In this document: positions 1 through 64,000 of the stretch, one piece after another
How the letters are laid out: each line of letters opens with the position of its first letter
Position numbering within the stretch: the stretch's first letter is position 1
Assembly: GCA_903970285.1 (NCBI GenBank)
Contig: CAJCHN010000080.1
Span: forward strand, 1-64,000
Reading direction: 5' to 3'
Source of the DNA: Rhodanobacteraceae bacterium
GTDB lineage: Bacteria; Acidobacteriota; Terriglobia; Terriglobales; Acidobacteriaceae
DNA length: 64,000 nt
Position numbers and translations under genes: made by a program
Notes under the pieces: model-generated
Seen by the model: only the letters and a program-made list of their open reading frames with translations
What the model was told of the DNA's origin: nothing
The model's database searches: none

Positions 1-1
1 C

Positions 2-2188
2 GATGAGCTGGCGCGCATGCAACCGGCGGAGGTGCTGTTCGCGCGCGGCGCGGGGTTTGGAGGGACGAGCCAGAGCGTGCGGCAGGGAGTTTTGGCGCCC
101 GATGCACCCTCCCCCGCTCATGACGATAAGGCCGCCATGAACGGGGCACCCGACCTCGGTGGGGCGAAGACCGAGGTGGAGGAGTGGGCGTTCAGCGAGG
201 AGTATGCGCTGCCTTTGCTGCGGCAGCAGCTGAAGGTGCACTCGCTCGATGGCATGGGGTTGGCGGGCCATGGGGCGGCAGCGGTCGCGGCCGGAGTAGT
301 GGTGCACTATCTGCGGGCGACCAAGCAGGGGGCGCTGGAGCATCTGGATACGCTGCGCTACTACGAGCAGCGCGACTGCCTGGAGCTGGATGCGGTGAGT
401 GTGCGGAACCTCGAACTAGTAGAGCCGCTGTTCAGTAGCGAGGGGCCGCAGACGACGCTGTTCTGGACGATGGATGCTTGCTGTACGCCGATGGGCAAGC
501 GGTTGCTGCGGGCGCAGTTGTTGCGGCCGATGCAGGGGTTGGCCGGGATCCATGCCCGGCTGGATGCGGTGGCGGTTGCGGCCGGGGACCTGCGCCGGCG
601 TGAGGCGCTGCGGCGGGCGATGGATGGGGTGCTCGACCTGGAGCGGCTGCTGGGGCGCGTCGCCATGGACTCGGCCGGACCGCGCGAGGTGCTGGCGCTG
701 GCCGCGACGATGGGCTGCCTGCCGGGCCTGCGCGAAGCGGTAAGCCGCATGCAAACCGATCGCTGGCGCGCGCTGGGTGCAGCGCTCGACCCGCTTGAAG
801 ATGTGCACGAGCTGATCGTCGCGACGATCGTGGACGAGCCTCCGGTGACGTTCGCGGATGGCGGCGTCATCCGCGAGGGCATCCATGCGGAGCTGGACGA
901 GCTGCGTGAGCTCGGCCGCAGCGGTCGCGCCGCGCTGGTGGCGATCGAGGAGCGCGAGCGGGCGCGCACCGGCATCGGCTCGTTGAAGGTGCGGTATAAC
1001 AGCGTCTTCGGCTACTACCTGGAGGTGACGAAGGCCAATGCGAGGGCGGTGCCAGCTGATTACGAACGCAAGCAAACACTGGTCAACGCCGAGCGGTTTA
1101 CGACGCCGGAGCTGAAGGAGTACGAAGCCAGAATTCTGACGGCGCAGGAGCGCTCGCTGGAGATCGAACGGCGCCTGTTCTCGGAGTTGCGGGCGCAGCT
1201 GCTGGCGGGTGCCGGCCGCGTGCGCGAGACGGCACGGCGAGTCGCCGAGATCGACCTGCTGGCGTGCTTTGCGCACCTCGCGGCGCTGCGTGGCTGGACG
1301 CGGCCCGAGGTGGATGAAAGCGGGCTGCTGGAGGTCGTCGGCGCGCGGCATCCCGTGGTCGAGCGCCGTATGGAGGAGTCGGGCGGCGGACGTTTCGTCC
1401 CGAATTCGCTTTATCTGGATAGCGACGGCGGACCTTCGATCCTGCTGATGACGGGGCCGAACATGGGCGGCAAGAGCACCTACCTGCGCATGGCCGCGCT
1501 GCTGGTGGTGATGGCGCAGAGCGGCTGCTTTGTGCCGGCGGAGCGGATGCGGCTGGGCCTGGTGGATCGCATCTACACCCGCATCGGGGCAAGCGACAAC
1601 GTGGCGCGCGGGCGCTCGACGTTCATGGTGGAGATGACCGAGACGGCGGCGATCCTGAATACGGCGACGCGCCGGTCCCTGGTGCTGCTGGATGAGATGG
1701 GCCGGGGAACGGCGACCTATGACGGGTTGTCGCTGGCGTGGGCGACGGTCGAGCATCTGCACGAGCGCATTGGAGCGCGGACGCTGTTTGCGACTCACTA
1801 CCATGAGCTGACGCTGTTGGCGGAACGCCTGTCCAAGCTGAAGAACGTGCGGGTCACGGTGAAGGAGAACGCCGGCGGCATCGTCTTCCTGCACACGGTG
1901 GAAGCGGGAGCGGCGAGCAAGAGCTACGGCATTGAAGTGGCGCGGCTGGCCGGGCTGCCGCAAAGCGTCCTCGCGCGCGCGCGCGAGGTGTTGAAGCTGC
2001 ATGAGCGGGCCGAGAAGCAACAGGTTCGTGAAGCGGTGGAAGAAGCTTCGCGGCAGATGCAGATGACCATGTTTACCCCGCTTTCGCAGCGGATCGTCGA
2101 CCGTCTGGAGATGGCCGAGGTGGATTCGCTGACGCCGCTGGAAGCGCTGAACCTGCTGGCCGAATTGAAGCGGGAGATGAAGGGATAG
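2..2188 (+). CDS. mutS: DNA mismatch repair protein MutS, 5'-truncated by the window edge
   Basis: MutS recognises mispairs and small loops in DNA and recruits MutL through ATP-driven conformational changes. The reading frame is open from base 2 (reading DELARMQPAEVL), so the ATG at 17 is internal; about 130-150 N-terminal residues (mismatch-binding domain I) lie upstream. Visible parts are the core/lever domains, the Walker A motif GPNMGGKST near nucleotides 1455-1482, the Walker B LVLLDEMGRGTATYDG near 1680-1725, and the conserved FATHYHEL switch near 1790. The C-terminus carries a short helical region ending ALNLLAELKREMKG, as in standard MutS1. Family identity is certain; the lack of an N-terminus is an edge effect, not a mutation. 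Confidence 0.97.
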   Translation, partial: DELARMQPAEVLFARGAGFGGTSQSVRQGVLAPDAPSPAHDDKAAMNGAPDLGGAKTEVEEWAFSEEYALPLLRQQLKVHSLDGMGLAGHGAAAVAAGVVVHYLRATKQGALEHLDTLRYYEQRDCLELDAVSVRNLELVEPLFSSEGPQTTLFWTMDACCTPMGKRLLRAQLLRPMQGLAGIHARLDAVAVAAGDLRRREALRRAMDGVLDLERLLGRVAMDSAGPREVLALAATMGCLPGLREAVSRMQTDRWRALGAALDPLEDVHELIVATIVDEPPVTFADGGVIREGIHAELDELRELGRSGRAALVAIEERERARTGIGSLKVRYNSVFGYYLEVTKANARAVPADYERKQTLVNAERFTTPELKEYEARILTAQERSLEIERRLFSELRAQLLAGAGRVRETARRVAEIDLLACFAHLAALRGWTRPEVDESGLLEVVGARHPVVERRMEESGGGRFVPNSLYLDSDGGPSILLMTGPNMGGKSTYLRMAALLVVMAQSGCFVPAERMRLGLVDRIYTRIGASDNVARGRSTFMVEMTETAAILNTATRRSLVLLDEMGRGTATYDGLSLAWATVEHLHERIGARTLFATHYHELTLLAERLSKLKNVRVTVKENAGGIVFLHTVEAGAASKSYGIEVARLAGLPQSVLARAREVLKLHERAEKQQVREAVEEASRQMQMTMFTPLSQRIVDRLEMAEVDSLTPLEALNLLAELKREMKG

Positions 2189-2256
2189 GATCTTAGTTGT
2201 TGACCTTCCTGATGTTGTGAGTTCCAAGCTTCTTCAGTTCCACCGGGGTGTGATGC

Positions 2257-3420
2257 GTGCAGGCTAAGCCGAAGGCGATGGTGGTGGCCGGGGTGATGAG
2301 CGGCACCTCGGCGGACGGTGTGGATGTGGCGCTGGTGCGGGTTTCGCCGGGTGCGCAGACGCCGCGCATGAAACTGCTCGCGCACGCAGGCTTTCGCTAC
2401 CCAAAGACGCTGCGGGCGGAGGTTATGCGGGCGATGGAGGGCCAGGCGATGGCTGCCGGGGAGTTCAGCCGGCTGCATTGGAGACTGGGCGAGGTGTATG
2501 CCGGATGCATCGAGAAGGCGGTCAGCCAGTGCGGCGTGAAGATTGGCCTGGTCGGTCTGCACGGGCAGACGGTCTTTCATCAGGCTCCACGGCACGAGTC
2601 GGCGGGTGCCACGTGGCAGATGGGCGAGGCGGCGGTGGTGCGTGAGCGTCTGCGCGTCCCCGTCGTAAGCGACTTCCGTCCGGCGGACGTGGCGGCGGGC
2701 GGCCAGGGTGCGCCGCTGGTGCCGATGCTGGACTTCTGCCGTTATCGCTCGCCGACAAAGAACCGGGTCTTGCTGAACCTGGGCGGCATCGCGAACATCA
2801 CCGCGCTTCCGGCGGGTGCCGGGATCGACGGGCTGCTGGCGTTCGATACCGGGCCTGCGAATGTGGTGATCGATGGATTGATGCAGGATTTCTTCGGCAA
2901 GAACCTCGATCGCGGAGGCAGGGTCGCGGGCCGGGGGCGGGTGCTGAGCGGCGTGGTTGCGGAGATCCTGCGCGAGCCCTATTTTCTCGCTACGCCTCCC
3001 AAGTCCTGCGGGCGGGAGCAGTTTGGCCGCGGGTTTGTGGAACGCTTCAAAGCGCTGTGCGCGAGCCACGGCGGGTCGCCCGAAGATGCAGTGCGGAGCG
3101 CAACCGAATTGACGGCGGCTTCGGTGCTGGACGCATACGGAAGATTCTGCTGGCCGCACCTGGGGCAGCGTGCGCCGCTGGCGCGAGCGACGGAGTTGAT
3201 CGCGGCTGGCGGCGGGGTGAAGAACGAGTCGCTGATGTTGCGGTTGAGGGACAGCTTTGCCGCCCTGGGAGTGAAGGTGACGGTGGCTGAAGACGCGCAG
3301 GCGAAGGAAGCCGTTGCGTTCGCTTTGCTGGCCTGGCTCCGCTGGCATGGCTTGCCGGGGAATGTTCCGGCGGCGACCGGAGCAGCGGGCGGACGGATTC
3401 TGGGGAAGGTTTCAGCGTGA
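2257..3420 (+). CDS. anmK: Anhydro-N-acetylmuramic acid kinase
   Basis: AnmK phosphorylates and opens 1,6-anhydro-MurNAc to MurNAc-6-phosphate, a cytoplasmic step of peptidoglycan recycling. The family N-terminal signature VAGVMSGTSADGVDVALV is at residues 10-27, followed by the LHGQTVFH segment, DFRPADVAAGGQGAPLVP and FDTGPANVVID, all typical of AnmK. At 387 residues it is close to the usual ~370. The GTG start follows a GGGG stretch; an ATG at 2278 directly before the signature is an alternative. The stop overlaps the next GTG by 4 bp, so it is translationally coupled to a peptide-type substrate-binding lipoprotein. Confidence 0.95.
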   Translation: MQAKPKAMVVAGVMSGTSADGVDVALVRVSPGAQTPRMKLLAHAGFRYPKTLRAEVMRAMEGQAMAAGEFSRLHWRLGEVYAGCIEKAVSQCGVKIGLVGLHGQTVFHQAPRHESAGATWQMGEAAVVRERLRVPVVSDFRPADVAAGGQGAPLVPMLDFCRYRSPTKNRVLLNLGGIANITALPAGAGIDGLLAFDTGPANVVIDGLMQDFFGKNLDRGGRVAGRGRVLSGVVAEILREPYFLATPPKSCGREQFGRGFVERFKALCASHGGSPEDAVRSATELTAASVLDAYGRFCWPHLGQRAPLARATELIAAGGGVKNESLMLRLRDSFAALGVKVTVAEDAQAKEAVAFALLAWLRWHGLPGNVPAATGAAGGRILGKVSA

Positions 3421-5018
3421 TTGCAAGGCTGGATGCTGGTGATGCGACGGGCAGGCAAAAGTGCAGCCGGAGCGGTGTGAATCGCGTCTCCCTGTACGGC
3501 CGGGCTGCATGGCTGGGGCTTGCGGCGGGAATGCTGGCCGGATGCCAGGCGCCGCGCGAGGAGGGGCGAACCGTGGTCGTGGCGATCGAGAACTCTCCCA
3601 ACTCGCTCGACCCGAGGGTGGGCACGGATGCCATGGCGGAACGGATCGGCGGGTTGATCTTCGACGCGCTGGTGAAGAAGGATGAGCACTTTGAGATGAA
3701 GCCGTGGCTGGCAACGAGTTGGGAGCAGCCGGATGACCGGACCTGGATCTTTCACCTGCGGGATGGCGTTCGCTTCACAAACGGGCAGCCCCTGACTGCG
3801 GAAGACGCGGCCTGGACCATCAACTCGCTGGTGGATGGATCGCTGCTGACGAGCAAGTCCGGTGCGTTTGCGCAGGTAGAGCGCGCCGAGGCGACTGACC
3901 GGCTGACGTTGACGATCCGGATGAAGAGCGCTGACGCTTCCCTGCTCTTCAATTTGAGCGATGGCCTGTTCGGCGTGGTTCCAAAGGGTTCGGGGAAGGA
4001 TTTTGGCCGCGCTCCGGTAGGTTCGGGGCCATTCCGTTTCATCTCCGCGGAGCAGGATAAGGATGTGGTGGTCGAGAGGAACGGAGCGTACTGGGGCGGC
4101 AGCCCGAAGATCGAGCGAGTGCGGTTTGCGGTGGTTCCGGATGCAGTGACGGTGGCGCTCGAGCTGGAGAAGGGTTCGGTGGACGTTGCGAGCAATGAGC
4201 TGACTCTGGACATGATCCATGCGCTCGACGGCCGGCCGGGACTGAAGATCGAGACCGGCCAGGGATCGCCGGTGATGTACCTGAACTTCAACGTGGCGCG
4301 TGGGCCATTGGCAGATGAGCGGGTCCGCCAGGCGATTGCCTGCGCCATCGATCGGCAGGCGATTGTGCAGGCGGTGTGGCGAGGGCAGGCGCGGCTCGCC
4401 GACACGCTGCTGCCGGCCGGGCACTGGGCGGCGGCGCCCGGGAGCGAGCTGGCGCATTGGCCGCTCGACCCGGCGCGCGCCCGAGCGCTGCTTGAAGCCG
4501 CAGGCTACAAGGCGGACAAGGCCGGCGTGCGCCTGCGCCTGGAGATGAAGACGTCAACCGATGAGACGACGCGTCTGCTAGCGGAGATTCTGCAGCAGCA
4601 GCTTGCCGGGGCGGGGATCGCGTTGACGCTGCGCTCGAGTGAGTTCGGCACGTTCTATTCGGACGTGACGGCGGGCCGATTCGAGATGTATGCGCTGCGC
4701 TGGATCGGGTCCAACGAGGATCCCGACATCTTCCGCTACGCCTACGGCTCCGATCGATTTCCGCCCAAGGGCGGCAATCGGGGGCATTATGCGAATCCTG
4801 AAGTCGATGGGCTTCTGTCGGCAGCGGCGTCGACGACGGACGAGACGGTTCGCCGGGCGGAGTACATCACAGTGCAGAAGATCCTGGCGGAGCAGCTTCC
4901 CGGCATTCCGCTGTGGTACCCCAACAACGAGGTGGTGCACAGCACGCGTGTCGTCGGGGTCGTTCCACAGGTCGATGGAAGCTTTGGGTTTCTGCGCGAG
5001 GCGCGGCTTGCGCCGTGA
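3417..5018 (+). CDS. ABC transporter substrate-binding lipoprotein, family 5 (peptide/nickel type)
   Basis: A periplasmic solute-binding protein of the DppA/OppA/MppA type (SBP_bac_5). After a hydrophobic signal (WLGLAAGMLAGC) a lipobox cysteine is followed by the family's conserved N-lobe pattern: NSPNSLDPRVGTD, then WLATSWEQPDDRTWIFHLRDGVRFTNGQPLTAEDAAW, and later the AIDRQAIVQAVW segment. No permease or ATPase genes lie beside it. It overlaps anmK by 4 bp, so murein peptides are a reasonable substrate guess (inference). An internal GTG at 3477, preceded by GGAG at 3469-3472, would remove a 20-residue hydrophilic leader and put the signal peptide at the true N-terminus; that start may be the real one. 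Confidence 0.9.
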   Translation: MIARLDAGDATGRQKCSRSGVNRVSLYGRAAWLGLAAGMLAGCQAPREEGRTVVVAIENSPNSLDPRVGTDAMAERIGGLIFDALVKKDEHFEMKPWLATSWEQPDDRTWIFHLRDGVRFTNGQPLTAEDAAWTINSLVDGSLLTSKSGAFAQVERAEATDRLTLTIRMKSADASLLFNLSDGLFGVVPKGSGKDFGRAPVGSGPFRFISAEQDKDVVVERNGAYWGGSPKIERVRFAVVPDAVTVALELEKGSVDVASNELTLDMIHALDGRPGLKIETGQGSPVMYLNFNVARGPLADERVRQAIACAIDRQAIVQAVWRGQARLADTLLPAGHWAAAPGSELAHWPLDPARARALLEAAGYKADKAGVRLRLEMKTSTDETTRLLAEILQQQLAGAGIALTLRSSEFGTFYSDVTAGRFEMYALRWIGSNEDPDIFRYAYGSDRFPPKGGNRGHYANPEVDGLLSAAASTTDETVRRAEYITVQKILAEQLPGIPLWYPNNEVVHSTRVVGVVPQVDGSFGFLREARLAP

Positions 5019-5075
5019 CGCAAGGAGTGAAATGAGCGCTCCCGGCCCTGCTCTTGTGTCCCGGGAAAGATGCTC

Positions 5076-5081
5076 TAGAAT
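5076..5081 (+). promoter_or_regulatory. -10 hexamer TAGAAT, leaderless-type start
   Basis: TAGAAT ends 6 nt before the ATG at 5088, so +1 would fall on or next to the start codon. A weak -35 TTGTGT lies at 5054-5059 (16-nt spacer). No Shine-Dalgarno is present. Confidence 0.5.
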
Positions 5082-5087
5082 GACCCC

Positions 5088-5351
5088 ATGACCACAGTCG
5101 ACGTCGTCTTTCGCTTCGGCAAGCAACCTACCGAAGCCGCCGCTCTCGCCATCGCGCGACTGCGCGAGATCTATGGCATCCGCCACGTCCAGCTCTCCGA
5201 AGCCGACAAGACCATCCGGGTCGAGTTCGACTCCACCCGTCTCTCCGAGCAGATCGTCCTGCAACTGCTACGCCGCGCCGGCCTCGATGTCCACGAGAAG
5301 GTGATTCTCTACACTCCGCCGGCCCCGATTGTCGCGGCACCCGCGCAGTAG
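5088..5351 (+). CDS. Small hypothetical protein with an HMA-like (ferredoxin-like) pattern
   Basis: An 87-residue protein. Its beta-alpha-beta-beta-alpha-beta hydrophobic pattern (VDVVFRFG, AALAIARLREIYGI, HVQLSEADKTIRVEFD, LSEQIVLQLLRRAGLDV) resembles heavy-metal-associated domains. It lacks the CxxC metal motif, so metal binding is not supported. The last 15 residues are a Pro/Ala tail. The start is favoured by the TAGAAT box 6 nt upstream. It stands alone between the plus-strand lipoprotein gene and the convergent VWA genes. I do not recognise a function. Confidence 0.7.
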   Translation: MTTVDVVFRFGKQPTEAAALAIARLREIYGIRHVQLSEADKTIRVEFDSTRLSEQIVLQLLRRAGLDVHEKVILYTPPAPIVAAPAQ

Positions 5352-5387
5352 GGACGTCGCCCGGAAGATTTGAGAGAGCGGGCTCGT

Positions 5388-6476
5388 TTACTGTCCGGAA
5401 GCGGACGTGTTGGCCGTCCGCGGATAGTACCCGGTCCGGGTCCGCACATCCAGCTTGCCGAAGCCCTTCTCCTTCGCCTCCACGTGGACCTGCCGGTAGC
5501 CGCCTTTGCTGGGCGGATTGGTGGAGCGGTAGGCGATCGTGTACTGCGACCGGATGTCCTGTGCGACCTCCGCCGCGATGGGATCTACTTCTTTCAGCGA
5601 TCTGGGAAAGTAGGCGACGCCGCCGGTCTGCTCGGCGATCTCCTCGAGCACCCGCCGCGCATGGCGCGATTCGCGCTTGTCCGTATCCTCGCCAAACAGC
5701 AGGCCGACGCAGTAAATCACCGGCCCATCGAGATCCTGCACCCGGCGGATCGCCTGCTCCAGCGTCGCGCTGGACGCATTGTCCTCACCGTCGGTGACGA
5801 CCACAAGCACCTGCTTGGGATTGCGTGCGTTCTTCGCCAGATAATCGGCGGACGCGACGATGGCGTCGTAGGCCGCGGTCCCGCCGGATGACTTGATGTA
5901 TGTCAACCCCTGCTGCAGCTTGTCGATGGAAGAGGTAAAGTCCTGGTCGATGAACGCCTCCGAGCTGAAGTCCACCAGGAACTCTTCGTCTTTCGGATTC
6001 GAGAGGCGGATGAGGTCCAGCGAAGCCTTGTCCACGGCGGCCCGCTTGTCGTACATGGAGCCCGAGCTATCGATCAGGAGGCCGATCGACACCGGGAGAT
6101 CCTCGTGCCGGAAGCTGGTGATGGTCTGCGGAACACCGTCTTCATACACATGGAACGCCGCCTGGTCGAGCGACGTCACCTCGCGTCCACTCATGTCCAG
6201 CACCGAAGCGTTCAGGCGCACCTCGTAGGCGTCGCGCGTCAGCGTATAGCGTCCGCTCGCGTCCTTTGTCACCGGGCCGACACCCGGCGCAGCCGTCACC
6301 GGTTGGCTGGCGCTGGGTGACACCGGATCCGGGTCGGGAGACGGAACCGGATCGCGGTCGACCGTCAAAGGGAGCGGAGTTCTCGGGGGTGCGGTCTGCG
6401 CCAGCGTACCTCCAGCCACGCCCAGCCACCAAAATCCGCACAACAAGACCGACAAGCTCTTACTGCGAAGGTGCAT
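5388..6476 (-). CDS. VWA-domain protein (VWFA-related, Acidobacteria type), second of a tandem pair
   Basis: A 362-residue exported protein with an N-terminal signal peptide ending near AQT, a Pro-rich linker (residues ~30-60), then a von Willebrand A domain. The MIDAS metal site DSSGS is in IGLLIDSSGSMYDKR, with a downstream VVVTDGEDN loop. This arrangement matches the VWFA-related family expanded in Acidobacteriota; such domains bind proteins through a divalent cation. It starts inside the 3' end of the upstream paralogue (17-bp overlap), so the two are probably co-transcribed and translationally coupled. Partner and role are unknown. Confidence 0.88.
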   Translation of the reverse strand: MHLRSKSLSVLLCGFWWLGVAGGTLAQTAPPRTPLPLTVDRDPVPSPDPDPVSPSASQPVTAAPGVGPVTKDASGRYTLTRDAYEVRLNASVLDMSGREVTSLDQAAFHVYEDGVPQTITSFRHEDLPVSIGLLIDSSGSMYDKRAAVDKASLDLIRLSNPKDEEFLVDFSSEAFIDQDFTSSIDKLQQGLTYIKSSGGTAAYDAIVASADYLAKNARNPKQVLVVVTDGEDNASSATLEQAIRRVQDLDGPVIYCVGLLFGEDTDKRESRHARRVLEEIAEQTGGVAYFPRSLKEVDPIAAEVAQDIRSQYTIAYRSTNPPSKGGYRQVHVEAKEKGFGKLDVRTRTGYYPRTANTSASGQ

Positions 6477-7530
6477 AGTACCCCTGGCGAAAGTGCACCG
6501 TAAGCTGCGGAAGACCGGGCGGCGGTACCAGACGCACCTTCAATTTACGCCAGTTGCCATCCTTCTTCATATCGGACGGACGATAGCCGACAACGTACTC
6601 ATTGCGCAGCTCGGCGCTGATCCGGGTGGCGATATCCGTCATGTCGCCGGCGTCCGACACCCGGAACATCCGGCCGCCGGTGGTCTCCGCAATATCGGAC
6701 AGCAGGATGGGCCCCAACTGCTCTTCACTGGTCGGTGCATACTCGTCGAAGATCCCGATGGCATAGATCTGCACATCGCTCTCGCGCACCACGCGGCGCA
6801 GTTCGCTTTCGGTATACCGGCTGCGGTTATCACCGCCGTCCGAAATAATCAGCAGGGCTTTGCGCTCGTACTTGGCATCCTTCAGTTTGTTCACACCCAG
6901 GTAGACGGCATCGATCAGAGCCGTACGGTTCTCGGGATGCAGCATCACCATACGCGCTTCGACGTCATCCACATCCGAGGTGTAGTCCACAATCACGGCC
7001 GGCTTGTCGTTGAATGCCACGACGAAGAACTCGTCTTCAGGGTTCGACGTACGCAGAAACTCCGTCAACGCGCGCCGCGCCCGGGCGAACTTCGACTGCA
7101 TGCTGCCGCTCAGATCGAAGACGATGCCAATGGTTACGGGCGCATCCTCGGTGGAGAAACTCTTGATGGTCTGGCCGATATTGTTGTCGAAGATCTGGAA
7201 ATTCGGCGCCTCAAGCCCGGTCACCAGCCGGTTCATGGGGTCGGTCACGGTCATCGGCACCAGCACCAGGTTGGCTTCCATGCGCAATCGCGGCAACTTC
7301 GAGCCCGGAGCGCGCACCGCCCCCGGTGCCTCGGCCTCGCCGGCTGCTTCCGGCTTCGTCGCATCCGGCTTCGACTTCACCGGTGCCGGCGTCTCGACCT
7401 GGCCGAGCGGGTTTTCCTGCGCACGTGCGCCATCGCACCCTGAAAACAGGCCCGAGACGACGATAAGCCCAAATACCCAGCCGGCGCCCCAGCGGCGCCA
7501 ACCCCGTTTCACCCGTGCGAAACTCGCCAT
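6460..7530 (-). CDS. VWA-domain lipoprotein-like protein (VWFA-related), first of a tandem pair
   Basis: Paralogue of the gene that follows it. The signal segment WVFGLIVVSGLFSGC suggests a lipobox cysteine, then a Pro/Ala/Glu linker and a VWA domain with the MIDAS DLSGS (IGIVFDLSGSMQSKFARAR) and the ISDGGDN loop. The ORF opens at an ATG at 7554, but a -10-like TACAAT overlaps that codon, so the transcript probably starts downstream. The ATG at 7530 is preceded by GGGGGA at good spacing and gives a cleaner signal peptide, so I chose it. It is likely envelope-anchored and may pair with the downstream VWA protein (inference). Confidence 0.88.
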   Translation of the reverse strand: MASFARVKRGWRRWGAGWVFGLIVVSGLFSGCDGARAQENPLGQVETPAPVKSKPDATKPEAAGEAEAPGAVRAPGSKLPRLRMEANLVLVPMTVTDPMNRLVTGLEAPNFQIFDNNIGQTIKSFSTEDAPVTIGIVFDLSGSMQSKFARARRALTEFLRTSNPEDEFFVVAFNDKPAVIVDYTSDVDDVEARMVMLHPENRTALIDAVYLGVNKLKDAKYERKALLIISDGGDNRSRYTESELRRVVRESDVQIYAIGIFDEYAPTSEEQLGPILLSDIAETTGGRMFRVSDAGDMTDIATRISAELRNEYVVGYRPSDMKKDGNWRKLKVRLVPPPGLPQLTVHFRQGYYAPSQ

Positions 7531-7552
7531 ACGCGTGTCCCCCGGCCCCACC

Positions 7553-7558
7553 ATTGTA
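7553..7558 (-). promoter_or_regulatory. -10 hexamer TACAAT for the VWA operon
   Basis: TACAAT on the minus strand overlaps the ORF's first ATG; the expected +1 (about 7546) lies before the ATG at 7530. This is the basis for choosing the shorter start. No clear -35 was seen. Confidence 0.4.
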
Positions 7559-7712
7559 GAACGCAGCTTACACCGCCCAGGATGTTGTTGGATGCATCTG
7601 TTTAGCCCCGCGTGACTCCTATCAACACGGCGGCTGAAATGCCGTTGCGGAACCGGGCGCGCCCCACACCATACAATCGATGAAACGACTTCGACCGGAG
7701 AACACCTGAAGA

Positions 7713-9110
<1,398 letters not shown>

Positions 9111-9217
9111 GGCAGATCATTCGGCCTGTGCGGGCCGTGGCGGGATTGCAGCCGGGCCAGGCCTCAACCCGCCTCCGCTGCCCGACCCGCTACAATCACC
9201 CACGTAGCTTCCGTTCC

Positions 9218-10225
9218 GTGACCCGCACCCTACCTCCAACCCGGACGCTGCTGCTTCTGCTTGCAGGCCTGGCAGCCGCAGCCTCCGCGCAGACACCAGC
9301 CGCCAGGCCGGCTACCCCTCCGGTTCGCAAACCGAAGCGCATCAGACCGGCCCCGCCGCCGTTCAACCCGAGCCTGATCGTTCTCGACCCCGCGCACGGC
9401 GGCTCAGACGATGGAGCCAACCTTGGCTCGGCGGGTCTTGAGAAAGACCTTACGGTCGCGTTCGCCGACCGTCTGCGAACGCTGCTGACGGATAAAGGCT
9501 TCACCGTGGTCCTGACCCACGATTCCTCAGACGTAGACATCAACGCGGACCAGCGCGTGGAACTGGCGAATCGTTCGCGCGCCGTCGCCTGCCTGCTGCT
9601 GCACGCTTCGAACGCCGGCCATGGAATCCACCTCTACACCTCGTCGATGACCGCGCCGTCCACCTTCGACGCCTCTGTGCCCGCCAACTCCATCGCTCCC
9701 TGGGATTCAGCCCAGGCGACCGCGCTTCCGCGCTCGCTGCAGCTCGTCAACGAGCTCGCCACGACCATGACCGATCTCCGCGTGCCGCTCATCGTGGGCC
9801 GCGCCTCGGTCCGTCCGATCGACTCCATGTCCTGCGCCGCGGTTGCGATCGAGATCACCCCCGCCTCCGCGGAATCAACACTCGCCGACGACCCCTACCA
9901 GCAGCGGATCGCCGAATCCATCGTCCTCGCACTCACCGCCTGGCGTGACCAGGCGCAGGTCGAGATCGCCGCGCAGGGCCTGAACGCCCAGGCGGCGGAG
10001 TCCAGCGCCACCCAGGCGGCTGCAGCCACCAGCCAGAAGGTGCCGGCAGCCAAACCGAAGCCCAAGACCCCGGCCCTGCGCCCACCGGAAGAAGTTCCGC
10101 TCGCCCCCGCCCCCACGGTGCCCACTCCGGCCCCCATCGTCCGCCGGCCACCTCCGACCAGCACCACGCCGCCACCGCCCGGAGCGCGGCAGACGGCGGC
10201 ACGACAGACCGGAGCGCAGCCATGA
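9218..10225 (+). CDS. N-acetylmuramoyl-L-alanine amidase-like protein (Amidase_3)
   Basis: A probable zinc amidase that cleaves the MurNAc-L-Ala bond in the periplasm. After a signal peptide (TRTLLLLLAGLAAAASAQ) the Amidase_3 ligands are recognisable: His in IVLDPAHGGSDDGA, Glu in GLEKDL, His in CLLLHASN, and the catalytic Glu in VAIEITPASAES. The C-terminal ~90 residues are Ala/Pro-rich and probably unstructured. The ORF extends to 9128, but GTG 9218 places the signal peptide at the N-terminus and lies just after a TACAAT box (9191-9196). The 3' end overlaps the GerMN gene by 4 bp. The ordinary SIHAN motif is altered to LLHASN. Confidence 0.85.
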   Translation: MTRTLPPTRTLLLLLAGLAAAASAQTPAARPATPPVRKPKRIRPAPPPFNPSLIVLDPAHGGSDDGANLGSAGLEKDLTVAFADRLRTLLTDKGFTVVLTHDSSDVDINADQRVELANRSRAVACLLLHASNAGHGIHLYTSSMTAPSTFDASVPANSIAPWDSAQATALPRSLQLVNELATTMTDLRVPLIVGRASVRPIDSMSCAAVAIEITPASAESTLADDPYQQRIAESIVLALTAWRDQAQVEIAAQGLNAQAAESSATQAAAATSQKVPAAKPKPKTPALRPPEEVPLAPAPTVPTPAPIVRRPPPTSTTPPPPGARQTAARQTGAQP

Positions 10226-10917
10226 TCCCCCGTTACCTGCGCATCCTCTACTGGACTCTGCTCGGCGGCATCGTGCTCATGCTGCTGCTGCTGATCTACG
10301 GTTGCCAGCGCAAGAATCAGCGGATTCTCGCCATGCGCGACGAATCCCGCATTCCGGCGCCTACCGACCTGCCGGCCGAGGAGGTTTCAATCGCCCAGGC
10401 CAACGATGCCGACGATTCCATTCTGCTCGACGACGTCAGCATGCCGCTTCCGGCCGACCCCAGTTTGCGGGCGCGGCTCATCCTCGAGCGCATGTTCGCC
10501 AACTTCAACCTGCCTGCTTCGACCCATCCGCTGCCGGCCGGAAAGGCGATCTCCGACGTCTTCCTGCTGCCGCTTCCGCTGGTCAACCCCTCGTCCGACT
10601 CGGACGATACCGCCGCCACGCAGCAGGCGTCGCCCTACGGCCACGTGCATGTCTCGGGCGCGACGCTGGCTGTGGTCAACCTCACCAAGGCCTTCGCCGA
10701 CGCCCATCCGTCCGGCATCGAGACGGAGGAACTGACGCTCCGCGCGATCATCGCGACCCTCCAGGCCAACCTGCCGCAGGTCGAGGAAGTGCGGTTCCTG
10801 GTGGATGGCCAGACCCGGGATACCCTGGCCGGCCACGCCGACCTGACCCGTCCCTACTCGGTCTCCGACCCCGCCCACTCCATTCACGTGCTCTCCGCTT
10901 TCGGGAACCCGATGTAA
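10222..10917 (+). CDS. GerMN-domain membrane-anchored protein
   Basis: A 231-residue protein with an N-terminal membrane anchor (YWTLLGGIVLMLLLLIYGC) and a C-terminal GerMN (sporulation/spore germination) domain. GerMN hallmarks are the paired LTKAFAD and FLVDGQTRDTLAGHADLTRPYS segments. The cysteine after the hydrophobic run could be a lipid anchor. In many non-spore-formers GerMN proteins sit next to amidase or murI genes, as here. The ATGA overlap with the amidase indicates translational coupling. Its function is probably in envelope or peptidoglycan remodelling (inference). Confidence 0.85.
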   Translation: MIPRYLRILYWTLLGGIVLMLLLLIYGCQRKNQRILAMRDESRIPAPTDLPAEEVSIAQANDADDSILLDDVSMPLPADPSLRARLILERMFANFNLPASTHPLPAGKAISDVFLLPLPLVNPSSDSDDTAATQQASPYGHVHVSGATLAVVNLTKAFADAHPSGIETEELTLRAIIATLQANLPQVEEVRFLVDGQTRDTLAGHADLTRPYSVSDPAHSIHVLSAFGNPM

Positions 10918-10925
10918 GGAACGCA

Positions 10926-11759
10926 ATGCCTCCGATCAATGCTCCGAACACCCCCCGCACGATCGCCGTCTTCGATTCCGGTTTTGGCGGCCTCACCGTT
11001 CTCCGCGAATTGCTTCCGCTGCTTCCGGGCACTCGTTTTCTCTACCTGGGAGACACCGCCCGGCTTCCCTACGGCGCCAAGTCGCAGCAGACAATCGCCC
11101 GCTACGCCTTGTCCTCCGCCGCATTTCTGCTGGCTCAAGGCGCGGAGATGCTGGTGGTCGCCTGCAACACCGCGTCGGCGCTGGCGCTTGAAGAAGTGAA
11201 GGCTGCCCTGCCCATCCCCGTGGTTGGCGTGATCGAGCCTGGTGTCGCCGCGGCTTCCGCAGCCGGGAAAGCAGCCTCCAGTTCGGCTTCCGTCCTGGTT
11301 CTGGCCACCTCAGCCACCGTGCAGTCTGCCGCTTACACCCGAGCCTGCCTGGCGGCCGGGCTCAACGCTTACGAGAAGGCCTGCCCGCTGCTGGTGCCGC
11401 TGGTCGAAGAAGGCTGGATTGATCACCCCGTCACCGCGGAGGTGCTGCGCATCTACCTGGGTGAAGCGCTCGCAGCCGCGCCGGAGGTGCAGACGCTGGT
11501 GCTGGGCTGCACCCACTATCCCCTGATCAAACCCCTCATCGAACGCACGCTCACCGAGCTGAATCATCCGCTGCATATCGTCGACAGCGCCTCCGCAACC
11601 GCGCACGCTGCCGCCAAGGTGCTTCCCGCGGCGGAGGCAGCCACCCCAACTTCCTGCACCTTCTACGCCACCGATTCGATCGAGAAGTTCCAGCGCCTGG
11701 GGTCGGCTTTCCTTGGCCGGGAGCTTCCATCGGTCGAATTGCTCGACCTTGGAGGCTGA
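10926..11759 (+). CDS. murI: Glutamate racemase
   Basis: MurI converts L- to D-glutamate for the peptidoglycan stem. The conserved motifs are all present: the Asp-containing IAVFDSGFGGLTVLREL, the GDTARLPYG loop, the first catalytic Cys in VVACNTASA and the second in LVLGCTHYPLI. The 277-residue length is typical. The reading frame stays open upstream to 10302, but that part overlaps the GerMN gene in another frame. The ATG at 10926 follows AAGGA (10917-10921) with 5-nt spacing, so it is the start. It ends an amidase-GerMN-murI cluster devoted to murein. Confidence 0.96.
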   Translation: MPPINAPNTPRTIAVFDSGFGGLTVLRELLPLLPGTRFLYLGDTARLPYGAKSQQTIARYALSSAAFLLAQGAEMLVVACNTASALALEEVKAALPIPVVGVIEPGVAAASAAGKAASSSASVLVLATSATVQSAAYTRACLAAGLNAYEKACPLLVPLVEEGWIDHPVTAEVLRIYLGEALAAAPEVQTLVLGCTHYPLIKPLIERTLTELNHPLHIVDSASATAHAAAKVLPAAEAATPTSCTFYATDSIEKFQRLGSAFLGRELPSVELLDLGG

Positions 11760-11787
11760 GCAGCAGTTCCCGGGACACTCCGCACCC

Positions 11788-11793
11788 TATACG
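11788..11793 (+). promoter_or_regulatory. -10-like TATACG, leaderless-type start
   Basis: TATACG ends 8 nt before the ATG at 11802 and there is no SD between them. The final base deviates from the -10 consensus, so this is among the weaker members of the set. Confidence 0.35.
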
Positions 11794-11801
11794 CTGTCTT
11801 T

Positions 11802-12179
11802 ATGCCTTTCCTGCTCAAAACGGAACCGAACAAGTATTCCTTCGACGACCTGCTGCGCGACGGCGAGACGGTCTGGGATGGCATCTCCAACAACCAGGCG
11901 CTGCTCTACCTCCGCAACATGAAGAAGGGTGAAAAGCTCGTCATCTACCACTCGAATATCGGCAAGGCGGCGGTGGGTACGGCGAAGGTGGTCTCGGTCG
12001 ACGGGACCGACCCCAAGAACCCCAGGGTGGTGATCAAGCCGGTCAAGCGGCTGAAGCGCGAGAAGCCGCTCGAAGAGATTCGAGCTGCGGCGGTCTTCAC
12101 CGATTCCATCCTGTTCCGCCAGTTCCGACTTTCGGTGGTGCCGCTCACGGAAGAACAGTACGACTTCCTGCTGTCCTAG
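11802..12179 (+). CDS. EVE domain-containing protein
   Basis: A 125-residue PUA-like EVE domain, a fold thought to bind modified bases in DNA or RNA. The family's opening (FLLKTEPNKYSFDDLL), WDGISNNQALLYLRNMKKGEKLVIYHS and the GTAKVV strand are clear. It is slightly shorter than the usual ~140-150 residues but appears intact. The start is supported by a -10-like box 8 nt upstream and lack of an in-frame upstream alternative. Neighbours (murI, fabI) do not suggest a restriction or defence context; it is probably a house-keeping EVE protein. Confidence 0.9.
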   Translation: MPFLLKTEPNKYSFDDLLRDGETVWDGISNNQALLYLRNMKKGEKLVIYHSNIGKAAVGTAKVVSVDGTDPKNPRVVIKPVKRLKREKPLEEIRAAAVFTDSILFRQFRLSVVPLTEEQYDFLLS

Positions 12180-12234
12180 CGGCAGTTCTTTGCGGTCTCC
12201 GGGCTGCTATGCTGTTCAACGGAAAAGGAGCACC

Positions 12235-12996
12235 ATGATCGACCTCAAAGGCAAAGTCGCCGTCGTCTTCGGCCTCGCCAACAAGCGCAGCATTGCCTGG
12301 GCTATCTGCCAGAAGCTGGCCGCGGCAGGCGCGACCCTGGCCATCTGCTACCAGAACGAGCGTCTGCAGCGCGACGCACAGGAACTCGCCGCGGATCTGC
12401 CCGGCGCCCGAACATTTCCCTGCGATGTCTCGATCGACTCCGACATCGACGGGGTCTTCGAGCAGCTGAAGTCGGCCTACGGCAAGCTCGACATCCTGGT
12501 GCATTCGATCGGCTTCGCCCCCAATATCAAGAACACCGTGCTCAACACGGCCCGCGAGGACTTCCGCGTCGCCCACGATATCAGCGTCTATTCTCTGATT
12601 GCGCTGGTGCGCGGCGCCGAGCCGCTGATGGCCGAGGGGGGATGTATCCTCACCCTGACCTACTATGGCGCCGAAAAAGTGTTCCCCAACTACAACATCA
12701 TGGGCGTGGCCAAGGCCGCGCTCGAAGCCACCGTGCGCTACCTCGCCGTGGACCTCGGCCCGAAGAAGATCCGCGTAAACGCCATCTCCGCCGGCCCCAT
12801 CAAGACGCTGGCAGCCCGCGGCATTGGCGACTTCTCGAAGATTCTTACCGCGGTTGAAGAACGTGGTCCGCTGAAGCGCAATGTGGACCCTCTCGAGGTT
12901 GGCAATACCGCGATGTTCCTGTGCAGCCCGCTCGCCAGCGGCATTACCGGGGAGATCACCTTCGTCGATTGCGGCTATAACATTACCGGGCTCTGA
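12235..12996 (+). CDS. fabI: Enoyl-[acyl-carrier-protein] reductase (NADH), FabI type
   Basis: FabI catalyses the last reduction of the type II fatty-acid elongation cycle. Features are the short-chain dehydrogenase fold with the FabI-specific nucleotide motif GLANKRSIAWAI, the HSIGFAP loop, and the active-site Tyr-x6-Lys in NYNIMGVAKAALE, with the NAISAGPIKTLAARGI substrate loop. It has 253 residues, close to the E. coli protein. The ORF opens at 12190, but ATG 12235 has AAGGAG at 12225-12230. An extended -10 (TG-n-TATGCT, 12208-12213) precedes it, so it probably has its own promoter. The target loop residues for triclosan were not assessed. Confidence 0.95.
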   Translation: MIDLKGKVAVVFGLANKRSIAWAICQKLAAAGATLAICYQNERLQRDAQELAADLPGARTFPCDVSIDSDIDGVFEQLKSAYGKLDILVHSIGFAPNIKNTVLNTAREDFRVAHDISVYSLIALVRGAEPLMAEGGCILTLTYYGAEKVFPNYNIMGVAKAALEATVRYLAVDLGPKKIRVNAISAGPIKTLAARGIGDFSKILTAVEERGPLKRNVDPLEVGNTAMFLCSPLASGITGEITFVDCGYNITGL

Positions 12997-13047
12997 GCAC
13001 GGCAGCGGTGCGCCTGATTTAAGGGAACCGGCCGCTGGGGCATGGCG

Positions 13048-13053
13048 TATGGT
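13048..13053 (+). promoter_or_regulatory. -10 hexamer TATGGT, leaderless-type start
   Basis: TATGGT ends exactly 6 nt before the ATG at 13060, which has no SD. It supports 13060 rather than 13042 as the start of the glycosyltransferase. Confidence 0.45.
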
Positions 13054-13059
13054 TCGGGT

Positions 13060-14652
13060 ATGAAGACGACCGTGGTGCGGCCGCCGGATACGGAGTTGCG
13101 CAATGCCCTCATGGTCGCGTGCGGGTTTGGCATCTTCACCGTGCTGCTGCATGTGGCGCTGACGCTGTGGGTGCGGCATGAGGGCTACGGCTACTTTCGC
13201 GACGAGTTGTACTACCTGATCTGCGGGCGGCACCTGGCCTGGGGGTACGTCGACCATGGGCCGATGGTGGCATTGCAGGCGCGGGTGGCAGAGACGCTGT
13301 TCGGGCGATCGCTGGTGGGGCTGCGGATGCCGGCGGCGATCGCAGGGGGCGTGCGCGTCTTCTTGACCGGCATACTGGCCTGGGCGCTGGGCGGCCGCCG
13401 GGCGGCCCAGGTGCTGGCGATGGCCGCGGTGCTGATGACACCTTGCTATCTCGGCGGCGACAGCTACCTTTCGATGAACTCGTGCGAGTCCATGTTCTGG
13501 ATGGGAGCGCTGCTGGCGCTGATCCTGATGGAACGTGGCGGGTCGCCGCGCTGGTGGCTGCTGTTTGGCGCGGCGGCAGGCCTGGGTCTGCTGAACAAGC
13601 CGGATATGACGTTTTTCCTGCTGGCGCTGCTGCTCGCGCTTCTGCTGACCCCGCAGCGCCGTCTGCTCGGGTCAAAATGGATGCTCGCCGGCGTGGGGCT
13701 GATGATGCTGATGGTGGCGCCGTATATCGCCTGGCAGGTGCGGAACCACTGGCCCACATGGGAGTTTCTGCAGAATGGCAAGCTGCATCACAAGGTTGTC
13801 ATCCTGAGGCCGGCCGCGTTTGTTCTGGCGCAGATCACGACGTTGCTGCCGACGAATTTACTGATCTGGGGCTCGGGTCTGGTGTGGCTGCTGCGGCGCG
13901 AGCGCTGGCGCTGGCTGGGCCTGATGTATGTCCTCTTCCTGGCGATCATGTTCGTCTTGCACGCCAAGGATTACTACGTGGTCCCGGTGTATCCCATCCT
14001 TTTCGCGGCTGGGGGACTCGCCTGGGAGTCGTGGCGGCGGAGTGCTGCGACGGGCTGGAATCCGGAGCGGTTCCTTGGCTTTCCAATTCTCGAAACGGTG
14101 CTGATCCTCGGCGGCCTGCTCGTGCTGCCGATGTCGAACCCGATTCTGCCGCCGGCGCAGTGGATTGCGTACGCCAGTGCGCTGCACCTGCGCAACCAGG
14201 CGAGCAAGACGGAGATGAACGACAGCGGGCCGCTGCCGCAGTTCTACGCGGATCGCTTCGGCTGGCAGGAGGAGGTGGACCAGGTCGAAGAGGTCATGGC
14301 TTCGCTGCCGCCTGACGAGCGCGGAAAGGTCACTCTGATCTGCGACAACTACGGCGAGGCGAGCGCGCTCAATTTCCTGGGTCACGGGCTACCCTTCGCC
14401 ATGAGCGGGCAAAACAACTACTGGCTGTGGGCTGGTGATGGCAAAGGAAACCTAATATCGGACGGGTCGGTCGTCATCGATGTTGAGAACACGACGGTGG
14501 AACACCTGAAGCGTTACTTCGATTCGGTGCAGGTGGTCGGGCAAATCGGAACAACTTACTCTATGCCCTTTGAGCACAAGAAGATCTTCCTGCTGAAAGG
14601 TCCGAAGCAGCCCTTCCCGCTGGATTGGCAGGAACACCGGATCTATATCTGA
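13060..14652 (+). CDS. Membrane glycosyltransferase, GT39/ArnT-like (PMT_2)
   Basis: A 530-residue polytopic protein with the GT-C architecture. The first periplasmic loop contains the acidic motif YFRDELYYLICGRHLAWGYVDHGP, characteristic of dolichyl-phosphate-mannose-protein mannosyltransferase-like enzymes that use polyprenyl-phosphate sugars. About ten hydrophobic segments follow, then a soluble C-terminal domain from about residue 390. Donor and acceptor cannot be read from sequence; lipid A, polysaccharide or protein glycosylation are all possible. It stands alone between fabI and rsmA; its 3' end overlaps only the spurious N-terminal extension of the rsmA ORF. Confidence 0.88.
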   Translation: MKTTVVRPPDTELRNALMVACGFGIFTVLLHVALTLWVRHEGYGYFRDELYYLICGRHLAWGYVDHGPMVALQARVAETLFGRSLVGLRMPAAIAGGVRVFLTGILAWALGGRRAAQVLAMAAVLMTPCYLGGDSYLSMNSCESMFWMGALLALILMERGGSPRWWLLFGAAAGLGLLNKPDMTFFLLALLLALLLTPQRRLLGSKWMLAGVGLMMLMVAPYIAWQVRNHWPTWEFLQNGKLHHKVVILRPAAFVLAQITTLLPTNLLIWGSGLVWLLRRERWRWLGLMYVLFLAIMFVLHAKDYYVVPVYPILFAAGGLAWESWRRSAATGWNPERFLGFPILETVLILGGLLVLPMSNPILPPAQWIAYASALHLRNQASKTEMNDSGPLPQFYADRFGWQEEVDQVEEVMASLPPDERGKVTLICDNYGEASALNFLGHGLPFAMSGQNNYWLWAGDGKGNLISDGSVVIDVENTTVEHLKRYFDSVQVVGQIGTTYSMPFEHKKIFLLKGPKQPFPLDWQEHRIYI

Positions 14653-14744
14653 GAGCAAAGAAGGCTCTGGATCTGAAAGCAAAGAAGAAGGCGCCCTCAT
14701 CGCGGGTCGCGACCACGACACGGAAGCCCGGGGCGTGGCGTGGG

Positions 14745-14750
14745 TATGCT
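14745..14750 (+). promoter_or_regulatory. -10 hexamer TATGCT, leaderless-type start
   Basis: TATGCT ends 6 nt before the rsmA ATG at 14757. The intervening GGAAGG abuts the ATG and is too close to act as an SD. Confidence 0.4.
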
Positions 14751-14756
14751 GGAAGG

Positions 14757-15587
14757 ATGGGTGGTTTACAGAAGCCAAAGCTGGGACAGAACTTCCTCGT
14801 CGACGATCAGGCGCGGCATCGCATCGCCGACGCGCTGGGAGACCTGAGCCGGCGCACCGTGGTTGAGATCGGTCCCGGGCATGGCGCGATCACTGAAATC
14901 CTGGCCGGAAGGGCGCAGCGGCTGGTGGCGATTGAACTGGATCGCGCGCTCGCCGCCGAGTTGCGCTTCCGTTTTCGCGAAAAGCCGCAGGTAGAGATCG
15001 TCGAGGCGGACGTTCTCAAGACGGATCTCGGGGCGCTCGCAGAGCCTGGCGATTCGGTCGACGTGGTGGGAAATCTGCCGTACTACATCACCTCGGAGAT
15101 TCTCCTGCATCTGTTCAAGGCAGCAGCGGAGGGTCGCGTGAGCCGCGCGGTGCTGATGATGCAGCGCGAGGTCGCCGACCGCGTAGCAGCGTCGCCAGGC
15201 GTGCGGGAGTACGGGCTGCTCTCGGCCACGGCGCAGATGTACGCCCGCGTGGACTCGCTCTTCACCCTGCCGCCAGGCGCTTTCAGCCCGCCGCCGGAGG
15301 TTTACTCGACTGTGATCCGGCTGCACTTCCAGCCGCGTTTTGGGGAGTTGGGGGTTGAGCCGGACGGTTTCGGCAGGTTTCTGCGGAAGGCGTTCGCGCA
15401 GAAGCGCAAGACCCTGGCGAACAATCTGCGGGCCGGCGGCTATGCGGCAGAGGCTGTGGCGGCGCGCTGGCCGCACAGCATCCCCGCACAGTTCCGGGCC
15501 GAGCAGGCCGGGCTCGAGCAGATGGCGGAGCTTTATCGTGCGCTGGGCGCGCTCGATGGCTCCGAGGCTACTTCGGCTTCGCGCTAG
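14757..15587 (+). CDS. rsmA: 16S rRNA (adenine1518-N6/adenine1519-N6)-dimethyltransferase
   Basis: RsmA/KsgA dimethylates two adjacent adenosines in helix 45 of 16S rRNA. The protein shows KLGQNFLVD at the N-terminus, the SAM motif VVEIGPGHGAITE, the acidic IELDRAL, and the catalytic NLPYYITSEI. The C-terminal domain contains FSPPPEVYSTVIRL and FLRKAFAQKRKTLANNL, all diagnostic. The frame is open from a TTG at 14625, but that adds 44 Lys/Arg-rich residues overlapping the previous gene; the ATG at 14757 matches the family start and a -10 box. The 3' end overlaps the convergent DUF6600 gene by 20 bp. Confidence 0.96.
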   Translation: MGGLQKPKLGQNFLVDDQARHRIADALGDLSRRTVVEIGPGHGAITEILAGRAQRLVAIELDRALAAELRFRFREKPQVEIVEADVLKTDLGALAEPGDSVDVVGNLPYYITSEILLHLFKAAAEGRVSRAVLMMQREVADRVAASPGVREYGLLSATAQMYARVDSLFTLPPGAFSPPPEVYSTVIRLHFQPRFGELGVEPDGFGRFLRKAFAQKRKTLANNLRAGGYAAEAVAARWPHSIPAQFRAEQAGLEQMAELYRALGALDGSEATSASR

Positions 15588-17331
15588 CGGCCGGCGCCGG
15601 CGCCGGAGCGGCTCTGGCTGGAGCCGGCGCGGCAGCCGCCGGGTGGGGCGCCGGCGCGGCAGTTCCGCCGGCGTGAAGATGGGCGGGGACACCGCCGGCT
15701 GAGCCATGGGGCGAACCGGACTTCAACGTGGACTGCGTTCCCGGCGTTGACGGCACATGCGCGGTCCAGCCGCCAGTCAGGGCGTCCGGCGGCGCGGGCG
15801 CCCGGTGCGGCGCGACGGTGCCCAGAACGGGGTGGCGGCTCTCACTCTCCAATGGGAAGTCACTGTAGAGCGCACCTCCGAGCGGCGACGACTCCGTGCC
15901 GTAGAACCCCTCCGCAGCGATGGGCGCGGACAGGGCGACGTGCGGCAGCGGCGTGGGAACGACGCCGGCAATCTTCAGCCCGGTGGAACGGTCTTTGACC
16001 GGCTGCGGCGGCATGGGCGGACGATGGATGGGGCGAATCGGGTGACTTGGGCCGAAGGCCGACGGCGGCCGCTTGACGAGGTGGTAGAGCGGAGGCGCAG
16101 CGCCGACCAGCATACCGCCCCCGAGGCCGGCTCCGCCGAAGCCCCACACGCCGCAGAGGCGGTTGGGCTGCCACACCCAGCCGAAGCCGGGATACCAGTC
16201 CCAGCGGCCGCAGTGAAAGGGCAGCCAGCCCCATGTATAGCCGGAGGCCCAGATATAGCCCTGGCTGCTCCAGACGAAAGCTCCATCGCCGTAGGGGTCG
16301 AAGTCGCTGCCGAGATCGGCGGCGTCGACCGAAGCGACGCCCGGCTGCCAAACCTCGCCGAGCCCGGGCACGTCATACCAGGTGCCATTGGCATCGAGAT
16401 CGGACCAGCCGTAGCCCTGCGAGCCGGCGAAGTCGTTGCGCGCGGCAGTCTGCTCGCTGGCCTGGTCGGTGGCGATCTGGTCGCGCTGCTGATTCCACGC
16501 GTCCCAGGTCTCATTGTCCACCTGCTGGTTCAAGAAGTAGCGGGTGGCATCGTCCGGGTCGGCGCGCAGGCTTTCGCCACCCTTGACCCCGGTGCGGAAA
16601 CCGTCGGTGCGGCTGGCGATGACGGTTCCGCTCAGCACGGCGAAGGTCGCCTCCGGCTGAGCTTTGGCTTCGTCGCTGGTGGCCAGCGGAAGCGAGATGC
16701 GCAGCACCGAGTTGTCGGCGGCTTCGGCCGTGACGCTGCCAGCTTCGATGCGATAGCTGGCGCCCGGCGCGTGGCGCAGTTCGAAGTACGCGAGGCCGCT
16801 GAGCAGCGAGAGCTGGGTGTGAGCGACGGATTTCGCATCGAGCGCAAGCGAGTCGAGCGTCAGCGAGGTGTTCGGCGTCAGCCGGGCGACGCTGCCGTCC
16901 TCGAACTCGATCTCCGCCTGGCCGTAATCTCCGGTGACCAGACGGGTGCCTTCGTTCAGCGGCATGTTGAGCGCCGGGGTATCTTCGCCGGTATTGTCGG
17001 CGCGCTGGACGCGCAGATCGCCGGTAAAGAAGGACAGCCGGGCGCTGCGGACGGGAGCCTTCGCGGCCGTGGCGGGTGAGTCTGCGGCGCTGGCCGCGGA
17101 CGCGGCGGCCGAGGGCGTCGCAGCCACATCGTTCGCGGGCGCAGGAGTCTCGCCTTCAACCGGGGCAGCGGCACCAGCCGATGGAGCAACAGCAGAGCCA
17201 GCACCCGCAGCCAGCGCGGGCGTCGTCTGCTGGGCACTCCCCGGCAAAGCGCCAAGCATGACCGCTCCCAGCAACCAACCTGCCCAACCTGCTGTGACAC
17301 TCGATCTCTTGATGGCTTTCGGACTCTTCAT
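15568..17331 (-). CDS. DUF6600 / FecR-like secreted protein with Pro/Ala-rich tail
   Basis: A 587-residue exported protein. After a signal peptide and an Ala-rich linker (to about residue 90), a FecR-type beta domain is visible: LSFFTGDLRVQRADNT, then EFEDGSVARLTPNTSLTL. A central Trp/Gly/Tyr-rich region (residues ~310-400, with repeated W-Y/P patterns such as GWLPFHCGRWDWYPGFGWVW) matches DUF6600. The last ~130 residues are a low-complexity Pro/Ala/His tail. The start follows GGAG. It faces the minus-strand hypothetical and ruvC genes, and its end converges with rsmA. A cell-surface role is likely; function unknown. Confidence 0.85.
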   Translation of the reverse strand: MKSPKAIKRSSVTAGWAGWLLGAVMLGALPGSAQQTTPALAAGAGSAVAPSAGAAAPVEGETPAPANDVAATPSAAASAASAADSPATAAKAPVRSARLSFFTGDLRVQRADNTGEDTPALNMPLNEGTRLVTGDYGQAEIEFEDGSVARLTPNTSLTLDSLALDAKSVAHTQLSLLSGLAYFELRHAPGASYRIEAGSVTAEAADNSVLRISLPLATSDEAKAQPEATFAVLSGTVIASRTDGFRTGVKGGESLRADPDDATRYFLNQQVDNETWDAWNQQRDQIATDQASEQTAARNDFAGSQGYGWSDLDANGTWYDVPGLGEVWQPGVASVDAADLGSDFDPYGDGAFVWSSQGYIWASGYTWGWLPFHCGRWDWYPGFGWVWQPNRLCGVWGFGGAGLGGGMLVGAAPPLYHLVKRPPSAFGPSHPIRPIHRPPMPPQPVKDRSTGLKIAGVVPTPLPHVALSAPIAAEGFYGTESSPLGGALYSDFPLESESRHPVLGTVAPHRAPAPPDALTGGWTAHVPSTPGTQSTLKSGSPHGSAGGVPAHLHAGGTAAPAPHPAAAAPAPARAAPAPAPAASAKPK

Positions 17332-17384
17332 GGCTCTCCGGACCTCGGCCCGTCAAGCTATGGACGGAGACCTCCAAGGGAAAG

Positions 17385-18098
17385 TTACGGGCTGGTTGCA
17401 GCCAGTGCAAGCAGATTCGCGGCACGGTTGCGGACCCGTTCCAGCACCTGGGGATCGTCCACCAGCGCACGCAACGCCGGCGCGATGGTCGAGAGCTCCA
17501 GCGCACTTCCCTGTCGAACCGCGGTGACCAGGTTTTCAGTCTCGGGATCGAGCGCCAGGCGATCGTAGCGATGCTTCAGTTCGAGCTGCCGGCCGGCATC
17601 GAGCGTGTAGGCGATGCCCGTGAAGGTTGTGAGCAGAGCGACGACGTTCTTGTCTTCGCTGAAGTTGAACGTGCAGGTCGAGGCACCTGCACTGGAGGTA
17701 TAGGTGAGAGTTTTGGCACCGGAGTTTGCGATGTGCTTCGCTTTGGACTCACACCCGGAACGAAACCCGCCAGTCGCGCGAGCCAGTTCAAAGAGCTTGG
17801 CCGTCGTGGCAGGGGTGAGGTTGACGTTCATGGTGACGTCGATGTTTGGAAGCGCCTGGATGGTGTCAACGTAGGGGCTGTACTTCGGCACCTCGGGCGG
17901 ATACGAGACCTGGTAGACGGTGCTGCCATCGGACTGGACGGTAAGACTGTAGCTGGGGATGGGCGCGCCGGGACGCGAGAGCCGGAAGCTGAGCGATTCG
18001 GGGGGCGCGGGCTGTGCGACCGCGCCCGCGCCCGCGAGCAGCACAAGCGGGAGGACGCTCCTCAGAATTTTGACGGAACGGCTCACGGACCGGATCAC
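17385..18098 (-). CDS. Secreted hypothetical protein
   Basis: A 237-residue protein with a signal peptide (SVLPLVLLAGAGAVAQ) and otherwise soluble, with no recognised domain. The sequence alternates short beta-like segments (SYSLTVQSDGSTVYQVSYP, TLTYTSSAGASTCTFNFSED) and ends in a helical stretch. The two cysteines (in FRSGCES and STCTFNF) could form a disulfide. Its ATG overlaps the ruvC stop by 4 bp, so it is translated with ruvC although the functions look unrelated. No function is proposed. Confidence 0.8.
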   Translation of the reverse strand: MIRSVSRSVKILRSVLPLVLLAGAGAVAQPAPPESLSFRLSRPGAPIPSYSLTVQSDGSTVYQVSYPPEVPKYSPYVDTIQALPNIDVTMNVNLTPATTAKLFELARATGGFRSGCESKAKHIANSGAKTLTYTSSAGASTCTFNFSEDKNVVALLTTFTGIAYTLDAGRQLELKHRYDRLALDPETENLVTAVRQGSALELSTIAPALRALVDDPQVLERVRNRAANLLALAATSP

Positions 18099-18697
18099 CG
18101 GGCTGCTCCTCGCACTGTTCCTCGCACTGATCCTCGTACTGCTTCCAGGCCGGCTCCCCGCACTGCTCCCCGGGCGCCCGCGCCAGTGGTTTGGCTCAGG
18201 CTCGGCAAGGTGTGGCTCAGGCTCTGCGCGGTGTGCAGATGACAGATTGCCACCGCGAGCGCGTCGGCGGCGTCGGCTGAGTCCGGCGCGGTCTCGAGTT
18301 GGAGCAGGCGCATCACCATGAACTGCACCTGCTCCTTGGCGGCCAGGCCGTAGCCCACGACGGCCGATTTAATCGAGAGCGGAGCATATTCGGCGACCGG
18401 GCAGCCGCTGAGCGCAGCCGCCAGCAGGGCGACGCCGCGAACCTGGCCCAGCTTGAGCGCGCTCTTGGCGTTGGCGGAGAAGAAGACTTCTTCAATGGCG
18501 ATGGTCGAGGGCTGGTAAAGCTCGATCTGCGCGGTCAACTCGGCGAAGACCTGGGCGAGGCGCAGCCCGGTGCTCTGCTTCTTGTTGAGGCGGATGGTTC
18601 CGGCGCCGACGTGGATCAGCCGGCCGCTGCGCGGGTCGGGTTCGACCACGCCGAAGCCGGTAAACTCGGTGCCGCAATCGACGCCCAGAACGCGCAT
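18095..18697 (-). CDS. ruvC: Crossover junction endodeoxyribonuclease RuvC with repeat-encoded C-terminal tail
   Basis: RuvC resolves Holliday junctions with RuvAB. The catalytic acidic residues are identifiable: D7 (GVDCGTEFTGFG), E69 (IEEVFF), and D142/D145 (ADAADALAVAICH). The core ends near residue 158. After it is a ~40-residue tail whose last ~25 residues are a near-regular RG-x-V repeat (AVRG, SVRG, TVRG) encoded by 12-bp tandem repeats. This tail is not part of the usual family. The start follows TAAACT at 6 nt with no SD, so it is probably leaderless. A secreted-protein gene is coupled downstream; ruvA and ruvB are not nearby. Confidence 0.94.
   Translation of the reverse strand: MRVLGVDCGTEFTGFGVVEPDPRSGRLIHVGAGTIRLNKKQSTGLRLAQVFAELTAQIELYQPSTIAIEEVFFSANAKSALKLGQVRGVALLAAALSGCPVAEYAPLSIKSAVVGYGLAAKEQVQFMVMRLLQLETAPDSADAADALAVAICHLHTAQSLSHTLPSLSQTTGAGARGAVRGAGLEAVRGSVRGTVRGAAR
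18106..18177 (-). repeat. Six imperfect 12-bp tandem repeats inside the 3' end of ruvC
   Basis: Plus-strand units begin at 18106, 18118, 18130, 18142, 18154 and 18166; units 1, 2 and 5 share CTC/TTC-CTCGCACTG-like cores. Because 12 is a multiple of 3, each unit encodes four residues of the RuvC tail and copy changes would keep frame. Confidence 0.75.
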
Positions 18698-18703
18698 GGG
18701 GCG

Positions 18704-18709
18704 AGTTTA
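18704..18709 (-). promoter_or_regulatory. -10 hexamer TAAACT for ruvC, leaderless-type start
   Basis: TAAACT (minus strand) ends 6 nt before the ruvC ATG, with CGCCCC between. The same hexamer and spacing occur at rlmB. Confidence 0.5.
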
Positions 18710-18805
18710 CCGTACTGGCCTCGTCCACGTCTGGGGGCCTCTCACAGACTCCTTTCGCCATTCCACAGTGAATCTGGGTCTCCCTGATGGAATTTCCTGG
18801 TGGAA

Positions 18806-21859
<3,054 letters not shown>

Positions 21860-22079
21860 AGGCGGAATCCTTTGTTTTTGAGGCCCTGAGGTGCAGGCGG
21901 GCGAGGAGCTTCAGCGCGGACTCGGGGCGGCTCAGGCGCAGAGATGCGCACTCTCTAGTTTACGCGAATCGGGCCGGATGAGGGGCTCCTGGTGCCTGCT
22001 GGCAGGCCAGCCCGGTATCCCTATACTGGAGAATCCCGGTGCGCCCTGGCATCCGGCTTCGGGCCGGAGAGGAACGGCT

Positions 22080-22370
22080 TCAGGGAGCGTTGGAATCGTG
22101 GGTGGGGCGAGTTGCGGAGAGCTCGAGAGGAGCGGCTGCGGCGGTGGTCTTCAGGCAGCCAGTATCGCCTGCAGCACGTGGCTGGGGGGCGACTCCGGCC
22201 TGGCGGGCGCCCGGATGGCGGGCGCTCTCGGCCGGGGGCACGGGCAGCAGCGACGCGAGCCACGCGTTGAGGATGGGCACGGCGGACCCGGCTTCCGGCG
22301 GCGCACCTGCCTGGGCGTGCACCGGGGTGCAGGCGAGCAGGACCGCGAGGAAGAGGAGCGTGGACCTCAT
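22080..22370 (-). CDS. Possible small secreted protein
   Basis: A 96-residue reading frame whose first 21 residues form a textbook signal peptide (MRSTLLFLAVLLACTPVHAQA). The remainder is Ala/Pro-rich without known domain. There is no clear SD and the ORF could be chance in GC-rich DNA. It occupies the otherwise unassigned 632 bp between the secA start and the haloperoxidase; I see no other supported gene there. It is divergent from the haloperoxidase. Confidence 0.35.
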   Translation of the reverse strand: MRSTLLFLAVLLACTPVHAQAGAPPEAGSAVPILNAWLASLLPVPPAESARHPGARQAGVAPQPRAAGDTGCLKTTAAAAPLELSATRPTHDSNAP

Positions 22371-22491
22371 GGCGCAAGGGTAACATCCGGGCGCGGCGGT
22401 TCGAGCGGGAAAACGCAGCGAATTTGCTGGCGCCGGGGAGTCGCGTGGAGTATTTTCTGAGGACTGAATCCCCTGGGAGCTGTCATCCATA

Positions 22492-24252
22492 ATGAGTATG
22501 CCGGAAAGTTGTGTGTCTTCTTGCCCCGCTCGCGAAGCGTCCGGGGGCAGCCCGCCGCGGCGGAGATTTCTGGGCCAGCTAGGAGCCGCACTGGCGGCTG
22601 GAGCGTTCGCGAGACCCATGCGGGGCTCGCCTGTGGAGGTGGCTGTGAAACACGGAGAGTCGTCTGGACTGGCGGAAAGCATCAAGGTATCGGCGAACGA
22701 GCGGGTGCAGCGCGCGTTTGACATTCGGGTGTCGGCGGCACTGGCACAGGCGGCGGTGGAGATTGCTCCGCATGCGACCAATGGAGACCAGCAGCGCTAT
22801 CCAGATGGCTCTGGAACCTATACCAAGGTGGTGCTGCAGGATTCCATCGGGCTGGTGAATCCGGCGGCTTACAAAGGGTTTCTGAAGGCACTTGCAAGCG
22901 GACGACCGGAGGACTTTGAGGCGATTGTGCTGGGCGGGACGCGGCCACTGAATGGTCCGCAGGGCGGGCTGGCGTTCACGCTCGAAGGATGCGATTCGCA
23001 CCAGTTCGGCAGCGCGCCGTCGGAGCAAGAGAAGCAGGTGGTGGTTCCGGCGCCTCCGGCGCTGGCGAGTGCGGCGTACGGGACCGAACTGACGGAGCTC
23101 TACTGGGCGGCAATGCTGCGCGACGTGGCCTTTACGGACTACGCCACCCATGCCACCGCCGCCGCCGCCGCGGCAGAGCTTACCGGGATGGCGACCTACG
23201 CGGGGCCGCGGGACGCAAGCGGCAAGGTGACGCCGGAGCTGCTGTTTCGTGGCGCGTATCCAGGCGAGACGGTGGGTCCGTATGTTTCGCAACTGCTTCT
23301 GCCGCCGACCACCTTCGGAGCGCTGCCGGTGACGAATCAATTCATAACCTACGCGCCGGGAGTGAACTACATGCTGGACCCGGTGACCTTCCTGCAGGTG
23401 CAGAACGGTATCGACACCGGCCTGTCGGACCAGCCGGACCCGACCCCGCGCACTCTGCACGACGGCCGTGGACTGGCGGCTTTCACCCACGTGGACGTGC
23501 TCTACCAGGCCTATTTCATCGCCTACCTGGTGATGAATACGCTGGGGGTTCCGCTGAATCCCGGCAACCCGTATACGCGGTCGAAGACGCAGAACGGATT
23601 CGACACACTGGGGCAGCCGGATATTGCGGCCACGATCGGCGAGGTGGCGGCGCGGGTGCTGGACGCCTCGTGGTACCAGAAGTGGTTCGTCCATCTGCGT
23701 CACCGGCCGGAATCGGGCGGCGGCATCGCCTACCTGACCAAGACCATCCAACTGGGCAGACTGGAAGGCCGGCTGAACAGCAACTTCCTGGAGTCGCAGG
23801 CGCTGAAGACCAGCTACGAGACTTTCAACAGCTGGTTTCTGCCACAGGCGTTTCCGGAGGGCTCGCCCGCTCATCCGGCGTACCCGACCGGGCACGGCAC
23901 CGTCGGCGGCGCGTGCATCACCATTCTCAAGTTCTTCTTCGATGGCGATTTCATCCTTCCGAACCCGCTGGTGCCGTCGCCGGATGGGCTGTCGCTGGAG
24001 CCGTATCGCGGGTCTGACGCGGGCCAGTTAACCGTCAATGGCGAGTTGAACAAGCTCGCGCACAACATCACCTTCGGGCACGGGATTCATGGCGGAATCC
24101 ACTGGCGCAGCGACAGCGATGTCTCCATGCGGCTGGGCGAGGCGTTCGCGTTGACTTTCCTCGAAGACAAGGTGCGCGTGTACAACGAGCGTCTGACGGT
24201 TCGGCTGACCCGGCTGGATGGAACGACGGCGACGATCTCGAACGAGTTCTGA
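22492..24252 (+). CDS. Vanadium-dependent haloperoxidase, Tat-exported
   Basis: A PAP2-superfamily enzyme that binds vanadate and oxidises halides with hydrogen peroxide. The vanadate-site segments occur in order: KWFVHLRHRPE near residue 396 (Lys, Arg), the loop PTGHGTVGG near 465 (His, Gly), and NITFGHGIHGGIHWRSD near 525-535 (Arg/His). The N-terminus has PPRRRFLGQLGAALAAGAFA, a Tat signal, so it works in the periplasm or outside. The 586-residue length suits the algal/cyanobacterial bromoperoxidase branch better than the fungal chloroperoxidases. Halide preference is not predictable here. It is monocistronic and converges with the HdeD-like gene 10 bp downstream. Confidence 0.88.
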   Translation: MSMPESCVSSCPAREASGGSPPRRRFLGQLGAALAAGAFARPMRGSPVEVAVKHGESSGLAESIKVSANERVQRAFDIRVSAALAQAAVEIAPHATNGDQQRYPDGSGTYTKVVLQDSIGLVNPAAYKGFLKALASGRPEDFEAIVLGGTRPLNGPQGGLAFTLEGCDSHQFGSAPSEQEKQVVVPAPPALASAAYGTELTELYWAAMLRDVAFTDYATHATAAAAAAELTGMATYAGPRDASGKVTPELLFRGAYPGETVGPYVSQLLLPPTTFGALPVTNQFITYAPGVNYMLDPVTFLQVQNGIDTGLSDQPDPTPRTLHDGRGLAAFTHVDVLYQAYFIAYLVMNTLGVPLNPGNPYTRSKTQNGFDTLGQPDIAATIGEVAARVLDASWYQKWFVHLRHRPESGGGIAYLTKTIQLGRLEGRLNSNFLESQALKTSYETFNSWFLPQAFPEGSPAHPAYPTGHGTVGGACITILKFFFDGDFILPNPLVPSPDGLSLEPYRGSDAGQLTVNGELNKLAHNITFGHGIHGGIHWRSDSDVSMRLGEAFALTFLEDKVRVYNERLTVRLTRLDGTTATISNEF

Positions 24253-24261
24253 CCCTACCCT

Positions 24262-24834
24262 CTAGCCCGTGACCAGCGCGGCGTGGTGGGAGCGGGCGGC
24301 CAGCGCCACCGCCAGCCGCGAGATCCCCGAGAAGAGGATGGCGATACCCAGCAGCGTGCCGACCACCCAGCTGGCCGAGTAGGGGAGCTGGCGCCAGATG
24401 AGGATGCCGAGGACGAGCGAGAAGATGGCGTCGAGGATCATCCATCCGCTGCCCAGGGCGCGGCGCAGCAGGATGCCGGCGAGCAGCTCGAAGACGCCTT
24501 TGAGCACCAGGTAGACGCCCAGGATGAGGGTCAGACCGATCAGGCCGGCGAGCGGGTGCAGCAGCAGATAGCCTCCGGCGAGGAGGTACGCGAGCCCGAT
24601 GAGCGCCTCCCACAGATGGTGCCCGGCTCCGCGAACGTGCCACGCCAGCACCAGGTGGCTGATGCCGCCGAGGATGAGCAGCCACCCGATGAGAGCCTCG
24701 ACAGCAACGCCGGCCAGAACCGGCGCCAGCAGGGCAACCAGCCCGATGACGATCAGCAGGACGCTGAGCGCGATGGACCAGCCCACCGATTCACGGTGGA
24801 TGGTGCGAATGACAATGGCTTCGGCTGCAGTCAT
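24262..24834 (-). CDS. HdeD-like membrane protein (DUF308)
   Basis: A 190-residue inner-membrane protein with six hydrophobic helices in three repeated pairs, typical of the HdeD/DUF308 family (for example VLLIVIGLVALLAPVLAGVAV and GLAYLLAGGYLLLHPLAG). The E. coli member is linked to acid resistance at high cell density, but the molecular function is not known. The ORF reaches 24867; the ATG at 24834 has GGAG 10 nt upstream and fits other family members. A 170-bp gap on its 5' side separates it from the next minus-strand gene and shows only a weak TACGCT box. Confidence 0.85.
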   Translation of the reverse strand: MTAAEAIVIRTIHRESVGWSIALSVLLIVIGLVALLAPVLAGVAVEALIGWLLILGGISHLVLAWHVRGAGHHLWEALIGLAYLLAGGYLLLHPLAGLIGLTLILGVYLVLKGVFELLAGILLRRALGSGWMILDAIFSLVLGILIWRQLPYSASWVVGTLLGIAILFSGISRLAVALAARSHHAALVTG

Positions 24835-25036
24835 GAGCTTGAGTCTCCGTTTCGATCGTGATCGCAATCGCTCGGGGCAGATTGGATGGTGAACACCGCT
24901 CTTCAGCCCACGGAAGACGAGCGTATCACCGCGCGGCGTATGGGGCCGGAGAAATCGGCGGCAAGGGCTTTGACCGCGCCATCATTGCAGTTCATCCCGC
25001 TTCGCTCAAGCACTGTCCGGGTCCCGCAGCCGGCTC

Positions 25037-25399
25037 TCAAACTCTCCAGAAGGTCATGATGATTCCGCCGAGGACAATCAGCGCTCCGCCGGCATAGATG
25101 GGGATGGTGGGTGACTGGTGGAATTTGAATTTCGCCACCAACTGCGCGACCACGAAGAACAGCACGACGTAGATGCCCAGCAGCTTGCCAAAGTCGATCT
25201 GCGAGGAATTGAGAAAGAGGCTATACGCCACCAGCACACCGCCCCCGGCGGCAAACCACAGCAGGCGTTGCCTTCCGGTCGAGTGGTAGAGGCCGGACGA
25301 GAAGCAGGCGTCGCCATAGACCTCCAGGTAGGCGGCGATGGCGAGCACGGCGAAGGCTCCGGCAGGGGTGGCGACAAACTGTTGCAGCAGCGTCTTCAA
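25037..25399 (-). CDS. Small four-helix membrane protein, YnfA/SMR-like
   Basis: A ~120-residue polytopic protein with four hydrophobic helices. The first contains a membrane-embedded Glu (AVLAIAAYLEVYGDACF), and the last reads YAGGALIVLGGIIMTFW, resembling YnfA and small multidrug resistance-type proteins. The frame is open to an ATG at 25465, but a TAAACT -10 at 25429-25434 lies inside that extension, and TTG 25399 has GAGG upstream and starts right at the first helix, so I prefer it. Transport function is inference. It is divergent from the small membrane protein/ammonium transporter unit. Confidence 0.65.
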   Translation of the reverse strand: MKTLLQQFVATPAGAFAVLAIAAYLEVYGDACFSSGLYHSTGRQRLLWFAAGGGVLVAYSLFLNSSQIDFGKLLGIYVVLFFVVAQLVAKFKFHQSPTIPIYAGGALIVLGGIIMTFWRV

Positions 25400-25428
25400 G
25401 AGCAGCCTCGGTGGGGATTTTGCACCTG

Positions 25429-25434
25429 AGTTTA
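25429..25434 (-). promoter_or_regulatory. -10 hexamer TAAACT for the YnfA-like gene
   Basis: TAAACT on the minus strand would set +1 near 25422, downstream of the first ATG at 25465 but upstream of TTG 25399. Confidence 0.35.
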
Positions 25435-25498
25435 GCAGCGGGTTTTCGCTGTGCGGCAACGGCATTGCCGATACACTGGGGCTGCAAAGGAGATGGGC

Positions 25499-25687
25499 GT
25501 GCGTGCAATCGGCTCGGTGCTGCTGATCTCGGGCTGGGGGATCGTCGTGGCGGCGCTGGTTCTGCTTGCGCGCCTGGGCCAGCGCTACGCATTCGTGACG
25601 GCCGGGCTGGGCGTCGAGGTGCTGGGTCTGGTGCTGCTGGCGCGAAGCTACCGGGCGCTCGAGGTCGGAGAGCGGCCGCCGCAATGA
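25499..25687 (+). CDS. Small two-helix membrane protein coupled to an Amt transporter
   Basis: A 62-residue protein with two hydrophobic helices (AIGSVLLISGWGIVVAALVLLA and FVTAGLGVEVLGLVLLA) and a short charged tail. AAGGAG directly abuts an ATG at 25493, which is too close; the in-frame GTG at 25499 has the proper 6-nt spacing and is chosen. Its stop overlaps the transporter start by 4 bp (ATGA), so expression is coupled. A TACACT box lies at 25472-25477. No family recognised; a transporter accessory role is inference from coupling alone. Confidence 0.7.
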   Translation: MRAIGSVLLISGWGIVVAALVLLARLGQRYAFVTAGLGVEVLGLVLLARSYRALEVGERPPQ

Positions 25688-26958
25688 TCCTGGCACTGCT
25701 CTTCATTCTGCTGATGCCGCTGGCGATCGCCGGCCTCGGGCTGATCCACCAGGGCCTTGGACGCTCGCGCTCAGCCGCGCATACCATGCTGGCCACGCTA
25801 TGCGCCATGGCGGTGGCGGCGATTGGGTTCGTCGTGGTGGGCGCGGCGTGGGCAGGGTATGCCGGCGGAGCGTCGCACACGTTCACCGCCGGGGGCGTGC
25901 GCTGGGATTGGCTGGGAGCGGAGCGGTTCCTGGGCGGCGGGCTGCGGCACGTGAATGCGCCGGTCGCGGTGCGCGGTCTGCTGGTGCTGTGCTTCGAGGC
26001 GTTCGCCGTCGGCATCGTGGCGATCATCCCGATCAGCACCGGCAGCGATCGCTGGAGACTGCCGGCCGTGTGCGCGACGAGCGCGCTCCTGGCAGGTTTT
26101 ACCTGGCCGCTCTTCGCGCATTGGGTGTGGGGCGGAGGCTGGCTGGCGCAAATGGGAACGAACTTCGGACTGGCTCCGCTGGTAGATGCTGGAGGTGCGA
26201 GCGTCCTCCACGTGATGGCAGGCCTGACCGCTTTGTCGGTCGCCTGGATTCTGGGTCCGCGCCGGGGCAAGTACGCTGACGGCATCGCCAGCGCGATTCC
26301 CGGCCACAACATCGTGATGGTGCTGTTTGGCTGCCTGCTGGCGCTGGTGGGCTGGATCGGGCTTGAGGAGGCTGCGTCGCTGCTGTTCTACGGCGCGGGC
26401 GCGGAGCAGCTGGTTTGGGTGATGGTGAATGCGTTACTGGCTGCTTCCTCGGGACTGCTGGCCGCGGTGCTGACGACGCGCCTGCGCTATCGCAAGCCGG
26501 ATGCGTCGATCAGCGCCAACGGCTGGGTGGCCGGGCTGGTCGCCGGCAGTGCGGGCTGCTGCTTTCTCTCACCCGCCCGAACCATCTTCCTGGGCGTAGT
26601 CGCCGGCGGCCTGGTGACCTGGCTGGTGGAGTGGTTCGAGATGGATGTCCTGGTGGACGACCCCGGCGGAGCGATCTCGGTGCATGGAGCGGCCGGGTTG
26701 TGGGGTCTGCTGGGCTTTGCCGCGCTCGATCCGGCCAACGGGATGCACGGGGCACACCTGCTGGCGGGGCTGGTGGGCGTGGCGACGCTGCTTGGCGTCA
26801 TGCTGCCGCTCATCCATGGCGGCAACCTGCTGCTGAACCGGCTGGTCCCGTTTCGCGTGGATCGCGACGGCGACTGGCAGGGGATGGATATCCGGGAGCT
26901 TGGGTCAGGAGCTTATCCGGAGTTCGTCATTCACGCGGATGAGTTTGTGCCGCGGTAG
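25684..26958 (+). CDS. Ammonium transporter, Amt/MEP/Rh family
   Basis: A polytopic inner-membrane channel for ammonium. The protein, 424 residues long, has about eleven helices and the two pore histidines: one in DAGGASVLHVMAG (E. coli H168 position) and one in DDPGGAISVHGAAGLWGLLG (H318 position). The family segments KYADGIASAIPGHNIVMVLFGCLLALVGWIGLE and TTRLRYRKPDASISANGWVAGLVA are also present. No glnK (PII) gene follows, which is unusual for bacterial amt. Instead the gene is coupled to an upstream two-helix protein. The stretch from 26959 to 27094 shows no gene. Confidence 0.92.
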   Translation: MILALLFILLMPLAIAGLGLIHQGLGRSRSAAHTMLATLCAMAVAAIGFVVVGAAWAGYAGGASHTFTAGGVRWDWLGAERFLGGGLRHVNAPVAVRGLLVLCFEAFAVGIVAIIPISTGSDRWRLPAVCATSALLAGFTWPLFAHWVWGGGWLAQMGTNFGLAPLVDAGGASVLHVMAGLTALSVAWILGPRRGKYADGIASAIPGHNIVMVLFGCLLALVGWIGLEEAASLLFYGAGAEQLVWVMVNALLAASSGLLAAVLTTRLRYRKPDASISANGWVAGLVAGSAGCCFLSPARTIFLGVVAGGLVTWLVEWFEMDVLVDDPGGAISVHGAAGLWGLLGFAALDPANGMHGAHLLAGLVGVATLLGVMLPLIHGGNLLLNRLVPFRVDRDGDWQGMDIRELGSGAYPEFVIHADEFVPR

Positions 26959-27094
26959 AGGAATAGGCACGGGGTGCTCTGGCGCTGGCGCATCGGATGG
27001 CAGCGCGCGCCGGGCTTCCCTGGCCGATGCCGCGGGATTAGGATTGAACTGAGAGTACGAGAAACGCCGCTCCGGCAACATCAGGCAGGCGCAC

Positions 27095-27454
27095 ATGCTT
27101 CTTGAACTTGGCAAGGCGATCTCCTTCTTCGCCAGCATCCTGTCGTTCTATCCCGTCGCCATCAGTGCGTTCTTCGAGCCCGGCGCGCGCTGGGAAGAGC
27201 GGCTGGAGCTGCTTCTGCCGAAGCTCGCGCTGGCCGCGCTCCTCTGTCTTTTCAGCGGCCTGCTGTTTATCTGTCCGGCGCGCTCCAATCCAGAACGGCA
27301 CACCTCGCTCGCTTCAACCCTGCCCATCCGGCTGTTCTTCTGGGCGTCCGCCGGAGTTACGCTGCTCTTCTTCGCCTCCTGGTACTTCGTCTGCGGCGCG
27401 CCTGGCTGCGGCATCCTCGGCCATAGCTGCGGATGTTCCGGGGGCATCGATTAA
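27095..27454 (+). CDS. Small membrane protein of unknown function
   Basis: A 119-residue protein with three hydrophobic helices (ISFFASILSFYPVAISAFF, LALAALLCLFSGLLFIC, LFFWASAGVTLLFFASWYF) and a C-terminal Cys/Gly cluster (CGAPGCGILGHSCGCSGG) with four cysteines that might bind a metal or sit in the periplasm. AGGCAGG lies a few bases before the ATG. No family recognised. It converges with the kinase gene. Confidence 0.65.
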   Translation: MLLELGKAISFFASILSFYPVAISAFFEPGARWEERLELLLPKLALAALLCLFSGLLFICPARSNPERHTSLASTLPIRLFFWASAGVTLLFFASWYFVCGAPGCGILGHSCGCSGGID

Positions 27455-27553
27455 CGCATTTCTCCTGTTGCTCTCCTCGACCAGGGGAGAAATGCTCTGG
27501 CGCAGCGCACTTCAGGACGGCTCGTCTACCAGCGATCGAGGTCTGCACCCCGC

Positions 27554-28534
27554 CTACCGCCGGTGGGCGACCAGCAGCAGCAGCGCGAAGATGGCGACGG
27601 GAATCAGCACCAGGCTTCCGATAAACAGGACCCGGCGCAGGTTGGGCGACTGGCGCTTGCGGTAGTTCGACTCCTCAACCCGGGCGGCGATGCCGACCTC
27701 CTGCTGGTGCTCCAGGTCGTGGGCCATCTCGCGAGCGGTGGCGTAGCGGTTCTTCGGCTCACGTTCGAGCGCCCGGTAGATGATCTCCTGCAGCTGAGGC
27801 GTGATGCCAGGGTCCAGCTTGCGCGGCGGCACCGGCTGGTTCAGCAGGCGATCGTTCATCACGGCGAATGGATTTGGGCCTGTGAATGGCACCTGTCCAG
27901 TCAGCATCTCGTAGAGCATCACGCCCATGGCGTAGATGTCGGAGCGGGCGTCCCCGCGCTTGCCTTTCACCTGTTCGGGCGAGATGTAGTCGGGCGTGCC
28001 CATCGATTGCGAGAAGTGGGCGAAGGTGAGTCGCCGCGCCCCGGCTGAGCCGGCGATGCCGAAGTCGATCAGGTGAACGTCGTCCGCGGGTCCAACCATG
28101 ATGTTCTCGGGCTTCAGATCGCGATGAACGACGCCGGCGGCATGGATGTGCTCGAGTGCGTGCAGGATGGCGATGCTGAGAGCGGTCGCGCGTTCCGGCG
28201 GGAGCTTGTGCTGCTCATTCAGGATCGCCCGCAGCAGCCGGCCTTCCACCCATTCCATCACCATGTAGACCTGGGTGCGGCCGGCGTTGGGATAGACCTT
28301 CATAATGCTCGGGTGATCGATGCGAGTTCCGATCTCTTCCTCGCGCCTGAAGCGCTCCCATAGCGTAGGGTCGCCTTCCACCTCCGGATGCGGGATCTTG
28401 ATGGCGACCTGCACGCCGGTGTCGAGATCGTGGGCGCGGAAGACGGTGGCCATGCCGCTGGTCGCGACAATGTTGTCGAGCCGGAAGTGGTCGAGGGTGT
28501 CGCCGGGATGGAAGTCAAGATTGGGTGCGTACAT
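27554..28534 (-). CDS. Serine/threonine protein kinase (Hanks type) with C-terminal membrane anchor
   Basis: A 326-residue eukaryotic-like kinase. Seen are the Lys in VAIKIPHPE, the catalytic loop VVHRDLKPENIM, the metal motif LIDFGIAG and the activation segment end MGTPDYISPEQ. The C-terminus (VLFIGSLVLIPVAIFALLLLVA) is a single membrane helix with almost nothing beyond, so there is no external sensor domain. The glycine-rich loop is degenerate: IVATSGMATVF keeps only one of the usual glycines. It lies 129 bp downstream of a PP2C gene on the same strand, forming the common kinase/phosphatase pair. Confidence 0.92.
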   Translation of the reverse strand: MYAPNLDFHPGDTLDHFRLDNIVATSGMATVFRAHDLDTGVQVAIKIPHPEVEGDPTLWERFRREEEIGTRIDHPSIMKVYPNAGRTQVYMVMEWVEGRLLRAILNEQHKLPPERATALSIAILHALEHIHAAGVVHRDLKPENIMVGPADDVHLIDFGIAGSAGARRLTFAHFSQSMGTPDYISPEQVKGKRGDARSDIYAMGVMLYEMLTGQVPFTGPNPFAVMNDRLLNQPVPPRKLDPGITPQLQEIIYRALEREPKNRYATAREMAHDLEHQQEVGIAARVEESNYRKRQSPNLRRVLFIGSLVLIPVAIFALLLLVAHRR

Positions 28535-28663
28535 GGGAGAGGCAACAATTCACTTCGAGCGGTAAGCGAATGCTTTGAGTAGAAGCCGGGAGGTTAGGCC
28601 GCATGTGCGGAGTTGTGACGAAAAGCTGGAAGTAAAGAGCTCATCGCTGTCTCAAAGCTGCTT

Positions 28664-29464
28664 TCATAGCAGCCGGTAAGGTCGTCCGCGGTAAAGCCCC
28701 ATCCGCTCGACCGAACGGACGCGGATCAGTTGAACGCTGGCGTTATCGTAGCCGCCTGCTTCATTGGCAGCCGCGATCAGCGCCTCCGCGATAGATTGAA
28801 GGCCGGAGCGGCTGTCGAGCAGGTAGCGCATCTTGTCTTCGGCCACGTAGCCGTGCAGCCCGTCGGTGCACAGGAAGAGCAGGTCGCCCGGAATGATGTT
28901 GACCGTGATCGTGTCGGCGGCGACAAAGAGTTCCGAGCCGAGCGAGCGGGTGAGCAGGTGCCGTCCCTCGCCCGAGCCTGCGTCCTCTACCGAAAGGATG
29001 CCGAGCCGGACCTGCTCGTTGGCCATGGTGTGATCGTGGGTAAGCTGGGTCAGCCTGCCCTGGCGCATCAGGTAGCAGCGCGAGTCGCCCACGTGGGAGA
29101 CGACGGCTGAATCGAAACGCAGCGCACACGCGACGAAGGTGCATCCCATGCCGGATGCCGGGCTACCCTGCCGGTGGCCTTCGTCGTAGACCGCGGCATT
29201 GGCCTCCTGCACCAGCCTCGGAAGCAAAGACACGTGCATCACGCCTTTGGGAATCTTGCGGAAGCCGCCGACGGCAGTTTCGACCGCCAGGCGCGAGGCG
29301 ACTTCGCCCTTGGCGTGGGCTCCCATGCCGTCCGCCATGCAGAAGAACCAACCCTGAGACTGAACCTGCGCGGGCGATGTGGGCAGCACGTGGCCGACCG
29401 CGTCCTCGTTGTGCTCGCGGACGCGGCCCGCGTCGGTCAGTTCGGCATGTTCAAGGTCGAGCAT
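28664..29464 (-). CDS. PP2C-family serine/threonine phosphatase
   Basis: A 266-residue metal-dependent phosphatase of the Stp1/PrpC type, expected to dephosphorylate the neighbouring kinase and its substrates. The metal-binding acidic motifs are present: REHNEDAV, FCMADGMGAHAKGE, FLCTDGLHGYV and GGYDNASVQLI. The usual GGH after DGMG is GAH. The start has AAGGGAAG 5-6 nt upstream. It is the first gene of a two-gene unit with the kinase. Confidence 0.92.
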   Translation of the reverse strand: MLDLEHAELTDAGRVREHNEDAVGHVLPTSPAQVQSQGWFFCMADGMGAHAKGEVASRLAVETAVGGFRKIPKGVMHVSLLPRLVQEANAAVYDEGHRQGSPASGMGCTFVACALRFDSAVVSHVGDSRCYLMRQGRLTQLTHDHTMANEQVRLGILSVEDAGSGEGRHLLTRSLGSELFVAADTITVNIIPGDLLFLCTDGLHGYVAEDKMRYLLDSRSGLQSIAEALIAAANEAGGYDNASVQLIRVRSVERMGLYRGRPYRLL

Positions 29465-29590
29465 GAAAGCTTCCCTTTTTGAGCTTAGGGCGCGGCGAGA
29501 GTCGCTGCCTGATGAGAGTCGATCGCCACGCCTGGTGCATGCGATCTCCGATCTGTCTCCAGGCTCGCAGCCCCGGCGCTACTTGTGAGT

Positions 29591-31387
29591 CTAAGCGCGC
29601 GATTCCAGCAGTGCCGGCTTGCCGGCGCGTTTGCCCGAGAGCAGGAAGTGGTAGCCGCCGTAGGCCGCCCACAGGAAGGCGATGCCGAGCGCGATCAGCG
29701 GCTCGTGCGGGGTGCCGTAGCCGCCGTATGGTCCGATCAGGTAGAACGCCATGCAGGCAAGATTGGCCAGCAGACCGAATGCCGGGATCAGCAGGTGGCG
29801 AATCAGGCTGAAGTTCTGGTGCTTGTGATACGCAACCATGCACAGCGCGCAGCTCAGCGCGTAGAGCACGAAGGTGCCGAAGTTGGAGGCCAGGGTAACC
29901 GTGAGCAGGGTGTTCGGCAACGCGGCCATCTTCTCGTGCGTGGTGTAGCCGAAGCTTGAAAAGATGCCGTGGGGCAGCGCGGCAATGGTCGCGTCGGTGG
30001 GCGCGCCCGCGTCGCCGAACAGGATCGCGACGGCCACGCAGCCGATCACCGCGGAGATGACCGCGAGGGTCCAGATCGCCTTGTGCGGGGTCAGGTTGCG
30101 GGCATGCAGCCGCCCGAAGTCGCCACCCAGCTCGCGGTCTTTGCCCATGGCGTAGGTGACGCGCGCGCCGGTATTCATGCAGGAAAGCGTGGTGCCGATC
30201 AGCGCCAGGATGACGGTCGCGGCTTCGGCCAGCATGAAGATGCGTCCGTTGCCTTGTCCGAACAGCGCGTCCCCGACGATCACCATCATGTCGCCGATGG
30301 GCGCGGCGGAGTTTGCGGCGGACTGCATCGTGTAGCCGGAGTTGAGGAAGTAGTTGGCGGCAAAATACTCAAAGAAGTAAAAGACGCAGCCCTGCACCAG
30401 CAGCGAGGTCAGCACGGCGATGGGAACGTCGCGCCTGGCATTTTTTGCCTCCGCCCCCATGGTGGTGACCGATTCGAAGCCGACCAGGATGAGGATGGCG
30501 ATGGTCGCCTGCACGAAGACCCAGGAGAAGTGGTGCGGACTGACCACCGAAGCTGCCGTAGGATGCGAAAGAAAGTTGCCGGAGGCGTCGTAGTCCGGGT
30601 AGGCAATGTGGAACGGTACCGGCTTGCCGGAGGCGTCGAGCCGGGGCAGCGGGACGCCGTTCGCATCGCGCTGGATGGTGTCCGTGGTCACGCCGGCGGC
30701 GGTCACGGGTGCGGTCTTGAACTCGTACGGATAGGCCTCGCCGGAGGTGGCGTCGAACTGGTAGGCGACCGAACCGGGCTGGTGGTGCGAGCGGTACTGG
30801 ATGGCGAAGAAGGCAAAGATCAGCAGGGCGGTGATCTGGATGATGTTGATCACCAGATTGATGTTGGTGGAGCTGCTGACGCCGCGGTGCGCGATGTAGG
30901 CGATGGCGAACGAGAAGGCGACGGCGACCACCATCATGAACAGGATGCCGGGATTCGAAGCGGACATGAAATTGGGCCAGATCGTGCCGACCACGTAGCC
31001 GCAGACGATCCCCATGGTGCCGACCATCACGCCGGGATAGATCCAGTAATAGAGGTGCGATGCCCAGCCGACGATGAACTTCGAGATGCGGGCGTAGCGC
31101 CATGCCTTTTCGCGATTCAGGAAAGCCTGCTCGGCGAAGTAGTAGGAGCTGCCGGTGCCTGGGTAGAGCTTGGCCATCTCCGCGTAGCAGACCGCGGTGG
31201 AGAGACAGAGCAGCAGCGCGGCGACGATCCCCATCCACATGTCGGGTCCGGTGTTCTTGGTGGTGGACTGAATGTAGAAGGTAAGCCAGAGGAAGGCGCC
31301 GGGCGCGATAAGAGCCATCGCGTTGCTGGTGAGGCCGGTGAGGCCGAGCGTCGGTTTCATTTCGCCGGTTGCAGTCTCTTCTGGCAT
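29591..31387 (-). CDS. Amino acid permease, APC superfamily
   Basis: A 598-residue transporter with twelve or more helices. It starts with the APC pattern GLTGLTSNAMALIAPGAFLW, contains FVQATIAILILVGFESVTTMGAEAKNARRDVPIA (the family's helix 6 region and following GAEAKN loop), and TLSCMNTGARVTYAMGKDRELG. A ~75-residue hydrophilic insertion, rich in Pro, Asp and Gly (after IQYRSHHQ), separates two helices and is unusual. The frame is open to 31543; ATG 31387 has GGGAG at 5-6 nt. Substrate is unknown. Downstream (29465-29590) I see no gene. Confidence 0.88.
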   Translation of the reverse strand: MPEETATGEMKPTLGLTGLTSNAMALIAPGAFLWLTFYIQSTTKNTGPDMWMGIVAALLLCLSTAVCYAEMAKLYPGTGSSYYFAEQAFLNREKAWRYARISKFIVGWASHLYYWIYPGVMVGTMGIVCGYVVGTIWPNFMSASNPGILFMMVVAVAFSFAIAYIAHRGVSSSTNINLVINIIQITALLIFAFFAIQYRSHHQPGSVAYQFDATSGEAYPYEFKTAPVTAAGVTTDTIQRDANGVPLPRLDASGKPVPFHIAYPDYDASGNFLSHPTAASVVSPHHFSWVFVQATIAILILVGFESVTTMGAEAKNARRDVPIAVLTSLLVQGCVFYFFEYFAANYFLNSGYTMQSAANSAAPIGDMMVIVGDALFGQGNGRIFMLAEAATVILALIGTTLSCMNTGARVTYAMGKDRELGGDFGRLHARNLTPHKAIWTLAVISAVIGCVAVAILFGDAGAPTDATIAALPHGIFSSFGYTTHEKMAALPNTLLTVTLASNFGTFVLYALSCALCMVAYHKHQNFSLIRHLLIPAFGLLANLACMAFYLIGPYGGYGTPHEPLIALGIAFLWAAYGGYHFLLSGKRAGKPALLESRA

Positions 31388-31768
31388 GTGCTCTCCCTTG
31401 GTACCGTGAGGGGTGTAGGTTGGGTGCCGATCCGTTGCGTGGGTTCGGTGAGCGGGACGTGCTGCTTTGGACGGGTGTGAGGTTAGGATGCCACGAGACG
31501 CAACATTTTGGTAGCAGAAGTAAATCGTAGGTCGAACACCCACCCCCCTCGATTGTTGCTCATGTTCTTCACAACACGAGGCTTAGGTGTGGAACACGAC
31601 TTGTCACCGTCGCAGATGGTGTGCATACCCCAGGGACGAAATGAGTCGTTCAGCGCGATGGCGGATGTTGGCCGGCCAGGACTGTCAGCGCGTGCAGCGG
31701 CAATGGCATCCGTGCCGGGGGACAACCATGTACCGTTCGAAGCCATCCTTTCTATTCAGAGGTGTTCT
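31388..31768. other. 381-bp divergent intergenic region
   Basis: Separates the APC permease (minus) from a 61-residue protein (plus). One weak plus-strand promoter candidate is TTGTCA (31601-31606), 17-nt spacer, CATACC (31624-31629), which would leave a leader of about 130 nt. Short ORFs here show no features of a gene. No hairpin or riboswitch recognised. Confidence 0.4.
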
Positions 31769-31954
31769 ATGGCACAGGGAATCGACGCAACGAAGATACC
31801 GGGACGTCCGTCGCACGAGGCGGTGGAAGAGAGTGGCGCGGAGTCGAGCCAGAGCCGTCTGGACAAAGACGCGATGGAGAGTGCGAAGCGGGCGCAGAAT
31901 CGGATTCACACGGACGAGACCAACGTTCCCGGAAGCAGCGTCTTCACCAAGTAG
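31769..31954 (+). CDS. Small hydrophilic protein
   Basis: A 61-residue, highly charged protein without hydrophobic segments (MAQGIDATKIPGRPSHEAV ... SVFTK), rich in Ser, Glu, Asp and Lys and probably disordered. AGAGG ends 7 nt before the ATG, which decides the start within a longer open frame. Composition resembles small stress-induced proteins, but no family was recognised. Confidence 0.6.
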   Translation: MAQGIDATKIPGRPSHEAVEESGAESSQSRLDKDAMESAKRAQNRIHTDETNVPGSSVFTK

Positions 31955-32074
31955 CTTGAGCCCGACGGGACGCTGAGCCGCTAGATGCCTCACTGGAAGC
32001 GGGCCGGCATCGCGCATGACGCTCATCGCATAGCATCACGGCGCAGTGAAGTGGGATCCGAGAGGCGGAACGAA

Positions 32075-32123
32075 CCGGACAGAGTGAAACATCCGGACAG
32101 AGTGAAACGGAGAGTGAAACATC
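32075..32123. repeat. Short direct repeats in intergenic DNA
   Basis: CCGGACAGAGTGAAAC occurs at 32075-32090 and again at 32093-32108, with a third partial copy AGAGTGAAACATC at 32111-32123. The array directly precedes a hairpin. Confidence 0.7.
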
Positions 32124-32153
32124 AGGGGCGCCCTCGATTTTGGGGCGCCCCTG
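32123..32153. terminator. Strong hairpin between the small protein gene and nuoN
   Basis: A perfect 11-bp stem (32123-32133 with 32143-32153, CAGGGGCGCCC) with a 9-nt loop. It lies between convergent genes and could serve both strands, though the flanking T tract is poor. Confidence 0.55.
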
Positions 32154-32199
32154 GTGTCTTAAGAGTCCCCAGTTTCGGAGCGGAGTTCGAACCGGCCCG

Positions 32200-33726
32200 T
32201 CAATGCAAGCGATTTTCACCAACCACAGGATCCGCAGCTGAGGCCGGGTGGTTGAGTAGCGCGGAGGCTCCGCGGTTGGTCAGGTCGAGCACGCGGCCGG
32301 GAAGCACGCCCAGCACCAGCGTCGCCAGGGTGGCGATCGCGATACCCGCCTCAGCCGGCCACGGGAGTTGCGTGAACCGGGTCGGCTGGTTGCCGCCCTC
32401 CTCCGCGTGCCGCGCGTACATGGCGACCAGCAGACGCAGGTAGTAGAAGCAGGCTACGCCGGAGTTGAGCAGGCCGATCACGGCCAGGCCAGTATGGCCG
32501 CCGCCGATCGCCGCCGAGAATGCGTAGAACTTGCCGAAGAAGCCGCCGGTAAAGGGAATGCCGATCAGCGACAGCAGGAAGAACGCCAGCAAGCCGCCCA
32601 GCCAGGGCCGCCGCAGGGCGACTCCGGTGTAGTCTTCGAGCGTGCGAGTGTGCTCGGCGTAGCCGGTAATCTGCGTCACCACGGCGAAGGCCCCGACGTT
32701 CATCGCCGCGTAGGCCGCGGTGTAGAAGCAGGCGGCCGAGATGCCGGCTTCGGGCAGCGCGGTGAAGGCAGCCAGAAGGTACCCGGCGTGAGCGATCGAG
32801 GAGTACGCCAGCATGCGCTTGACGTTCCTCTGCTTGAGCGCGCCAAGGTTGCCGATGGTCATCGACAACGCGGCGAGAATCCATAGCAGGACGGCCCAGC
32901 GGGCGTGCATCGCCCCATAGCCGATGAAGGTGATGCGCAGCAGCACGGCGAAGGCGGCGGCCTTGGGCGCGGTCGACATGAGCCCGACCACCGGCGCCGG
33001 AGCGCCCTGGTAGACATCGGGAGTCCACACGTGGAACGGGGCGGCCGAGACCTTGAAGCCGAGGCCGATCAGGATCATGCCGAGCGCCAGGAAGGCCAGC
33101 GGGCTGAACTCCTGCGTACCCAGCGCGGCCGCGATGGCGGCGATCGAGGTCGATCCCGTGGCACCGAACGAAAGCGCGATGCCATAAAGAAAGAACGCGG
33201 TCGCAAACGATCCCAGCAGGAAGTACTTGATCGCCGACTCCGCGCCGGCGGCCTTGCCCTTGCGGAATCCGGCCAGGATGTACGTCGAAATGGATGATAT
33301 TTCCAGGCCGATGAAGACCATTAGCAACTCGACCGAGCAGGTCATCAGCATCATGCCGACGGCACCGAAGAGTACCAGCGCGAAGTACTCGCCGGCGTGC
33401 CCGGAGTTGCCGGCCGTTTCACCCGCCCAGCCGTCGAAGTAGTCCAGCGAGCCGAGCAGCGTCACCAGCACCACGCCGGCGATCAGCAGATGGAAGAAGA
33501 CCGAAAACGCGTCCACCTGGATGGTGCCGGAGAAGGCGAGCGTGGACCCGAAGCCAATCTGGTACCAGCTCGCCGCTCCCGCCGCGAGCGTCGCCAGGAT
33601 CGCCAGCCAGCCCAGCGGCTTGCGCGAGGCCTTCAGCGGCAGCACCGGCTCGGCCATCATCACCACCACCCCGGCCACCGTCAGGATGCCTTCGGGCAGC
33701 AGCGCAAGAGTATTCGCGTTCATCAT
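32200..33726 (-). CDS. nuoN: NADH-quinone oxidoreductase subunit N
   Basis: NuoN is one of three antiporter-like membrane subunits of complex I. The 508-residue protein has about 14 helices and the family signatures [58 protein letters not shown] and [19 protein letters not shown], with the conserved Glu in helix 5 and Lys in helix 7. It is the last gene of the cluster. The frame is open to 34824, but the upstream part overlaps nuoM in another frame; the ATG at 33726 overlaps the nuoM stop (TGATG) and an in-phase ATG follows directly. Confidence 0.95.
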
Positions 33727-35381
33727 CAGTAGAGCCTGCCTTCCGGTGCGTTCACGGCCGCGCGGGCCTGGCTGTCTTTTGCGTCCGTACCCTGTTTGCC
33801 CGTCGGCTCGGGAGCATAGCTTTCGCTCCCGGACTTCAGCGTCGAGCCGGGATGCGATGTCGTACCTGCATTGACCTTCGCTCCGTCGAAGCTCACCCGC
33901 TTCGCAGCCATCGCCGTACCGTTGCGGTCGATCGTCTTGAGGAAAAGCGGGGAACACAGACCCATGAGCAGGAACATCGCGACAAATGGCCACAGCGCCA
34001 GGTGCTCGCGGGCGTCGAGATCGCGCGGCGTCACCTCTTCGCTGACCACGCCGAGATAGCCGTAGAAGACGCGCTGGATCATCAGCAGCATGTAGCCCGC
34101 GCTGAGGATGACGCCGGTGGTCGCAAGCACCGTCCAGAAGACGTGGAAGCCGGACTGCATGGAGCCGGAGAGGATCAGGAACTCGCCCACGAAGCTGTTG
34201 AGCATGGGCAGGCCGACCAGCGAAAGCGTGGTGATGACGTACAGCGTCACCATCCAGGGCAGTTGCGCGGCGAGCCCGCCGAGGTCGCGCATGTCGTAAG
34301 TCCCATAGCGCTCGTAAAGAAAGCCCAGCAGCAGGAAGAGGGCGCCGCCCGATATACCGTGGTTCAGAATCTGGTAGATGCCGCCATCGAGCCCGGCGAT
34401 GGTGAAGGTAAAGATGCCCAGCACAATGAACGAAAGATGGCTCAGCGTGGAGTAGGCGGCCAGCTCCTTCATGTCCTTGCGGGTGATGGCGATCAGCGCG
34501 CCGTAGACGATGCCGACCGAGCCGAGCACCATCATCAGCGGAGCAATGCGGTGCGACTGTTCGGGAAAGATGCCGAACGAAAAGCGCAGGATGGAGTAAA
34601 GCCCGGTCTTGCCCGCAAGCACCATCACCGCGGCCGTAGGCGCCTCGACGATGGCATCCTTCAGCCAGCCGTGCAGCGGAAAGATGGGCACCTTCACCGC
34701 GAAGGCGAACAGGAACGCCAGCGAGCACAGCCACAGCGCGGCGGCGTTGCCGGAGATGGCATGGGTGCGCGCCAGCATCATCAGCCGCGGCAGGTCGAAC
34801 GTGCCGGTCTTGACGTACAGCCACAGCATGCCCACCAGCAGCAGCGCCGACGGAATGAAGTTGTACAGGAAGTACTTGATTCCGGCGCGGCGCCGGTCCT
34901 TGGTGCGGCCGAAGGTCGCAATCAGCACGGTCATGGGCACCAGCGACAGCTCAAAGAACGCGTAGAAGAGGAACAGGTCCAGCGCGGCGAACAGGCCCAG
35001 CATCGCCACCTGCTGCAGCAGGAACAGCACGTAAAAGGTCTTCCTGCGCTCGCCGATCGCATTCCAGCTTGCCAGCACGCCCAGCGGAGCAAGAAAGCCG
35101 GTGAGCACCACCAGCCACATGCCCAGGGCATCCACGCCCAGGTGGTAGCGGATGGCGGGCGCGGCGATCCACGGCGTGTCCTGCGCGAACTGAAACGTTC
35201 CGGCGGGCGCGGCTGCGTCGTAGTGGGCGGGCAGATGCAGCGTCAACGCGAAGGTGATCAGCGTCACCAGCAGCGCGCCCCACTGCATCGTCCGGCCCTT
35301 GTCCGGCAGCAGCGTCAGCACCGCCGCGCCCAGCAGCGGGAAGAAGACGATGAGGCTCAAGATGATGTGATCCAGGTTCAT
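33726..35381 (-). CDS. nuoM: NADH-quinone oxidoreductase subunit M
   Basis: An antiporter-like proton-channel subunit. Motifs include [48 protein letters not shown] and [19 protein letters not shown]. At 551 residues it is longer than usual (about 500-510): after the last helix ([22 protein letters not shown]) there is a ~70-residue hydrophilic tail rich in Gly, Ser, Lys and Asp that has no counterpart in common NuoM. It is coupled to nuoN by a 1-nt overlap and follows nuoL by 37 bp. Confidence 0.95.
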
Positions 35382-35418
35382 TCGATCCCTATCCAGTCCG
35401 TACTTTCCCTGCCCTGTG

Positions 35419-37467
35419 CTACCGGGCGAATGCCACGTGGCCCAAACCGAAGATCATGATCGCCATGACCAGTGCCGCGCCAAACGCCAGCCAGCCTGCG
35501 TACGAGCGGAGATTGCCCGATTGCATCCGCCGCGCCGCCTCGCTGAAGTCCATGGCGATCCAGCCGGCGAACTTGCCCAGACCGTCGACGACCATGCGGT
35601 CGCCGAGGCCGTACAGCACCATGCGCGTGGCCCCGAGCACGCAGGTCACGAAGACGAACTGATAGATCTCGTCCATGTAGAACTTGTGCTCGACCAGCGA
35701 GTAGACCGGCGCGAACTTCTTCGCCAGCCCTGCCGCCGCGCCCGGTTTCTTCCAGTAAAAAAGATAGGCCAAGTAGAAGCCGATCAGCGCCGTCGCCACC
35801 GAAACGGCCGCCAGTGCGAGCTCGCCGCCGTGCGACTCCTGCGCGGGCGCAGTCCCCGCCTCAAGCGATCCAGCGGAGACGAAGACAGGATCGAGAAACC
35901 GTCCGATCTCGTTGTGGCCGCCCAGCGCCGCCGGAACCCCGACCCAGCCGCCAATCAACGAAAGCAGCGCCAGCACGGCCAGCGGAAGCAGCATCACCCA
36001 GGGCGATTCATGGACCCCATGCGGATGCGTCGTCTGCGCATCGTCGTGCTCGGCCTCGATCACCAGAGTCGAGGTGGAGCTGGCATGCACCGGCGCGCCG
36101 TGATCCGCCAGTTGGTGGTCCCCGGTAAAGCGCTCCGCGCCGAAGAAGGTCTTGAACCACAGCCGGAACATATAGAACGAGGTGATGCCCGCGGTGACCA
36201 GGCCCACCAGCCAGAGCAGCTTGTCGAGCCCGTTCGGGCTGGCGAAAGCGCGGTACAGAATCTCATCCTTCGAAAAGAAGCCGGCGAACGGCGGGATGCC
36301 GGCAATCGCCAGCACGCCGGCAGACATGGTGTAGAACGTGACCGGAATCCGCTTGCGCAGACCGCCCATGTTGCGCATGTCCTGCTCGCCTGAGAGCGCG
36401 TGAATGACCGAGCCGGCCGCGAGGAAGAGCAGCGCCTTGAAGAAGGCGTGGGTGACCAGGTGGAAGATCGCCGCCGCGTACGCCCCCACTCCGCAGGCCA
36501 GGAACATGTAGCCAAGCTGCGAGATGGTCGAGTAGGCCAGCACCCGCTTGATGTCGTGCTGCACCATGCCGAGAATGGCCGCATACAAGGCGGTCAGCGT
36601 CCCGATGACCGCGACCACCCCCAGCGCGAACGGCGACCGGTCGAAGAGCGTATGGCAGCGCGCCACCATGTAGACGCCGGCCGTCACCATGGTGGCGGCG
36701 TGGATGAGCGCCGACACCGGCGTCGGACCTTCCATCGCGTCGGGCAGCCAGACGTACAGCGGAATCTGCGCCGATTTGCCGGTCGCCCCGACCACCAGCA
36801 GCAGCGCGATCGCGGTCAGATATCCGCCGTGCGCCGGGCTCGCGCTCACCCGGGCGAAGACCTCGCTGAAGCTGAGCGTGCCGAAGTGAGCGATCAGCAG
36901 AAACATCGCCAGCAGAAACCCGAAGTCGCCGATCCGGTTGACGATGAACGCCTTCTTGCCCGCATCCGACGCCGAACGCTTCTTGAAATAGAAGCCGATC
37001 AGCAGGTACGAGGCCAGGCCGACACCCTCCCACCCGACAAACAGCAGCAGAAAGCTCTCCGCCAGAACCAGCACCGACATGAAAAACATGAACAGGTTCA
37101 GATAAGCAAAAAAACGCCAGTAACCCTCTTCGTGCGCCATGTACCCGACGGAGTACACGTGGATGACGAAGCCGACGCCGGTCACCACCGCCAGCATGAT
37201 CATGGTCAGATGGTCGACGGTGAAGGCGAAGTCGACGTGGAAGCCGGTCACCGCGATCCACGGCGTGGATGTGACGGTCATCGCAAGCGGAGCCCCGGCG
37301 GCACTCATGGTCACCCACAGCCAGGCCACGATCGCCGCCGGCACCGCTGTAAACAGCAGCGCAATCGCCGTGACCAGGGCACGCGGCAGCCTTCGCCCGA
37401 GGGTTCCGTTCAAAACGAAACCGGCAAACGGAAGCAGCGGGATGGTCCAGAGCAGGAAAGGCGGCAT
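35419..37467 (-). CDS. nuoL: NADH-quinone oxidoreductase subunit L
   Basis: The distal antiporter-like subunit, which also carries the long lateral helix of complex I. The 682-residue protein starts PPFLLWTIPLLPFAGF and shows LFFVGWEGVGLASYLLIGFYFK, QIPLYVWLPDAMEGPTPVSALIHAATMVTAGVYM and MVQHDIKRVLAYSTISQLGYMFLA. The C-terminal part has the expected hydrophilic region and last helices. The open frame extends over nuoK, but the ATG at 37467 is 24 bp after the nuoK stop and fits the family start. Confidence 0.95.
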   Translation of the reverse strand: MPPFLLWTIPLLPFAGFVLNGTLGRRLPRALVTAIALLFTAVPAAIVAWLWVTMSAAGAPLAMTVTSTPWIAVTGFHVDFAFTVDHLTMIMLAVVTGVGFVIHVYSVGYMAHEEGYWRFFAYLNLFMFFMSVLVLAESFLLLFVGWEGVGLASYLLIGFYFKKRSASDAGKKAFIVNRIGDFGFLLAMFLLIAHFGTLSFSEVFARVSASPAHGGYLTAIALLLVVGATGKSAQIPLYVWLPDAMEGPTPVSALIHAATMVTAGVYMVARCHTLFDRSPFALGVVAVIGTLTALYAAILGMVQHDIKRVLAYSTISQLGYMFLACGVGAYAAAIFHLVTHAFFKALLFLAAGSVIHALSGEQDMRNMGGLRKRIPVTFYTMSAGVLAIAGIPPFAGFFSKDEILYRAFASPNGLDKLLWLVGLVTAGITSFYMFRLWFKTFFGAERFTGDHQLADHGAPVHASSTSTLVIEAEHDDAQTTHPHGVHESPWVMLLPLAVLALLSLIGGWVGVPAALGGHNEIGRFLDPVFVSAGSLEAGTAPAQESHGGELALAAVSVATALIGFYLAYLFYWKKPGAAAGLAKKFAPVYSLVEHKFYMDEIYQFVFVTCVLGATRMVLYGLGDRMVVDGLGKFAGWIAMDFSEAARRMQSGNLRSYAGWLAFGAALVMAIMIFGLGHVAFAR

Positions 37468-37490
37468 GGGTTCTCTTGTTGTCCTTGAAG

Positions 37491-37802
37491 CTAGTTGTTC
37501 ATCAGGTTGATTTGGTCGACGTTCAGGGTTCGCCGCGAACGGAAGATGGCGATGATGATGGCGAGCCCGACCGCGGCCTCGGCCGCAGCGACCACCATGA
37601 CGAAAAAGACGAAGATCTGGCCGGAGATGGCATGCCAGCGATGCGCGAAGGTGACAAAGGTCAGGTTGACCGCGTTCAGCATCAGCTCGATCGACATGAA
37701 GACGGAGATGATGTTGCGCTTGATCAGGAACGCCGCGACGCCGATCGAAAACAGCATGGCCGCCAGGATCAGGTAGGCTGCGAGAGGCACTTCGGTCATC
37801 AT
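37491..37802 (-). CDS. nuoK: NADH-quinone oxidoreductase subunit K
   Basis: A 103-residue three-helix membrane subunit. The two functional membrane glutamates are present: one in [12 protein letters not shown] and one in [13 protein letters not shown]. It begins inside the nuoJ stop region (4-bp ATGA overlap), and a second ATG follows the first, so the start is either 37802 or 37799. Confidence 0.95.
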
Positions 37803-38320
37803 GGCTGGGCTCCCGCATCGTCCTTGCGCGCCAGCACCACGGCTCCCAGAATGGCCACCAGGATAAGGATGCTGGTCACCTCAAACGGCAGCAGCAGCCG
37901 CGTAAACAACAACTGGCTGATCTGCGCGATATTGCTGGTTCCGCCGGCTACCGCATTGCTCAGATGGACGCCGCCAATGATCGTGCTCTGAGTCAGAAAC
38001 ACATAGCTGAGCAGGCAGAAGACCGCCGTCGCGCCCGGAATTCCCGCAAAGTAGGCCGCCTTGCTTCCGGTCGTGCGTTCCTCTTCGCCCGCATTCAGCA
38101 GCATGATGACGAAGACGAACAGCACCATGATGGCGCCTGAGTAGACGATCACCTGCGCGGCTGCGAGAAACTCCGCGCCCAGCGTCCAATAAAGCACCGC
38201 CAGCGACAGCATCACCACCACCAGCGAGAGCGCGCTATTGATCGGATGCCGCTGCAGCAGCAGGTTCAGGGCTCCTGCGATGGCCAGCGCGGCGAAGATG
38301 ATAAAGAGGGCAAGTTGCAT
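37799..38320 (-). CDS. nuoJ: NADH-quinone oxidoreductase subunit J
   Basis: A five-helix membrane subunit (173 residues). Typical segments are [49 protein letters not shown] and the C-terminal [22 protein letters not shown]. The frame extends to a TTG at 38353; ATG 38320 matches family starts. There is no nuoI gene between this and nuoH: the 150-bp gap has no ferredoxin-like ORF. Confidence 0.94.
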
Positions 38321-38473
38321 GGTCTGGCGAAATCCCTTCGCTGGTTCCTTCAACCGGAAGCGCGGCTTGTGGGCTCAGCTTGTCTGGACGATTCTAAAAC
38401 AGCATAGACCGTTCGGCGGCGAAACGCCGAACTTCCGGGCGGTTAAAATCGGCTCCCCATACCGGCCGCCGCT

Positions 38474-39532
38474 CTACCCGCGCAGGGCCAGGTACAGACT
38501 GGTAGCGATGATATTCAGCATGGCGACCGGCAGCAGAAACTTCCAGCCAAAGCTCATCAACTGGTCGTAGCGGAAGCGCGGCAGCGTCGACCGAACCCAG
38601 ATGAAGAGAAACAGGAAGCAGAAGATCTTCAGCACAAACCAGAAGATGGGCAGGATGGCCGCGACCACCGGACCGCCGAAGTCCGGAATCAGGTGCCCGA
38701 ACGGGCTGGATGCGCCGCCGAAAAACAGCAGCGTCGCCACGCATCCGACGGTGATCATGTTGGCATATTCGGCCATGAAGAACATGGCGAACTTCATCGA
38801 CGAATACTCGGTGTGATACCCGGCGGTCAGCTCCGATTCCGCCTCCGGCAGATCGAACGGCGAGCGGTTGGTCTCGGCGTAGGCGGCCATCAGGTAGACA
38901 AAGAAGCCGACAATCTGGAAGCCGCCCAGCACATTCCAGCTCCACGCGCCATGCGCCGCCTGGGAGCTGACGATGGTGCGAAGGTTGAGCGAACCCGCGC
39001 GCAGCACCACGCCCACCAGCGAAAGCCCCAGCGCAAGCTCATAGCTGACCATCTGCGAGGTGGCGCGCAGACTGCCCAGCAGCGCGTACTTGTTGTTGCT
39101 CGACCAGCCCGAGAGCGCGATGCCGTAGACCCCGATCGAGGTGACGCCGAGGATCACCAGCAGACCGATGTTCACGTTCGAAATCTCGAACAGGTCGACA
39201 CCATGAAAGGTCGTCAGCGGGCCAAACGGCACCACCGAGATCGAGATCAGCGCGCAGCCCAGGGCGATCACCGGGGCCAGCAGGAAGAGCGGACGCTCGA
39301 CCAGGATCGGCGTCAGGTCCTCCTTCAGGAACAGCTTGATCCCGTCGGTCAGCGGCTGCAGCAGGCCAAACGGCCCGGTCCGCGAAGGCCCCCAGCGGTT
39401 CTGCATCCGGCCGATCACCTTGCGTTCGAGCAGCACGGTGTACGCCACCGCGGTGAGCGTGATCAGCAGCACGACGACCACCTTCAGCAGGCTCAGCAAG
39501 AAGAAAATCTGGAATGGGGTCAGGTTATTCAA
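38474..39532 (-). CDS. nuoH: NADH-quinone oxidoreductase subunit H
   Basis: NuoH forms the quinone chamber with the peripheral arm. The 352-residue protein carries ERKVIGRMQNRWGPSRTGPFGLLQPLTDGIKLFLKED near the N-terminus, SLVGVVLRAGSL, and the acidic loop ETNRSPFDLPEAESELTAGYHTEYSSMKFAMFFMAEY, all diagnostic. It lies 44 bp after nuoG. A retained NuoH loop shows that docking surfaces for NuoB/NuoD/NuoI should exist, although nuoB and nuoI are not here. Confidence 0.96.
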   Translation of the reverse strand: MNNLTPFQIFFLLSLLKVVVVLLITLTAVAYTVLLERKVIGRMQNRWGPSRTGPFGLLQPLTDGIKLFLKEDLTPILVERPLFLLAPVIALGCALISISVVPFGPLTTFHGVDLFEISNVNIGLLVILGVTSIGVYGIALSGWSSNNKYALLGSLRATSQMVSYELALGLSLVGVVLRAGSLNLRTIVSSQAAHGAWSWNVLGGFQIVGFFVYLMAAYAETNRSPFDLPEAESELTAGYHTEYSSMKFAMFFMAEYANMITVGCVATLLFFGGASSPFGHLIPDFGGPVVAAILPIFWFVLKIFCFLFLFIWVRSTLPRFRYDQLMSFGWKFLLPVAMLNIIATSLYLALRG

Positions 39533-39576
39533 GGCGTTTTCCTGGCTCTCTTTTTGTAGCTACAGTTGATCTCCAT

Positions 39577-41979
39577 TTAGTCGGCCGCCGTCTGGTCCAG
39601 CACCGGCAGCTTGCGTCCCTCGTACTCCTGCAGATCCAGCAGCATGGCCGAGTAGTGCCCCAGGGTTCCTGAGGTGAACAGCGTGTCGCCGGACGGCAGC
39701 ACCAGGTCGCGGCGGGCCGGGCTGATCTTGACCAGCTGCGAGTCGGCCGGTTCCAGATGCTGGTCGTTTCCGCTGAGCAGCTGCAGCCGCAGCACCTGGT
39801 CGTATCCCGGCACCAGCCGCTGGATCTCGTCGAAGATTGCGTACGGGTCGAAGGGGCTCAGGCGCGGCTCCAGATTCTGCGCCGTCAGCCACACCGCATG
39901 GCGATCGGCCTCGCCGCTCTGCGCCCCGCGCGTCTGGCCCATGTCGCCGCTGGAGCCTGCCGCCCGCAGGCCCTTGCGCCCAAACGGCACCAGCGTCGGG
40001 ATGTGCGCGCCCATCTTGTCCGCGACCCGCACGATCATCTCGAAGTCGGTGCGCACACCCGCCCGGTCCCCGGCCTTGTTCACCTGCTGCAGGTCGCCAT
40101 AGTGATTGGTCACCGAGCCGGACTTCTCATACAGATTGGCCGCCGGCAGCACCACGTCGGCCAGCACCGCGGTCTCGGTCAGGAACATATCCTGCACCAC
40201 GAGAAATGTGGACTTCAGCGCGGCCGGATCGACCGAATAGCGCAGCACCGGGTTTGCGCCCACCACGTACAGCGCTCCCAGATCGCCCTTCGCGGCGCGG
40301 TCGAACATCTCCAGCACATCCGCGCCCGGCGTCGCCGGCGCCTGGTACTCCTCGAAGTGGCCGGCGCCGATGGGGGTGTAACCCGGCAGCATATCAGGCA
40401 GCAGACCCATATCCGCCGCGCCGCGGGAGTTCACATAGTCCGAGAGCAGCGCGAACTTCGCGCCGGGGATCGCCAGACCGAACTCGATCAGCCGCTTCAG
40501 GTCGTTGCCGCGCAACTCGGACCCGATCAGAATCAGCAGGCCCTCAGCGCCGTGCAGCGTCTCGCGGAACTGCCCCAGCGCCTCGGTATCCTGCACCGCA
40601 CCCGGGCCGGCCGCGTCGTCGCCCGCCAGGAAGCTGGCCAACGCTCCATAGCCGAAAGGCTGCAGCCGCACAAACGCCTTCGCCTGCCGCCGGAGCTTGA
40701 TCTCGTCGTGGTTCACCACGTACAGCTTGGCGCCGTTGATGCGGATATTCGAGCGCAAGTTCCAGGCGGTGGCCGGCGACTGGTTGGTCGGGTCACCGCC
40801 CACCAGCAGGATCGCACGCGCCGTCAAGGTGTCGCGCAGCGAAGCCGTGCGCCCGGTCTCGCCGGCCAGCGCCTGGGCAAACGCCACGTGGTCCGCCGTC
40901 CGGTGGTGGTCGATGTTGTTGGTCTTCAGCACCGTTCGCGCGAACTTCTGCAGCAGGTAAGCCTCTTCATTCGTCAGGCGATTGCCGCCGATGACGCCCA
41001 GGGAGCTGCCCCCGCGCTCATCGCGCACCTGCTTGAACTTCCTGCCGATCGCGTCGAGCGCAGCCTCCCAGCTCACCGGCTCCAGCTTGCCCGCGGCAGA
41101 GCGGACCAGAGGCGTGGTGATACGGTCGTCGTGGTTGGCGAAGTCGAACGCGTAGCGTCCCTTGTTGCACAGAAAATCGCCGTTCATGCCCGACTTGTCG
41201 CGGTTGTCGCCGCGCACAATCTCAGCGCCATCGCTGGTCGAACGCACGCCCAGGGTAGTCTTGCAGCCGTCGCCGCAGTGGGTGCAGATGGTTGCGACAT
41301 GCTTCATCTCCCACGGGCGCGTCTTGTACCGGTAGGTGCCGGAGGTGAGCGCGCCCACCGGGCACGCGTCAATGCACATCCCACACTGTTCGCAATCCAC
41401 GTGGGGCAGGTCATCGGAACTCTGCGCCGCGGGAATATTCGGCGCGATCACCGCCGAGCTTCCGCGGTTCTGGATGCCCAGCGCGAACACGTCCATGCCT
41501 TCGCCGCACATGCGCACGCAGCGATAGCACAGGATGCAGCGCGGCCGGTCGAAGTACACCACCGGCGACCACTTCTGCTCCTCGCGGTGGTTCTTCGGCT
41601 CCGCATAGAAGGAGTTCGCCGCGCCATACTTGAAGGTCATATCCTGCAGCTCGCATTCGCCGCCGGCGTCGCATACCGGGCAATCCAGCGGATGGTTGCC
41701 CAGCAGCAGCTGCAGCGTCGATTTGCGCGCCTGCGCGATCTCCGGCGTCTCCGTCTGCACCACCATACCCTCGGTCACCGGAGTCGTACACGCCGTCTGC
41801 AGCTTGGGCATCTTCTCGATGCGCACCACGCACATCCGGCACGCCGCCTGCAGGCTCAGCCCGGGGTAGTAACAGAACGCCGGAATATCGATTCCCGCAG
41901 TCTTGCACGCCTCGATCAGCAGCGTCCCCGCCGGCGCAGTCACTTTCTTTCCATCTACGGTAAACGTCACATCTGCCAT
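39577..41979 (-). CDS. nuoG: NADH-quinone oxidoreductase subunit G
   Basis: The large iron-sulfur subunit (800 residues). Cysteine sets in order: [2Fe-2S] N1b at C36, C47, C50, C64; the His/Cys N5 site H96, C100, C103, C109; two 4Fe-4S sets at C148/C151/C154/C158 and C196/C199/C202/C206. A fourth set, CTHCGDGCK (232-239) plus a Cys about 30 residues on (FLCNKGRYAFDF), matches the extra N7 cluster of E. coli-type NuoG. A molybdopterin-oxidoreductase-like domain follows. It lies 208 bp after nuoF, the longest gap in the nuoE-N part. Confidence 0.95.
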   Translation of the reverse strand: MADVTFTVDGKKVTAPAGTLLIEACKTAGIDIPAFCYYPGLSLQAACRMCVVRIEKMPKLQTACTTPVTEGMVVQTETPEIAQARKSTLQLLLGNHPLDCPVCDAGGECELQDMTFKYGAANSFYAEPKNHREEQKWSPVVYFDRPRCILCYRCVRMCGEGMDVFALGIQNRGSSAVIAPNIPAAQSSDDLPHVDCEQCGMCIDACPVGALTSGTYRYKTRPWEMKHVATICTHCGDGCKTTLGVRSTSDGAEIVRGDNRDKSGMNGDFLCNKGRYAFDFANHDDRITTPLVRSAAGKLEPVSWEAALDAIGRKFKQVRDERGGSSLGVIGGNRLTNEEAYLLQKFARTVLKTNNIDHHRTADHVAFAQALAGETGRTASLRDTLTARAILLVGGDPTNQSPATAWNLRSNIRINGAKLYVVNHDEIKLRRQAKAFVRLQPFGYGALASFLAGDDAAGPGAVQDTEALGQFRETLHGAEGLLILIGSELRGNDLKRLIEFGLAIPGAKFALLSDYVNSRGAADMGLLPDMLPGYTPIGAGHFEEYQAPATPGADVLEMFDRAAKGDLGALYVVGANPVLRYSVDPAALKSTFLVVQDMFLTETAVLADVVLPAANLYEKSGSVTNHYGDLQQVNKAGDRAGVRTDFEMIVRVADKMGAHIPTLVPFGRKGLRAAGSSGDMGQTRGAQSGEADRHAVWLTAQNLEPRLSPFDPYAIFDEIQRLVPGYDQVLRLQLLSGNDQHLEPADSQLVKISPARRDLVLPSGDTLFTSGTLGHYSAMLLDLQEYEGRKLPVLDQTAAD

Positions 41980-42173
41980 ATCTTCAAAGTCCTTATGCCG
42001 CCTGCTGTGCGTCTTCCCTCGTCAACGAAACGGCACGATCACCAGACCGCTTCTGACCTTGCAGCGGAAGTGGATGTGGCTGCCACTCCGCTACACCTCG
42101 TACTATCCGTCCGCTTCGATGACCCTGATGATTCCGTTCGGACGCAGCGTGAGCCTCCAGGCTCCTCCCCCGC

Positions 42174-42201
42174 TAATGCCCCGCCCGTTAATGCCCCGCC
42201 C
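42174..42201. repeat. 13-bp direct repeat spanning the nuoF stop codon
   Basis: TAATGCCCCGCCC occurs at 42174-42186 and 42189-42201, period 15. The second copy encodes the last codons of nuoF; the first is a duplicate just beyond its stop. Confidence 0.6.
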
Positions 42202-43507
42202 CGACCAGCTCCACCTCGTTCATCACCGGCGTCCCCGCCCGCTTACCCTCGACATAATCCTCAAACTCCTTGCGGAATTTCCGCACGAATCCCAGCGTCG
42301 GCATCGCCGCCGCGTCGCCCAGCGGGCAGAACGTCCGGCCCATCATGTTGTCCGCCAGATACTCCACGTTGTCGATATCCTTCTTCGATCCGCCGCCCGC
42401 ATACACCCGGGCCAGCGTCTTCTTGATCCAGTCCGTACCCTCACGGCACGGGATGCACCAGCCGCAGCTCTCGTGTTGGTAGAAGCTGATCACCCGCAGC
42501 GCGAACTCCACGATCGAAACCGTCTCATCCAGCACCACAATGCCGCCCGAGCCCAGCATCGTCCCGGCCTTCGCCATCTGGTCGAAGTCCAGTCCCACGT
42601 CCAGCTCATCGGCCGTCATCACCGGGCACGAAGACCCGCCTGGAACCACCGCCTTCAGCTTCTTCCCGCCCTTCACCCCGCCCGCCACGTCGTAGATCGC
42701 CTTGCGCATCGAGTAGCCCATCGGCAGTTCGTACACGCCCGGCTTCTCCACGTGGCCGGAGATGCCAAACAGCCGCGTCCCCCCGTTGCGTTCCGTCCCC
42801 AGCTTCGCGTACGCCTCGCCGCCCATCAGCAGGATATGCGGCACGCTGGCGATCGTCTCCGCGTTGTTGATCACGGTCGGCCCGCCGTACAGCCCAACCA
42901 CCGCCGGAAACGGCGGCTTGATGCGCGGCACGCCCCGCTTGCCTTCAAGCGACTCCATCAGCGCCGACTCCTCGCCCACCTCGTACGCCCCGGCGCCGGT
43001 CTGCGTGACCACGTCGAAGTCCAGCCCCGAGCCGAAGATATTCTTGCCCAGATACCCCTTGGCGTACGCATCCGCGACCGCCTGCTCCATGATCTTCAGC
43101 AGATACCGGTACTCGCCGCGCAGATAGATAAACCCCAGCTTCGCCCCGATCGCCAGCCCCGCGATCATCGTCCCTTCGATCACCGCGTGCGGATCCTCCA
43201 GAAACAGCACGTGGTCCTTGCACGTTCCCGGCTCCGATTCGTCGCCATTCACCAGCACGTACTTCGGCTTCTCGCTCTGCTTGGGCACAAACGACCACTT
43301 CAGCCCCGTGGGAAAACCCGCACCGCCGCGTCCGCGCAGCCCCGACGCCTTCATGGTGTTGATAATCCACTCCGGCCCCTGCGCGATCGCCTGCTGGACC
43401 GCCTTATACCCGTCCAGTTCCACGTACTTGTCGATGTTGGTCGCGCCCTGCCCGAACCGGCGCTTCAGCACGATCACCTCATCCGGATGCGACACATTCC
43501 TCGGCAT
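42188..43507 (-). CDS. nuoF: NADH-quinone oxidoreductase subunit F
   Basis: The NADH- and FMN-binding subunit. Residues 58-70 hold the FMN motif RGRGGAGFPTGLKW, followed by the NADH loop NGDESEPGTCKDH, and the N3 [4Fe-4S] ligands are in ESCGWCIPCREG (about residues 345-356) with the fourth Cys in GRTFCPLGDAA. It has 439 residues, a normal size. The ATG overlaps the nuoE stop by one base (TAATG), so the two are coupled. Confidence 0.97.
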   Translation of the reverse strand: MPRNVSHPDEVIVLKRRFGQGATNIDKYVELDGYKAVQQAIAQGPEWIINTMKASGLRGRGGAGFPTGLKWSFVPKQSEKPKYVLVNGDESEPGTCKDHVLFLEDPHAVIEGTMIAGLAIGAKLGFIYLRGEYRYLLKIMEQAVADAYAKGYLGKNIFGSGLDFDVVTQTGAGAYEVGEESALMESLEGKRGVPRIKPPFPAVVGLYGGPTVINNAETIASVPHILLMGGEAYAKLGTERNGGTRLFGISGHVEKPGVYELPMGYSMRKAIYDVAGGVKGGKKLKAVVPGGSSCPVMTADELDVGLDFDQMAKAGTMLGSGGIVVLDETVSIVEFALRVISFYQHESCGWCIPCREGTDWIKKTLARVYAGGGSKKDIDNVEYLADNMMGRTFCPLGDAAAMPTLGFVRKFRKEFEDYVEGKRAGTPVMNEVELVGAGH

Positions 43508-44016
43508 TACTTGACATCCTTTCCCAGGCCATCGGCGTAGTCCGCCAGGATCCGGTCTACCTTCACCAGGTTCAGATCGTCATGGAAGTCGTAGTTCACC
43601 TGGATCGCCGGCGCCCAGCAGCACGCGCCGATGCACTCGACTTCCTCAAGCGAAAACATCCCGTCCGGGGTCACGCCCTTGTGCCCGATCCCCAGCTTCG
43701 CCTTGCAGTGGTCCAGAATCTCGTACCCGCCGCGCAGCATGCAGCTGATATTCGTGCACACCTGCACGTTGTACCTGCCGGCCGGCTTGGTTCGCAGCAT
43801 CGAGTAATAACTCAGCACGTTGCGCACGTCCAGATCAAAAAGGTCCAGCCGCCGCGCAATCTCCTGGATCGCCGCCTCCGTGACAAACCCCAGCTCATCC
43901 TGTGCGTACAGCAGCATCGGCACCAGGGCGGAGCGCTTCAGCGGATACAGGGTTACAAGGTGGTCGAACCGCGCGGCAGTCTCCGGCGAGAAGATCGATT
44001 GAGCGATAGCAGCCAT
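43507..44016 (-). CDS. nuoE: NADH-quinone oxidoreductase subunit E
   Basis: A thioredoxin-like subunit that carries the N1a [2Fe-2S] cluster and binds NuoF. The four ligands are C87 and C92 (QVCTNISCML) and C128 and C132 (ECIGACCW). Length 169 residues. The frame opens at 44037, but the ATG at 44016 has GGAG 4-5 nt upstream. Two orphan genes separate it from nuoD. Confidence 0.95.
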   Translation of the reverse strand: MAAIAQSIFSPETAARFDHLVTLYPLKRSALVPMLLYAQDELGFVTEAAIQEIARRLDLFDLDVRNVLSYYSMLRTKPAGRYNVQVCTNISCMLRGGYEILDHCKAKLGIGHKGVTPDGMFSLEEVECIGACCWAPAIQVNYDFHDDLNLVKVDRILADYADGLGKDVK

Positions 44017-44145
44017 GGCTCTCCGAGGTGATTTCAAACAATAGCCTATAGCATCGGAGCAGGCGCCGCAGGCGAACTCCGCGGCAGCGCCGGGAAATGT
44101 CGCAGGGTCGAAAATCCAGCCGGTGGATGCACAAACCGCCAGCCC

Positions 44146-44640
44146 TCAACACATGGACCGCTCCTGCCGGTCCAGCGCCATCCGGATGACGCTGCACATG
44201 AACTGCACCTCGTCGAGGATCGCCGGCTGCGTCTCTGCCATCGCGCCTACCTGGCGAAACTCCAATCCAACCTTCCCGGCGTACACCTCCAGCACCAGCG
44301 GTTCCAGCCAGCCACCCGATCCTCCCCCCGCCTGGCACAGCACCCGGTGGTCCCGGTAGGTCAGCGACAGCGTGAATCGGCCGTCGGAGTTGAAGACCAG
44401 CCGATCGCCCTTGTCCAGAATCGCCAGCTGCAACTCCCATGGAGCGTTTTGGTTGAAGGCGTCCACCGCCCGGTAGACCGACTCGCGGAAGAGCCGGGTC
44501 AGCGTCGAAGCTTCCAGAAACTGGCGGGTGCGGAGCTCCGCCAGGTCGGCATTCTCTTGAAAGATCGTGCTGTACTCTCTCTCCACCCGCTGCGCGATCG
44601 TCTTCGAGATCCAGGCAGAATTCGGTGCTTTAGCGCGCAT
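44146..44640 (-). CDS. Hypothetical protein between nuoD and nuoE (164 aa)
   Basis: A soluble 164-residue protein with no recognised domain. The N-terminal half looks helical (ISKTIAQRVEREYSTIFQEN, LAELRTRQFLEASTLTRLFRESVYRAVDAF); the C-terminal half is beta-like (LQLAILDKGDRLVFNSDGRFTLSLTYRDHRVL, LEPLVLEVYAGKVGLEF). No metal motif or signal peptide. It lies within the complex I cluster on the same strand, suggesting co-expression. It also has a possible own promoter upstream (44641 onward). Function unknown. Confidence 0.65.
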   Translation of the reverse strand: MRAKAPNSAWISKTIAQRVEREYSTIFQENADLAELRTRQFLEASTLTRLFRESVYRAVDAFNQNAPWELQLAILDKGDRLVFNSDGRFTLSLTYRDHRVLCQAGGGSGGWLEPLVLEVYAGKVGLEFRQVGAMAETQPAILDEVQFMCSVIRMALDRQERSMC

Positions 44641-44967
44641 GAGGACGGCTCTCCCACGGTTCGGCTACAGCGCTTGTAACACTTGCAAGGAAAAAATGTC
44701 CTTAGCAATCCAGAGATCGGCCCGGGAAGAAGCCAAGAGTGTGCCAGCTTGGAACCACGCCGCCTGAATCTCCATCCAAACTCCCGATTCGGCACCTGAA
44801 GAGCCCTGGACTGTGCGGCATACAGAGATTTGAAAATCGAGGCTGCTGGCCCGCGTCAGGAAATCCAGGCCGGCCCCAGGGAAGCTTCGATCAACCCCAG
44901 CGAGCCCCGCTGCCCCACGTCGGCTTCGCGCCTTCCCTTCCCCACTGCGTGCTGCCCCCGCCTGCGC
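44641..44967. other. 327-bp gap inside the complex I cluster
   Basis: Between the two orphan genes I see no convincing ORF, hairpin or repeat. It may hold a promoter for the 164-residue gene; a GTTACAAG element lies upstream of it, but there is no convincing -35. Confidence 0.3.
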
Positions 44968-45267
44968 CTACCGGGGCAACAGCATCTCCCGCGCCACCGC
45001 TTCGGCCGCCATATCCATCTCCTCAGCCACCGCGCCGATCTTCACGGAGCCATCCACCTCCAGCGAAAACGGCTGCGACTTCCCCGCGCTGGACGTCATC
45101 GCGTCCCGGGTAAACCGGACCCACCGCGTATCGACCCGCAGCACAATCTCCTCCGCGCCAATCTCCACCACCGCATGATGCTCGCTCGCCAGCCCATGCG
45201 CAGCCGCGTACACCCGCAGCATCGACGCCCAGGAGGTCCAGAGCTCAACCTGCAGGGCCGAGTTCAT
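44968..45267 (-). CDS. Hypothetical protein between nuoD and nuoE (99 aa)
   Basis: A 99-residue soluble protein with a beta-like core (AVVEIGAEEIVLRVDTRWVRFTRD, FSLEVDGSVKIG) and a C-terminal helix (EEMDMAAEAVAREMLL). The ORF reaches 45432 overlapping nuoD, but ATG 45267 is the first plausible start; no strong SD. Its beta pattern weakly resembles that of the 164-residue neighbour (both have a hydrophobic strand then a charged turn then FSL/FTL strand), so they could be distant relatives. Unknown function. Confidence 0.6.
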   Translation of the reverse strand: MNSALQVELWTSWASMLRVYAAAHGLASEHHAVVEIGAEEIVLRVDTRWVRFTRDAMTSSAGKSQPFSLEVDGSVKIGAVAEEMDMAAEAVAREMLLPR

Positions 45268-45406
45268 GATGCGGTGGCGAGCGGCGGCAGAACCGGTCGA
45301 TCGTGCCCGTAGAGGCTGGTTTCGTCGCTCACGCCGAGCACATCGAAGCGAACCCAAAGCCTCCTTCGCACTGCGGCTAGGGTACGTGGCTCTGGTCGTT
45401 GCCGCT

Positions 45407-46666
45407 TCACCGGTCGATCTCTCCCAGCACAATATCGATGCTTCCGATCACCGCCACCACATCCGCCAGCAATCTTCCCTTGCACATCGTCTCCAGCGCC
45501 TGCAGCGTGGCATAGCTCGGATTCCGCATGTGCACGCGGTACGGTTTGGCCGTCCCATCCGAAACCACGTAGTAGCCCATCTGCCCGCGCGGCGATTCGA
45601 TCACCTGGAACACCTCGCCCGCTGGAACCCCGAATCCTTCGGTCACAATCTTGAAGTGATGGATCAGCGACTCCATCTGCGTCTTCATCTGCTCCCGCCC
45701 GGGCAGGATGATCTTCGGCGCATCCGCCACAATCCGCCCTTCCGGCAGCCCGTCCAGCGCCTGCTGCGCGATCTTGACCGACTCGCGCATCTCCTGCATG
45801 CGCACCTCGTAGCGAGCCCACACATCGCCCACTGTCGAAATCGGCACCTTGAACTGAAACTTCTCGTAGCCCGAGTACGGCATGTCGCGCCGCAGGTCCC
45901 AGTCCACCCCGCTCGCCCGCAGCGGAGGTCCGGTCACGCCCAGCGCGATCGCATCCTCGGGCGACAAATAGCCCACACCCTTCAGCCGGCCCATCCAGAT
46001 GGGGTTCGCCTGCAGCATCCCCTCATACTGCTCGATCCGGCCGGGCATGATGTTCAGAAAGTCCTGCACCTGCTGGTAGAAGTCGAGCGGCGGCTCGAGC
46101 GACACGCCGCCGATGCGGAAGTAGCTCGTCATCATGCGCTGGCCGGCCACATTCTCGAAGATGCGCAGCAGGTCCTCGCGCTCCCGGAAACAGTACAGGA
46201 ACATCGTCAGCGCGCCCACATCGAGCGCATGCGTGCCCAGCCACACCAGGTGCGACTGCAGCCGCGTCAGCTCATTCAGCAGCACCCGCAGGTAGATCGC
46301 CCGCTCCGGAATCTCCAGGCCGAGCAGCTTTTCCACCGCCAGGCAGTAACACAGGTTGTTCGACATCGGCGACAGGTAGTCGATCCGGTCGGTCAGCGGA
46401 ACCACCTGCTGATAGAACTTCGCCTCGCAGGTCTTCTCGATGCCGGTATGCAGATACCCGATATCGACCGCCAGGTTCTCCACGTTTTCGCCGTCGATCT
46501 CCAGCACCAGGCGCAGCACGCCGTGCGTCGATGGATGCTGCGGCCCCATGTTCAGCACCATGGTTTGCGACTGCCCCTCGGCGTTGGTCGCCTTGGAGTC
46601 CGCCAGCACATCCGCGATGCTGGGATTGATGTGGTCCTTGACCGGGTCGGGCGTCAGCACAGCCAT
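45407..46666 (-). CDS. nuoD: NADH-quinone oxidoreductase subunit D
   Basis: The 49-kDa-type subunit forming the quinone site floor with NuoB. The 419-residue protein shows LNMGPQHPSTHGVLRLVLEIDGE, the quinone-site His region HTGIEKTCE, and the C-terminal DIVLGEIDR that ends nearly all NuoD proteins. AGGAG lies 11 nt before the ATG. It is a separate gene from nuoC. Its partner nuoB is not in the window. Confidence 0.96.
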   Translation of the reverse strand: MAVLTPDPVKDHINPSIADVLADSKATNAEGQSQTMVLNMGPQHPSTHGVLRLVLEIDGENVENLAVDIGYLHTGIEKTCEAKFYQQVVPLTDRIDYLSPMSNNLCYCLAVEKLLGLEIPERAIYLRVLLNELTRLQSHLVWLGTHALDVGALTMFLYCFREREDLLRIFENVAGQRMMTSYFRIGGVSLEPPLDFYQQVQDFLNIMPGRIEQYEGMLQANPIWMGRLKGVGYLSPEDAIALGVTGPPLRASGVDWDLRRDMPYSGYEKFQFKVPISTVGDVWARYEVRMQEMRESVKIAQQALDGLPEGRIVADAPKIILPGREQMKTQMESLIHHFKIVTEGFGVPAGEVFQVIESPRGQMGYYVVSDGTAKPYRVHMRNPSYATLQALETMCKGRLLADVVAVIGSIDIVLGEIDR

Positions 46667-46809
46667 GAGAGCAAATCTCCTAAGAAAAAATAATCCGATG
46701 CCGCCGTTCCTGCTGCTTACCCAGCCTATGCGCCAGAACTTTCGACCGGCTCCGGCCGCTCGGATGTTGCAGGGCGCCCGAATGATCGCCCCGCTGCACC
46801 GCGCAGTCC

Positions 46810-47301
46810 CTAACGATATCCTTCAACCGGATAATCCTTCCGCAGCGGGTGGCCCTGCCAATCCTCCGGCATCATGATCCGGGTCAGGTTAGGATGGCCG
46901 CCGATGTGCACGCCGAACAGGTCGAAGATCTCGCGCTCGTAGAAGTTGGCCGACGGCCATACCGTCGTAATCGTCTCGATCGAACCGCCGTCTCCATACA
47001 GCCGCGCGATCAGACGCATCCGCTTCTTCAGCGTGTGCGAGAGCAGGTGATAGCTGATCTGAAAACGCGGCTCCGACGGATACCAGTCCACCGCCGTCAC
47101 ATCCTCCAGGAAGTTATAGCCGGCCGCCTTCAGCGCCGCGGCAGCAGCCACATTGTTCTCCGGCGCTACTTCGATGGTCAGTTCGTCCCGGTCGAACTTC
47201 GCATCGATCGCAAGTTCGCGCAGCGCGATCACCGCCGGAACCTCGGCGTGCGCGGCAAAGACCGCTTCGGTGCCCGTCAGGGCAGACGCTGGATCGTACA
47301 T
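46810..47301 (-). CDS. nuoC: NADH-quinone oxidoreductase subunit C
   Basis: The 30-kDa-type peripheral subunit (163 residues) with the signature REIFDLFGVHIGGHPNLTRIMMPEDWQGHPLRKDYPVEGYR at its C-terminus. The first ~30 residues are variable. It starts 1 bp after the nuoA stop, so no nuoB gene lies between A and C as would be usual. Confidence 0.95.
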   Translation of the reverse strand: MYDPASALTGTEAVFAAHAEVPAVIALRELAIDAKFDRDELTIEVAPENNVAAAAALKAAGYNFLEDVTAVDWYPSEPRFQISYHLLSHTLKKRMRLIARLYGDGGSIETITTVWPSANFYEREIFDLFGVHIGGHPNLTRIMMPEDWQGHPLRKDYPVEGYR

Positions 47302-47302
47302 C

Positions 47303-47710
47303 TTAGAGATCTCCCTTATCGTTCGCCCAGCTCAGCACGCCCTTCTTCCACACGTAGAACAGGCCTACACCCACAAAGCCGAGATACACCAGCATCTCCC
47401 AGAAACCAAACATCTTCGACCCGGTAATGCCGGGCAGCCGCTGAAAGATCACCGCCCACGGCAGCATGAACACCGCCTCGACGTCGAACAGGATAAACAG
47501 CATCGCCACCAGGTAAAACCGCACGGAAAAGCGCCCTCGCGCGTCACCCACCGGGTCCATGCCGCACTCGTAGGCGCCGCCCTTGGTGCGCGAATTCTTG
47601 TGCTTGCCGATCAGGAACGATGCGCCCACCATGCCGCACGCGAGTCCTACCGCGGCCAGGATCTGCATCACCAACGGAAGATATTGCCAAACGTAAGGAT
47701 AGGTCTGCAT
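47303..47710 (-). CDS. nuoA: NADH-quinone oxidoreductase subunit A
   Basis: A three-helix membrane subunit (135 residues) with KGGAYECGMDPVGDARGRFSVRFYLVAMLFILFDVEAVFMLPWAV, containing the quinone-tunnel Cys and the conserved membrane acidic residues. The ORF opens at 47776, but ATG 47710 with AAGGCGGA just upstream is right. It is the first gene of the cluster; the 245-bp upstream region (47711-47955) is where the operon promoter should be. A small inverted repeat AAGGGT-N8-ACCCTT lies there (about 47858-47880). Confidence 0.95.
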   Translation of the reverse strand: MQTYPYVWQYLPLVMQILAAVGLACGMVGASFLIGKHKNSRTKGGAYECGMDPVGDARGRFSVRFYLVAMLFILFDVEAVFMLPWAVIFQRLPGITGSKMFGFWEMLVYLGFVGVGLFYVWKKGVLSWANDKGDL

Positions 47711-47955
47711 GGTCCGCCTTGAGCCCCCGTCCCGGGGACCAGCCTTGAGCGTAAGAGTGCGCCGGTCAGGAGTCAAGGAAACCCGATCCCGCGCCGGGCA
47801 GAATGTTCACGCCGCTGCATCCGGAAGGAAGTGCATGCCCAATTTTGGTGCACTTCGAAGGGTTCTTCAGCACCCTTGAGAACCACGAGTAAACCGTTTG
47901 GATTGAATAAGATAGGTCATACATGCGGGGGGGAGGGCTCACTCGCGCGTTCCCC

Positions 47956-48885
47956 TTACAACAAACCCCGATACCATGCGATGATCCCGCCCCCGAAGAC
48001 CGCCGTCACCAGCCCGCCCAGCCCCAGAAAGCTGCCCAGCGGCAGGCGCGTCAGCGCCCCCGCCCGCCCGCGCACCATCTCCGCCACTCCATAGGCCGAG
48101 GCCAGCATGGTTCCCAGAAAGAGCGTCAGCATCGCCGGCCAGAAGCCCAGGAACGCCGCCACCATCGCCAGCATCTTCACATCGCCCAGCCCCAGCCCAT
48201 CGCGTCCGCGCAGCGCCTTGTAACCCCACCGGATCAGCAGCAGCAGCAGCGCGGCCCCGCACACCGCCGCCAGCCGCCCGAAGATCAGCGCCTCCGGCCC
48301 GGTCAGAAATACGTTCCCCCGCGCCGCGAAGCTGCCCGGACTCGAAAGCCGCAGATGCTTGCTCACAAACGTGATCTGGTCTTCGCCCGGGTCCAGGAAG
48401 ATGGCCTGCAGGCATACCATGAAGAGCCCGCCCGCGATTCCCGGCAGCGTCAACGCATCGGGCAGCCGCTGCGTCTTCCAGTCGATCACCAGCAGCCCGA
48501 TCAGCAGGAAGCCCAGTCCCGCCAGACCCACCGTCTGCAGCGTCCAGAACGGCAGGAAAGAGTGCAGCACACCCGCCGGAGGATGCCACACCTCCCACAT
48601 CCGCCAGCCCGCGAACGCAAACCACAGCCCGGTCGCCGCTTCCACCGCCGGATACCGCCACGGGATCCCCATCCCGCAATCCCGGCATCTCCCTCGCAGG
48701 ATGAACCAGCTGACCACCGGCACGTTATCGAACCACCGCACCGCGTGCCCGCACCCCACGCACCGCGAACCCGGCGAAACCACGCTCTCCCCCTGTGGCA
48801 CCCGCACGATGCAGACATTCAAAAAGCTGCCGAACAGCAGCCCCAGCAGAAAGCCGATCAGTTCAAACCAAGCAAGTGAAGCCAC
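47956..48885 (-). CDS. Prepilin peptidase (type IV leader peptidase, A24)
   Basis: Cleaves and N-methylates type IV prepilin-like proteins. The bifunctional form is indicated by the zinc motif CVGCGHAVRWFDNVPVVSWFILRGRCRDCG. The catalytic aspartates are in LLVIDWKTQRLPDALTLPG and GLGLGDVKML. About eight helices in 309 residues. The frame opens at 48927, but TATACT ends 6 nt before GTG 48885, which I take as a leaderless start; the protein then begins directly at the first helix. No pilus genes are nearby. Confidence 0.88.
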   Translation of the reverse strand: MASLAWFELIGFLLGLLFGSFLNVCIVRVPQGESVVSPGSRCVGCGHAVRWFDNVPVVSWFILRGRCRDCGMGIPWRYPAVEAATGLWFAFAGWRMWEVWHPPAGVLHSFLPFWTLQTVGLAGLGFLLIGLLVIDWKTQRLPDALTLPGIAGGLFMVCLQAIFLDPGEDQITFVSKHLRLSSPGSFAARGNVFLTGPEALIFGRLAAVCGAALLLLLIRWGYKALRGRDGLGLGDVKMLAMVAAFLGFWPAMLTLFLGTMLASAYGVAEMVRGRAGALTRLPLGSFLGLGGLVTAVFGGGIIAWYRGLL

Positions 48886-48891
48886 CCCCAC

Positions 48892-48897
48892 AGTATA
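48892..48897 (-). promoter_or_regulatory. -10 hexamer TATACT, leaderless-type GTG start
   Basis: A 5/6 consensus -10 box ending 6 nt before GTG 48885. It lies within the longer ORF alternative, arguing against start 48927. Confidence 0.5.
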
Positions 48898-48989
48898 CGG
48901 GTCGATTCTGCGACCGTCGGGAGGCAACCCGCGTAGCTCAAGAGGCCGCGCGAGCTCCCGCAGCGCGACCGTCCGGCAGCACCCTATTC

Positions 48990-50402
48990 CTAGAAGTCCA
49001 CGTGCATTCTTACCGACTCCACCAGAATCGGGCCGCGATCCTGGTTGTAGCCAGGGTGCTCGATGAACTGTCCATCGAGCGCGTAGTAGATTCCCTTCCA
49101 GGCGTGCACGTTGTAGTAGCTCTCGACGATGTCCTCCCGCGCATAGTTCAGCCGGCCGTCGCCCAGCAGAAAGCCGAGGCCGCCCAGCGCCAGGTACGCC
49201 TGGTGATCCTTCTTGATGGCGTTGGTCACGAAGGTGAGGCCGAACTTGTCGTTACGCCGGCCAAAGGCGCTCATGCGGTAGTCGCCGCCGACCGCGAAGG
49301 TCTGGTCGATCTCGGTGTAGGCGAACGACTCGTGCTGCCCCTCGTTCCAGCCAAACTGCCCGTAGACGCGGCCGTTTTCGCTCACTTCCTGCTCGAAGTT
49401 GAAGCCCACGCCGTACTTCATGGTGCTGGCCGGAGCGTGCGCCGTAATCTCCGGCTTGGGCGTCAGGCCTTCCAGAAACTTCTGGTTCTGCACCCGGTAG
49501 TCGCCCATGTTCGCATGGTTGACGAACCCCAGGATGCGCACCGCGCCATTGCGCTTCGCCAGCGAGGGCACATGCCCGCCCGGGCCTTTGCGCAGCTCCA
49601 GTTCGACATTCTGCCCGCTCGACCTTCGCAGTGCATAGTCCAGGTCGATGCCGTTGGCGATGACCGGCATCGCCGCCAGGGCGTAGCGCGCGGTAAAGTC
49701 GCGGTCGGTGTACTCGGCCACCAGCGCGTCCGTGTAGCCGCGGGTGTTGGCGGCGTAGTCCCACGCGCCGTTGTTATCGATCGCCCAGTTCATGAACTGC
49801 AGGTGCGAGTCGGTGCCGACGGAGTTCAGATCGAGCAGGTCCGGCAGGCTCATCCGTCCCACCCAGAACTCCAGCCGCCTCTCCGGCAGCGTGGTTCCCA
49901 GCGAAAACGCCGTCCGCGACGACTCGACGTTCTTGTCCGTCAGGCCCACCACCTGGTGGAACTCGTACCTCGCCAGGTACGGCGTCGAGCCGAGGTTGGG
50001 ATTGCGGACCACGTCGAGATTGGTAAATCCGGCCAGCCCGAGCGCCTCCGAAAGCCCGCGGCCGCCGGCGGCCTCAATGTCCAGGATGCCGTCCGTTTGA
50101 TAGCGAGCACTCTTGACCAGCTGGAACCCCGTGTAGATGGTCCCGATGAGCGAAGTCTTGTACTCGCCGCGGCCGAGAAAGCTGTTCGTGCCTTCGTACG
50201 GCGAGTGAAACGGGCCATGGCTCTGGAAGATGATGTTCGCCTGCCCGCCCAGCAGATACCGGGCAGAGTCGGGATGGGGGAAGATGGTGGGCGCGCCCTG
50301 ATCCGGGGCCGACGCAGGATCCGGCTCCGAAGGGTGCTGCGCGGCCGCCACCCCGCTGCCTGCGAGAAGCAGTCCCAGGAGAAATGAAATTTTGAGCATC
50401 AC
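48990..50402 (-). CDS. Outer-membrane carbohydrate porin, OprB-like
   Basis: A 470-residue protein with signal peptide (ISFLLGLLLAGSGVAAAQ) and alternating beta-strand pattern ending in Phe. The C-terminal YNQDRGPILVESVRMHVDF matches the end of OprB-type porins, which admit sugars across the outer membrane. Further family-like pieces are WVGRMSLPDLLDLN and the last strand pair with GIYYALDGQFIEHPGYN. SD GAGGGG is present. No sugar-utilisation genes adjoin. Confidence 0.82.
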   Translation of the reverse strand: MMLKISFLLGLLLAGSGVAAAQHPSEPDPASAPDQGAPTIFPHPDSARYLLGGQANIIFQSHGPFHSPYEGTNSFLGRGEYKTSLIGTIYTGFQLVKSARYQTDGILDIEAAGGRGLSEALGLAGFTNLDVVRNPNLGSTPYLARYEFHQVVGLTDKNVESSRTAFSLGTTLPERRLEFWVGRMSLPDLLDLNSVGTDSHLQFMNWAIDNNGAWDYAANTRGYTDALVAEYTDRDFTARYALAAMPVIANGIDLDYALRRSSGQNVELELRKGPGGHVPSLAKRNGAVRILGFVNHANMGDYRVQNQKFLEGLTPKPEITAHAPASTMKYGVGFNFEQEVSENGRVYGQFGWNEGQHESFAYTEIDQTFAVGGDYRMSAFGRRNDKFGLTFVTNAIKKDHQAYLALGGLGFLLGDGRLNYAREDIVESYYNVHAWKGIYYALDGQFIEHPGYNQDRGPILVESVRMHVDF

Positions 50403-50493
50403 CCCTCATCTTCGCAGAGAGGCCCAGAAGCGATCTTGAATTTCCAGTGAGCTTCGAGCAAGCCGGACCTCTTCATCGCCGCTCGCCTGCGCT

Positions 50494-51309
50494 TTATCGT
50501 GAAATGCCTTCCATGGGCGAACTGGCAGTCGCGTAGAGCTTCTTTGGCATGCGGCCGGCGAGGAACGCTGCGCGTCCGGCCTGCACCGCCTTGCCCATCG
50601 CGGATGCCATCAACACCGGATTACGGGCACCGGCTATGGCCGTATTCAGCAGCACGCCGTCGAAGCCCATCTCCATGGCCAGTGCGGCATCGGAGGCGGT
50701 GCCAAGGCCGGCGTCAACGATCAACGGCACCTCGGAGATCAGCTCGCGCAGCATGCGCAGGGACGACGGGTTGGCGATGCCGATCCCGGTGCCGATCGGC
50801 GCGCCCAGCGGCATCACCGCGGAGGCGCCGGCATCGATCAGGCGCCGGGCGAACACAATATCGTCGGAGGTATAGGGCAGGACGGTAAAGCCCTCCTTCA
50901 CCAGCACGCGAGTCGCTTCAACGGTCGCCTGAATATCCGGGTAGAGCGTCTTCAGGTCGCCGATCACCTCGATCTTGACCCAGTCGGAGAGACCGACCTC
51001 GCGTCCCAGGCGGGCGGCGCGGATGGCCTCTTCGGCGGTATAGCAGCCGGCCGTGTTGGGCAGCAGGAAGTAGCGCCCGGGGTCGATGAAGTCGAGGAGC
51101 GACTCGGAGGTGCGGTCCAGGTTCACCCGGCGGACGGCCACCGTGACCATCCCCGCACCCGAGGCGGCGATCGCGTCACGGGTCTCCGCCCCATCCTTAT
51201 ACTTGCCCGTGCCGACGATCAGGCGCGACGTGAAGGTGCGCCCTCCGATCACCAGATGATCCAACGCGCCCGCGGCATCCACAGCGTCGAAAGTATGCAC
51301 TGCACTCAT
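50494..51309 (-). CDS. thiG: Thiazole synthase
   Basis: ThiG makes thiazole phosphate for thiamine from deoxyxylulose phosphate, dehydroglycine and ThiS thiocarboxylate. Diagnostic: [12 protein letters not shown], the Schiff-base Lys in [41 protein letters not shown], and the phosphate loop [17 protein letters not shown]. It has 271 residues. No thiS, thiE or thiF gene adjoins, so the pathway is split. TACAAT ends 8 nt before the ATG with no SD. A short leader unit with terminator lies just upstream. Confidence 0.96.
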
Positions 51310-51317
51310 GAGAATCC

Positions 51318-51323
51318 ATTGTA
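51318..51323 (-). promoter_or_regulatory. thiG: -10 hexamer TACAAT for thiG, leaderless-type start
   Basis: TACAAT (minus strand) ends 8 nt before the thiG ATG. It gives thiG its own promoter downstream of the hairpin at 51345-51372. Confidence 0.45.
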
Positions 51324-51344
51324 GTACCCGGCAGAAGACACAAA

Positions 51345-51372
51345 CGGCCCGCCCCAGCGAGGGGGCGAGCCG
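51345..51372 (-). terminator. Terminator hairpin between short leader ORF and thiG
   Basis: An 11-bp GC-rich stem with one mismatch and 6-nt loop (51345-51355 with 51362-51372), followed on the minus strand by TTTGTG. It would end the short transcript started at 51561-51589 or act as an attenuator for thiG. Confidence 0.6.
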
Positions 51373-51473
51373 TCATGCGGTGAACTGTTGAGATTGACCT
51401 GAGGCATCCGCACTCTGCAGATGGGCCTCGGCGCGGAATTTCCGTAGAACGCCAGGACGAAGAGCGGGATGCT

Positions 51474-51539
51474 CTAAGCCTCAGTCACCTCACGTACCGT
51501 TTTGCAACTGTTACTGTCAATTTTCATAGGCTGGACCAT
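51474..51539 (-). CDS. Short peptide ORF (21 or 17 residues) in the thiG leader
   Basis: A short frame reading MVQPMKIDSNSCKTVREVTEA. The near-perfect SD AAAGGAGG (51540-51547) abuts the ATG at 51539 (spacing 0) and lies 12 nt before the next in-frame ATG at 51527, so a 17-residue product is possible. It has one cysteine and no run of thiamine-related or attenuator-type codons. It is flanked by a good promoter and a terminator. It could encode a peptide, or just be translated leader of a small RNA. Confidence 0.45.
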   Translation of the reverse strand: MVQPMKIDSNSCKTVREVTEA

Positions 51540-51560
51540 CCTCCTTTCCCGTGTAAGGTG

Positions 51561-51589
51561 ACCATAAAGGAACGGTCGACCGCCGTCAA
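51561..51589 (-). promoter_or_regulatory. Sigma-70-type promoter of the short leader unit
   Basis: On the minus strand TTGACG (51584-51589), a 17-nt spacer and TATGGT (51561-51566) make the best consensus promoter in the window. Expected +1 is near 51554, about 15 nt before the short ORF. Confidence 0.65.
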
Positions 51590-51737
51590 GCATGGCTTCC
51601 GCTGCGCTGGCCCGGACCATGCCTGCGAGTACCGCTTTGCCTATCAGAAAACAGCGTCCAGACCCCTGCGTTTGTGTCACGCCGACCGGGAGAAATGCTC
51701 TGGCCCTGGCCCACCAAGTCGCGGCAGGCTGCCGCCG

Positions 51738-52955
51738 TCAGCCGCGCCGCGCCTCCGCCATGCGCGCGTAGAGCGCCTGGAGCTGCCGCACGCCGGCCAC
51801 GGCCTCTTCATGATCCACCGTCTCGGTCGCATCGTTCCATCCGCTTACCTCGCCCTGAGCGCTCAACTGCACGACGATCCCATCGCGCCGGCCCAGGATG
51901 TTCAGGTTGTCGAACAGCAACCCGTAGTTCACCTCCGGCTGCGGAATCAACCAGGCGATCTGGCCCCGTACCGGAGTCAGGCTCTGGTCCGTGAAGAGCT
52001 CCCGCGCCGCGTATCCAGTCGAGTGCAGAATCACCGGCTCGGGCAACTGCGCAAACTCCGACGGCGCATGAAATTCGCGGTGAACGATCCTGCCTCCGTT
52101 GAGCTGAAAGTCCTCGGTCAGCTGGTGCGCATAGGCGGTGATATTGAACATCAGGTCCGAGCGGCGGCGCGCCCATCGCGTAGGAAACGGGTGCGATCCC
52201 GCCGGCAGGTCCTCAAAACGTGGATTCAAATCGCGGATCCGGTCCATGTAGTACGCGAACCCGATCGGATCGTCGTCCCGGATCTTCTGCTCAGCCGCGG
52301 TGGGGTGCGGATCCGACAGCACATAGCGTTCGGTGAACTCGACCGGCTCGCCGGGCAGCCCCAGGAAGCTCTGGTAGTAGTGCCAGCTGGTCCGTGCCAT
52401 CTGCTCCCACTGCGCGGCGAAGCCTGGGGCCGCCGCCCTGGTCAGCGCAATGCGCGAGTCCGGCGTCCAGGAGCCGGTCGCTCGAAAGCTGCGTGTCTCC
52501 GACGGCCGATCCCTGGCATAGATCGTGACGGAACGCGCCCCGGCCCGCTGCGCCACGATTGCCGACGTCAGCCCAAGTGCGCCGCACCCCACCACCGCGA
52601 CCTCCGTCGTGGACGGATCGCGGCCGGCCAGCGCCAGGTCCACCGCCAAAGTTCCGCTGCCCCAGGAGAGCGACCAGCCGGAGCCGCCATGCCCATAGTT
52701 GTGCACGACCAGCTTGTCGCCCACGCGCTCCGCCTCGATGCGCGGCCCTTCGGCCCGAAACGGCCGCGTGCACACCGTTATCTTGAACAGCCGGTCCTCG
52801 CGCGCACGAATCGGGCTGAGCGTCGGCACCCGATCGTAAAATGGCAGCGCAGGCACCGTCGGGGCGGGGCTATGGGCAGGCGGATGCACGCAGCCTGCCA
52901 GCGCGGTCGCCGAGGCGAGAGCGGAACTCTGCTGGAGAAAATCGCGGCGCGTCAT
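51738..52955 (-). CDS. Exported FAD oxidoreductase, D-amino-acid oxidase family in circularly permuted order
   Basis: A 405-residue flavoprotein. The N-terminus MTRRDFLQQSSALASATALAGC looks like a Tat signal with a lipobox. Residues 64-72 (RPFRAEGPR) and 83-103 (VVHNYGHGGSGWSLSW) match the DAAO segments RPVRPQI and the PS00677-type signature, which are C-terminal in classical DAAO. The Rossmann dinucleotide motif VAVVGCGALGL comes afterwards, at 119-129, followed by RATGSWTP (158-165). The protein ends with the DAAO middle/late segment (HSTGY at 311, PVRGQI at 328-333, LGRRDG, then the helix EEAVAGVRQL). So the domain order is rotated. It probably oxidises an amine or D-amino acid in the envelope (inference). 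A weak TAAAAC lies 6 nt before the ATG. Confidence 0.8.
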   Translation of the reverse strand: MTRRDFLQQSSALASATALAGCVHPPAHSPAPTVPALPFYDRVPTLSPIRAREDRLFKITVCTRPFRAEGPRIEAERVGDKLVVHNYGHGGSGWSLSWGSGTLAVDLALAGRDPSTTEVAVVGCGALGLTSAIVAQRAGARSVTIYARDRPSETRSFRATGSWTPDSRIALTRAAAPGFAAQWEQMARTSWHYYQSFLGLPGEPVEFTERYVLSDPHPTAAEQKIRDDDPIGFAYYMDRIRDLNPRFEDLPAGSHPFPTRWARRRSDLMFNITAYAHQLTEDFQLNGGRIVHREFHAPSEFAQLPEPVILHSTGYAARELFTDQSLTPVRGQIAWLIPQPEVNYGLLFDNLNILGRRDGIVVQLSAQGEVSGWNDATETVDHEEAVAGVRQLQALYARMAEARRG

Positions 52956-53024
52956 GGCTTGGTTTTATCATGGGTCTGGATGGTGCAGCCTCTCCGTGGA
53001 CCGTGCGGTTCGCGGCCTCGGGAG

Positions 53025-53363
53025 CTAGTACCTCGGGATGGCCGGATCGATCGTGCGGCTGTATCCGTCGATCCCGCCGGCCAGCGACTGCACGTGTTCG
53101 AACCCCTCGCGGCGCAGCCACATCGTCACTGAGAGCGAGCGCATGCCATGATGGCAGAACACCACGATCGGTTGATCCGGGTCCAGTTCCGTATGCGCCC
53201 GGGTTGGAATCTCCGCCATCGGAATAAGCGTGGCACCGGCGAGGGTGGCCGTCGCCGACTCCCACGGCTCGCGGACGTCCAGAAGCAGGGGCGCTTCGGG
53301 TTTTCCGGTTGTTTCCAGGCGCAGCTTTTCAAACTCCTGAGGAGTAATCTCGGGTGAGAGCAT
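53025..53363 (-). CDS. Rhodanese-like sulfurtransferase
   Basis: A 112-residue single rhodanese domain of the GlpE/PspE size. The N-terminal pattern TPQEFEKLRL, LLLDVREPWE, and the active-site loop CHHGMRS with its catalytic Cys are clear, then GFEHVQSLAGGIDGY. The frame is open to 53480 but TATGCT ends 6 nt before ATG 53363, which fits the domain. It is divergent from the NtrC-type regulator over 64 bp. Sulfur-transfer partner unknown; the thiG gene downstream makes a link to thiazole sulfur conceivable but unsupported. Confidence 0.9.
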   Translation of the reverse strand: MLSPEITPQEFEKLRLETTGKPEAPLLLDVREPWESATATLAGATLIPMAEIPTRAHTELDPDQPIVVFCHHGMRSLSVTMWLRREGFEHVQSLAGGIDGYSRTIDPAIPRY

Positions 53364-53369
53364 ACCGAA

Positions 53370-53375
53370 AGCATA
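53370..53375 (-). promoter_or_regulatory. -10 hexamer TATGCT, leaderless-type start
   Basis: TATGCT on the minus strand, 6 nt before the rhodanese ATG, no SD. Confidence 0.45.
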
Positions 53376-53427
53376 ACGCGCCCGCCGCACCCGCGGCCGG
53401 CAGCTGCCAGCCAGGCAAGTACAGGAG

Positions 53428-54813
53428 ATGGCGTTGTTTGAGAAAGTTTTGATCGTCGAAGACGAGGTGCATGCGCGCACCGGGCTGACCGAGCTCGTCT
53501 CCAGCTGGGGCTACCGGGCACGCGGCGCCGCGGACGGACAGGAGGGCCTGGAGCAGGTCGTCGCCTGGTCTCCCGCCATCGTCGTCACCGACCTCAAGAT
53601 GCCCCGCATGGATGGCATGGAGCTGCTCCGCCGGATCGGAGACCTCTCCGAGCGCTTCTGCGTCGTCATGCTCACCGCTCAAGGATCGATTGAGAGCGCG
53701 GTCGAAGCCATGCGCGCCGGCGCCTGGGACTACCTTCCAAAACCGGTCGATCCGGTTCGCCTGCGCGCCATTCTCGACAGCGCCAGCCGCCAGTGCGCGG
53801 CTGTAGCCGAAGAACCCGTTGAAGCCGTGGCCGGCGACCGGCGCTCGGCCAGACGAAGCGATGCATTTGCGGAGCTCGTCGGCTCGTCCCCCGAGATGAA
53901 GACGGTCTTCGCACTGATCGAACGGGTCGCCAGCTCGAATGTCAGCGTGCTGGTCACCGGCGAGAGCGGAACCGGCAAGGAGCTCGTGGCCCGCGCCCTG
54001 CACGAGATGAGCGGCCGCCGCAACAAGCCTTTCGTCGCCGTCAACTGCGCCGCCATCCCCGAGACCCTGATCGAAAGCGAGATCTTCGGCCACGAGCGGG
54101 GTGCCTTCACCGGCGCCCAGGAGCGCCGCGCCGGCTGCTTTGAACTGGCCGAGGAAGGCACGCTCCTGCTCGACGAGATCGGCGAAATGCCTGCCGGAAC
54201 CCAGGCCAAGCTGCTGCGCGTCCTCGAGGATCGCAAGCTGCGCCGCCTCGGATCTAAGGCGGAGATTCCAGTCGACGTTCGCGTCATCGCCGCAACCAAT
54301 CGCGATCCGCAGGAGGCGGTCGAATCCGGCCACCTGCGCGCCGACCTCTACTACCGCCTGAACGTCTTCAACATCCACATGCCGCCCCTGCGTGCCCACC
54401 TTGAGGATGTCGGCACCATCGCTCACAAGATGATCCAGCAGATGAACGAAAAGCATGCATGCCGCGTCAACGGCATGTCGCAGGAGCTGCAGCGCCGGCT
54501 CGAAAGCTACCGCTGGCCGGGCAATGTGCGTGAACTGCGCAACACCGTTGAACGCGCCGTGGTCCTGGCCGGGGAGGGACAACTCAGGATCGAACATCTG
54601 CCCCCCGGCTTCGGCGAAGCTCCGGTCCGTTCCGCCCCGGTCAGCGACACCGCGGTCACGGTGCAGGTCGGCACCACCGTCGATGAGGCGGAGCGGCAGT
54701 TGATCGTCAAAACCCTCAGCTCCACCAATAACAACAAGACCAGGGCGGCGGAGATCCTCGGCATCTCCACCAAGACGCTGCAGAACAAGCTGAAGGAATA
54801 CGCCCGGGAGTGA
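53428..54813 (+). CDS. Sigma-54-dependent response regulator, NtrC family
   Basis: A 461-residue three-domain activator. Receiver domain (residues 5-120) with phospho-acceptor D55, T83 and K105; AAA+ domain with Walker A GESGTGKE (178-185), the sigma-54-contacting GAFTGA (225-230) and Walker B LLLDEIGE (246-253); Fis-type helix-turn-helix at the C-terminus (NNNKTRAAEILGISTKTLQNKLKEY). SD AGGAG abuts the ATG; an in-frame TTG at 53434 has 6-nt spacing and could be the true start. It precedes its kinase by 102 bp. The signal and targets are unknown. Confidence 0.95.
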   Translation: MALFEKVLIVEDEVHARTGLTELVSSWGYRARGAADGQEGLEQVVAWSPAIVVTDLKMPRMDGMELLRRIGDLSERFCVVMLTAQGSIESAVEAMRAGAWDYLPKPVDPVRLRAILDSASRQCAAVAEEPVEAVAGDRRSARRSDAFAELVGSSPEMKTVFALIERVASSNVSVLVTGESGTGKELVARALHEMSGRRNKPFVAVNCAAIPETLIESEIFGHERGAFTGAQERRAGCFELAEEGTLLLDEIGEMPAGTQAKLLRVLEDRKLRRLGSKAEIPVDVRVIAATNRDPQEAVESGHLRADLYYRLNVFNIHMPPLRAHLEDVGTIAHKMIQQMNEKHACRVNGMSQELQRRLESYRWPGNVRELRNTVERAVVLAGEGQLRIEHLPPGFGEAPVRSAPVSDTAVTVQVGTTVDEAERQLIVKTLSSTNNNKTRAAEILGISTKTLQNKLKEYARE

Positions 54814-54915
54814 AGCGATCTCCGGAGGGGTGCACCACTCCACAGCAACAGGAGATTTGTTCACACTGCGACGATACGCTGAACGGGCGCGGCAACTTCG
54901 CGGATCGGGGTCCGA

Positions 54916-56832
54916 ATGCGGCTGAAGACAAGATTGGTGCTGGCTGCGACCTCGGTCACATTCGCGATCGTGCTCGTGTTGTCTCTGCTGTTTCTGGCGG
55001 AACTCCTGCGCCAGAGAATTACCCAGACCGCCTCGAGCAACGAAGTCATGGCCCGCCAGCTGCTCATGATGACCCGCCAGGCCGTCGAGGTGGAACTGCC
55101 CGAAAGACCACCGGCCGACGCCAGTGACCAGGCCCTCGCGGTCGCCGTCAAAGATGCCCTGCGCAGTCATCAGCCGCTGATCGACACCATGAGCGCGTTC
55201 GTCCGCTACAGCCCCTCAGTTCAGGATGTCAGCGTCACCGACGCCCGCGGCTTGACGCTGGTCAGCACGGACCCGACCATGCTCGATCATCCGGCCGCGG
55301 AGAGAGTGAGCTTCGATCGCGTGCAGAGCGCCGGCGTCCTCTGGCAGGCACGCCAGGTCTTCGGACGGGCCAGGGTGCTGGACGTGGCCATGGCGCTTAA
55401 CCGCAATGGCAAGCCCTTCCTGTTCGTCCACCTCGGGGTGCGCTCCAGCTTCCTCAGGGAGACCTATATCCCCTGGCTCAAGGATGCGCTTCTGCTGGTC
55501 CTGCTCTGCAGCGTGATCACGATGGTGGCGGCCGGGCTGCTGGCCAACATGGCGCTGCGTCCGATTGAAGACATCAGCCGCCGGCTCGAGCGCCTTGCCG
55601 CTCCCTCTGCAGAGCCCCTCGCCCTGCACGACGGACGCGACGCCGTCATTCGAGTCACCCGCACCATCGAGCGGCTGGGCGAGCAGATTCAGACCACCGA
55701 AGCCGGATTCAGCCACTTGCAGGCCGGGTACACCAGCCTGCAAAATAATCTCACCCAGGTGCTTGATACCCTCAGGGATGGGGTACTGTTGTTTACCGGA
55801 GATGCCCGCGCCGCCATGGTCTCCGATGCCGTCGCCAACTTTGTCGAAACCGACGGGCTCCCTCTGCTCGGACGCCAGGTGCAGGAGATCTTCAAGCGCG
55901 AGACTGCCCTTGGACGCGCCGTCCTCGAGGCTTTCGACCTGCAGCGGAATATCACTTCCTCCAGCGTCCGTCTTGAAGATGGGCGCATCGTCGAAATCTC
56001 CGTCGACCACATTCGGCATCACGCTGGAGAACGGATGGGAACCCTGTTGACGCTGCACGACGCCGGCTCAGCCCTCAAGCTCGAAAAAGAGCTGGAGGTC
56101 TCGCGCCGCCTGGCCGCCGTAGGCCGCCTCACCGCCGGCGTCGGACACGAGGTCAAGAATCCCATCAACGCCATGGTCGTTCACCTGGAGTTGCTCAAGA
56201 GCAAGCTCGCCGCGAACCCCGAAGCCGCCAACGGCGCCCAGCGGCATGTCGATATCCTCGCCGGCGAGATGCAGCGCCTCGACCGCGTCGTCCAGACCCT
56301 TGCCGACTTCACCCGGCCGATGGAGCTGCATCTCACCGAGGTCGATCTCGGCGACGTCGCCCGCACCGTCCTCGAGCTTACCGGCGCCGGGATGGAAGAG
56401 CATGGCGTGCGCCCGCAGTTCGATGCGCAGCCCGTGCGCGTGCGCGCCGACGAAGAGCTGCTGCGTCAGGCCCTGTTAAACCTGGTCCTCAATGCCATGC
56501 AGGCCATGCCCGGTGGAGGGCTGCTGAAGGTCGCGGTTTCGCGCGAAGACGATACCGCCGTCGTCAGCGTCGAGGATCAAGGCGGCGGCATCGCTCCGGA
56601 GTTGATGCCGCGCATCTTCGACCTCTACTTCACCACCAAGCCCAGGGGCAGCGGCATCGGCCTGGCCATGACCTACCGCATCGTCCAGATGCACGGCGGC
56701 GCCATGGAAGTCCGGTCCGAACCGAATCGCGGCAGTGTCTTCACCATGCGGCTGCCCGCTCTTTTCTCGCAGGCATCCCCCGGACCGCGCAGCCGGGAAC
56801 GAGCGCATACCGCGACCGGAGAGCTGGCGTGA
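54916..56832 (+). CDS. Membrane sensor histidine kinase
   Basis: A 638-residue kinase. TM1 at residues 8-28, an extracytoplasmic region of ~160 residues (with EVMARQLL ... DVSVTDARGLTLVSTDP, PAS/Cache-like), TM2 at 188-210, HAMP 211-262, a PAS-like region about 275-385, then HisKA with H411 (GVGHEVKNPINAM) and HATPase_c with NLVLNAMQAMP, VEDQGGGIAPE and TTKPRGSGIGLAM. The second kinase partner of the upstream NtrC-type regulator. It overlaps the next gene by 4 bp. Confidence 0.94.
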   Translation: MRLKTRLVLAATSVTFAIVLVLSLLFLAELLRQRITQTASSNEVMARQLLMMTRQAVEVELPERPPADASDQALAVAVKDALRSHQPLIDTMSAFVRYSPSVQDVSVTDARGLTLVSTDPTMLDHPAAERVSFDRVQSAGVLWQARQVFGRARVLDVAMALNRNGKPFLFVHLGVRSSFLRETYIPWLKDALLLVLLCSVITMVAAGLLANMALRPIEDISRRLERLAAPSAEPLALHDGRDAVIRVTRTIERLGEQIQTTEAGFSHLQAGYTSLQNNLTQVLDTLRDGVLLFTGDARAAMVSDAVANFVETDGLPLLGRQVQEIFKRETALGRAVLEAFDLQRNITSSSVRLEDGRIVEISVDHIRHHAGERMGTLLTLHDAGSALKLEKELEVSRRLAAVGRLTAGVGHEVKNPINAMVVHLELLKSKLAANPEAANGAQRHVDILAGEMQRLDRVVQTLADFTRPMELHLTEVDLGDVARTVLELTGAGMEEHGVRPQFDAQPVRVRADEELLRQALLNLVLNAMQAMPGGGLLKVAVSREDDTAVVSVEDQGGGIAPELMPRIFDLYFTTKPRGSGIGLAMTYRIVQMHGGAMEVRSEPNRGSVFTMRLPALFSQASPGPRSRERAHTATGELA

Positions 56833-57398
56833 CGTTTCATTCGTGGATCACCATCCCGCCGCTTGCGCTCGCCTGCGCCCTCACCACCGGCTGCCGCCAT
56901 CGTGCCCAGGTAGCCGCGATGCCGCCTCTCACCCCACCCTCCAGTGTGCCTCTGGTTCCTGCTCCCGAGCCCGCTACCCCGCCGCAGGTCGCGAGTGTCC
57001 CGGTCTCCCCCGCCCCGATGCCCAGCCGGCCAGTTCAGCCAAAGGCGGCCAAGCCCCGGAAGAAGCAGCCTGCGGTTGCTCCGCCTCCTGCGCCGGCCCC
57101 GGTCGAGGTCGCCAGTGCCGCTCCGCCGCCGCCGCCTCCCGCCGCCGTCATCGGCGCCCTCAGCGAAGGCGGAAACGCCGCGCCCGCCGAGCAGCAGAAG
57201 GCCGCGGAAGCCATCACCGCCGTCGAAAAGCGCCTCGCCGAGCTGCCTTCCTCCACCCTCGACGCGCAGCGCGACGGCATCACCCGGGTCAGGAACTTCC
57301 TCCGCCAGGCCAATGACGCGCTCAAGACCGGCGATGCCGACGGGGCCTGGACCCTCGCCACCAAGGCCCGCGTGCTGCTCGATGATCTCTTGAAGTGA
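56829..57398 (+). CDS. Lipoprotein-like Pro/Ala-rich protein coupled to the histidine kinase
   Basis: A 189-residue protein with a signal/lipobox-like N-terminus (IPPLALACALTTGC), a Pro/Ala/Val-rich linker to about residue 115, then a short helical domain (AAEAITAVEKRLAELPSS ... RVRNFLRQANDALKTGDADGAWTLATKARVLLDDLLK). GTGA overlap with the kinase stop makes it the third gene of the two-component operon. It may report envelope state to the kinase (inference). No family recognised. Confidence 0.75.
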   Translation: MTFHSWITIPPLALACALTTGCRHRAQVAAMPPLTPPSSVPLVPAPEPATPPQVASVPVSPAPMPSRPVQPKAAKPRKKQPAVAPPPAPAPVEVASAAPPPPPPAAVIGALSEGGNAAPAEQQKAAEAITAVEKRLAELPSSTLDAQRDGITRVRNFLRQANDALKTGDADGAWTLATKARVLLDDLLK

Positions 57399-57432
57399 GC
57401 CGCCGCGTCAGAAACTCCCTGGCCTCACCCGG

Positions 57433-57450
57433 CCTCACCCCTTGGTGAGG
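57433..57450 (+). terminator. Hairpin after the two-component operon
   Basis: CCTCACC (57433-57439), 4-nt loop, GGTGAGG (57444-57450), preceded by a duplicate GGCCTCACCC. No T tract follows, so termination is uncertain. Confidence 0.4.
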
Positions 57451-57512
57451 AGATGCGGAATAGGTGACACTCGCAACTGCCCTGCTGCGGCACACTCCAA
57501 CCGAGCCAGATC

Positions 57513-57564
57513 TTCCACCCGCCGCAAGCCGTTCCACCCGCCGCAAGCCGTTCCACCCGCCGCA
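57513..57564. repeat. 19-bp tandem repeat upstream of lepB
   Basis: TTCCACCCGCCGCAAGCCG occurs at 57513-57531 and 57532-57550, with a third partial copy (14 bp) at 57551-57564. It ends 47 bp before lepB. Confidence 0.75.
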
Positions 57565-57611
57565 GGAATTTGGCTCTAGGATAGAAGGAGACAACCGGGG
57601 AGAGAACCACC

Positions 57612-58469
57612 ATGGCTGTAACCGACGAACGCAAAGACGATCTTGCCGCCACCGCGGCCCAGAGCGGGCAAACGCCTGCCGAAAGTCCAGCCGGGAACGA
57701 AACCCAGACCGAGGCCCAGACCGAAACCCCGCTGGAAGCGCTCTCCTCCATCTGCGCCGTGCTCGCCGTCGGCCTCTTCGTCATGACCTTCGTCTTCCAG
57801 AACTTCGTCATCCCCTCCGGCTCCATGGAGAAGACTCTGCTGGTCGGCGACCACGTCCTGGTCGATCGCATCACCTTCGCGCCGCCCACTTCCTGGGCAC
57901 CCTTCGTCCACTACCGCGAGCCTCGCCGCGGCGATGTCATCGTCTTCCTCAAGCCCAACCCGGAAACCCCGGATCTCGTCCTGGTCAAACGCCTCATTGG
58001 CGTTCCCGGGGATCACATTCACCTCTCGCACGGCATCGTTTACCTCAACGGCAAGCCGCAGAACGAGCCTTACGCCGCCATGCCGCACGATTCAGCCGAT
58101 CCGGAAGACGCCTACAACCCCGCCCGCGACGACTTTCCCACTCAGGGCGCGCCCTACGGATCGACCGAGGTCTGGACCGAAGACCTCCCCTCCCACATTC
58201 AGGATGGCGACCTCGTCGTTCCACCAGGCAAGGTCTTCGCCATGGGCGATAACCGCCAGCACAGCCTGGACGGCCGCTTCTGGGGCTTCGTCCCGCGGGA
58301 AAACATCCTTGGGCGCCCGCTCTTCAATTACTGGTCCTTCAACACCACCGCCGACGCCATGGACGAGCAGCAGGCCAGCTTAGGCGCGCGCATCGGCTCC
58401 TTCTTTTCCACCGCGCTCCACTTCTTCGACAAGACCCGCTGGAGCCGCACCCTGCACCTGATCAAGTAG
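57612..58469 (+). CDS. lepB: Signal peptidase I
   Basis: Removes signal peptides at the outer face of the inner membrane using a Ser-Lys dyad. Catalytic S71 is in VIPSGSMEKTLLVGDHVLVDR and K126 in LVLVKRLIGVPGD; the GDNRQHSLDGRFWGFVP box is also present. One membrane helix (about residues 46-62) follows a 45-residue cytoplasmic region rich in Thr, Gln and Glu. The start has GGGGAG 7-8 nt upstream; TAGGAT at 57577-57582 is a possible -10. It is monocistronic. Confidence 0.95.
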   Translation: MAVTDERKDDLAATAAQSGQTPAESPAGNETQTEAQTETPLEALSSICAVLAVGLFVMTFVFQNFVIPSGSMEKTLLVGDHVLVDRITFAPPTSWAPFVHYREPRRGDVIVFLKPNPETPDLVLVKRLIGVPGDHIHLSHGIVYLNGKPQNEPYAAMPHDSADPEDAYNPARDDFPTQGAPYGSTEVWTEDLPSHIQDGDLVVPPGKVFAMGDNRQHSLDGRFWGFVPRENILGRPLFNYWSFNTTADAMDEQQASLGARIGSFFSTALHFFDKTRWSRTLHLIK

Positions 58470-58480
58470 CCCGAAGAAGA

Positions 58481-58501
58481 TGGCGCCGCCCGGCGGCGCC
58501 A
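58481..58501 (+). terminator. GC-rich inverted repeat after lepB
   Basis: A 9-10-bp perfect stem (TGGCGCCGC... paired with ...GCGGCGCCA) just after the lepB stop. The loop is tiny and no T tract follows. Confidence 0.4.
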
Positions 58502-58549
58502 CGATCTGGAACGTTCCAAAGTGACCTCACAGCCCCAGGCCATTTGCTC

Positions 58550-58555
58550 TAAACT
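58550..58555 (+). promoter_or_regulatory. -10 hexamer TAAACT, leaderless-type start
   Basis: TAAACT ends 7 nt before the ATG at 58563. It sits inside the longer GTG-initiated frame and supports the shorter start. Confidence 0.45.
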
Positions 58556-58562
58556 TACCAGT

Positions 58563-60257
58563 ATGGGGGAGCTACAGCAGGACGCGGCAGCAGAGACGGC
58601 CCAGCAGGAACTGCTCCCGCCCGCCGGTCACGAGCCTGCCGAAATCGATCCGGAAGATCTCGAGCCGCCGCCGCTTACCCCCGCGTCGCGCCGCCGGGTG
58701 CTCTGGGCGATCGCCGTTCTGGTCACGCTCGGCCTCGCCGCCGTGCTGCCGCCGCTCATCAATGTCAATCGCTACCAGCGCCGCATCGCCTCCAGCATCA
58801 GCGCCAGCCTCGGCCGCCCGGTTCACCTCGACTCGGTCACCCTCAACATTCTTCCGCTTCCCGGCTTCACCCTCACCAACTTCGTCGTGAGTGAAGATCC
58901 CTCCTTCGGCTTCGAGCCGGTCATCCGCGCCAACAGTGTCCTCGCCACCCTGCGCTTGCGCTCGCTCTGGCATCATCGCGTCGAGTTTTCGAAGATCCAG
59001 CTCGATGAACCCAGCGTCAACCTCGTTCGCCGCGTCGACGGGCGCTGGAACATCGAAAGCATCCTGCTGCAGGCGTCGCGCATGCCAGTCCTGCCGACTG
59101 CCCAGAAAGATGCCGGCCCCGTCCAGCGCTTCCCCTACATCGAAGCCACCGGCGCCCGTGTCAATCTGAAGCAGGGACTTGAGAAGAAGCCCATTTCGCT
59201 CACCGATGCCGAATTCGCCCTCTGGCTCCCGCAGCCCGACCGCTGGCGTCTCCGCCTGGAAGCGCACCCCACCCGCACCGACTCCGCCGCCACCGACGCC
59301 GCCACTGTCCGCATCGAAGGCACACTCGGCAAGGCCGACGCCCTGCAGAACGTTCCCGTCGATCTCCAGGCCGAGTGGCGGGCCGTTCCGCTGGGTGCGG
59401 CCACCACCGTTCTGCTCGGCCACGACGTCGGCCTGCGGGGCGAGATGACCTTCCACGCCAGCATCTCAGGGACGGTCGGCGACAACACCTCCACGGCGCG
59501 CCTCGAACTCCGCCGTCTCCGCCGGGCCGACTTTGTCCCGGCCCATCCCCTCGACGTGGATGTCAGCTGCGCTGCCCAGGCCAAGTCCATCTTCCACCAG
59601 TTCGATGGCCTGAAGTGCCTTTGGCCGCCCGACGCCGAACAGAGTGCACTTGGCGGGCTCCTTTTTACCGGCGATATCCCCGATGTCCACGATCTAAGCG
59701 GAGCCAGTTTGCAGGCCCGCTTTACGGGCGTTCAGACCACCGTCCTGCTCGATGCCTTGCGCGCCGCCAGCTCCTCGATCGCCCCAAGCCTCATCAGCGG
59801 CGGCACCGTCTCCGGACAGTGGACCTGCTGCGGCGAAGGGCCGGCGCTCGGCAGCTCCGGTGACTTCGTCTGGAACCACGCCCTCCTCTCGCTCCAGGGC
59901 CAGACCCTGCAGGTGGACGACGAATCCATCCCCGGCGACCTCGCCGGGGACCTTCTTTCCATCGCTCCCTTCCCGCTCGACCTCGGCGGCGCTCAACCTG
60001 CCATGCTCTCGCTCCAGGCCGACCGCGCAGGCATGCGCATGCGGCTCACCGGCTTCGCCCAGCGCGGCACGCTGCTCGCTCTCGCCGCCGAGCTCCCGCA
60101 ATTCGGCGAAGGCCTCCGTGCCGTCCTCCCACTCCCCGGCAAGGCTCCCGAACTGCCCCTCAAACTGGACCTGGTCAGCACCCGGACCTGGGGCAGCGCA
60201 CAGGTCTGGTCAGTGGTTCCTCACGCCATCCCGTCCCGGCATTCCCGCCGCCGCTGA
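58563..60257 (+). CDS. AsmA-like membrane-anchored protein
   Basis: A 564-residue protein with a cytoplasmic ~50-residue acidic/Pro-rich start, one helix (VLWAIAVLVTLGLAAVLPPLI) and an AsmA-type N-terminal domain: YQRRIASSISASLGRPVHLDSVTLNILPLPGFTLTNFVVSEDP, with LRLRSLWHHRVEFSKIQLDEPSVNLVRR. AsmA/YhdP-type proteins are proposed to form periplasmic bridges for phospholipid transport. The usual C-terminal membrane end is missing here; it ends abruptly in Arg/Ser-rich residues (VPHAIPSRHSRRR), possibly a frame alteration near 60200. Convergent with the M1-like gene. Confidence 0.8.
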   Translation: MGELQQDAAAETAQQELLPPAGHEPAEIDPEDLEPPPLTPASRRRVLWAIAVLVTLGLAAVLPPLINVNRYQRRIASSISASLGRPVHLDSVTLNILPLPGFTLTNFVVSEDPSFGFEPVIRANSVLATLRLRSLWHHRVEFSKIQLDEPSVNLVRRVDGRWNIESILLQASRMPVLPTAQKDAGPVQRFPYIEATGARVNLKQGLEKKPISLTDAEFALWLPQPDRWRLRLEAHPTRTDSAATDAATVRIEGTLGKADALQNVPVDLQAEWRAVPLGAATTVLLGHDVGLRGEMTFHASISGTVGDNTSTARLELRRLRRADFVPAHPLDVDVSCAAQAKSIFHQFDGLKCLWPPDAEQSALGGLLFTGDIPDVHDLSGASLQARFTGVQTTVLLDALRAASSSIAPSLISGGTVSGQWTCCGEGPALGSSGDFVWNHALLSLQGQTLQVDDESIPGDLAGDLLSIAPFPLDLGGAQPAMLSLQADRAGMRMRLTGFAQRGTLLALAAELPQFGEGLRAVLPLPGKAPELPLKLDLVSTRTWGSAQVWSVVPHAIPSRHSRRR

Positions 60258-60372
60258 TCAAGCCAGCCGTTCCGAGTCGCTCCGAAGCGCTCTCGACCTG
60301 GCAAACTTCAGCCTCTGAACCCGCGAGAACCGCTGTTCCCTCGTCCTGCGGCTTCCTTCCGGAATAAGTGGC

Positions 60373-60390
60373 TGCACCAAAAACGGTGCA
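60373..60390. terminator. Hairpin between convergent AsmA-like and M1-like genes
   Basis: TGCACC-AAAAAC-GGTGCA, a 6-bp stem with an A-rich loop, in a 219-bp gap (60258-60476) where I see no gene. Weak stem; could act on either strand. Confidence 0.35.
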
Positions 60391-60476
60391 ACCGAAATGC
60401 TCCTGGCACACTCTCTTGAACCACCCCTAACCCATCTCTTTTTGAAGAATATAAGCAACAATCGCAGGGGTGGGGC

Positions 60477-62375
60477 CTAGGGTGCCGTCTGGATGTTGAT
60501 TGCCAGCGTATGCACTGAACTTCGCTGCTCCGGCACGCTGCCATCGTTCACCTGAACCGTCTCCGGCCGCTCCTCGAAGATCACTCGTGTTGAAGCCGAC
60601 GAACGCCCCGGAACCAGCAGATGCTCGGTTGCCGTCAACTCGCCCGAACGCACCATCACCGGCACATAAGCCGCCGCGAATCCCTCGTTGCGCACCTCGA
60701 CCGGGACGATGTAACCCCCCGGATGCCCCGCCGTCGGCAGCATCGGTCGCGGATTCACCTGGGTGATGGTCAGATCGGGCAGTCCGCGATCGCGGTACAC
60801 CCAGTCCGCGAAGAACCAGCTCAGATCGTGACCGGAGGTATGCTCGATCGACTTTTCGAACGCGTTTGGGTCGCGAGCCAGTCCGGGCGTCAATTCCAGC
60901 GAATGCCGGTACGTCGTCAGGCACAGCCGGAAGATCTCGTCGCCAAGCAGTTCGCGAAGCTGCCACAGCACCGCTCCCGCCTTCAGTCGCAGCATCACGT
61001 CGGCATCCGCCTGCACCAGCGGCGTGCCCGTCAGCGTCGGATGCGCCAGAAGGTCGGGCTCCGCCAGCGCCACGGAAAGCGCATTCTGCTGCAGCTGCGC
61101 GATCGCCTTTGCCCGTCCGCTCGTTCGTTCCAGCGAAAGCAGGCTCATAAACTCCGGCAGCCCTTCGTCCAGCCACAGACTGGCTGGCGCCGGCGCGCTG
61201 AAAAAGGCATGCGTCATCCCCCGCACCAGCTCCGGTGCGATGCCCTCCGGAGTCGCATTCGGGCTCAGCCGAGCTGCCAGAAATGCCCCATCCTGAAACG
61301 GCGCGCCGGCATGATCCAGCAGCAGCAGCGGCGTGCTCGGCGCCGGCGCAATCCAGTCGCTGAAGAGCGGCGCCAGCGTCTCGACCGCAGCCGAGTAAGG
61401 CTCGGCGTTCTCTTCAATGGGCGAGATCACCTGCAGCATCGCGGTCCCGGTCCTGAGCGGATTCTGCGCCGTCAGGAACAGGCTCGGCGTGCGGAAGCCG
61501 ATCGTCTGCAGCGGAAACTCCGCGCTGGCGGTTCCGTGCGCCTCGTCCACCACCTGGTTGACATCGTCCGCCGTATGTTCGAGCGTCTGTATGCGGCCGT
61601 CGAAGATCACCGCGTTCGGCGGGTCGCCCGCGTACACCACCGTCAGGCGCAGCCGCATGCTGGCCGACGCATTCAACAGCCGCTGCCGAGCGATCGCCTC
61701 AAACAGCTCGTTGCCTTCGCTCAACAGGACGGCAGGAGCCGCCACTGGGTACCACAGCACCTGACCGAATCCGCGCAGACCGGTCGAAGTCTCGTCGGAT
61801 GTAGGTGCGATCGCGTCCCAATCGGCCTCCGCCGCTCGGTCCGGAGGCGTTCCGATCAGCTCCAGCCGCGCCGTGGAGGCCGGAACCTGACCGCTGAAGA
61901 AGACCGAAATCGTGAGCGTCGCGCCCGCGTCGAGGGCATGATCGAGCACCGCCTCCTGCGCATAGCCGGTGTGGTCCGCATCTGTCGTGATGGGCGACTG
62001 AGTGAAGAGAATGGGCTTGTTGCCGCGCGCTACGGAGCTGATCGCCTGCCATCGCAGCGTACTTGAGATCTGCAGCGGAATTCTGGTCAGCGGCGTGGAG
62101 GATGCGTTGCGCAGCGTCAGGATCGCGTGTGCTTCTTCGCGCGCATCGGCGGGCGTCAGGTGCAGGTCGAGATCGGTGGCGACGATGACGACCGCCGAAC
62201 GCTCCTCGTTGGTGACCGCAACTCTTGGAAACACGTCGGGATTCTGCGGCTCAACGGCCTGTCCGTTCGCGAAGATCACGTTACCCGGCTCCGGAGCCGG
62301 CACGTCCTGGGCGCGAGTAAGGGACGGAAAGGCAAGGGCGAGGGTCAACAGGCAAGCGCGTGCAGCGAGGGTCAA
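60477..62375 (-). CDS. Secreted M1 peptidase-like protein with degenerate HEXXH
   Basis: A 632-residue exported protein (signal ends near LTRAQD) with a beta-rich N-terminal half and an M1-type second half. The zinc site HEXXH-x18-E should fall at residues 385-408: here it reads RGMTH-x18-E, so the first His is Arg and the Glu is Gly, while H389 and E408 (WLDEGLPEF, 401-409) are kept. The GxMEN exopeptidase motif is not seen. It has probably lost hydrolytic activity and may bind protein or act as a scaffold (inference). It starts with a 4-bp overlap with rlmB, so it is coupled to it. Confidence 0.78.
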   Translation of the reverse strand: MTLAARACLLTLALAFPSLTRAQDVPAPEPGNVIFANGQAVEPQNPDVFPRVAVTNEERSAVVIVATDLDLHLTPADAREEAHAILTLRNASSTPLTRIPLQISSTLRWQAISSVARGNKPILFTQSPITTDADHTGYAQEAVLDHALDAGATLTISVFFSGQVPASTARLELIGTPPDRAAEADWDAIAPTSDETSTGLRGFGQVLWYPVAAPAVLLSEGNELFEAIARQRLLNASASMRLRLTVVYAGDPPNAVIFDGRIQTLEHTADDVNQVVDEAHGTASAEFPLQTIGFRTPSLFLTAQNPLRTGTAMLQVISPIEENAEPYSAAVETLAPLFSDWIAPAPSTPLLLLDHAGAPFQDGAFLAARLSPNATPEGIAPELVRGMTHAFFSAPAPASLWLDEGLPEFMSLLSLERTSGRAKAIAQLQQNALSVALAEPDLLAHPTLTGTPLVQADADVMLRLKAGAVLWQLRELLGDEIFRLCLTTYRHSLELTPGLARDPNAFEKSIEHTSGHDLSWFFADWVYRDRGLPDLTITQVNPRPMLPTAGHPGGYIVPVEVRNEGFAAAYVPVMVRSGELTATEHLLVPGRSSASTRVIFEERPETVQVNDGSVPEQRSSVHTLAINIQTAP

Positions 62376-63181
62376 GAGCCGAGTCCTTTGCGTGGTTTGG
62401 CAGGTTTTGCGCGGGCCGGAGCGTCCGCATGCGGCTGCGCCCTCTGCCTGCGCGCCTCGTACATGACGACGGCGCCGGCGACCGAAACGTTCAGCGACGA
62501 GACGCTGCCTGCCATGGGAATTCGCAGCAGGTGATCGCAGGTCTTCTTCACCAGGTCGTGCAGGCCGCCGCCTTCGGCGCCCAGCACGAGGCAGCAGTTG
62601 GTGGCGAAGTCGAAGTCGGTGTAGTCCGGCGTGCCGCGTTCATCGAGCCCGATGATCCACACATTCGCCTTCTTCAACTGCTCCAGCGACCGCGTCAGAT
62701 TGGTCACGCGGGCGATCGGCACATGCTCGCTAGCTCCGGCGCTGGTCTTTGCGACCACTCCCGAGATGGGAGCCGAGCGCCGCTCCGGCAGCAGCACCCC
62801 GTCTACGCCGGCACCGTCGGCCGAGCGCAGCAGCGCGCCCAGGTTGTGCGGATCCTCCACCCCGTCCAGTGCGAGGAAGAACTTATGCGAGAGGTTGGCG
62901 GGTGCGGCGATGAGGTCTTCCACGGTCAGGAACTTGCGCTCGCGGACCGCCGCGACAACTCCCTGATGGGCATCTGTCCGGGCGATGCGGGTGAGTTGAT
63001 CCTTGGACTCGATCGAAATGCGAACGTTGGCGGCGCGGCAGAGGTCGAGAATCCGTGCCGTCCGTTCGTCGGTCTGCGCCCTGCTGGCAGAACGCTCGCG
63101 CGACAGCAGTACATATTCAAGCCTGCGCCCGCCGGCGCGCAGCGCCTCCTCGACCGGGTGCAGGCCGTAAAGAACTTCCAT
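62372..63181 (-). CDS. rlmB: 23S rRNA (guanosine2251-2'-O)-methyltransferase, RlmB/TrmH family
   Basis: A SPOUT methyltransferase acting on 23S rRNA. It begins VLYGLHPVEEALRAGGR as in RlmB, and has the three SPOUT motifs: LDGVEDPHNLGALLRSADGAGVDGVLLP, LVLGAEGGGLHDLV, and IPMAGSVSSLNVSVAGAVVMYEA. It has 269 residues. TAAACT ends 6 nt before the ATG with no SD. TrmH-type enzymes with other rRNA or tRNA targets share these motifs, so the exact position is not certain. It drives the coupled M1-like gene. Confidence 0.93.
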   Translation of the reverse strand: MEVLYGLHPVEEALRAGGRRLEYVLLSRERSASRAQTDERTARILDLCRAANVRISIESKDQLTRIARTDAHQGVVAAVRERKFLTVEDLIAAPANLSHKFFLALDGVEDPHNLGALLRSADGAGVDGVLLPERRSAPISGVVAKTSAGASEHVPIARVTNLTRSLEQLKKANVWIIGLDERGTPDYTDFDFATNCCLVLGAEGGGLHDLVKKTCDHLLRIPMAGSVSSLNVSVAGAVVMYEARRQRAQPHADAPARAKPAKPRKGLGS

Positions 63182-63187
63182 CCCCCA

Positions 63188-63193
63188 AGTTTA
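63188..63193 (-). promoter_or_regulatory. rlmB: -10 hexamer TAAACT for rlmB, leaderless-type start
   Basis: TAAACT on the minus strand, 6 nt before the rlmB ATG (TGGGGG between). Confidence 0.5.
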
Positions 63194-63198
63194 CCGCT

Positions 63199-63204
63199 TA
63201 GACT
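63199..63204 (+). promoter_or_regulatory. -10 hexamer TAGACT for the sigma factor gene, leaderless-type GTG start
   Basis: TAGACT ends 7 nt before GTG 63212. It is only 5 bp from the divergent rlmB -10 box, so both promoters overlap in a 30-bp interval. Confidence 0.45.
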
Positions 63205-63211
63205 GAACGCA

Positions 63212-63940
63212 GTGGAATTGCCAGAATCTCTGCAACTTTCCACTTTGGGGAGCGTCTTCAGGCTTATGGGGATGGCGCAGACACTGACGGCTGGGTTGGT
63301 CCGCGGACGCGGCAACGCCGCCGCGTTCGAGGCAGAGCGCATCGCCGAGTTGCAGCGGGAGAACCTGGCCATTGCCAAGGGTCTCAAGCGCAACGATCCC
63401 GACCTGCTCGATCAATTGATCGACATGTATCAGCATCGCCTGCTGCGCTACCTGCTCTTCCTCACGGGCAAACGGGAGATCGCGGAAGATCTGTTCCAGG
63501 AGACCTGGATGCGGGTGTTGTTGCGCGGCTCGCAGTACAACGGCAAGGCGCGCTTCGACACCTGGCTGTTCACCATCGCGCGGAACCTGGTGATCGATCT
63601 ATCGCGTAAACGGCAGATGGCGAGTCTGGACGAGATGAGCGCGGCTGGCGAGGATGAGCGCCCGTTCGAGGTCGCGATTGACGGGCCTTCGCCGTTCGAC
63701 CAGTTTGCTGTCCGCGAGGACCGCGCCGAAGTGGCGGAGGTTCTGCTGAAGCTCGAACCCAGTTATCGCGAGGTGCTGACGCTGCGCTTCCACGAAGAGA
63801 TGTCGCTGGAGGAGATCGCCACGGTGACCCGGGCCCCGCTCTCGACCGTAAAGTCGCGCCTGTACCGCGGGCTTGCGGCGCTGAAGCCCGAAGTGGAACA
63901 GCTTCGGCGTAGCCATGCGAACGGGAGCGCAAGCTCATGA
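63212..63940 (+). CDS. ECF-type RNA polymerase sigma factor
   Basis: A 242-residue sigma-70-family ECF factor. Region 2 is YQHRLLRYLLFLTGKREIAEDLFQETWMRVLL with FDTWLFTIARNLVIDLSRKR, and region 4 is LEPSYREVLTLRFHEEMSLEEIATVTRAPLSTVKSRLYRGL. About 60 extra residues precede region 2. GTG 63212 is favoured by TAGACT 7 nt upstream; ATG at 63266 or 63272 are alternatives without good SD. Its stop overlaps the next ATG by 4 bp, typical of sigma/anti-sigma pairs. Confidence 0.92.
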   Translation: MELPESLQLSTLGSVFRLMGMAQTLTAGLVRGRGNAAAFEAERIAELQRENLAIAKGLKRNDPDLLDQLIDMYQHRLLRYLLFLTGKREIAEDLFQETWMRVLLRGSQYNGKARFDTWLFTIARNLVIDLSRKRQMASLDEMSAAGEDERPFEVAIDGPSPFDQFAVREDRAEVAEVLLKLEPSYREVLTLRFHEEMSLEEIATVTRAPLSTVKSRLYRGLAALKPEVEQLRRSHANGSASS

Positions 63941-64000
63941 AGATCGTGAACGAGAGCAGCTTTCCCAGGGAAGCGGACGTGGCTGCTCGGATCAGATTGG
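63937..64000 (+). CDS. Start of a probable anti-sigma factor gene, cut by the window edge
   Basis: Only 21 codons are visible (MKIVNESSFPREADVAARIRL). The ATGA overlap with the sigma gene implies a cotranscribed partner. The anti-sigma identity rests on position alone; no domain can be seen. Confidence 0.5.
   Translation, partial: MKIVNESSFPREADVAARIRL

Follow-up and report, generated by a model that had tools for sequence, protein, structure and literature searches.

The closest described relatives of the protein analysed here are D-amino-acid oxidase (DAAO) and DASPO, represented by pig DAAO (1kif), human DASPO (6rkf) and the Rasamsonia (7ct4) and yeast (1c0k) enzymes. The chain of a canonical DAAO runs from the Rossmann motif through the RGQ motif and the substrate Arg strand to the HNYGHGG signature. 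All four elements are shared by a protein encoded in the 64,000-nucleotide stretch of DNA that we analysed (the window), and the body of this protein has the same fold (Z 18.9-21.3 over 248-255 residues). However, the identity over the aligned body is 20-21%, the window protein does not have the segments in the canonical order but is rotated, it has a Tat signal, and the position of Tyr228 is changed in most of clade A, the clade to which the window gene belongs. Canonical bacterial DAAOs (Streptomyces L155, Nocardia L156 and Acidobacteriota L158-L164) contain the same segments in the normal order and lie across a 100/99 branch from the permuted proteins.

Two other described systems are more distant. 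DadA belongs to the same broad DAO superfamily and would share with the window protein the electron transfer to the respiratory chain proposed for the latter, but it has the canonical order, and the window protein scores 21.8 bits on PRK00711, for which the cut-off is 383. The glycine oxidase ThiO has a related fold (1ng3, Z 15.4). Natural circular permutation is, to our knowledge, uncommon among enzymes whose cofactor fold interleaves two domains. Searches of the full-text literature, which mostly did not extend to subscription papers, did not turn up a permuted DAAO. A circular permutation between flavin enzymes is already published for PutA proline dehydrogenase and the MTHFR barrel (PMC3779223); that pair has a TIM-barrel fold, which is unrelated to the DAAO fold. 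What is new in the present protein is the chain order and the predicted location, whereas the fold and most of the catalytic residues are known.

The gene occupies positions 51738-52955, as an earlier note on this DNA had reported, and is read on the minus strand from 52955 to 51738, a strand assignment that was missing from that note. Its features are as follows.

51738..52955, minus strand: coding sequence of 405 aa for a circularly permuted DAAO-type flavoprotein (P0002), from the open reading frame and its translation; Pfam DAO PF01266 at 70.7 bits.
52890..52955, minus strand: signal, residues 1-22, with an RRDFL twin-arginine motif and an LAGC lipobox; NCBIfam TIGR01409.
52623..52820, minus strand: moved segment, residues 46-111, equivalent to the C-terminal part of canonical DAAO; from the 7ct4 match and the HMM gain.
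52764..52766, minus strand: Arg64, aligned with pig DAAO R283.
52683..52703, minus strand: HNYGHGG signature, residues 85-91; by direct reading.
51741..52622, minus strand: body, residues 112-405, equivalent to canonical DAAO 1 to about 268; from the fold match to human DASPO.
52572..52589, minus strand: GCGALG dinucleotide-binding motif, residues 123-128; 16-row alignment.
51960..51968, minus strand: RGQ motif, residues 330-332; 16-row alignment.
51900..51902, minus strand: Asn352, aligned with pig DAAO Tyr228.

Direct reading also bore out the motif residues given previously, RPFRAEGPR at 64-72, HNYGHGGSGW at 85-94, VVGCGALGL at 121-129, TGY at 313-315, PVRGQI at 328-333 and GRRDG at 355-359. 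The chain runs from RPFR...HNYGHGG...SWG to the Rossmann motif and on into the RGQ...RRDG body. In a 16-row alignment the glycines of the GxGxxG motif (G123, G125 and G128) are invariant, the motif lying at residue 123 and not at the N-terminus; G331 and Q332 are likewise invariant and R330 nearly so. The best stretch for Pfam DAO covers residues 119-375 and profile positions 2-278 of 353, and the final part of the profile is therefore absent behind the body. A 524-aa open frame on the opposite strand (window 51558-53132, plus strand) is probably a by-product of high GC content.

The top solved-structure match, 7ct4, aligns with the protein as read in two separate pieces whose order is inverted: residues 60-108 of the protein match 7ct4 residues 324-372 (36.8 bits), and residues 110-336 match 17-242 (15.2 bits). 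When residues 46-111 were moved behind residue 405, a single collinear phmmer match to 7ct4 22-371 was obtained (48.9 bits). Whole-sequence scores against 7ct4 are near equal (54.7 unrotated and 53.4 rotated), so the benefit of rotation in this comparison lies in collinearity and not in score.

We assessed the effect of rotation on score using an HMM (length 325) built from 7ct4 and nine bacterial proteins, all ten of canonical order, and a cut point placed every six residues. The best single alignment of the window protein scored 77.5 bits as read and 133.3 bits (HMM 9-320 of 325) when the chain was cut before residue 112, at the Rossmann strand. Placing segment 46-111 after residue 405 adds 55 bits (from 78.2 to 133.3), while 300 shuffles of the moved segment gave a mean of 77.3 bits and a maximum of 79.8. 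Rotation also raised the scores of proteins of clade B (L016 from 142.4 to 210.8 bits, L136 from 134.7 to 194.8) and clade C (L125 from 102.5 to 165.0, L127 from 107.2 to 168.8). The scan reached its maximum at the Rossmann cut in five permuted proteins from three clades, and at cut zero in two canonical proteins that had not been used to build the HMM. In controls with the same HMM, a ThiO-like protein of the window genome gained nothing and a DadA-like protein gained 1.4 bits.

These comparisons support, on sequence grounds, the proposal of the earlier note that the product of the window gene is a natural circular permutant of the DAAO fold. They show a front piece equivalent to the canonical C-terminal part, with its substrate Arg strand, HNYGHGG strand and last helix; as aligned, a short linker ties the former C-terminus to the former N-terminus at Rossmann strand 1, and the new termini fall in the loop that connects the last body helix with the Arg strand. 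A fusion of an unrelated N-terminal domain with a truncated DAO would agree with the start of the best Pfam DAO stretch only at residue 119, but the N-terminal segment matches DAAO C-termini when taken alone and completes the HMM once moved, and we regard a fusion of this kind as extremely improbable.

We modelled residues 39-405 in the order as read with AlphaFold2, using an alignment of 81 rows (pLDDT 95.7, pTM 0.92). The body part of the model has the DAAO fold: model residues 77-360 (protein 115-398) match human DASPO 6rkf 2-264 with Z 21.3 and rmsd 2.6 over 255 aligned residues, and model residues 79-359 (protein 117-397) match pig DAAO 1kif 1-268 with Z 20.5. DASPO and DAAO are the nearest solved folds, other families of the superfamily reaching Z 16.3 and below. 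Strands 18-29, 34-40 and 43-49 and helix 52-73 of the model lead into the Rossmann strand at 80-84, and the last helix continues into Rossmann strand 1, which is the join that had been foreseen for the permutation. The sequential aligner left the first 76 residues of the model and the C-terminus of DAAO unpaired, as a permutation predicts. Folded alone (56 of the 81 rows), residues 39-114 gave a poor model (pLDDT 74.3, pTM 0.48), which had no match at Z 2 or above among the 33 chains aligned and is thus uninformative; the placement of residues 46-111 on the C-terminal part of DAAO comes from sequence alignment.

We extended the analysis to related genomes, searching 61 (the window's own and 60 relatives) at E 0.001. 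Matches were found in 25, and in 18 of these a family member aligns along most of the length. The 18 comprise G051, from another family, and 17 of the genus's 37 genomes, one of which has the gene split over two frames (G023, excluded from the alignments and the tree). The remaining seven matches are short or restricted to the Rossmann region. An internal deletion considered for G019 was rejected, the gap being a run of N in the assembly. A phylum scan at 1e-20 gave matches in 26 of 297 genomes (24 among the 257 good ones), and a single genome has as many as four copies. Three to four permuted copies per genome are present in G101, G302 and G326 (L137-L139, L151-L153 and L193), which belong to one Acidobacteriota family.

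A canonical DAAO query, run on an equal number of phylum genomes (297), matched in 31. Eight of these have the normal order (L158-L165) and do not overlap with the 26 genomes that have the permuted form. The pieces matched in the remaining 23 are consistent with the inverted order; many of these genomes show both pieces in one frame, and some show the short C-terminal piece alone. One canonical-order DAAO-like domain (L165:1486-3660) lies in a 725-aa frame in whose second half Pfam finds nothing.

In a scan of public genomes the best 80 of at least 565 confirmed stretches were retained, the remainder of which may include canonical ones. These best 80 of at least 565 loci comprise 65 from Pseudomonadota, 12 from Acidobacteriota, 1 from Verrucomicrobiota and 2 unplaced, and all 80 have the order HNYGHGG (or HHYGHGG), Rossmann motif, RGQ, in 79 by pattern and in L116 by eye. 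The loci span three phyla. The permuted order is inherited in a family of Acidobacteriota, Pseudomonadota and Verrucomicrobiota, and the presence of the rotated enzyme in so many other bacteria identifies it as an inherited form and not a reading error. The window genome, with 151 contigs and 5.43% contamination, could be a source of an assembly or frame artefact. However, the same order is found in full-length ORFs of named isolates and in genomes of 1 to 10 contigs, relatives have it in open frames, so that a misread frame is not behind it, and the chance of an artefact is negligible.

The tree contains 56 rows: 44 permuted proteins, joined in canonical order, 10 bacterial canonical proteins and 2 eukaryotic ones. 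Of the 81 clade-A rows, 25 are included; L154 and L150 are one and the same protein. Seven clade-B loci are absent, L137, L140, L152 and L153 because of the cutting pattern, and L144, L145 and L147, in which the signature reads HNFGHGG with Phe for Tyr, because of the motif filter; in all seven the signature precedes the Rossmann motif. All 44 permuted rows lie on one side of the 100/99 branch and the 12 canonical rows on the other, and a single permutation event is therefore enough. Long branches lead to pig DAAO, L163 and 7ct4, clade B itself is weakly supported (68/79), and no branch separates the two eukaryotic rows from all others. A third, distant clade (C) consists of proteins from a Rhizobium plasmid and a Bradyrhizobium plasmid (27-29% identity), which are permuted and in which no signal was seen.

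The tree by itself gives no direction to this event, but eukaryotic DAAO and the wider DAO family have the canonical order as well. The permuted form would have arisen once, when a tandem duplication or a fusion subsequently lost its outer parts. No second HNYGHGG occurs in any ORF of the screened loci, a copy that the earlier note had named as evidence against permutation, and tandem intermediates with two such motifs are likewise absent from those ORFs. The new N-terminus may later have acquired the Tat signal, one permuted clade being without a signal. Because permuted and canonical forms occur in one phylum, the timing and manner of the permutation can be asked of real sequences.

The earlier note had also assigned a Tat/lipobox-type signal. 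The twin-arginine part of this assignment is supported by NCBIfam TIGR01409, which the protein passes at 18.6 bits (cut-off 16.7), and by an RR pair in the expected stretch in 78 of the best 80 of at least 565 loci; the two exceptions are L086, at a contig edge, and L077, whose ORF starts within the signal region. Pfam PF10518, in contrast, scores 13.5 bits, below its cut-off of 22.7. Export is a prediction. R3, R4, L7 and C22 are invariant in the 16-row alignment. A lipobox is recognized by pattern in 48 of the best 80 of at least 565 loci and by eye in a few more; among the members in which none was recognized, those from Sphingobium, Bradyrhizobium and Xanthomonas have RR, except L086. The protein would bind FAD in the cytoplasm and be exported by Tat in the folded state, and that of the window genome would be lipid-anchored and face the periplasm.

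We take Arg64 to be the equivalent of R283 of pig DAAO, the Arg that binds the substrate carboxylate, and Asn352 to be that of Y228, the substrate Tyr; HNYGHGG is a signature of the DAO pattern type. The Arg64 position is R in 81 of 81 clade-A rows. Six of the seven HNYGHGG positions are likewise unchanged in all 81 rows, position 86 being N in 78 rows and H in 3. At the Tyr228 position, where the window protein has Asn, the 81 rows include 42 with Ser, 13 with Asn and 3 with Tyr, and the LGG strand that follows is altered. Both rows of clade C have Tyr there, and the four examined from clade B have either Tyr or His. The carboxylate grip is thus probably kept in clade A while its partner is changed. 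With Tyr replaced in 78 of 81 clade-A rows and the LGG strand changed, D-amino-acid activity is not assured, and with Tyr in only 3 of 81 the substrate may differ.

In the designation 'D-amino-acid oxidase-like flavoprotein' of the earlier note, the term 'oxidase' is not established, given the Asn at the Tyr position and cytochrome c genes next to some relatives. A small c-type cytochrome ORF lies directly downstream in 8 of the best 80 of at least 565 loci, namely in 7 of the 8 Acetobacterales loci among them (Gluconobacter L121 being without one) and in L080. It starts 0-14 bases after the last sense codon, with the called ORF overlapping in L115, and Pfam confirms cytochrome c in the four ORFs examined, three of the eight and one that likewise follows the permuted gene directly on a Kozakia plasmid. 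The proximity of this gene in some relatives suggests a periplasmic dehydrogenase.

A permuted DAAO that is still an oxidase, using O2 and D-amino acids to produce hydrogen peroxide in the periplasm, would be consistent with the shared fold and the retained substrate Arg and HNYGHGG. In its favour, the examined flanks of the other 72 of the best 80 of at least 565 loci contain no ORF of that cytochrome group, and Tyr or His is retained at the Tyr228 position in the rows examined from clades B and C. However, the directly downstream cytochrome c gene in Acetobacterales and the loss of the active-site Tyr in most of clade A argue against this, and we consider an oxidase less likely. Less certainly than the export step, a D-amino acid or a D-amino-acid derivative held by Arg64 would be oxidized at the flavin and the electrons passed to the respiratory chain, in Acetobacterales via a dedicated cytochrome c. 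FAD binding, export and activity of the window protein are all predictions. Taken together, a DAAO-fold permutant that was made once, is exported by Tat and oxidizes D-amino acids or derivatives via Arg64 with electron transfer to the respiratory chain is a reading that we think probable. The more specific proposal of an undescribed, widespread permuted family that arose once and acts in the periplasm, after Tat export, as a dehydrogenase coupled to cytochrome c, with D-amino acids or peptides containing them as substrates, is put forward tentatively.

A cluster on a Kozakia baliensis plasmid (L126:1-12102) contains the permuted DAAO, cytochrome c, a DadA-like enzyme, a TonB receptor, two serine hydrolases, a prolyl-oligopeptidase-type protein and a CocE/NonD hydrolase. 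The DadA-like gene is separate from the permuted one and scores 361 bits, just below the cut-off. Such a cluster would be well equipped to import and degrade peptides that contain D-amino acids. PF00144 serine hydrolases and S9/S15 peptidases are found near several members, which is only a hint. No operon is common to the whole family in the loci examined, with genes called by a simple ORF rule.

In the window itself the gene is flanked on the same strand by rhodanese and ThiG genes, which would fit a permuted form of the glycine oxidase ThiO with a role in thiazole synthesis. A rhodanese gene also adjoins the gene of the nearest relative, G019 (L039), with more distant matches in two other loci, and no ThiH was found in the window genome. 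However, a ThiG relative is present in none of the 97 other loci compared (L039 covering only 1.9 kb on that side), and the permuted protein has a Tat signal and is not among the genome's five matches to the ThiO model TIGR02352. Moreover, the genome has a separate ThiO-like ORF of 339 aa in canonical order (L188:1180-2196, G000:C65; 238.5 bits, cut-off 250.8), the one that gained nothing on rotation. We therefore rejected a permuted ThiO as very improbable.

If export and the electron route are as predicted, the family would provide soil, plant-associated and acetic-acid bacteria with an extra periplasmic path for D-amino-acid-type substrates. With its free ends at a new place, it is also a natural starting point for DAAO-based biosensors. 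Three annotated plasmid members carry the name 'FAD-dependent oxidoreductase' only, and such generic names, together with a best Pfam stretch that covers part of the protein, hide the topology. A protein table for Asaia bogorensis cultures in PMC12502724 has an entry 'D-amino acid oxidase' (A0A060QKK3), which may or may not be of this family.

The clade-C gene has a berberine-bridge-type FAD enzyme on one side and a TPP enzyme on the other, as identified by Pfam for the neighbours in Rhizobium. The resulting plasmid trio of a FAD_binding_4/BBE oxidase, a signal-less permuted DAAO and a TPP enzyme is found at L125:4488-8714 in a clover Rhizobium and at L127:3375-7702 in a soybean Bradyrhizobium, and could yield an alpha-keto acid and then decarboxylate it.
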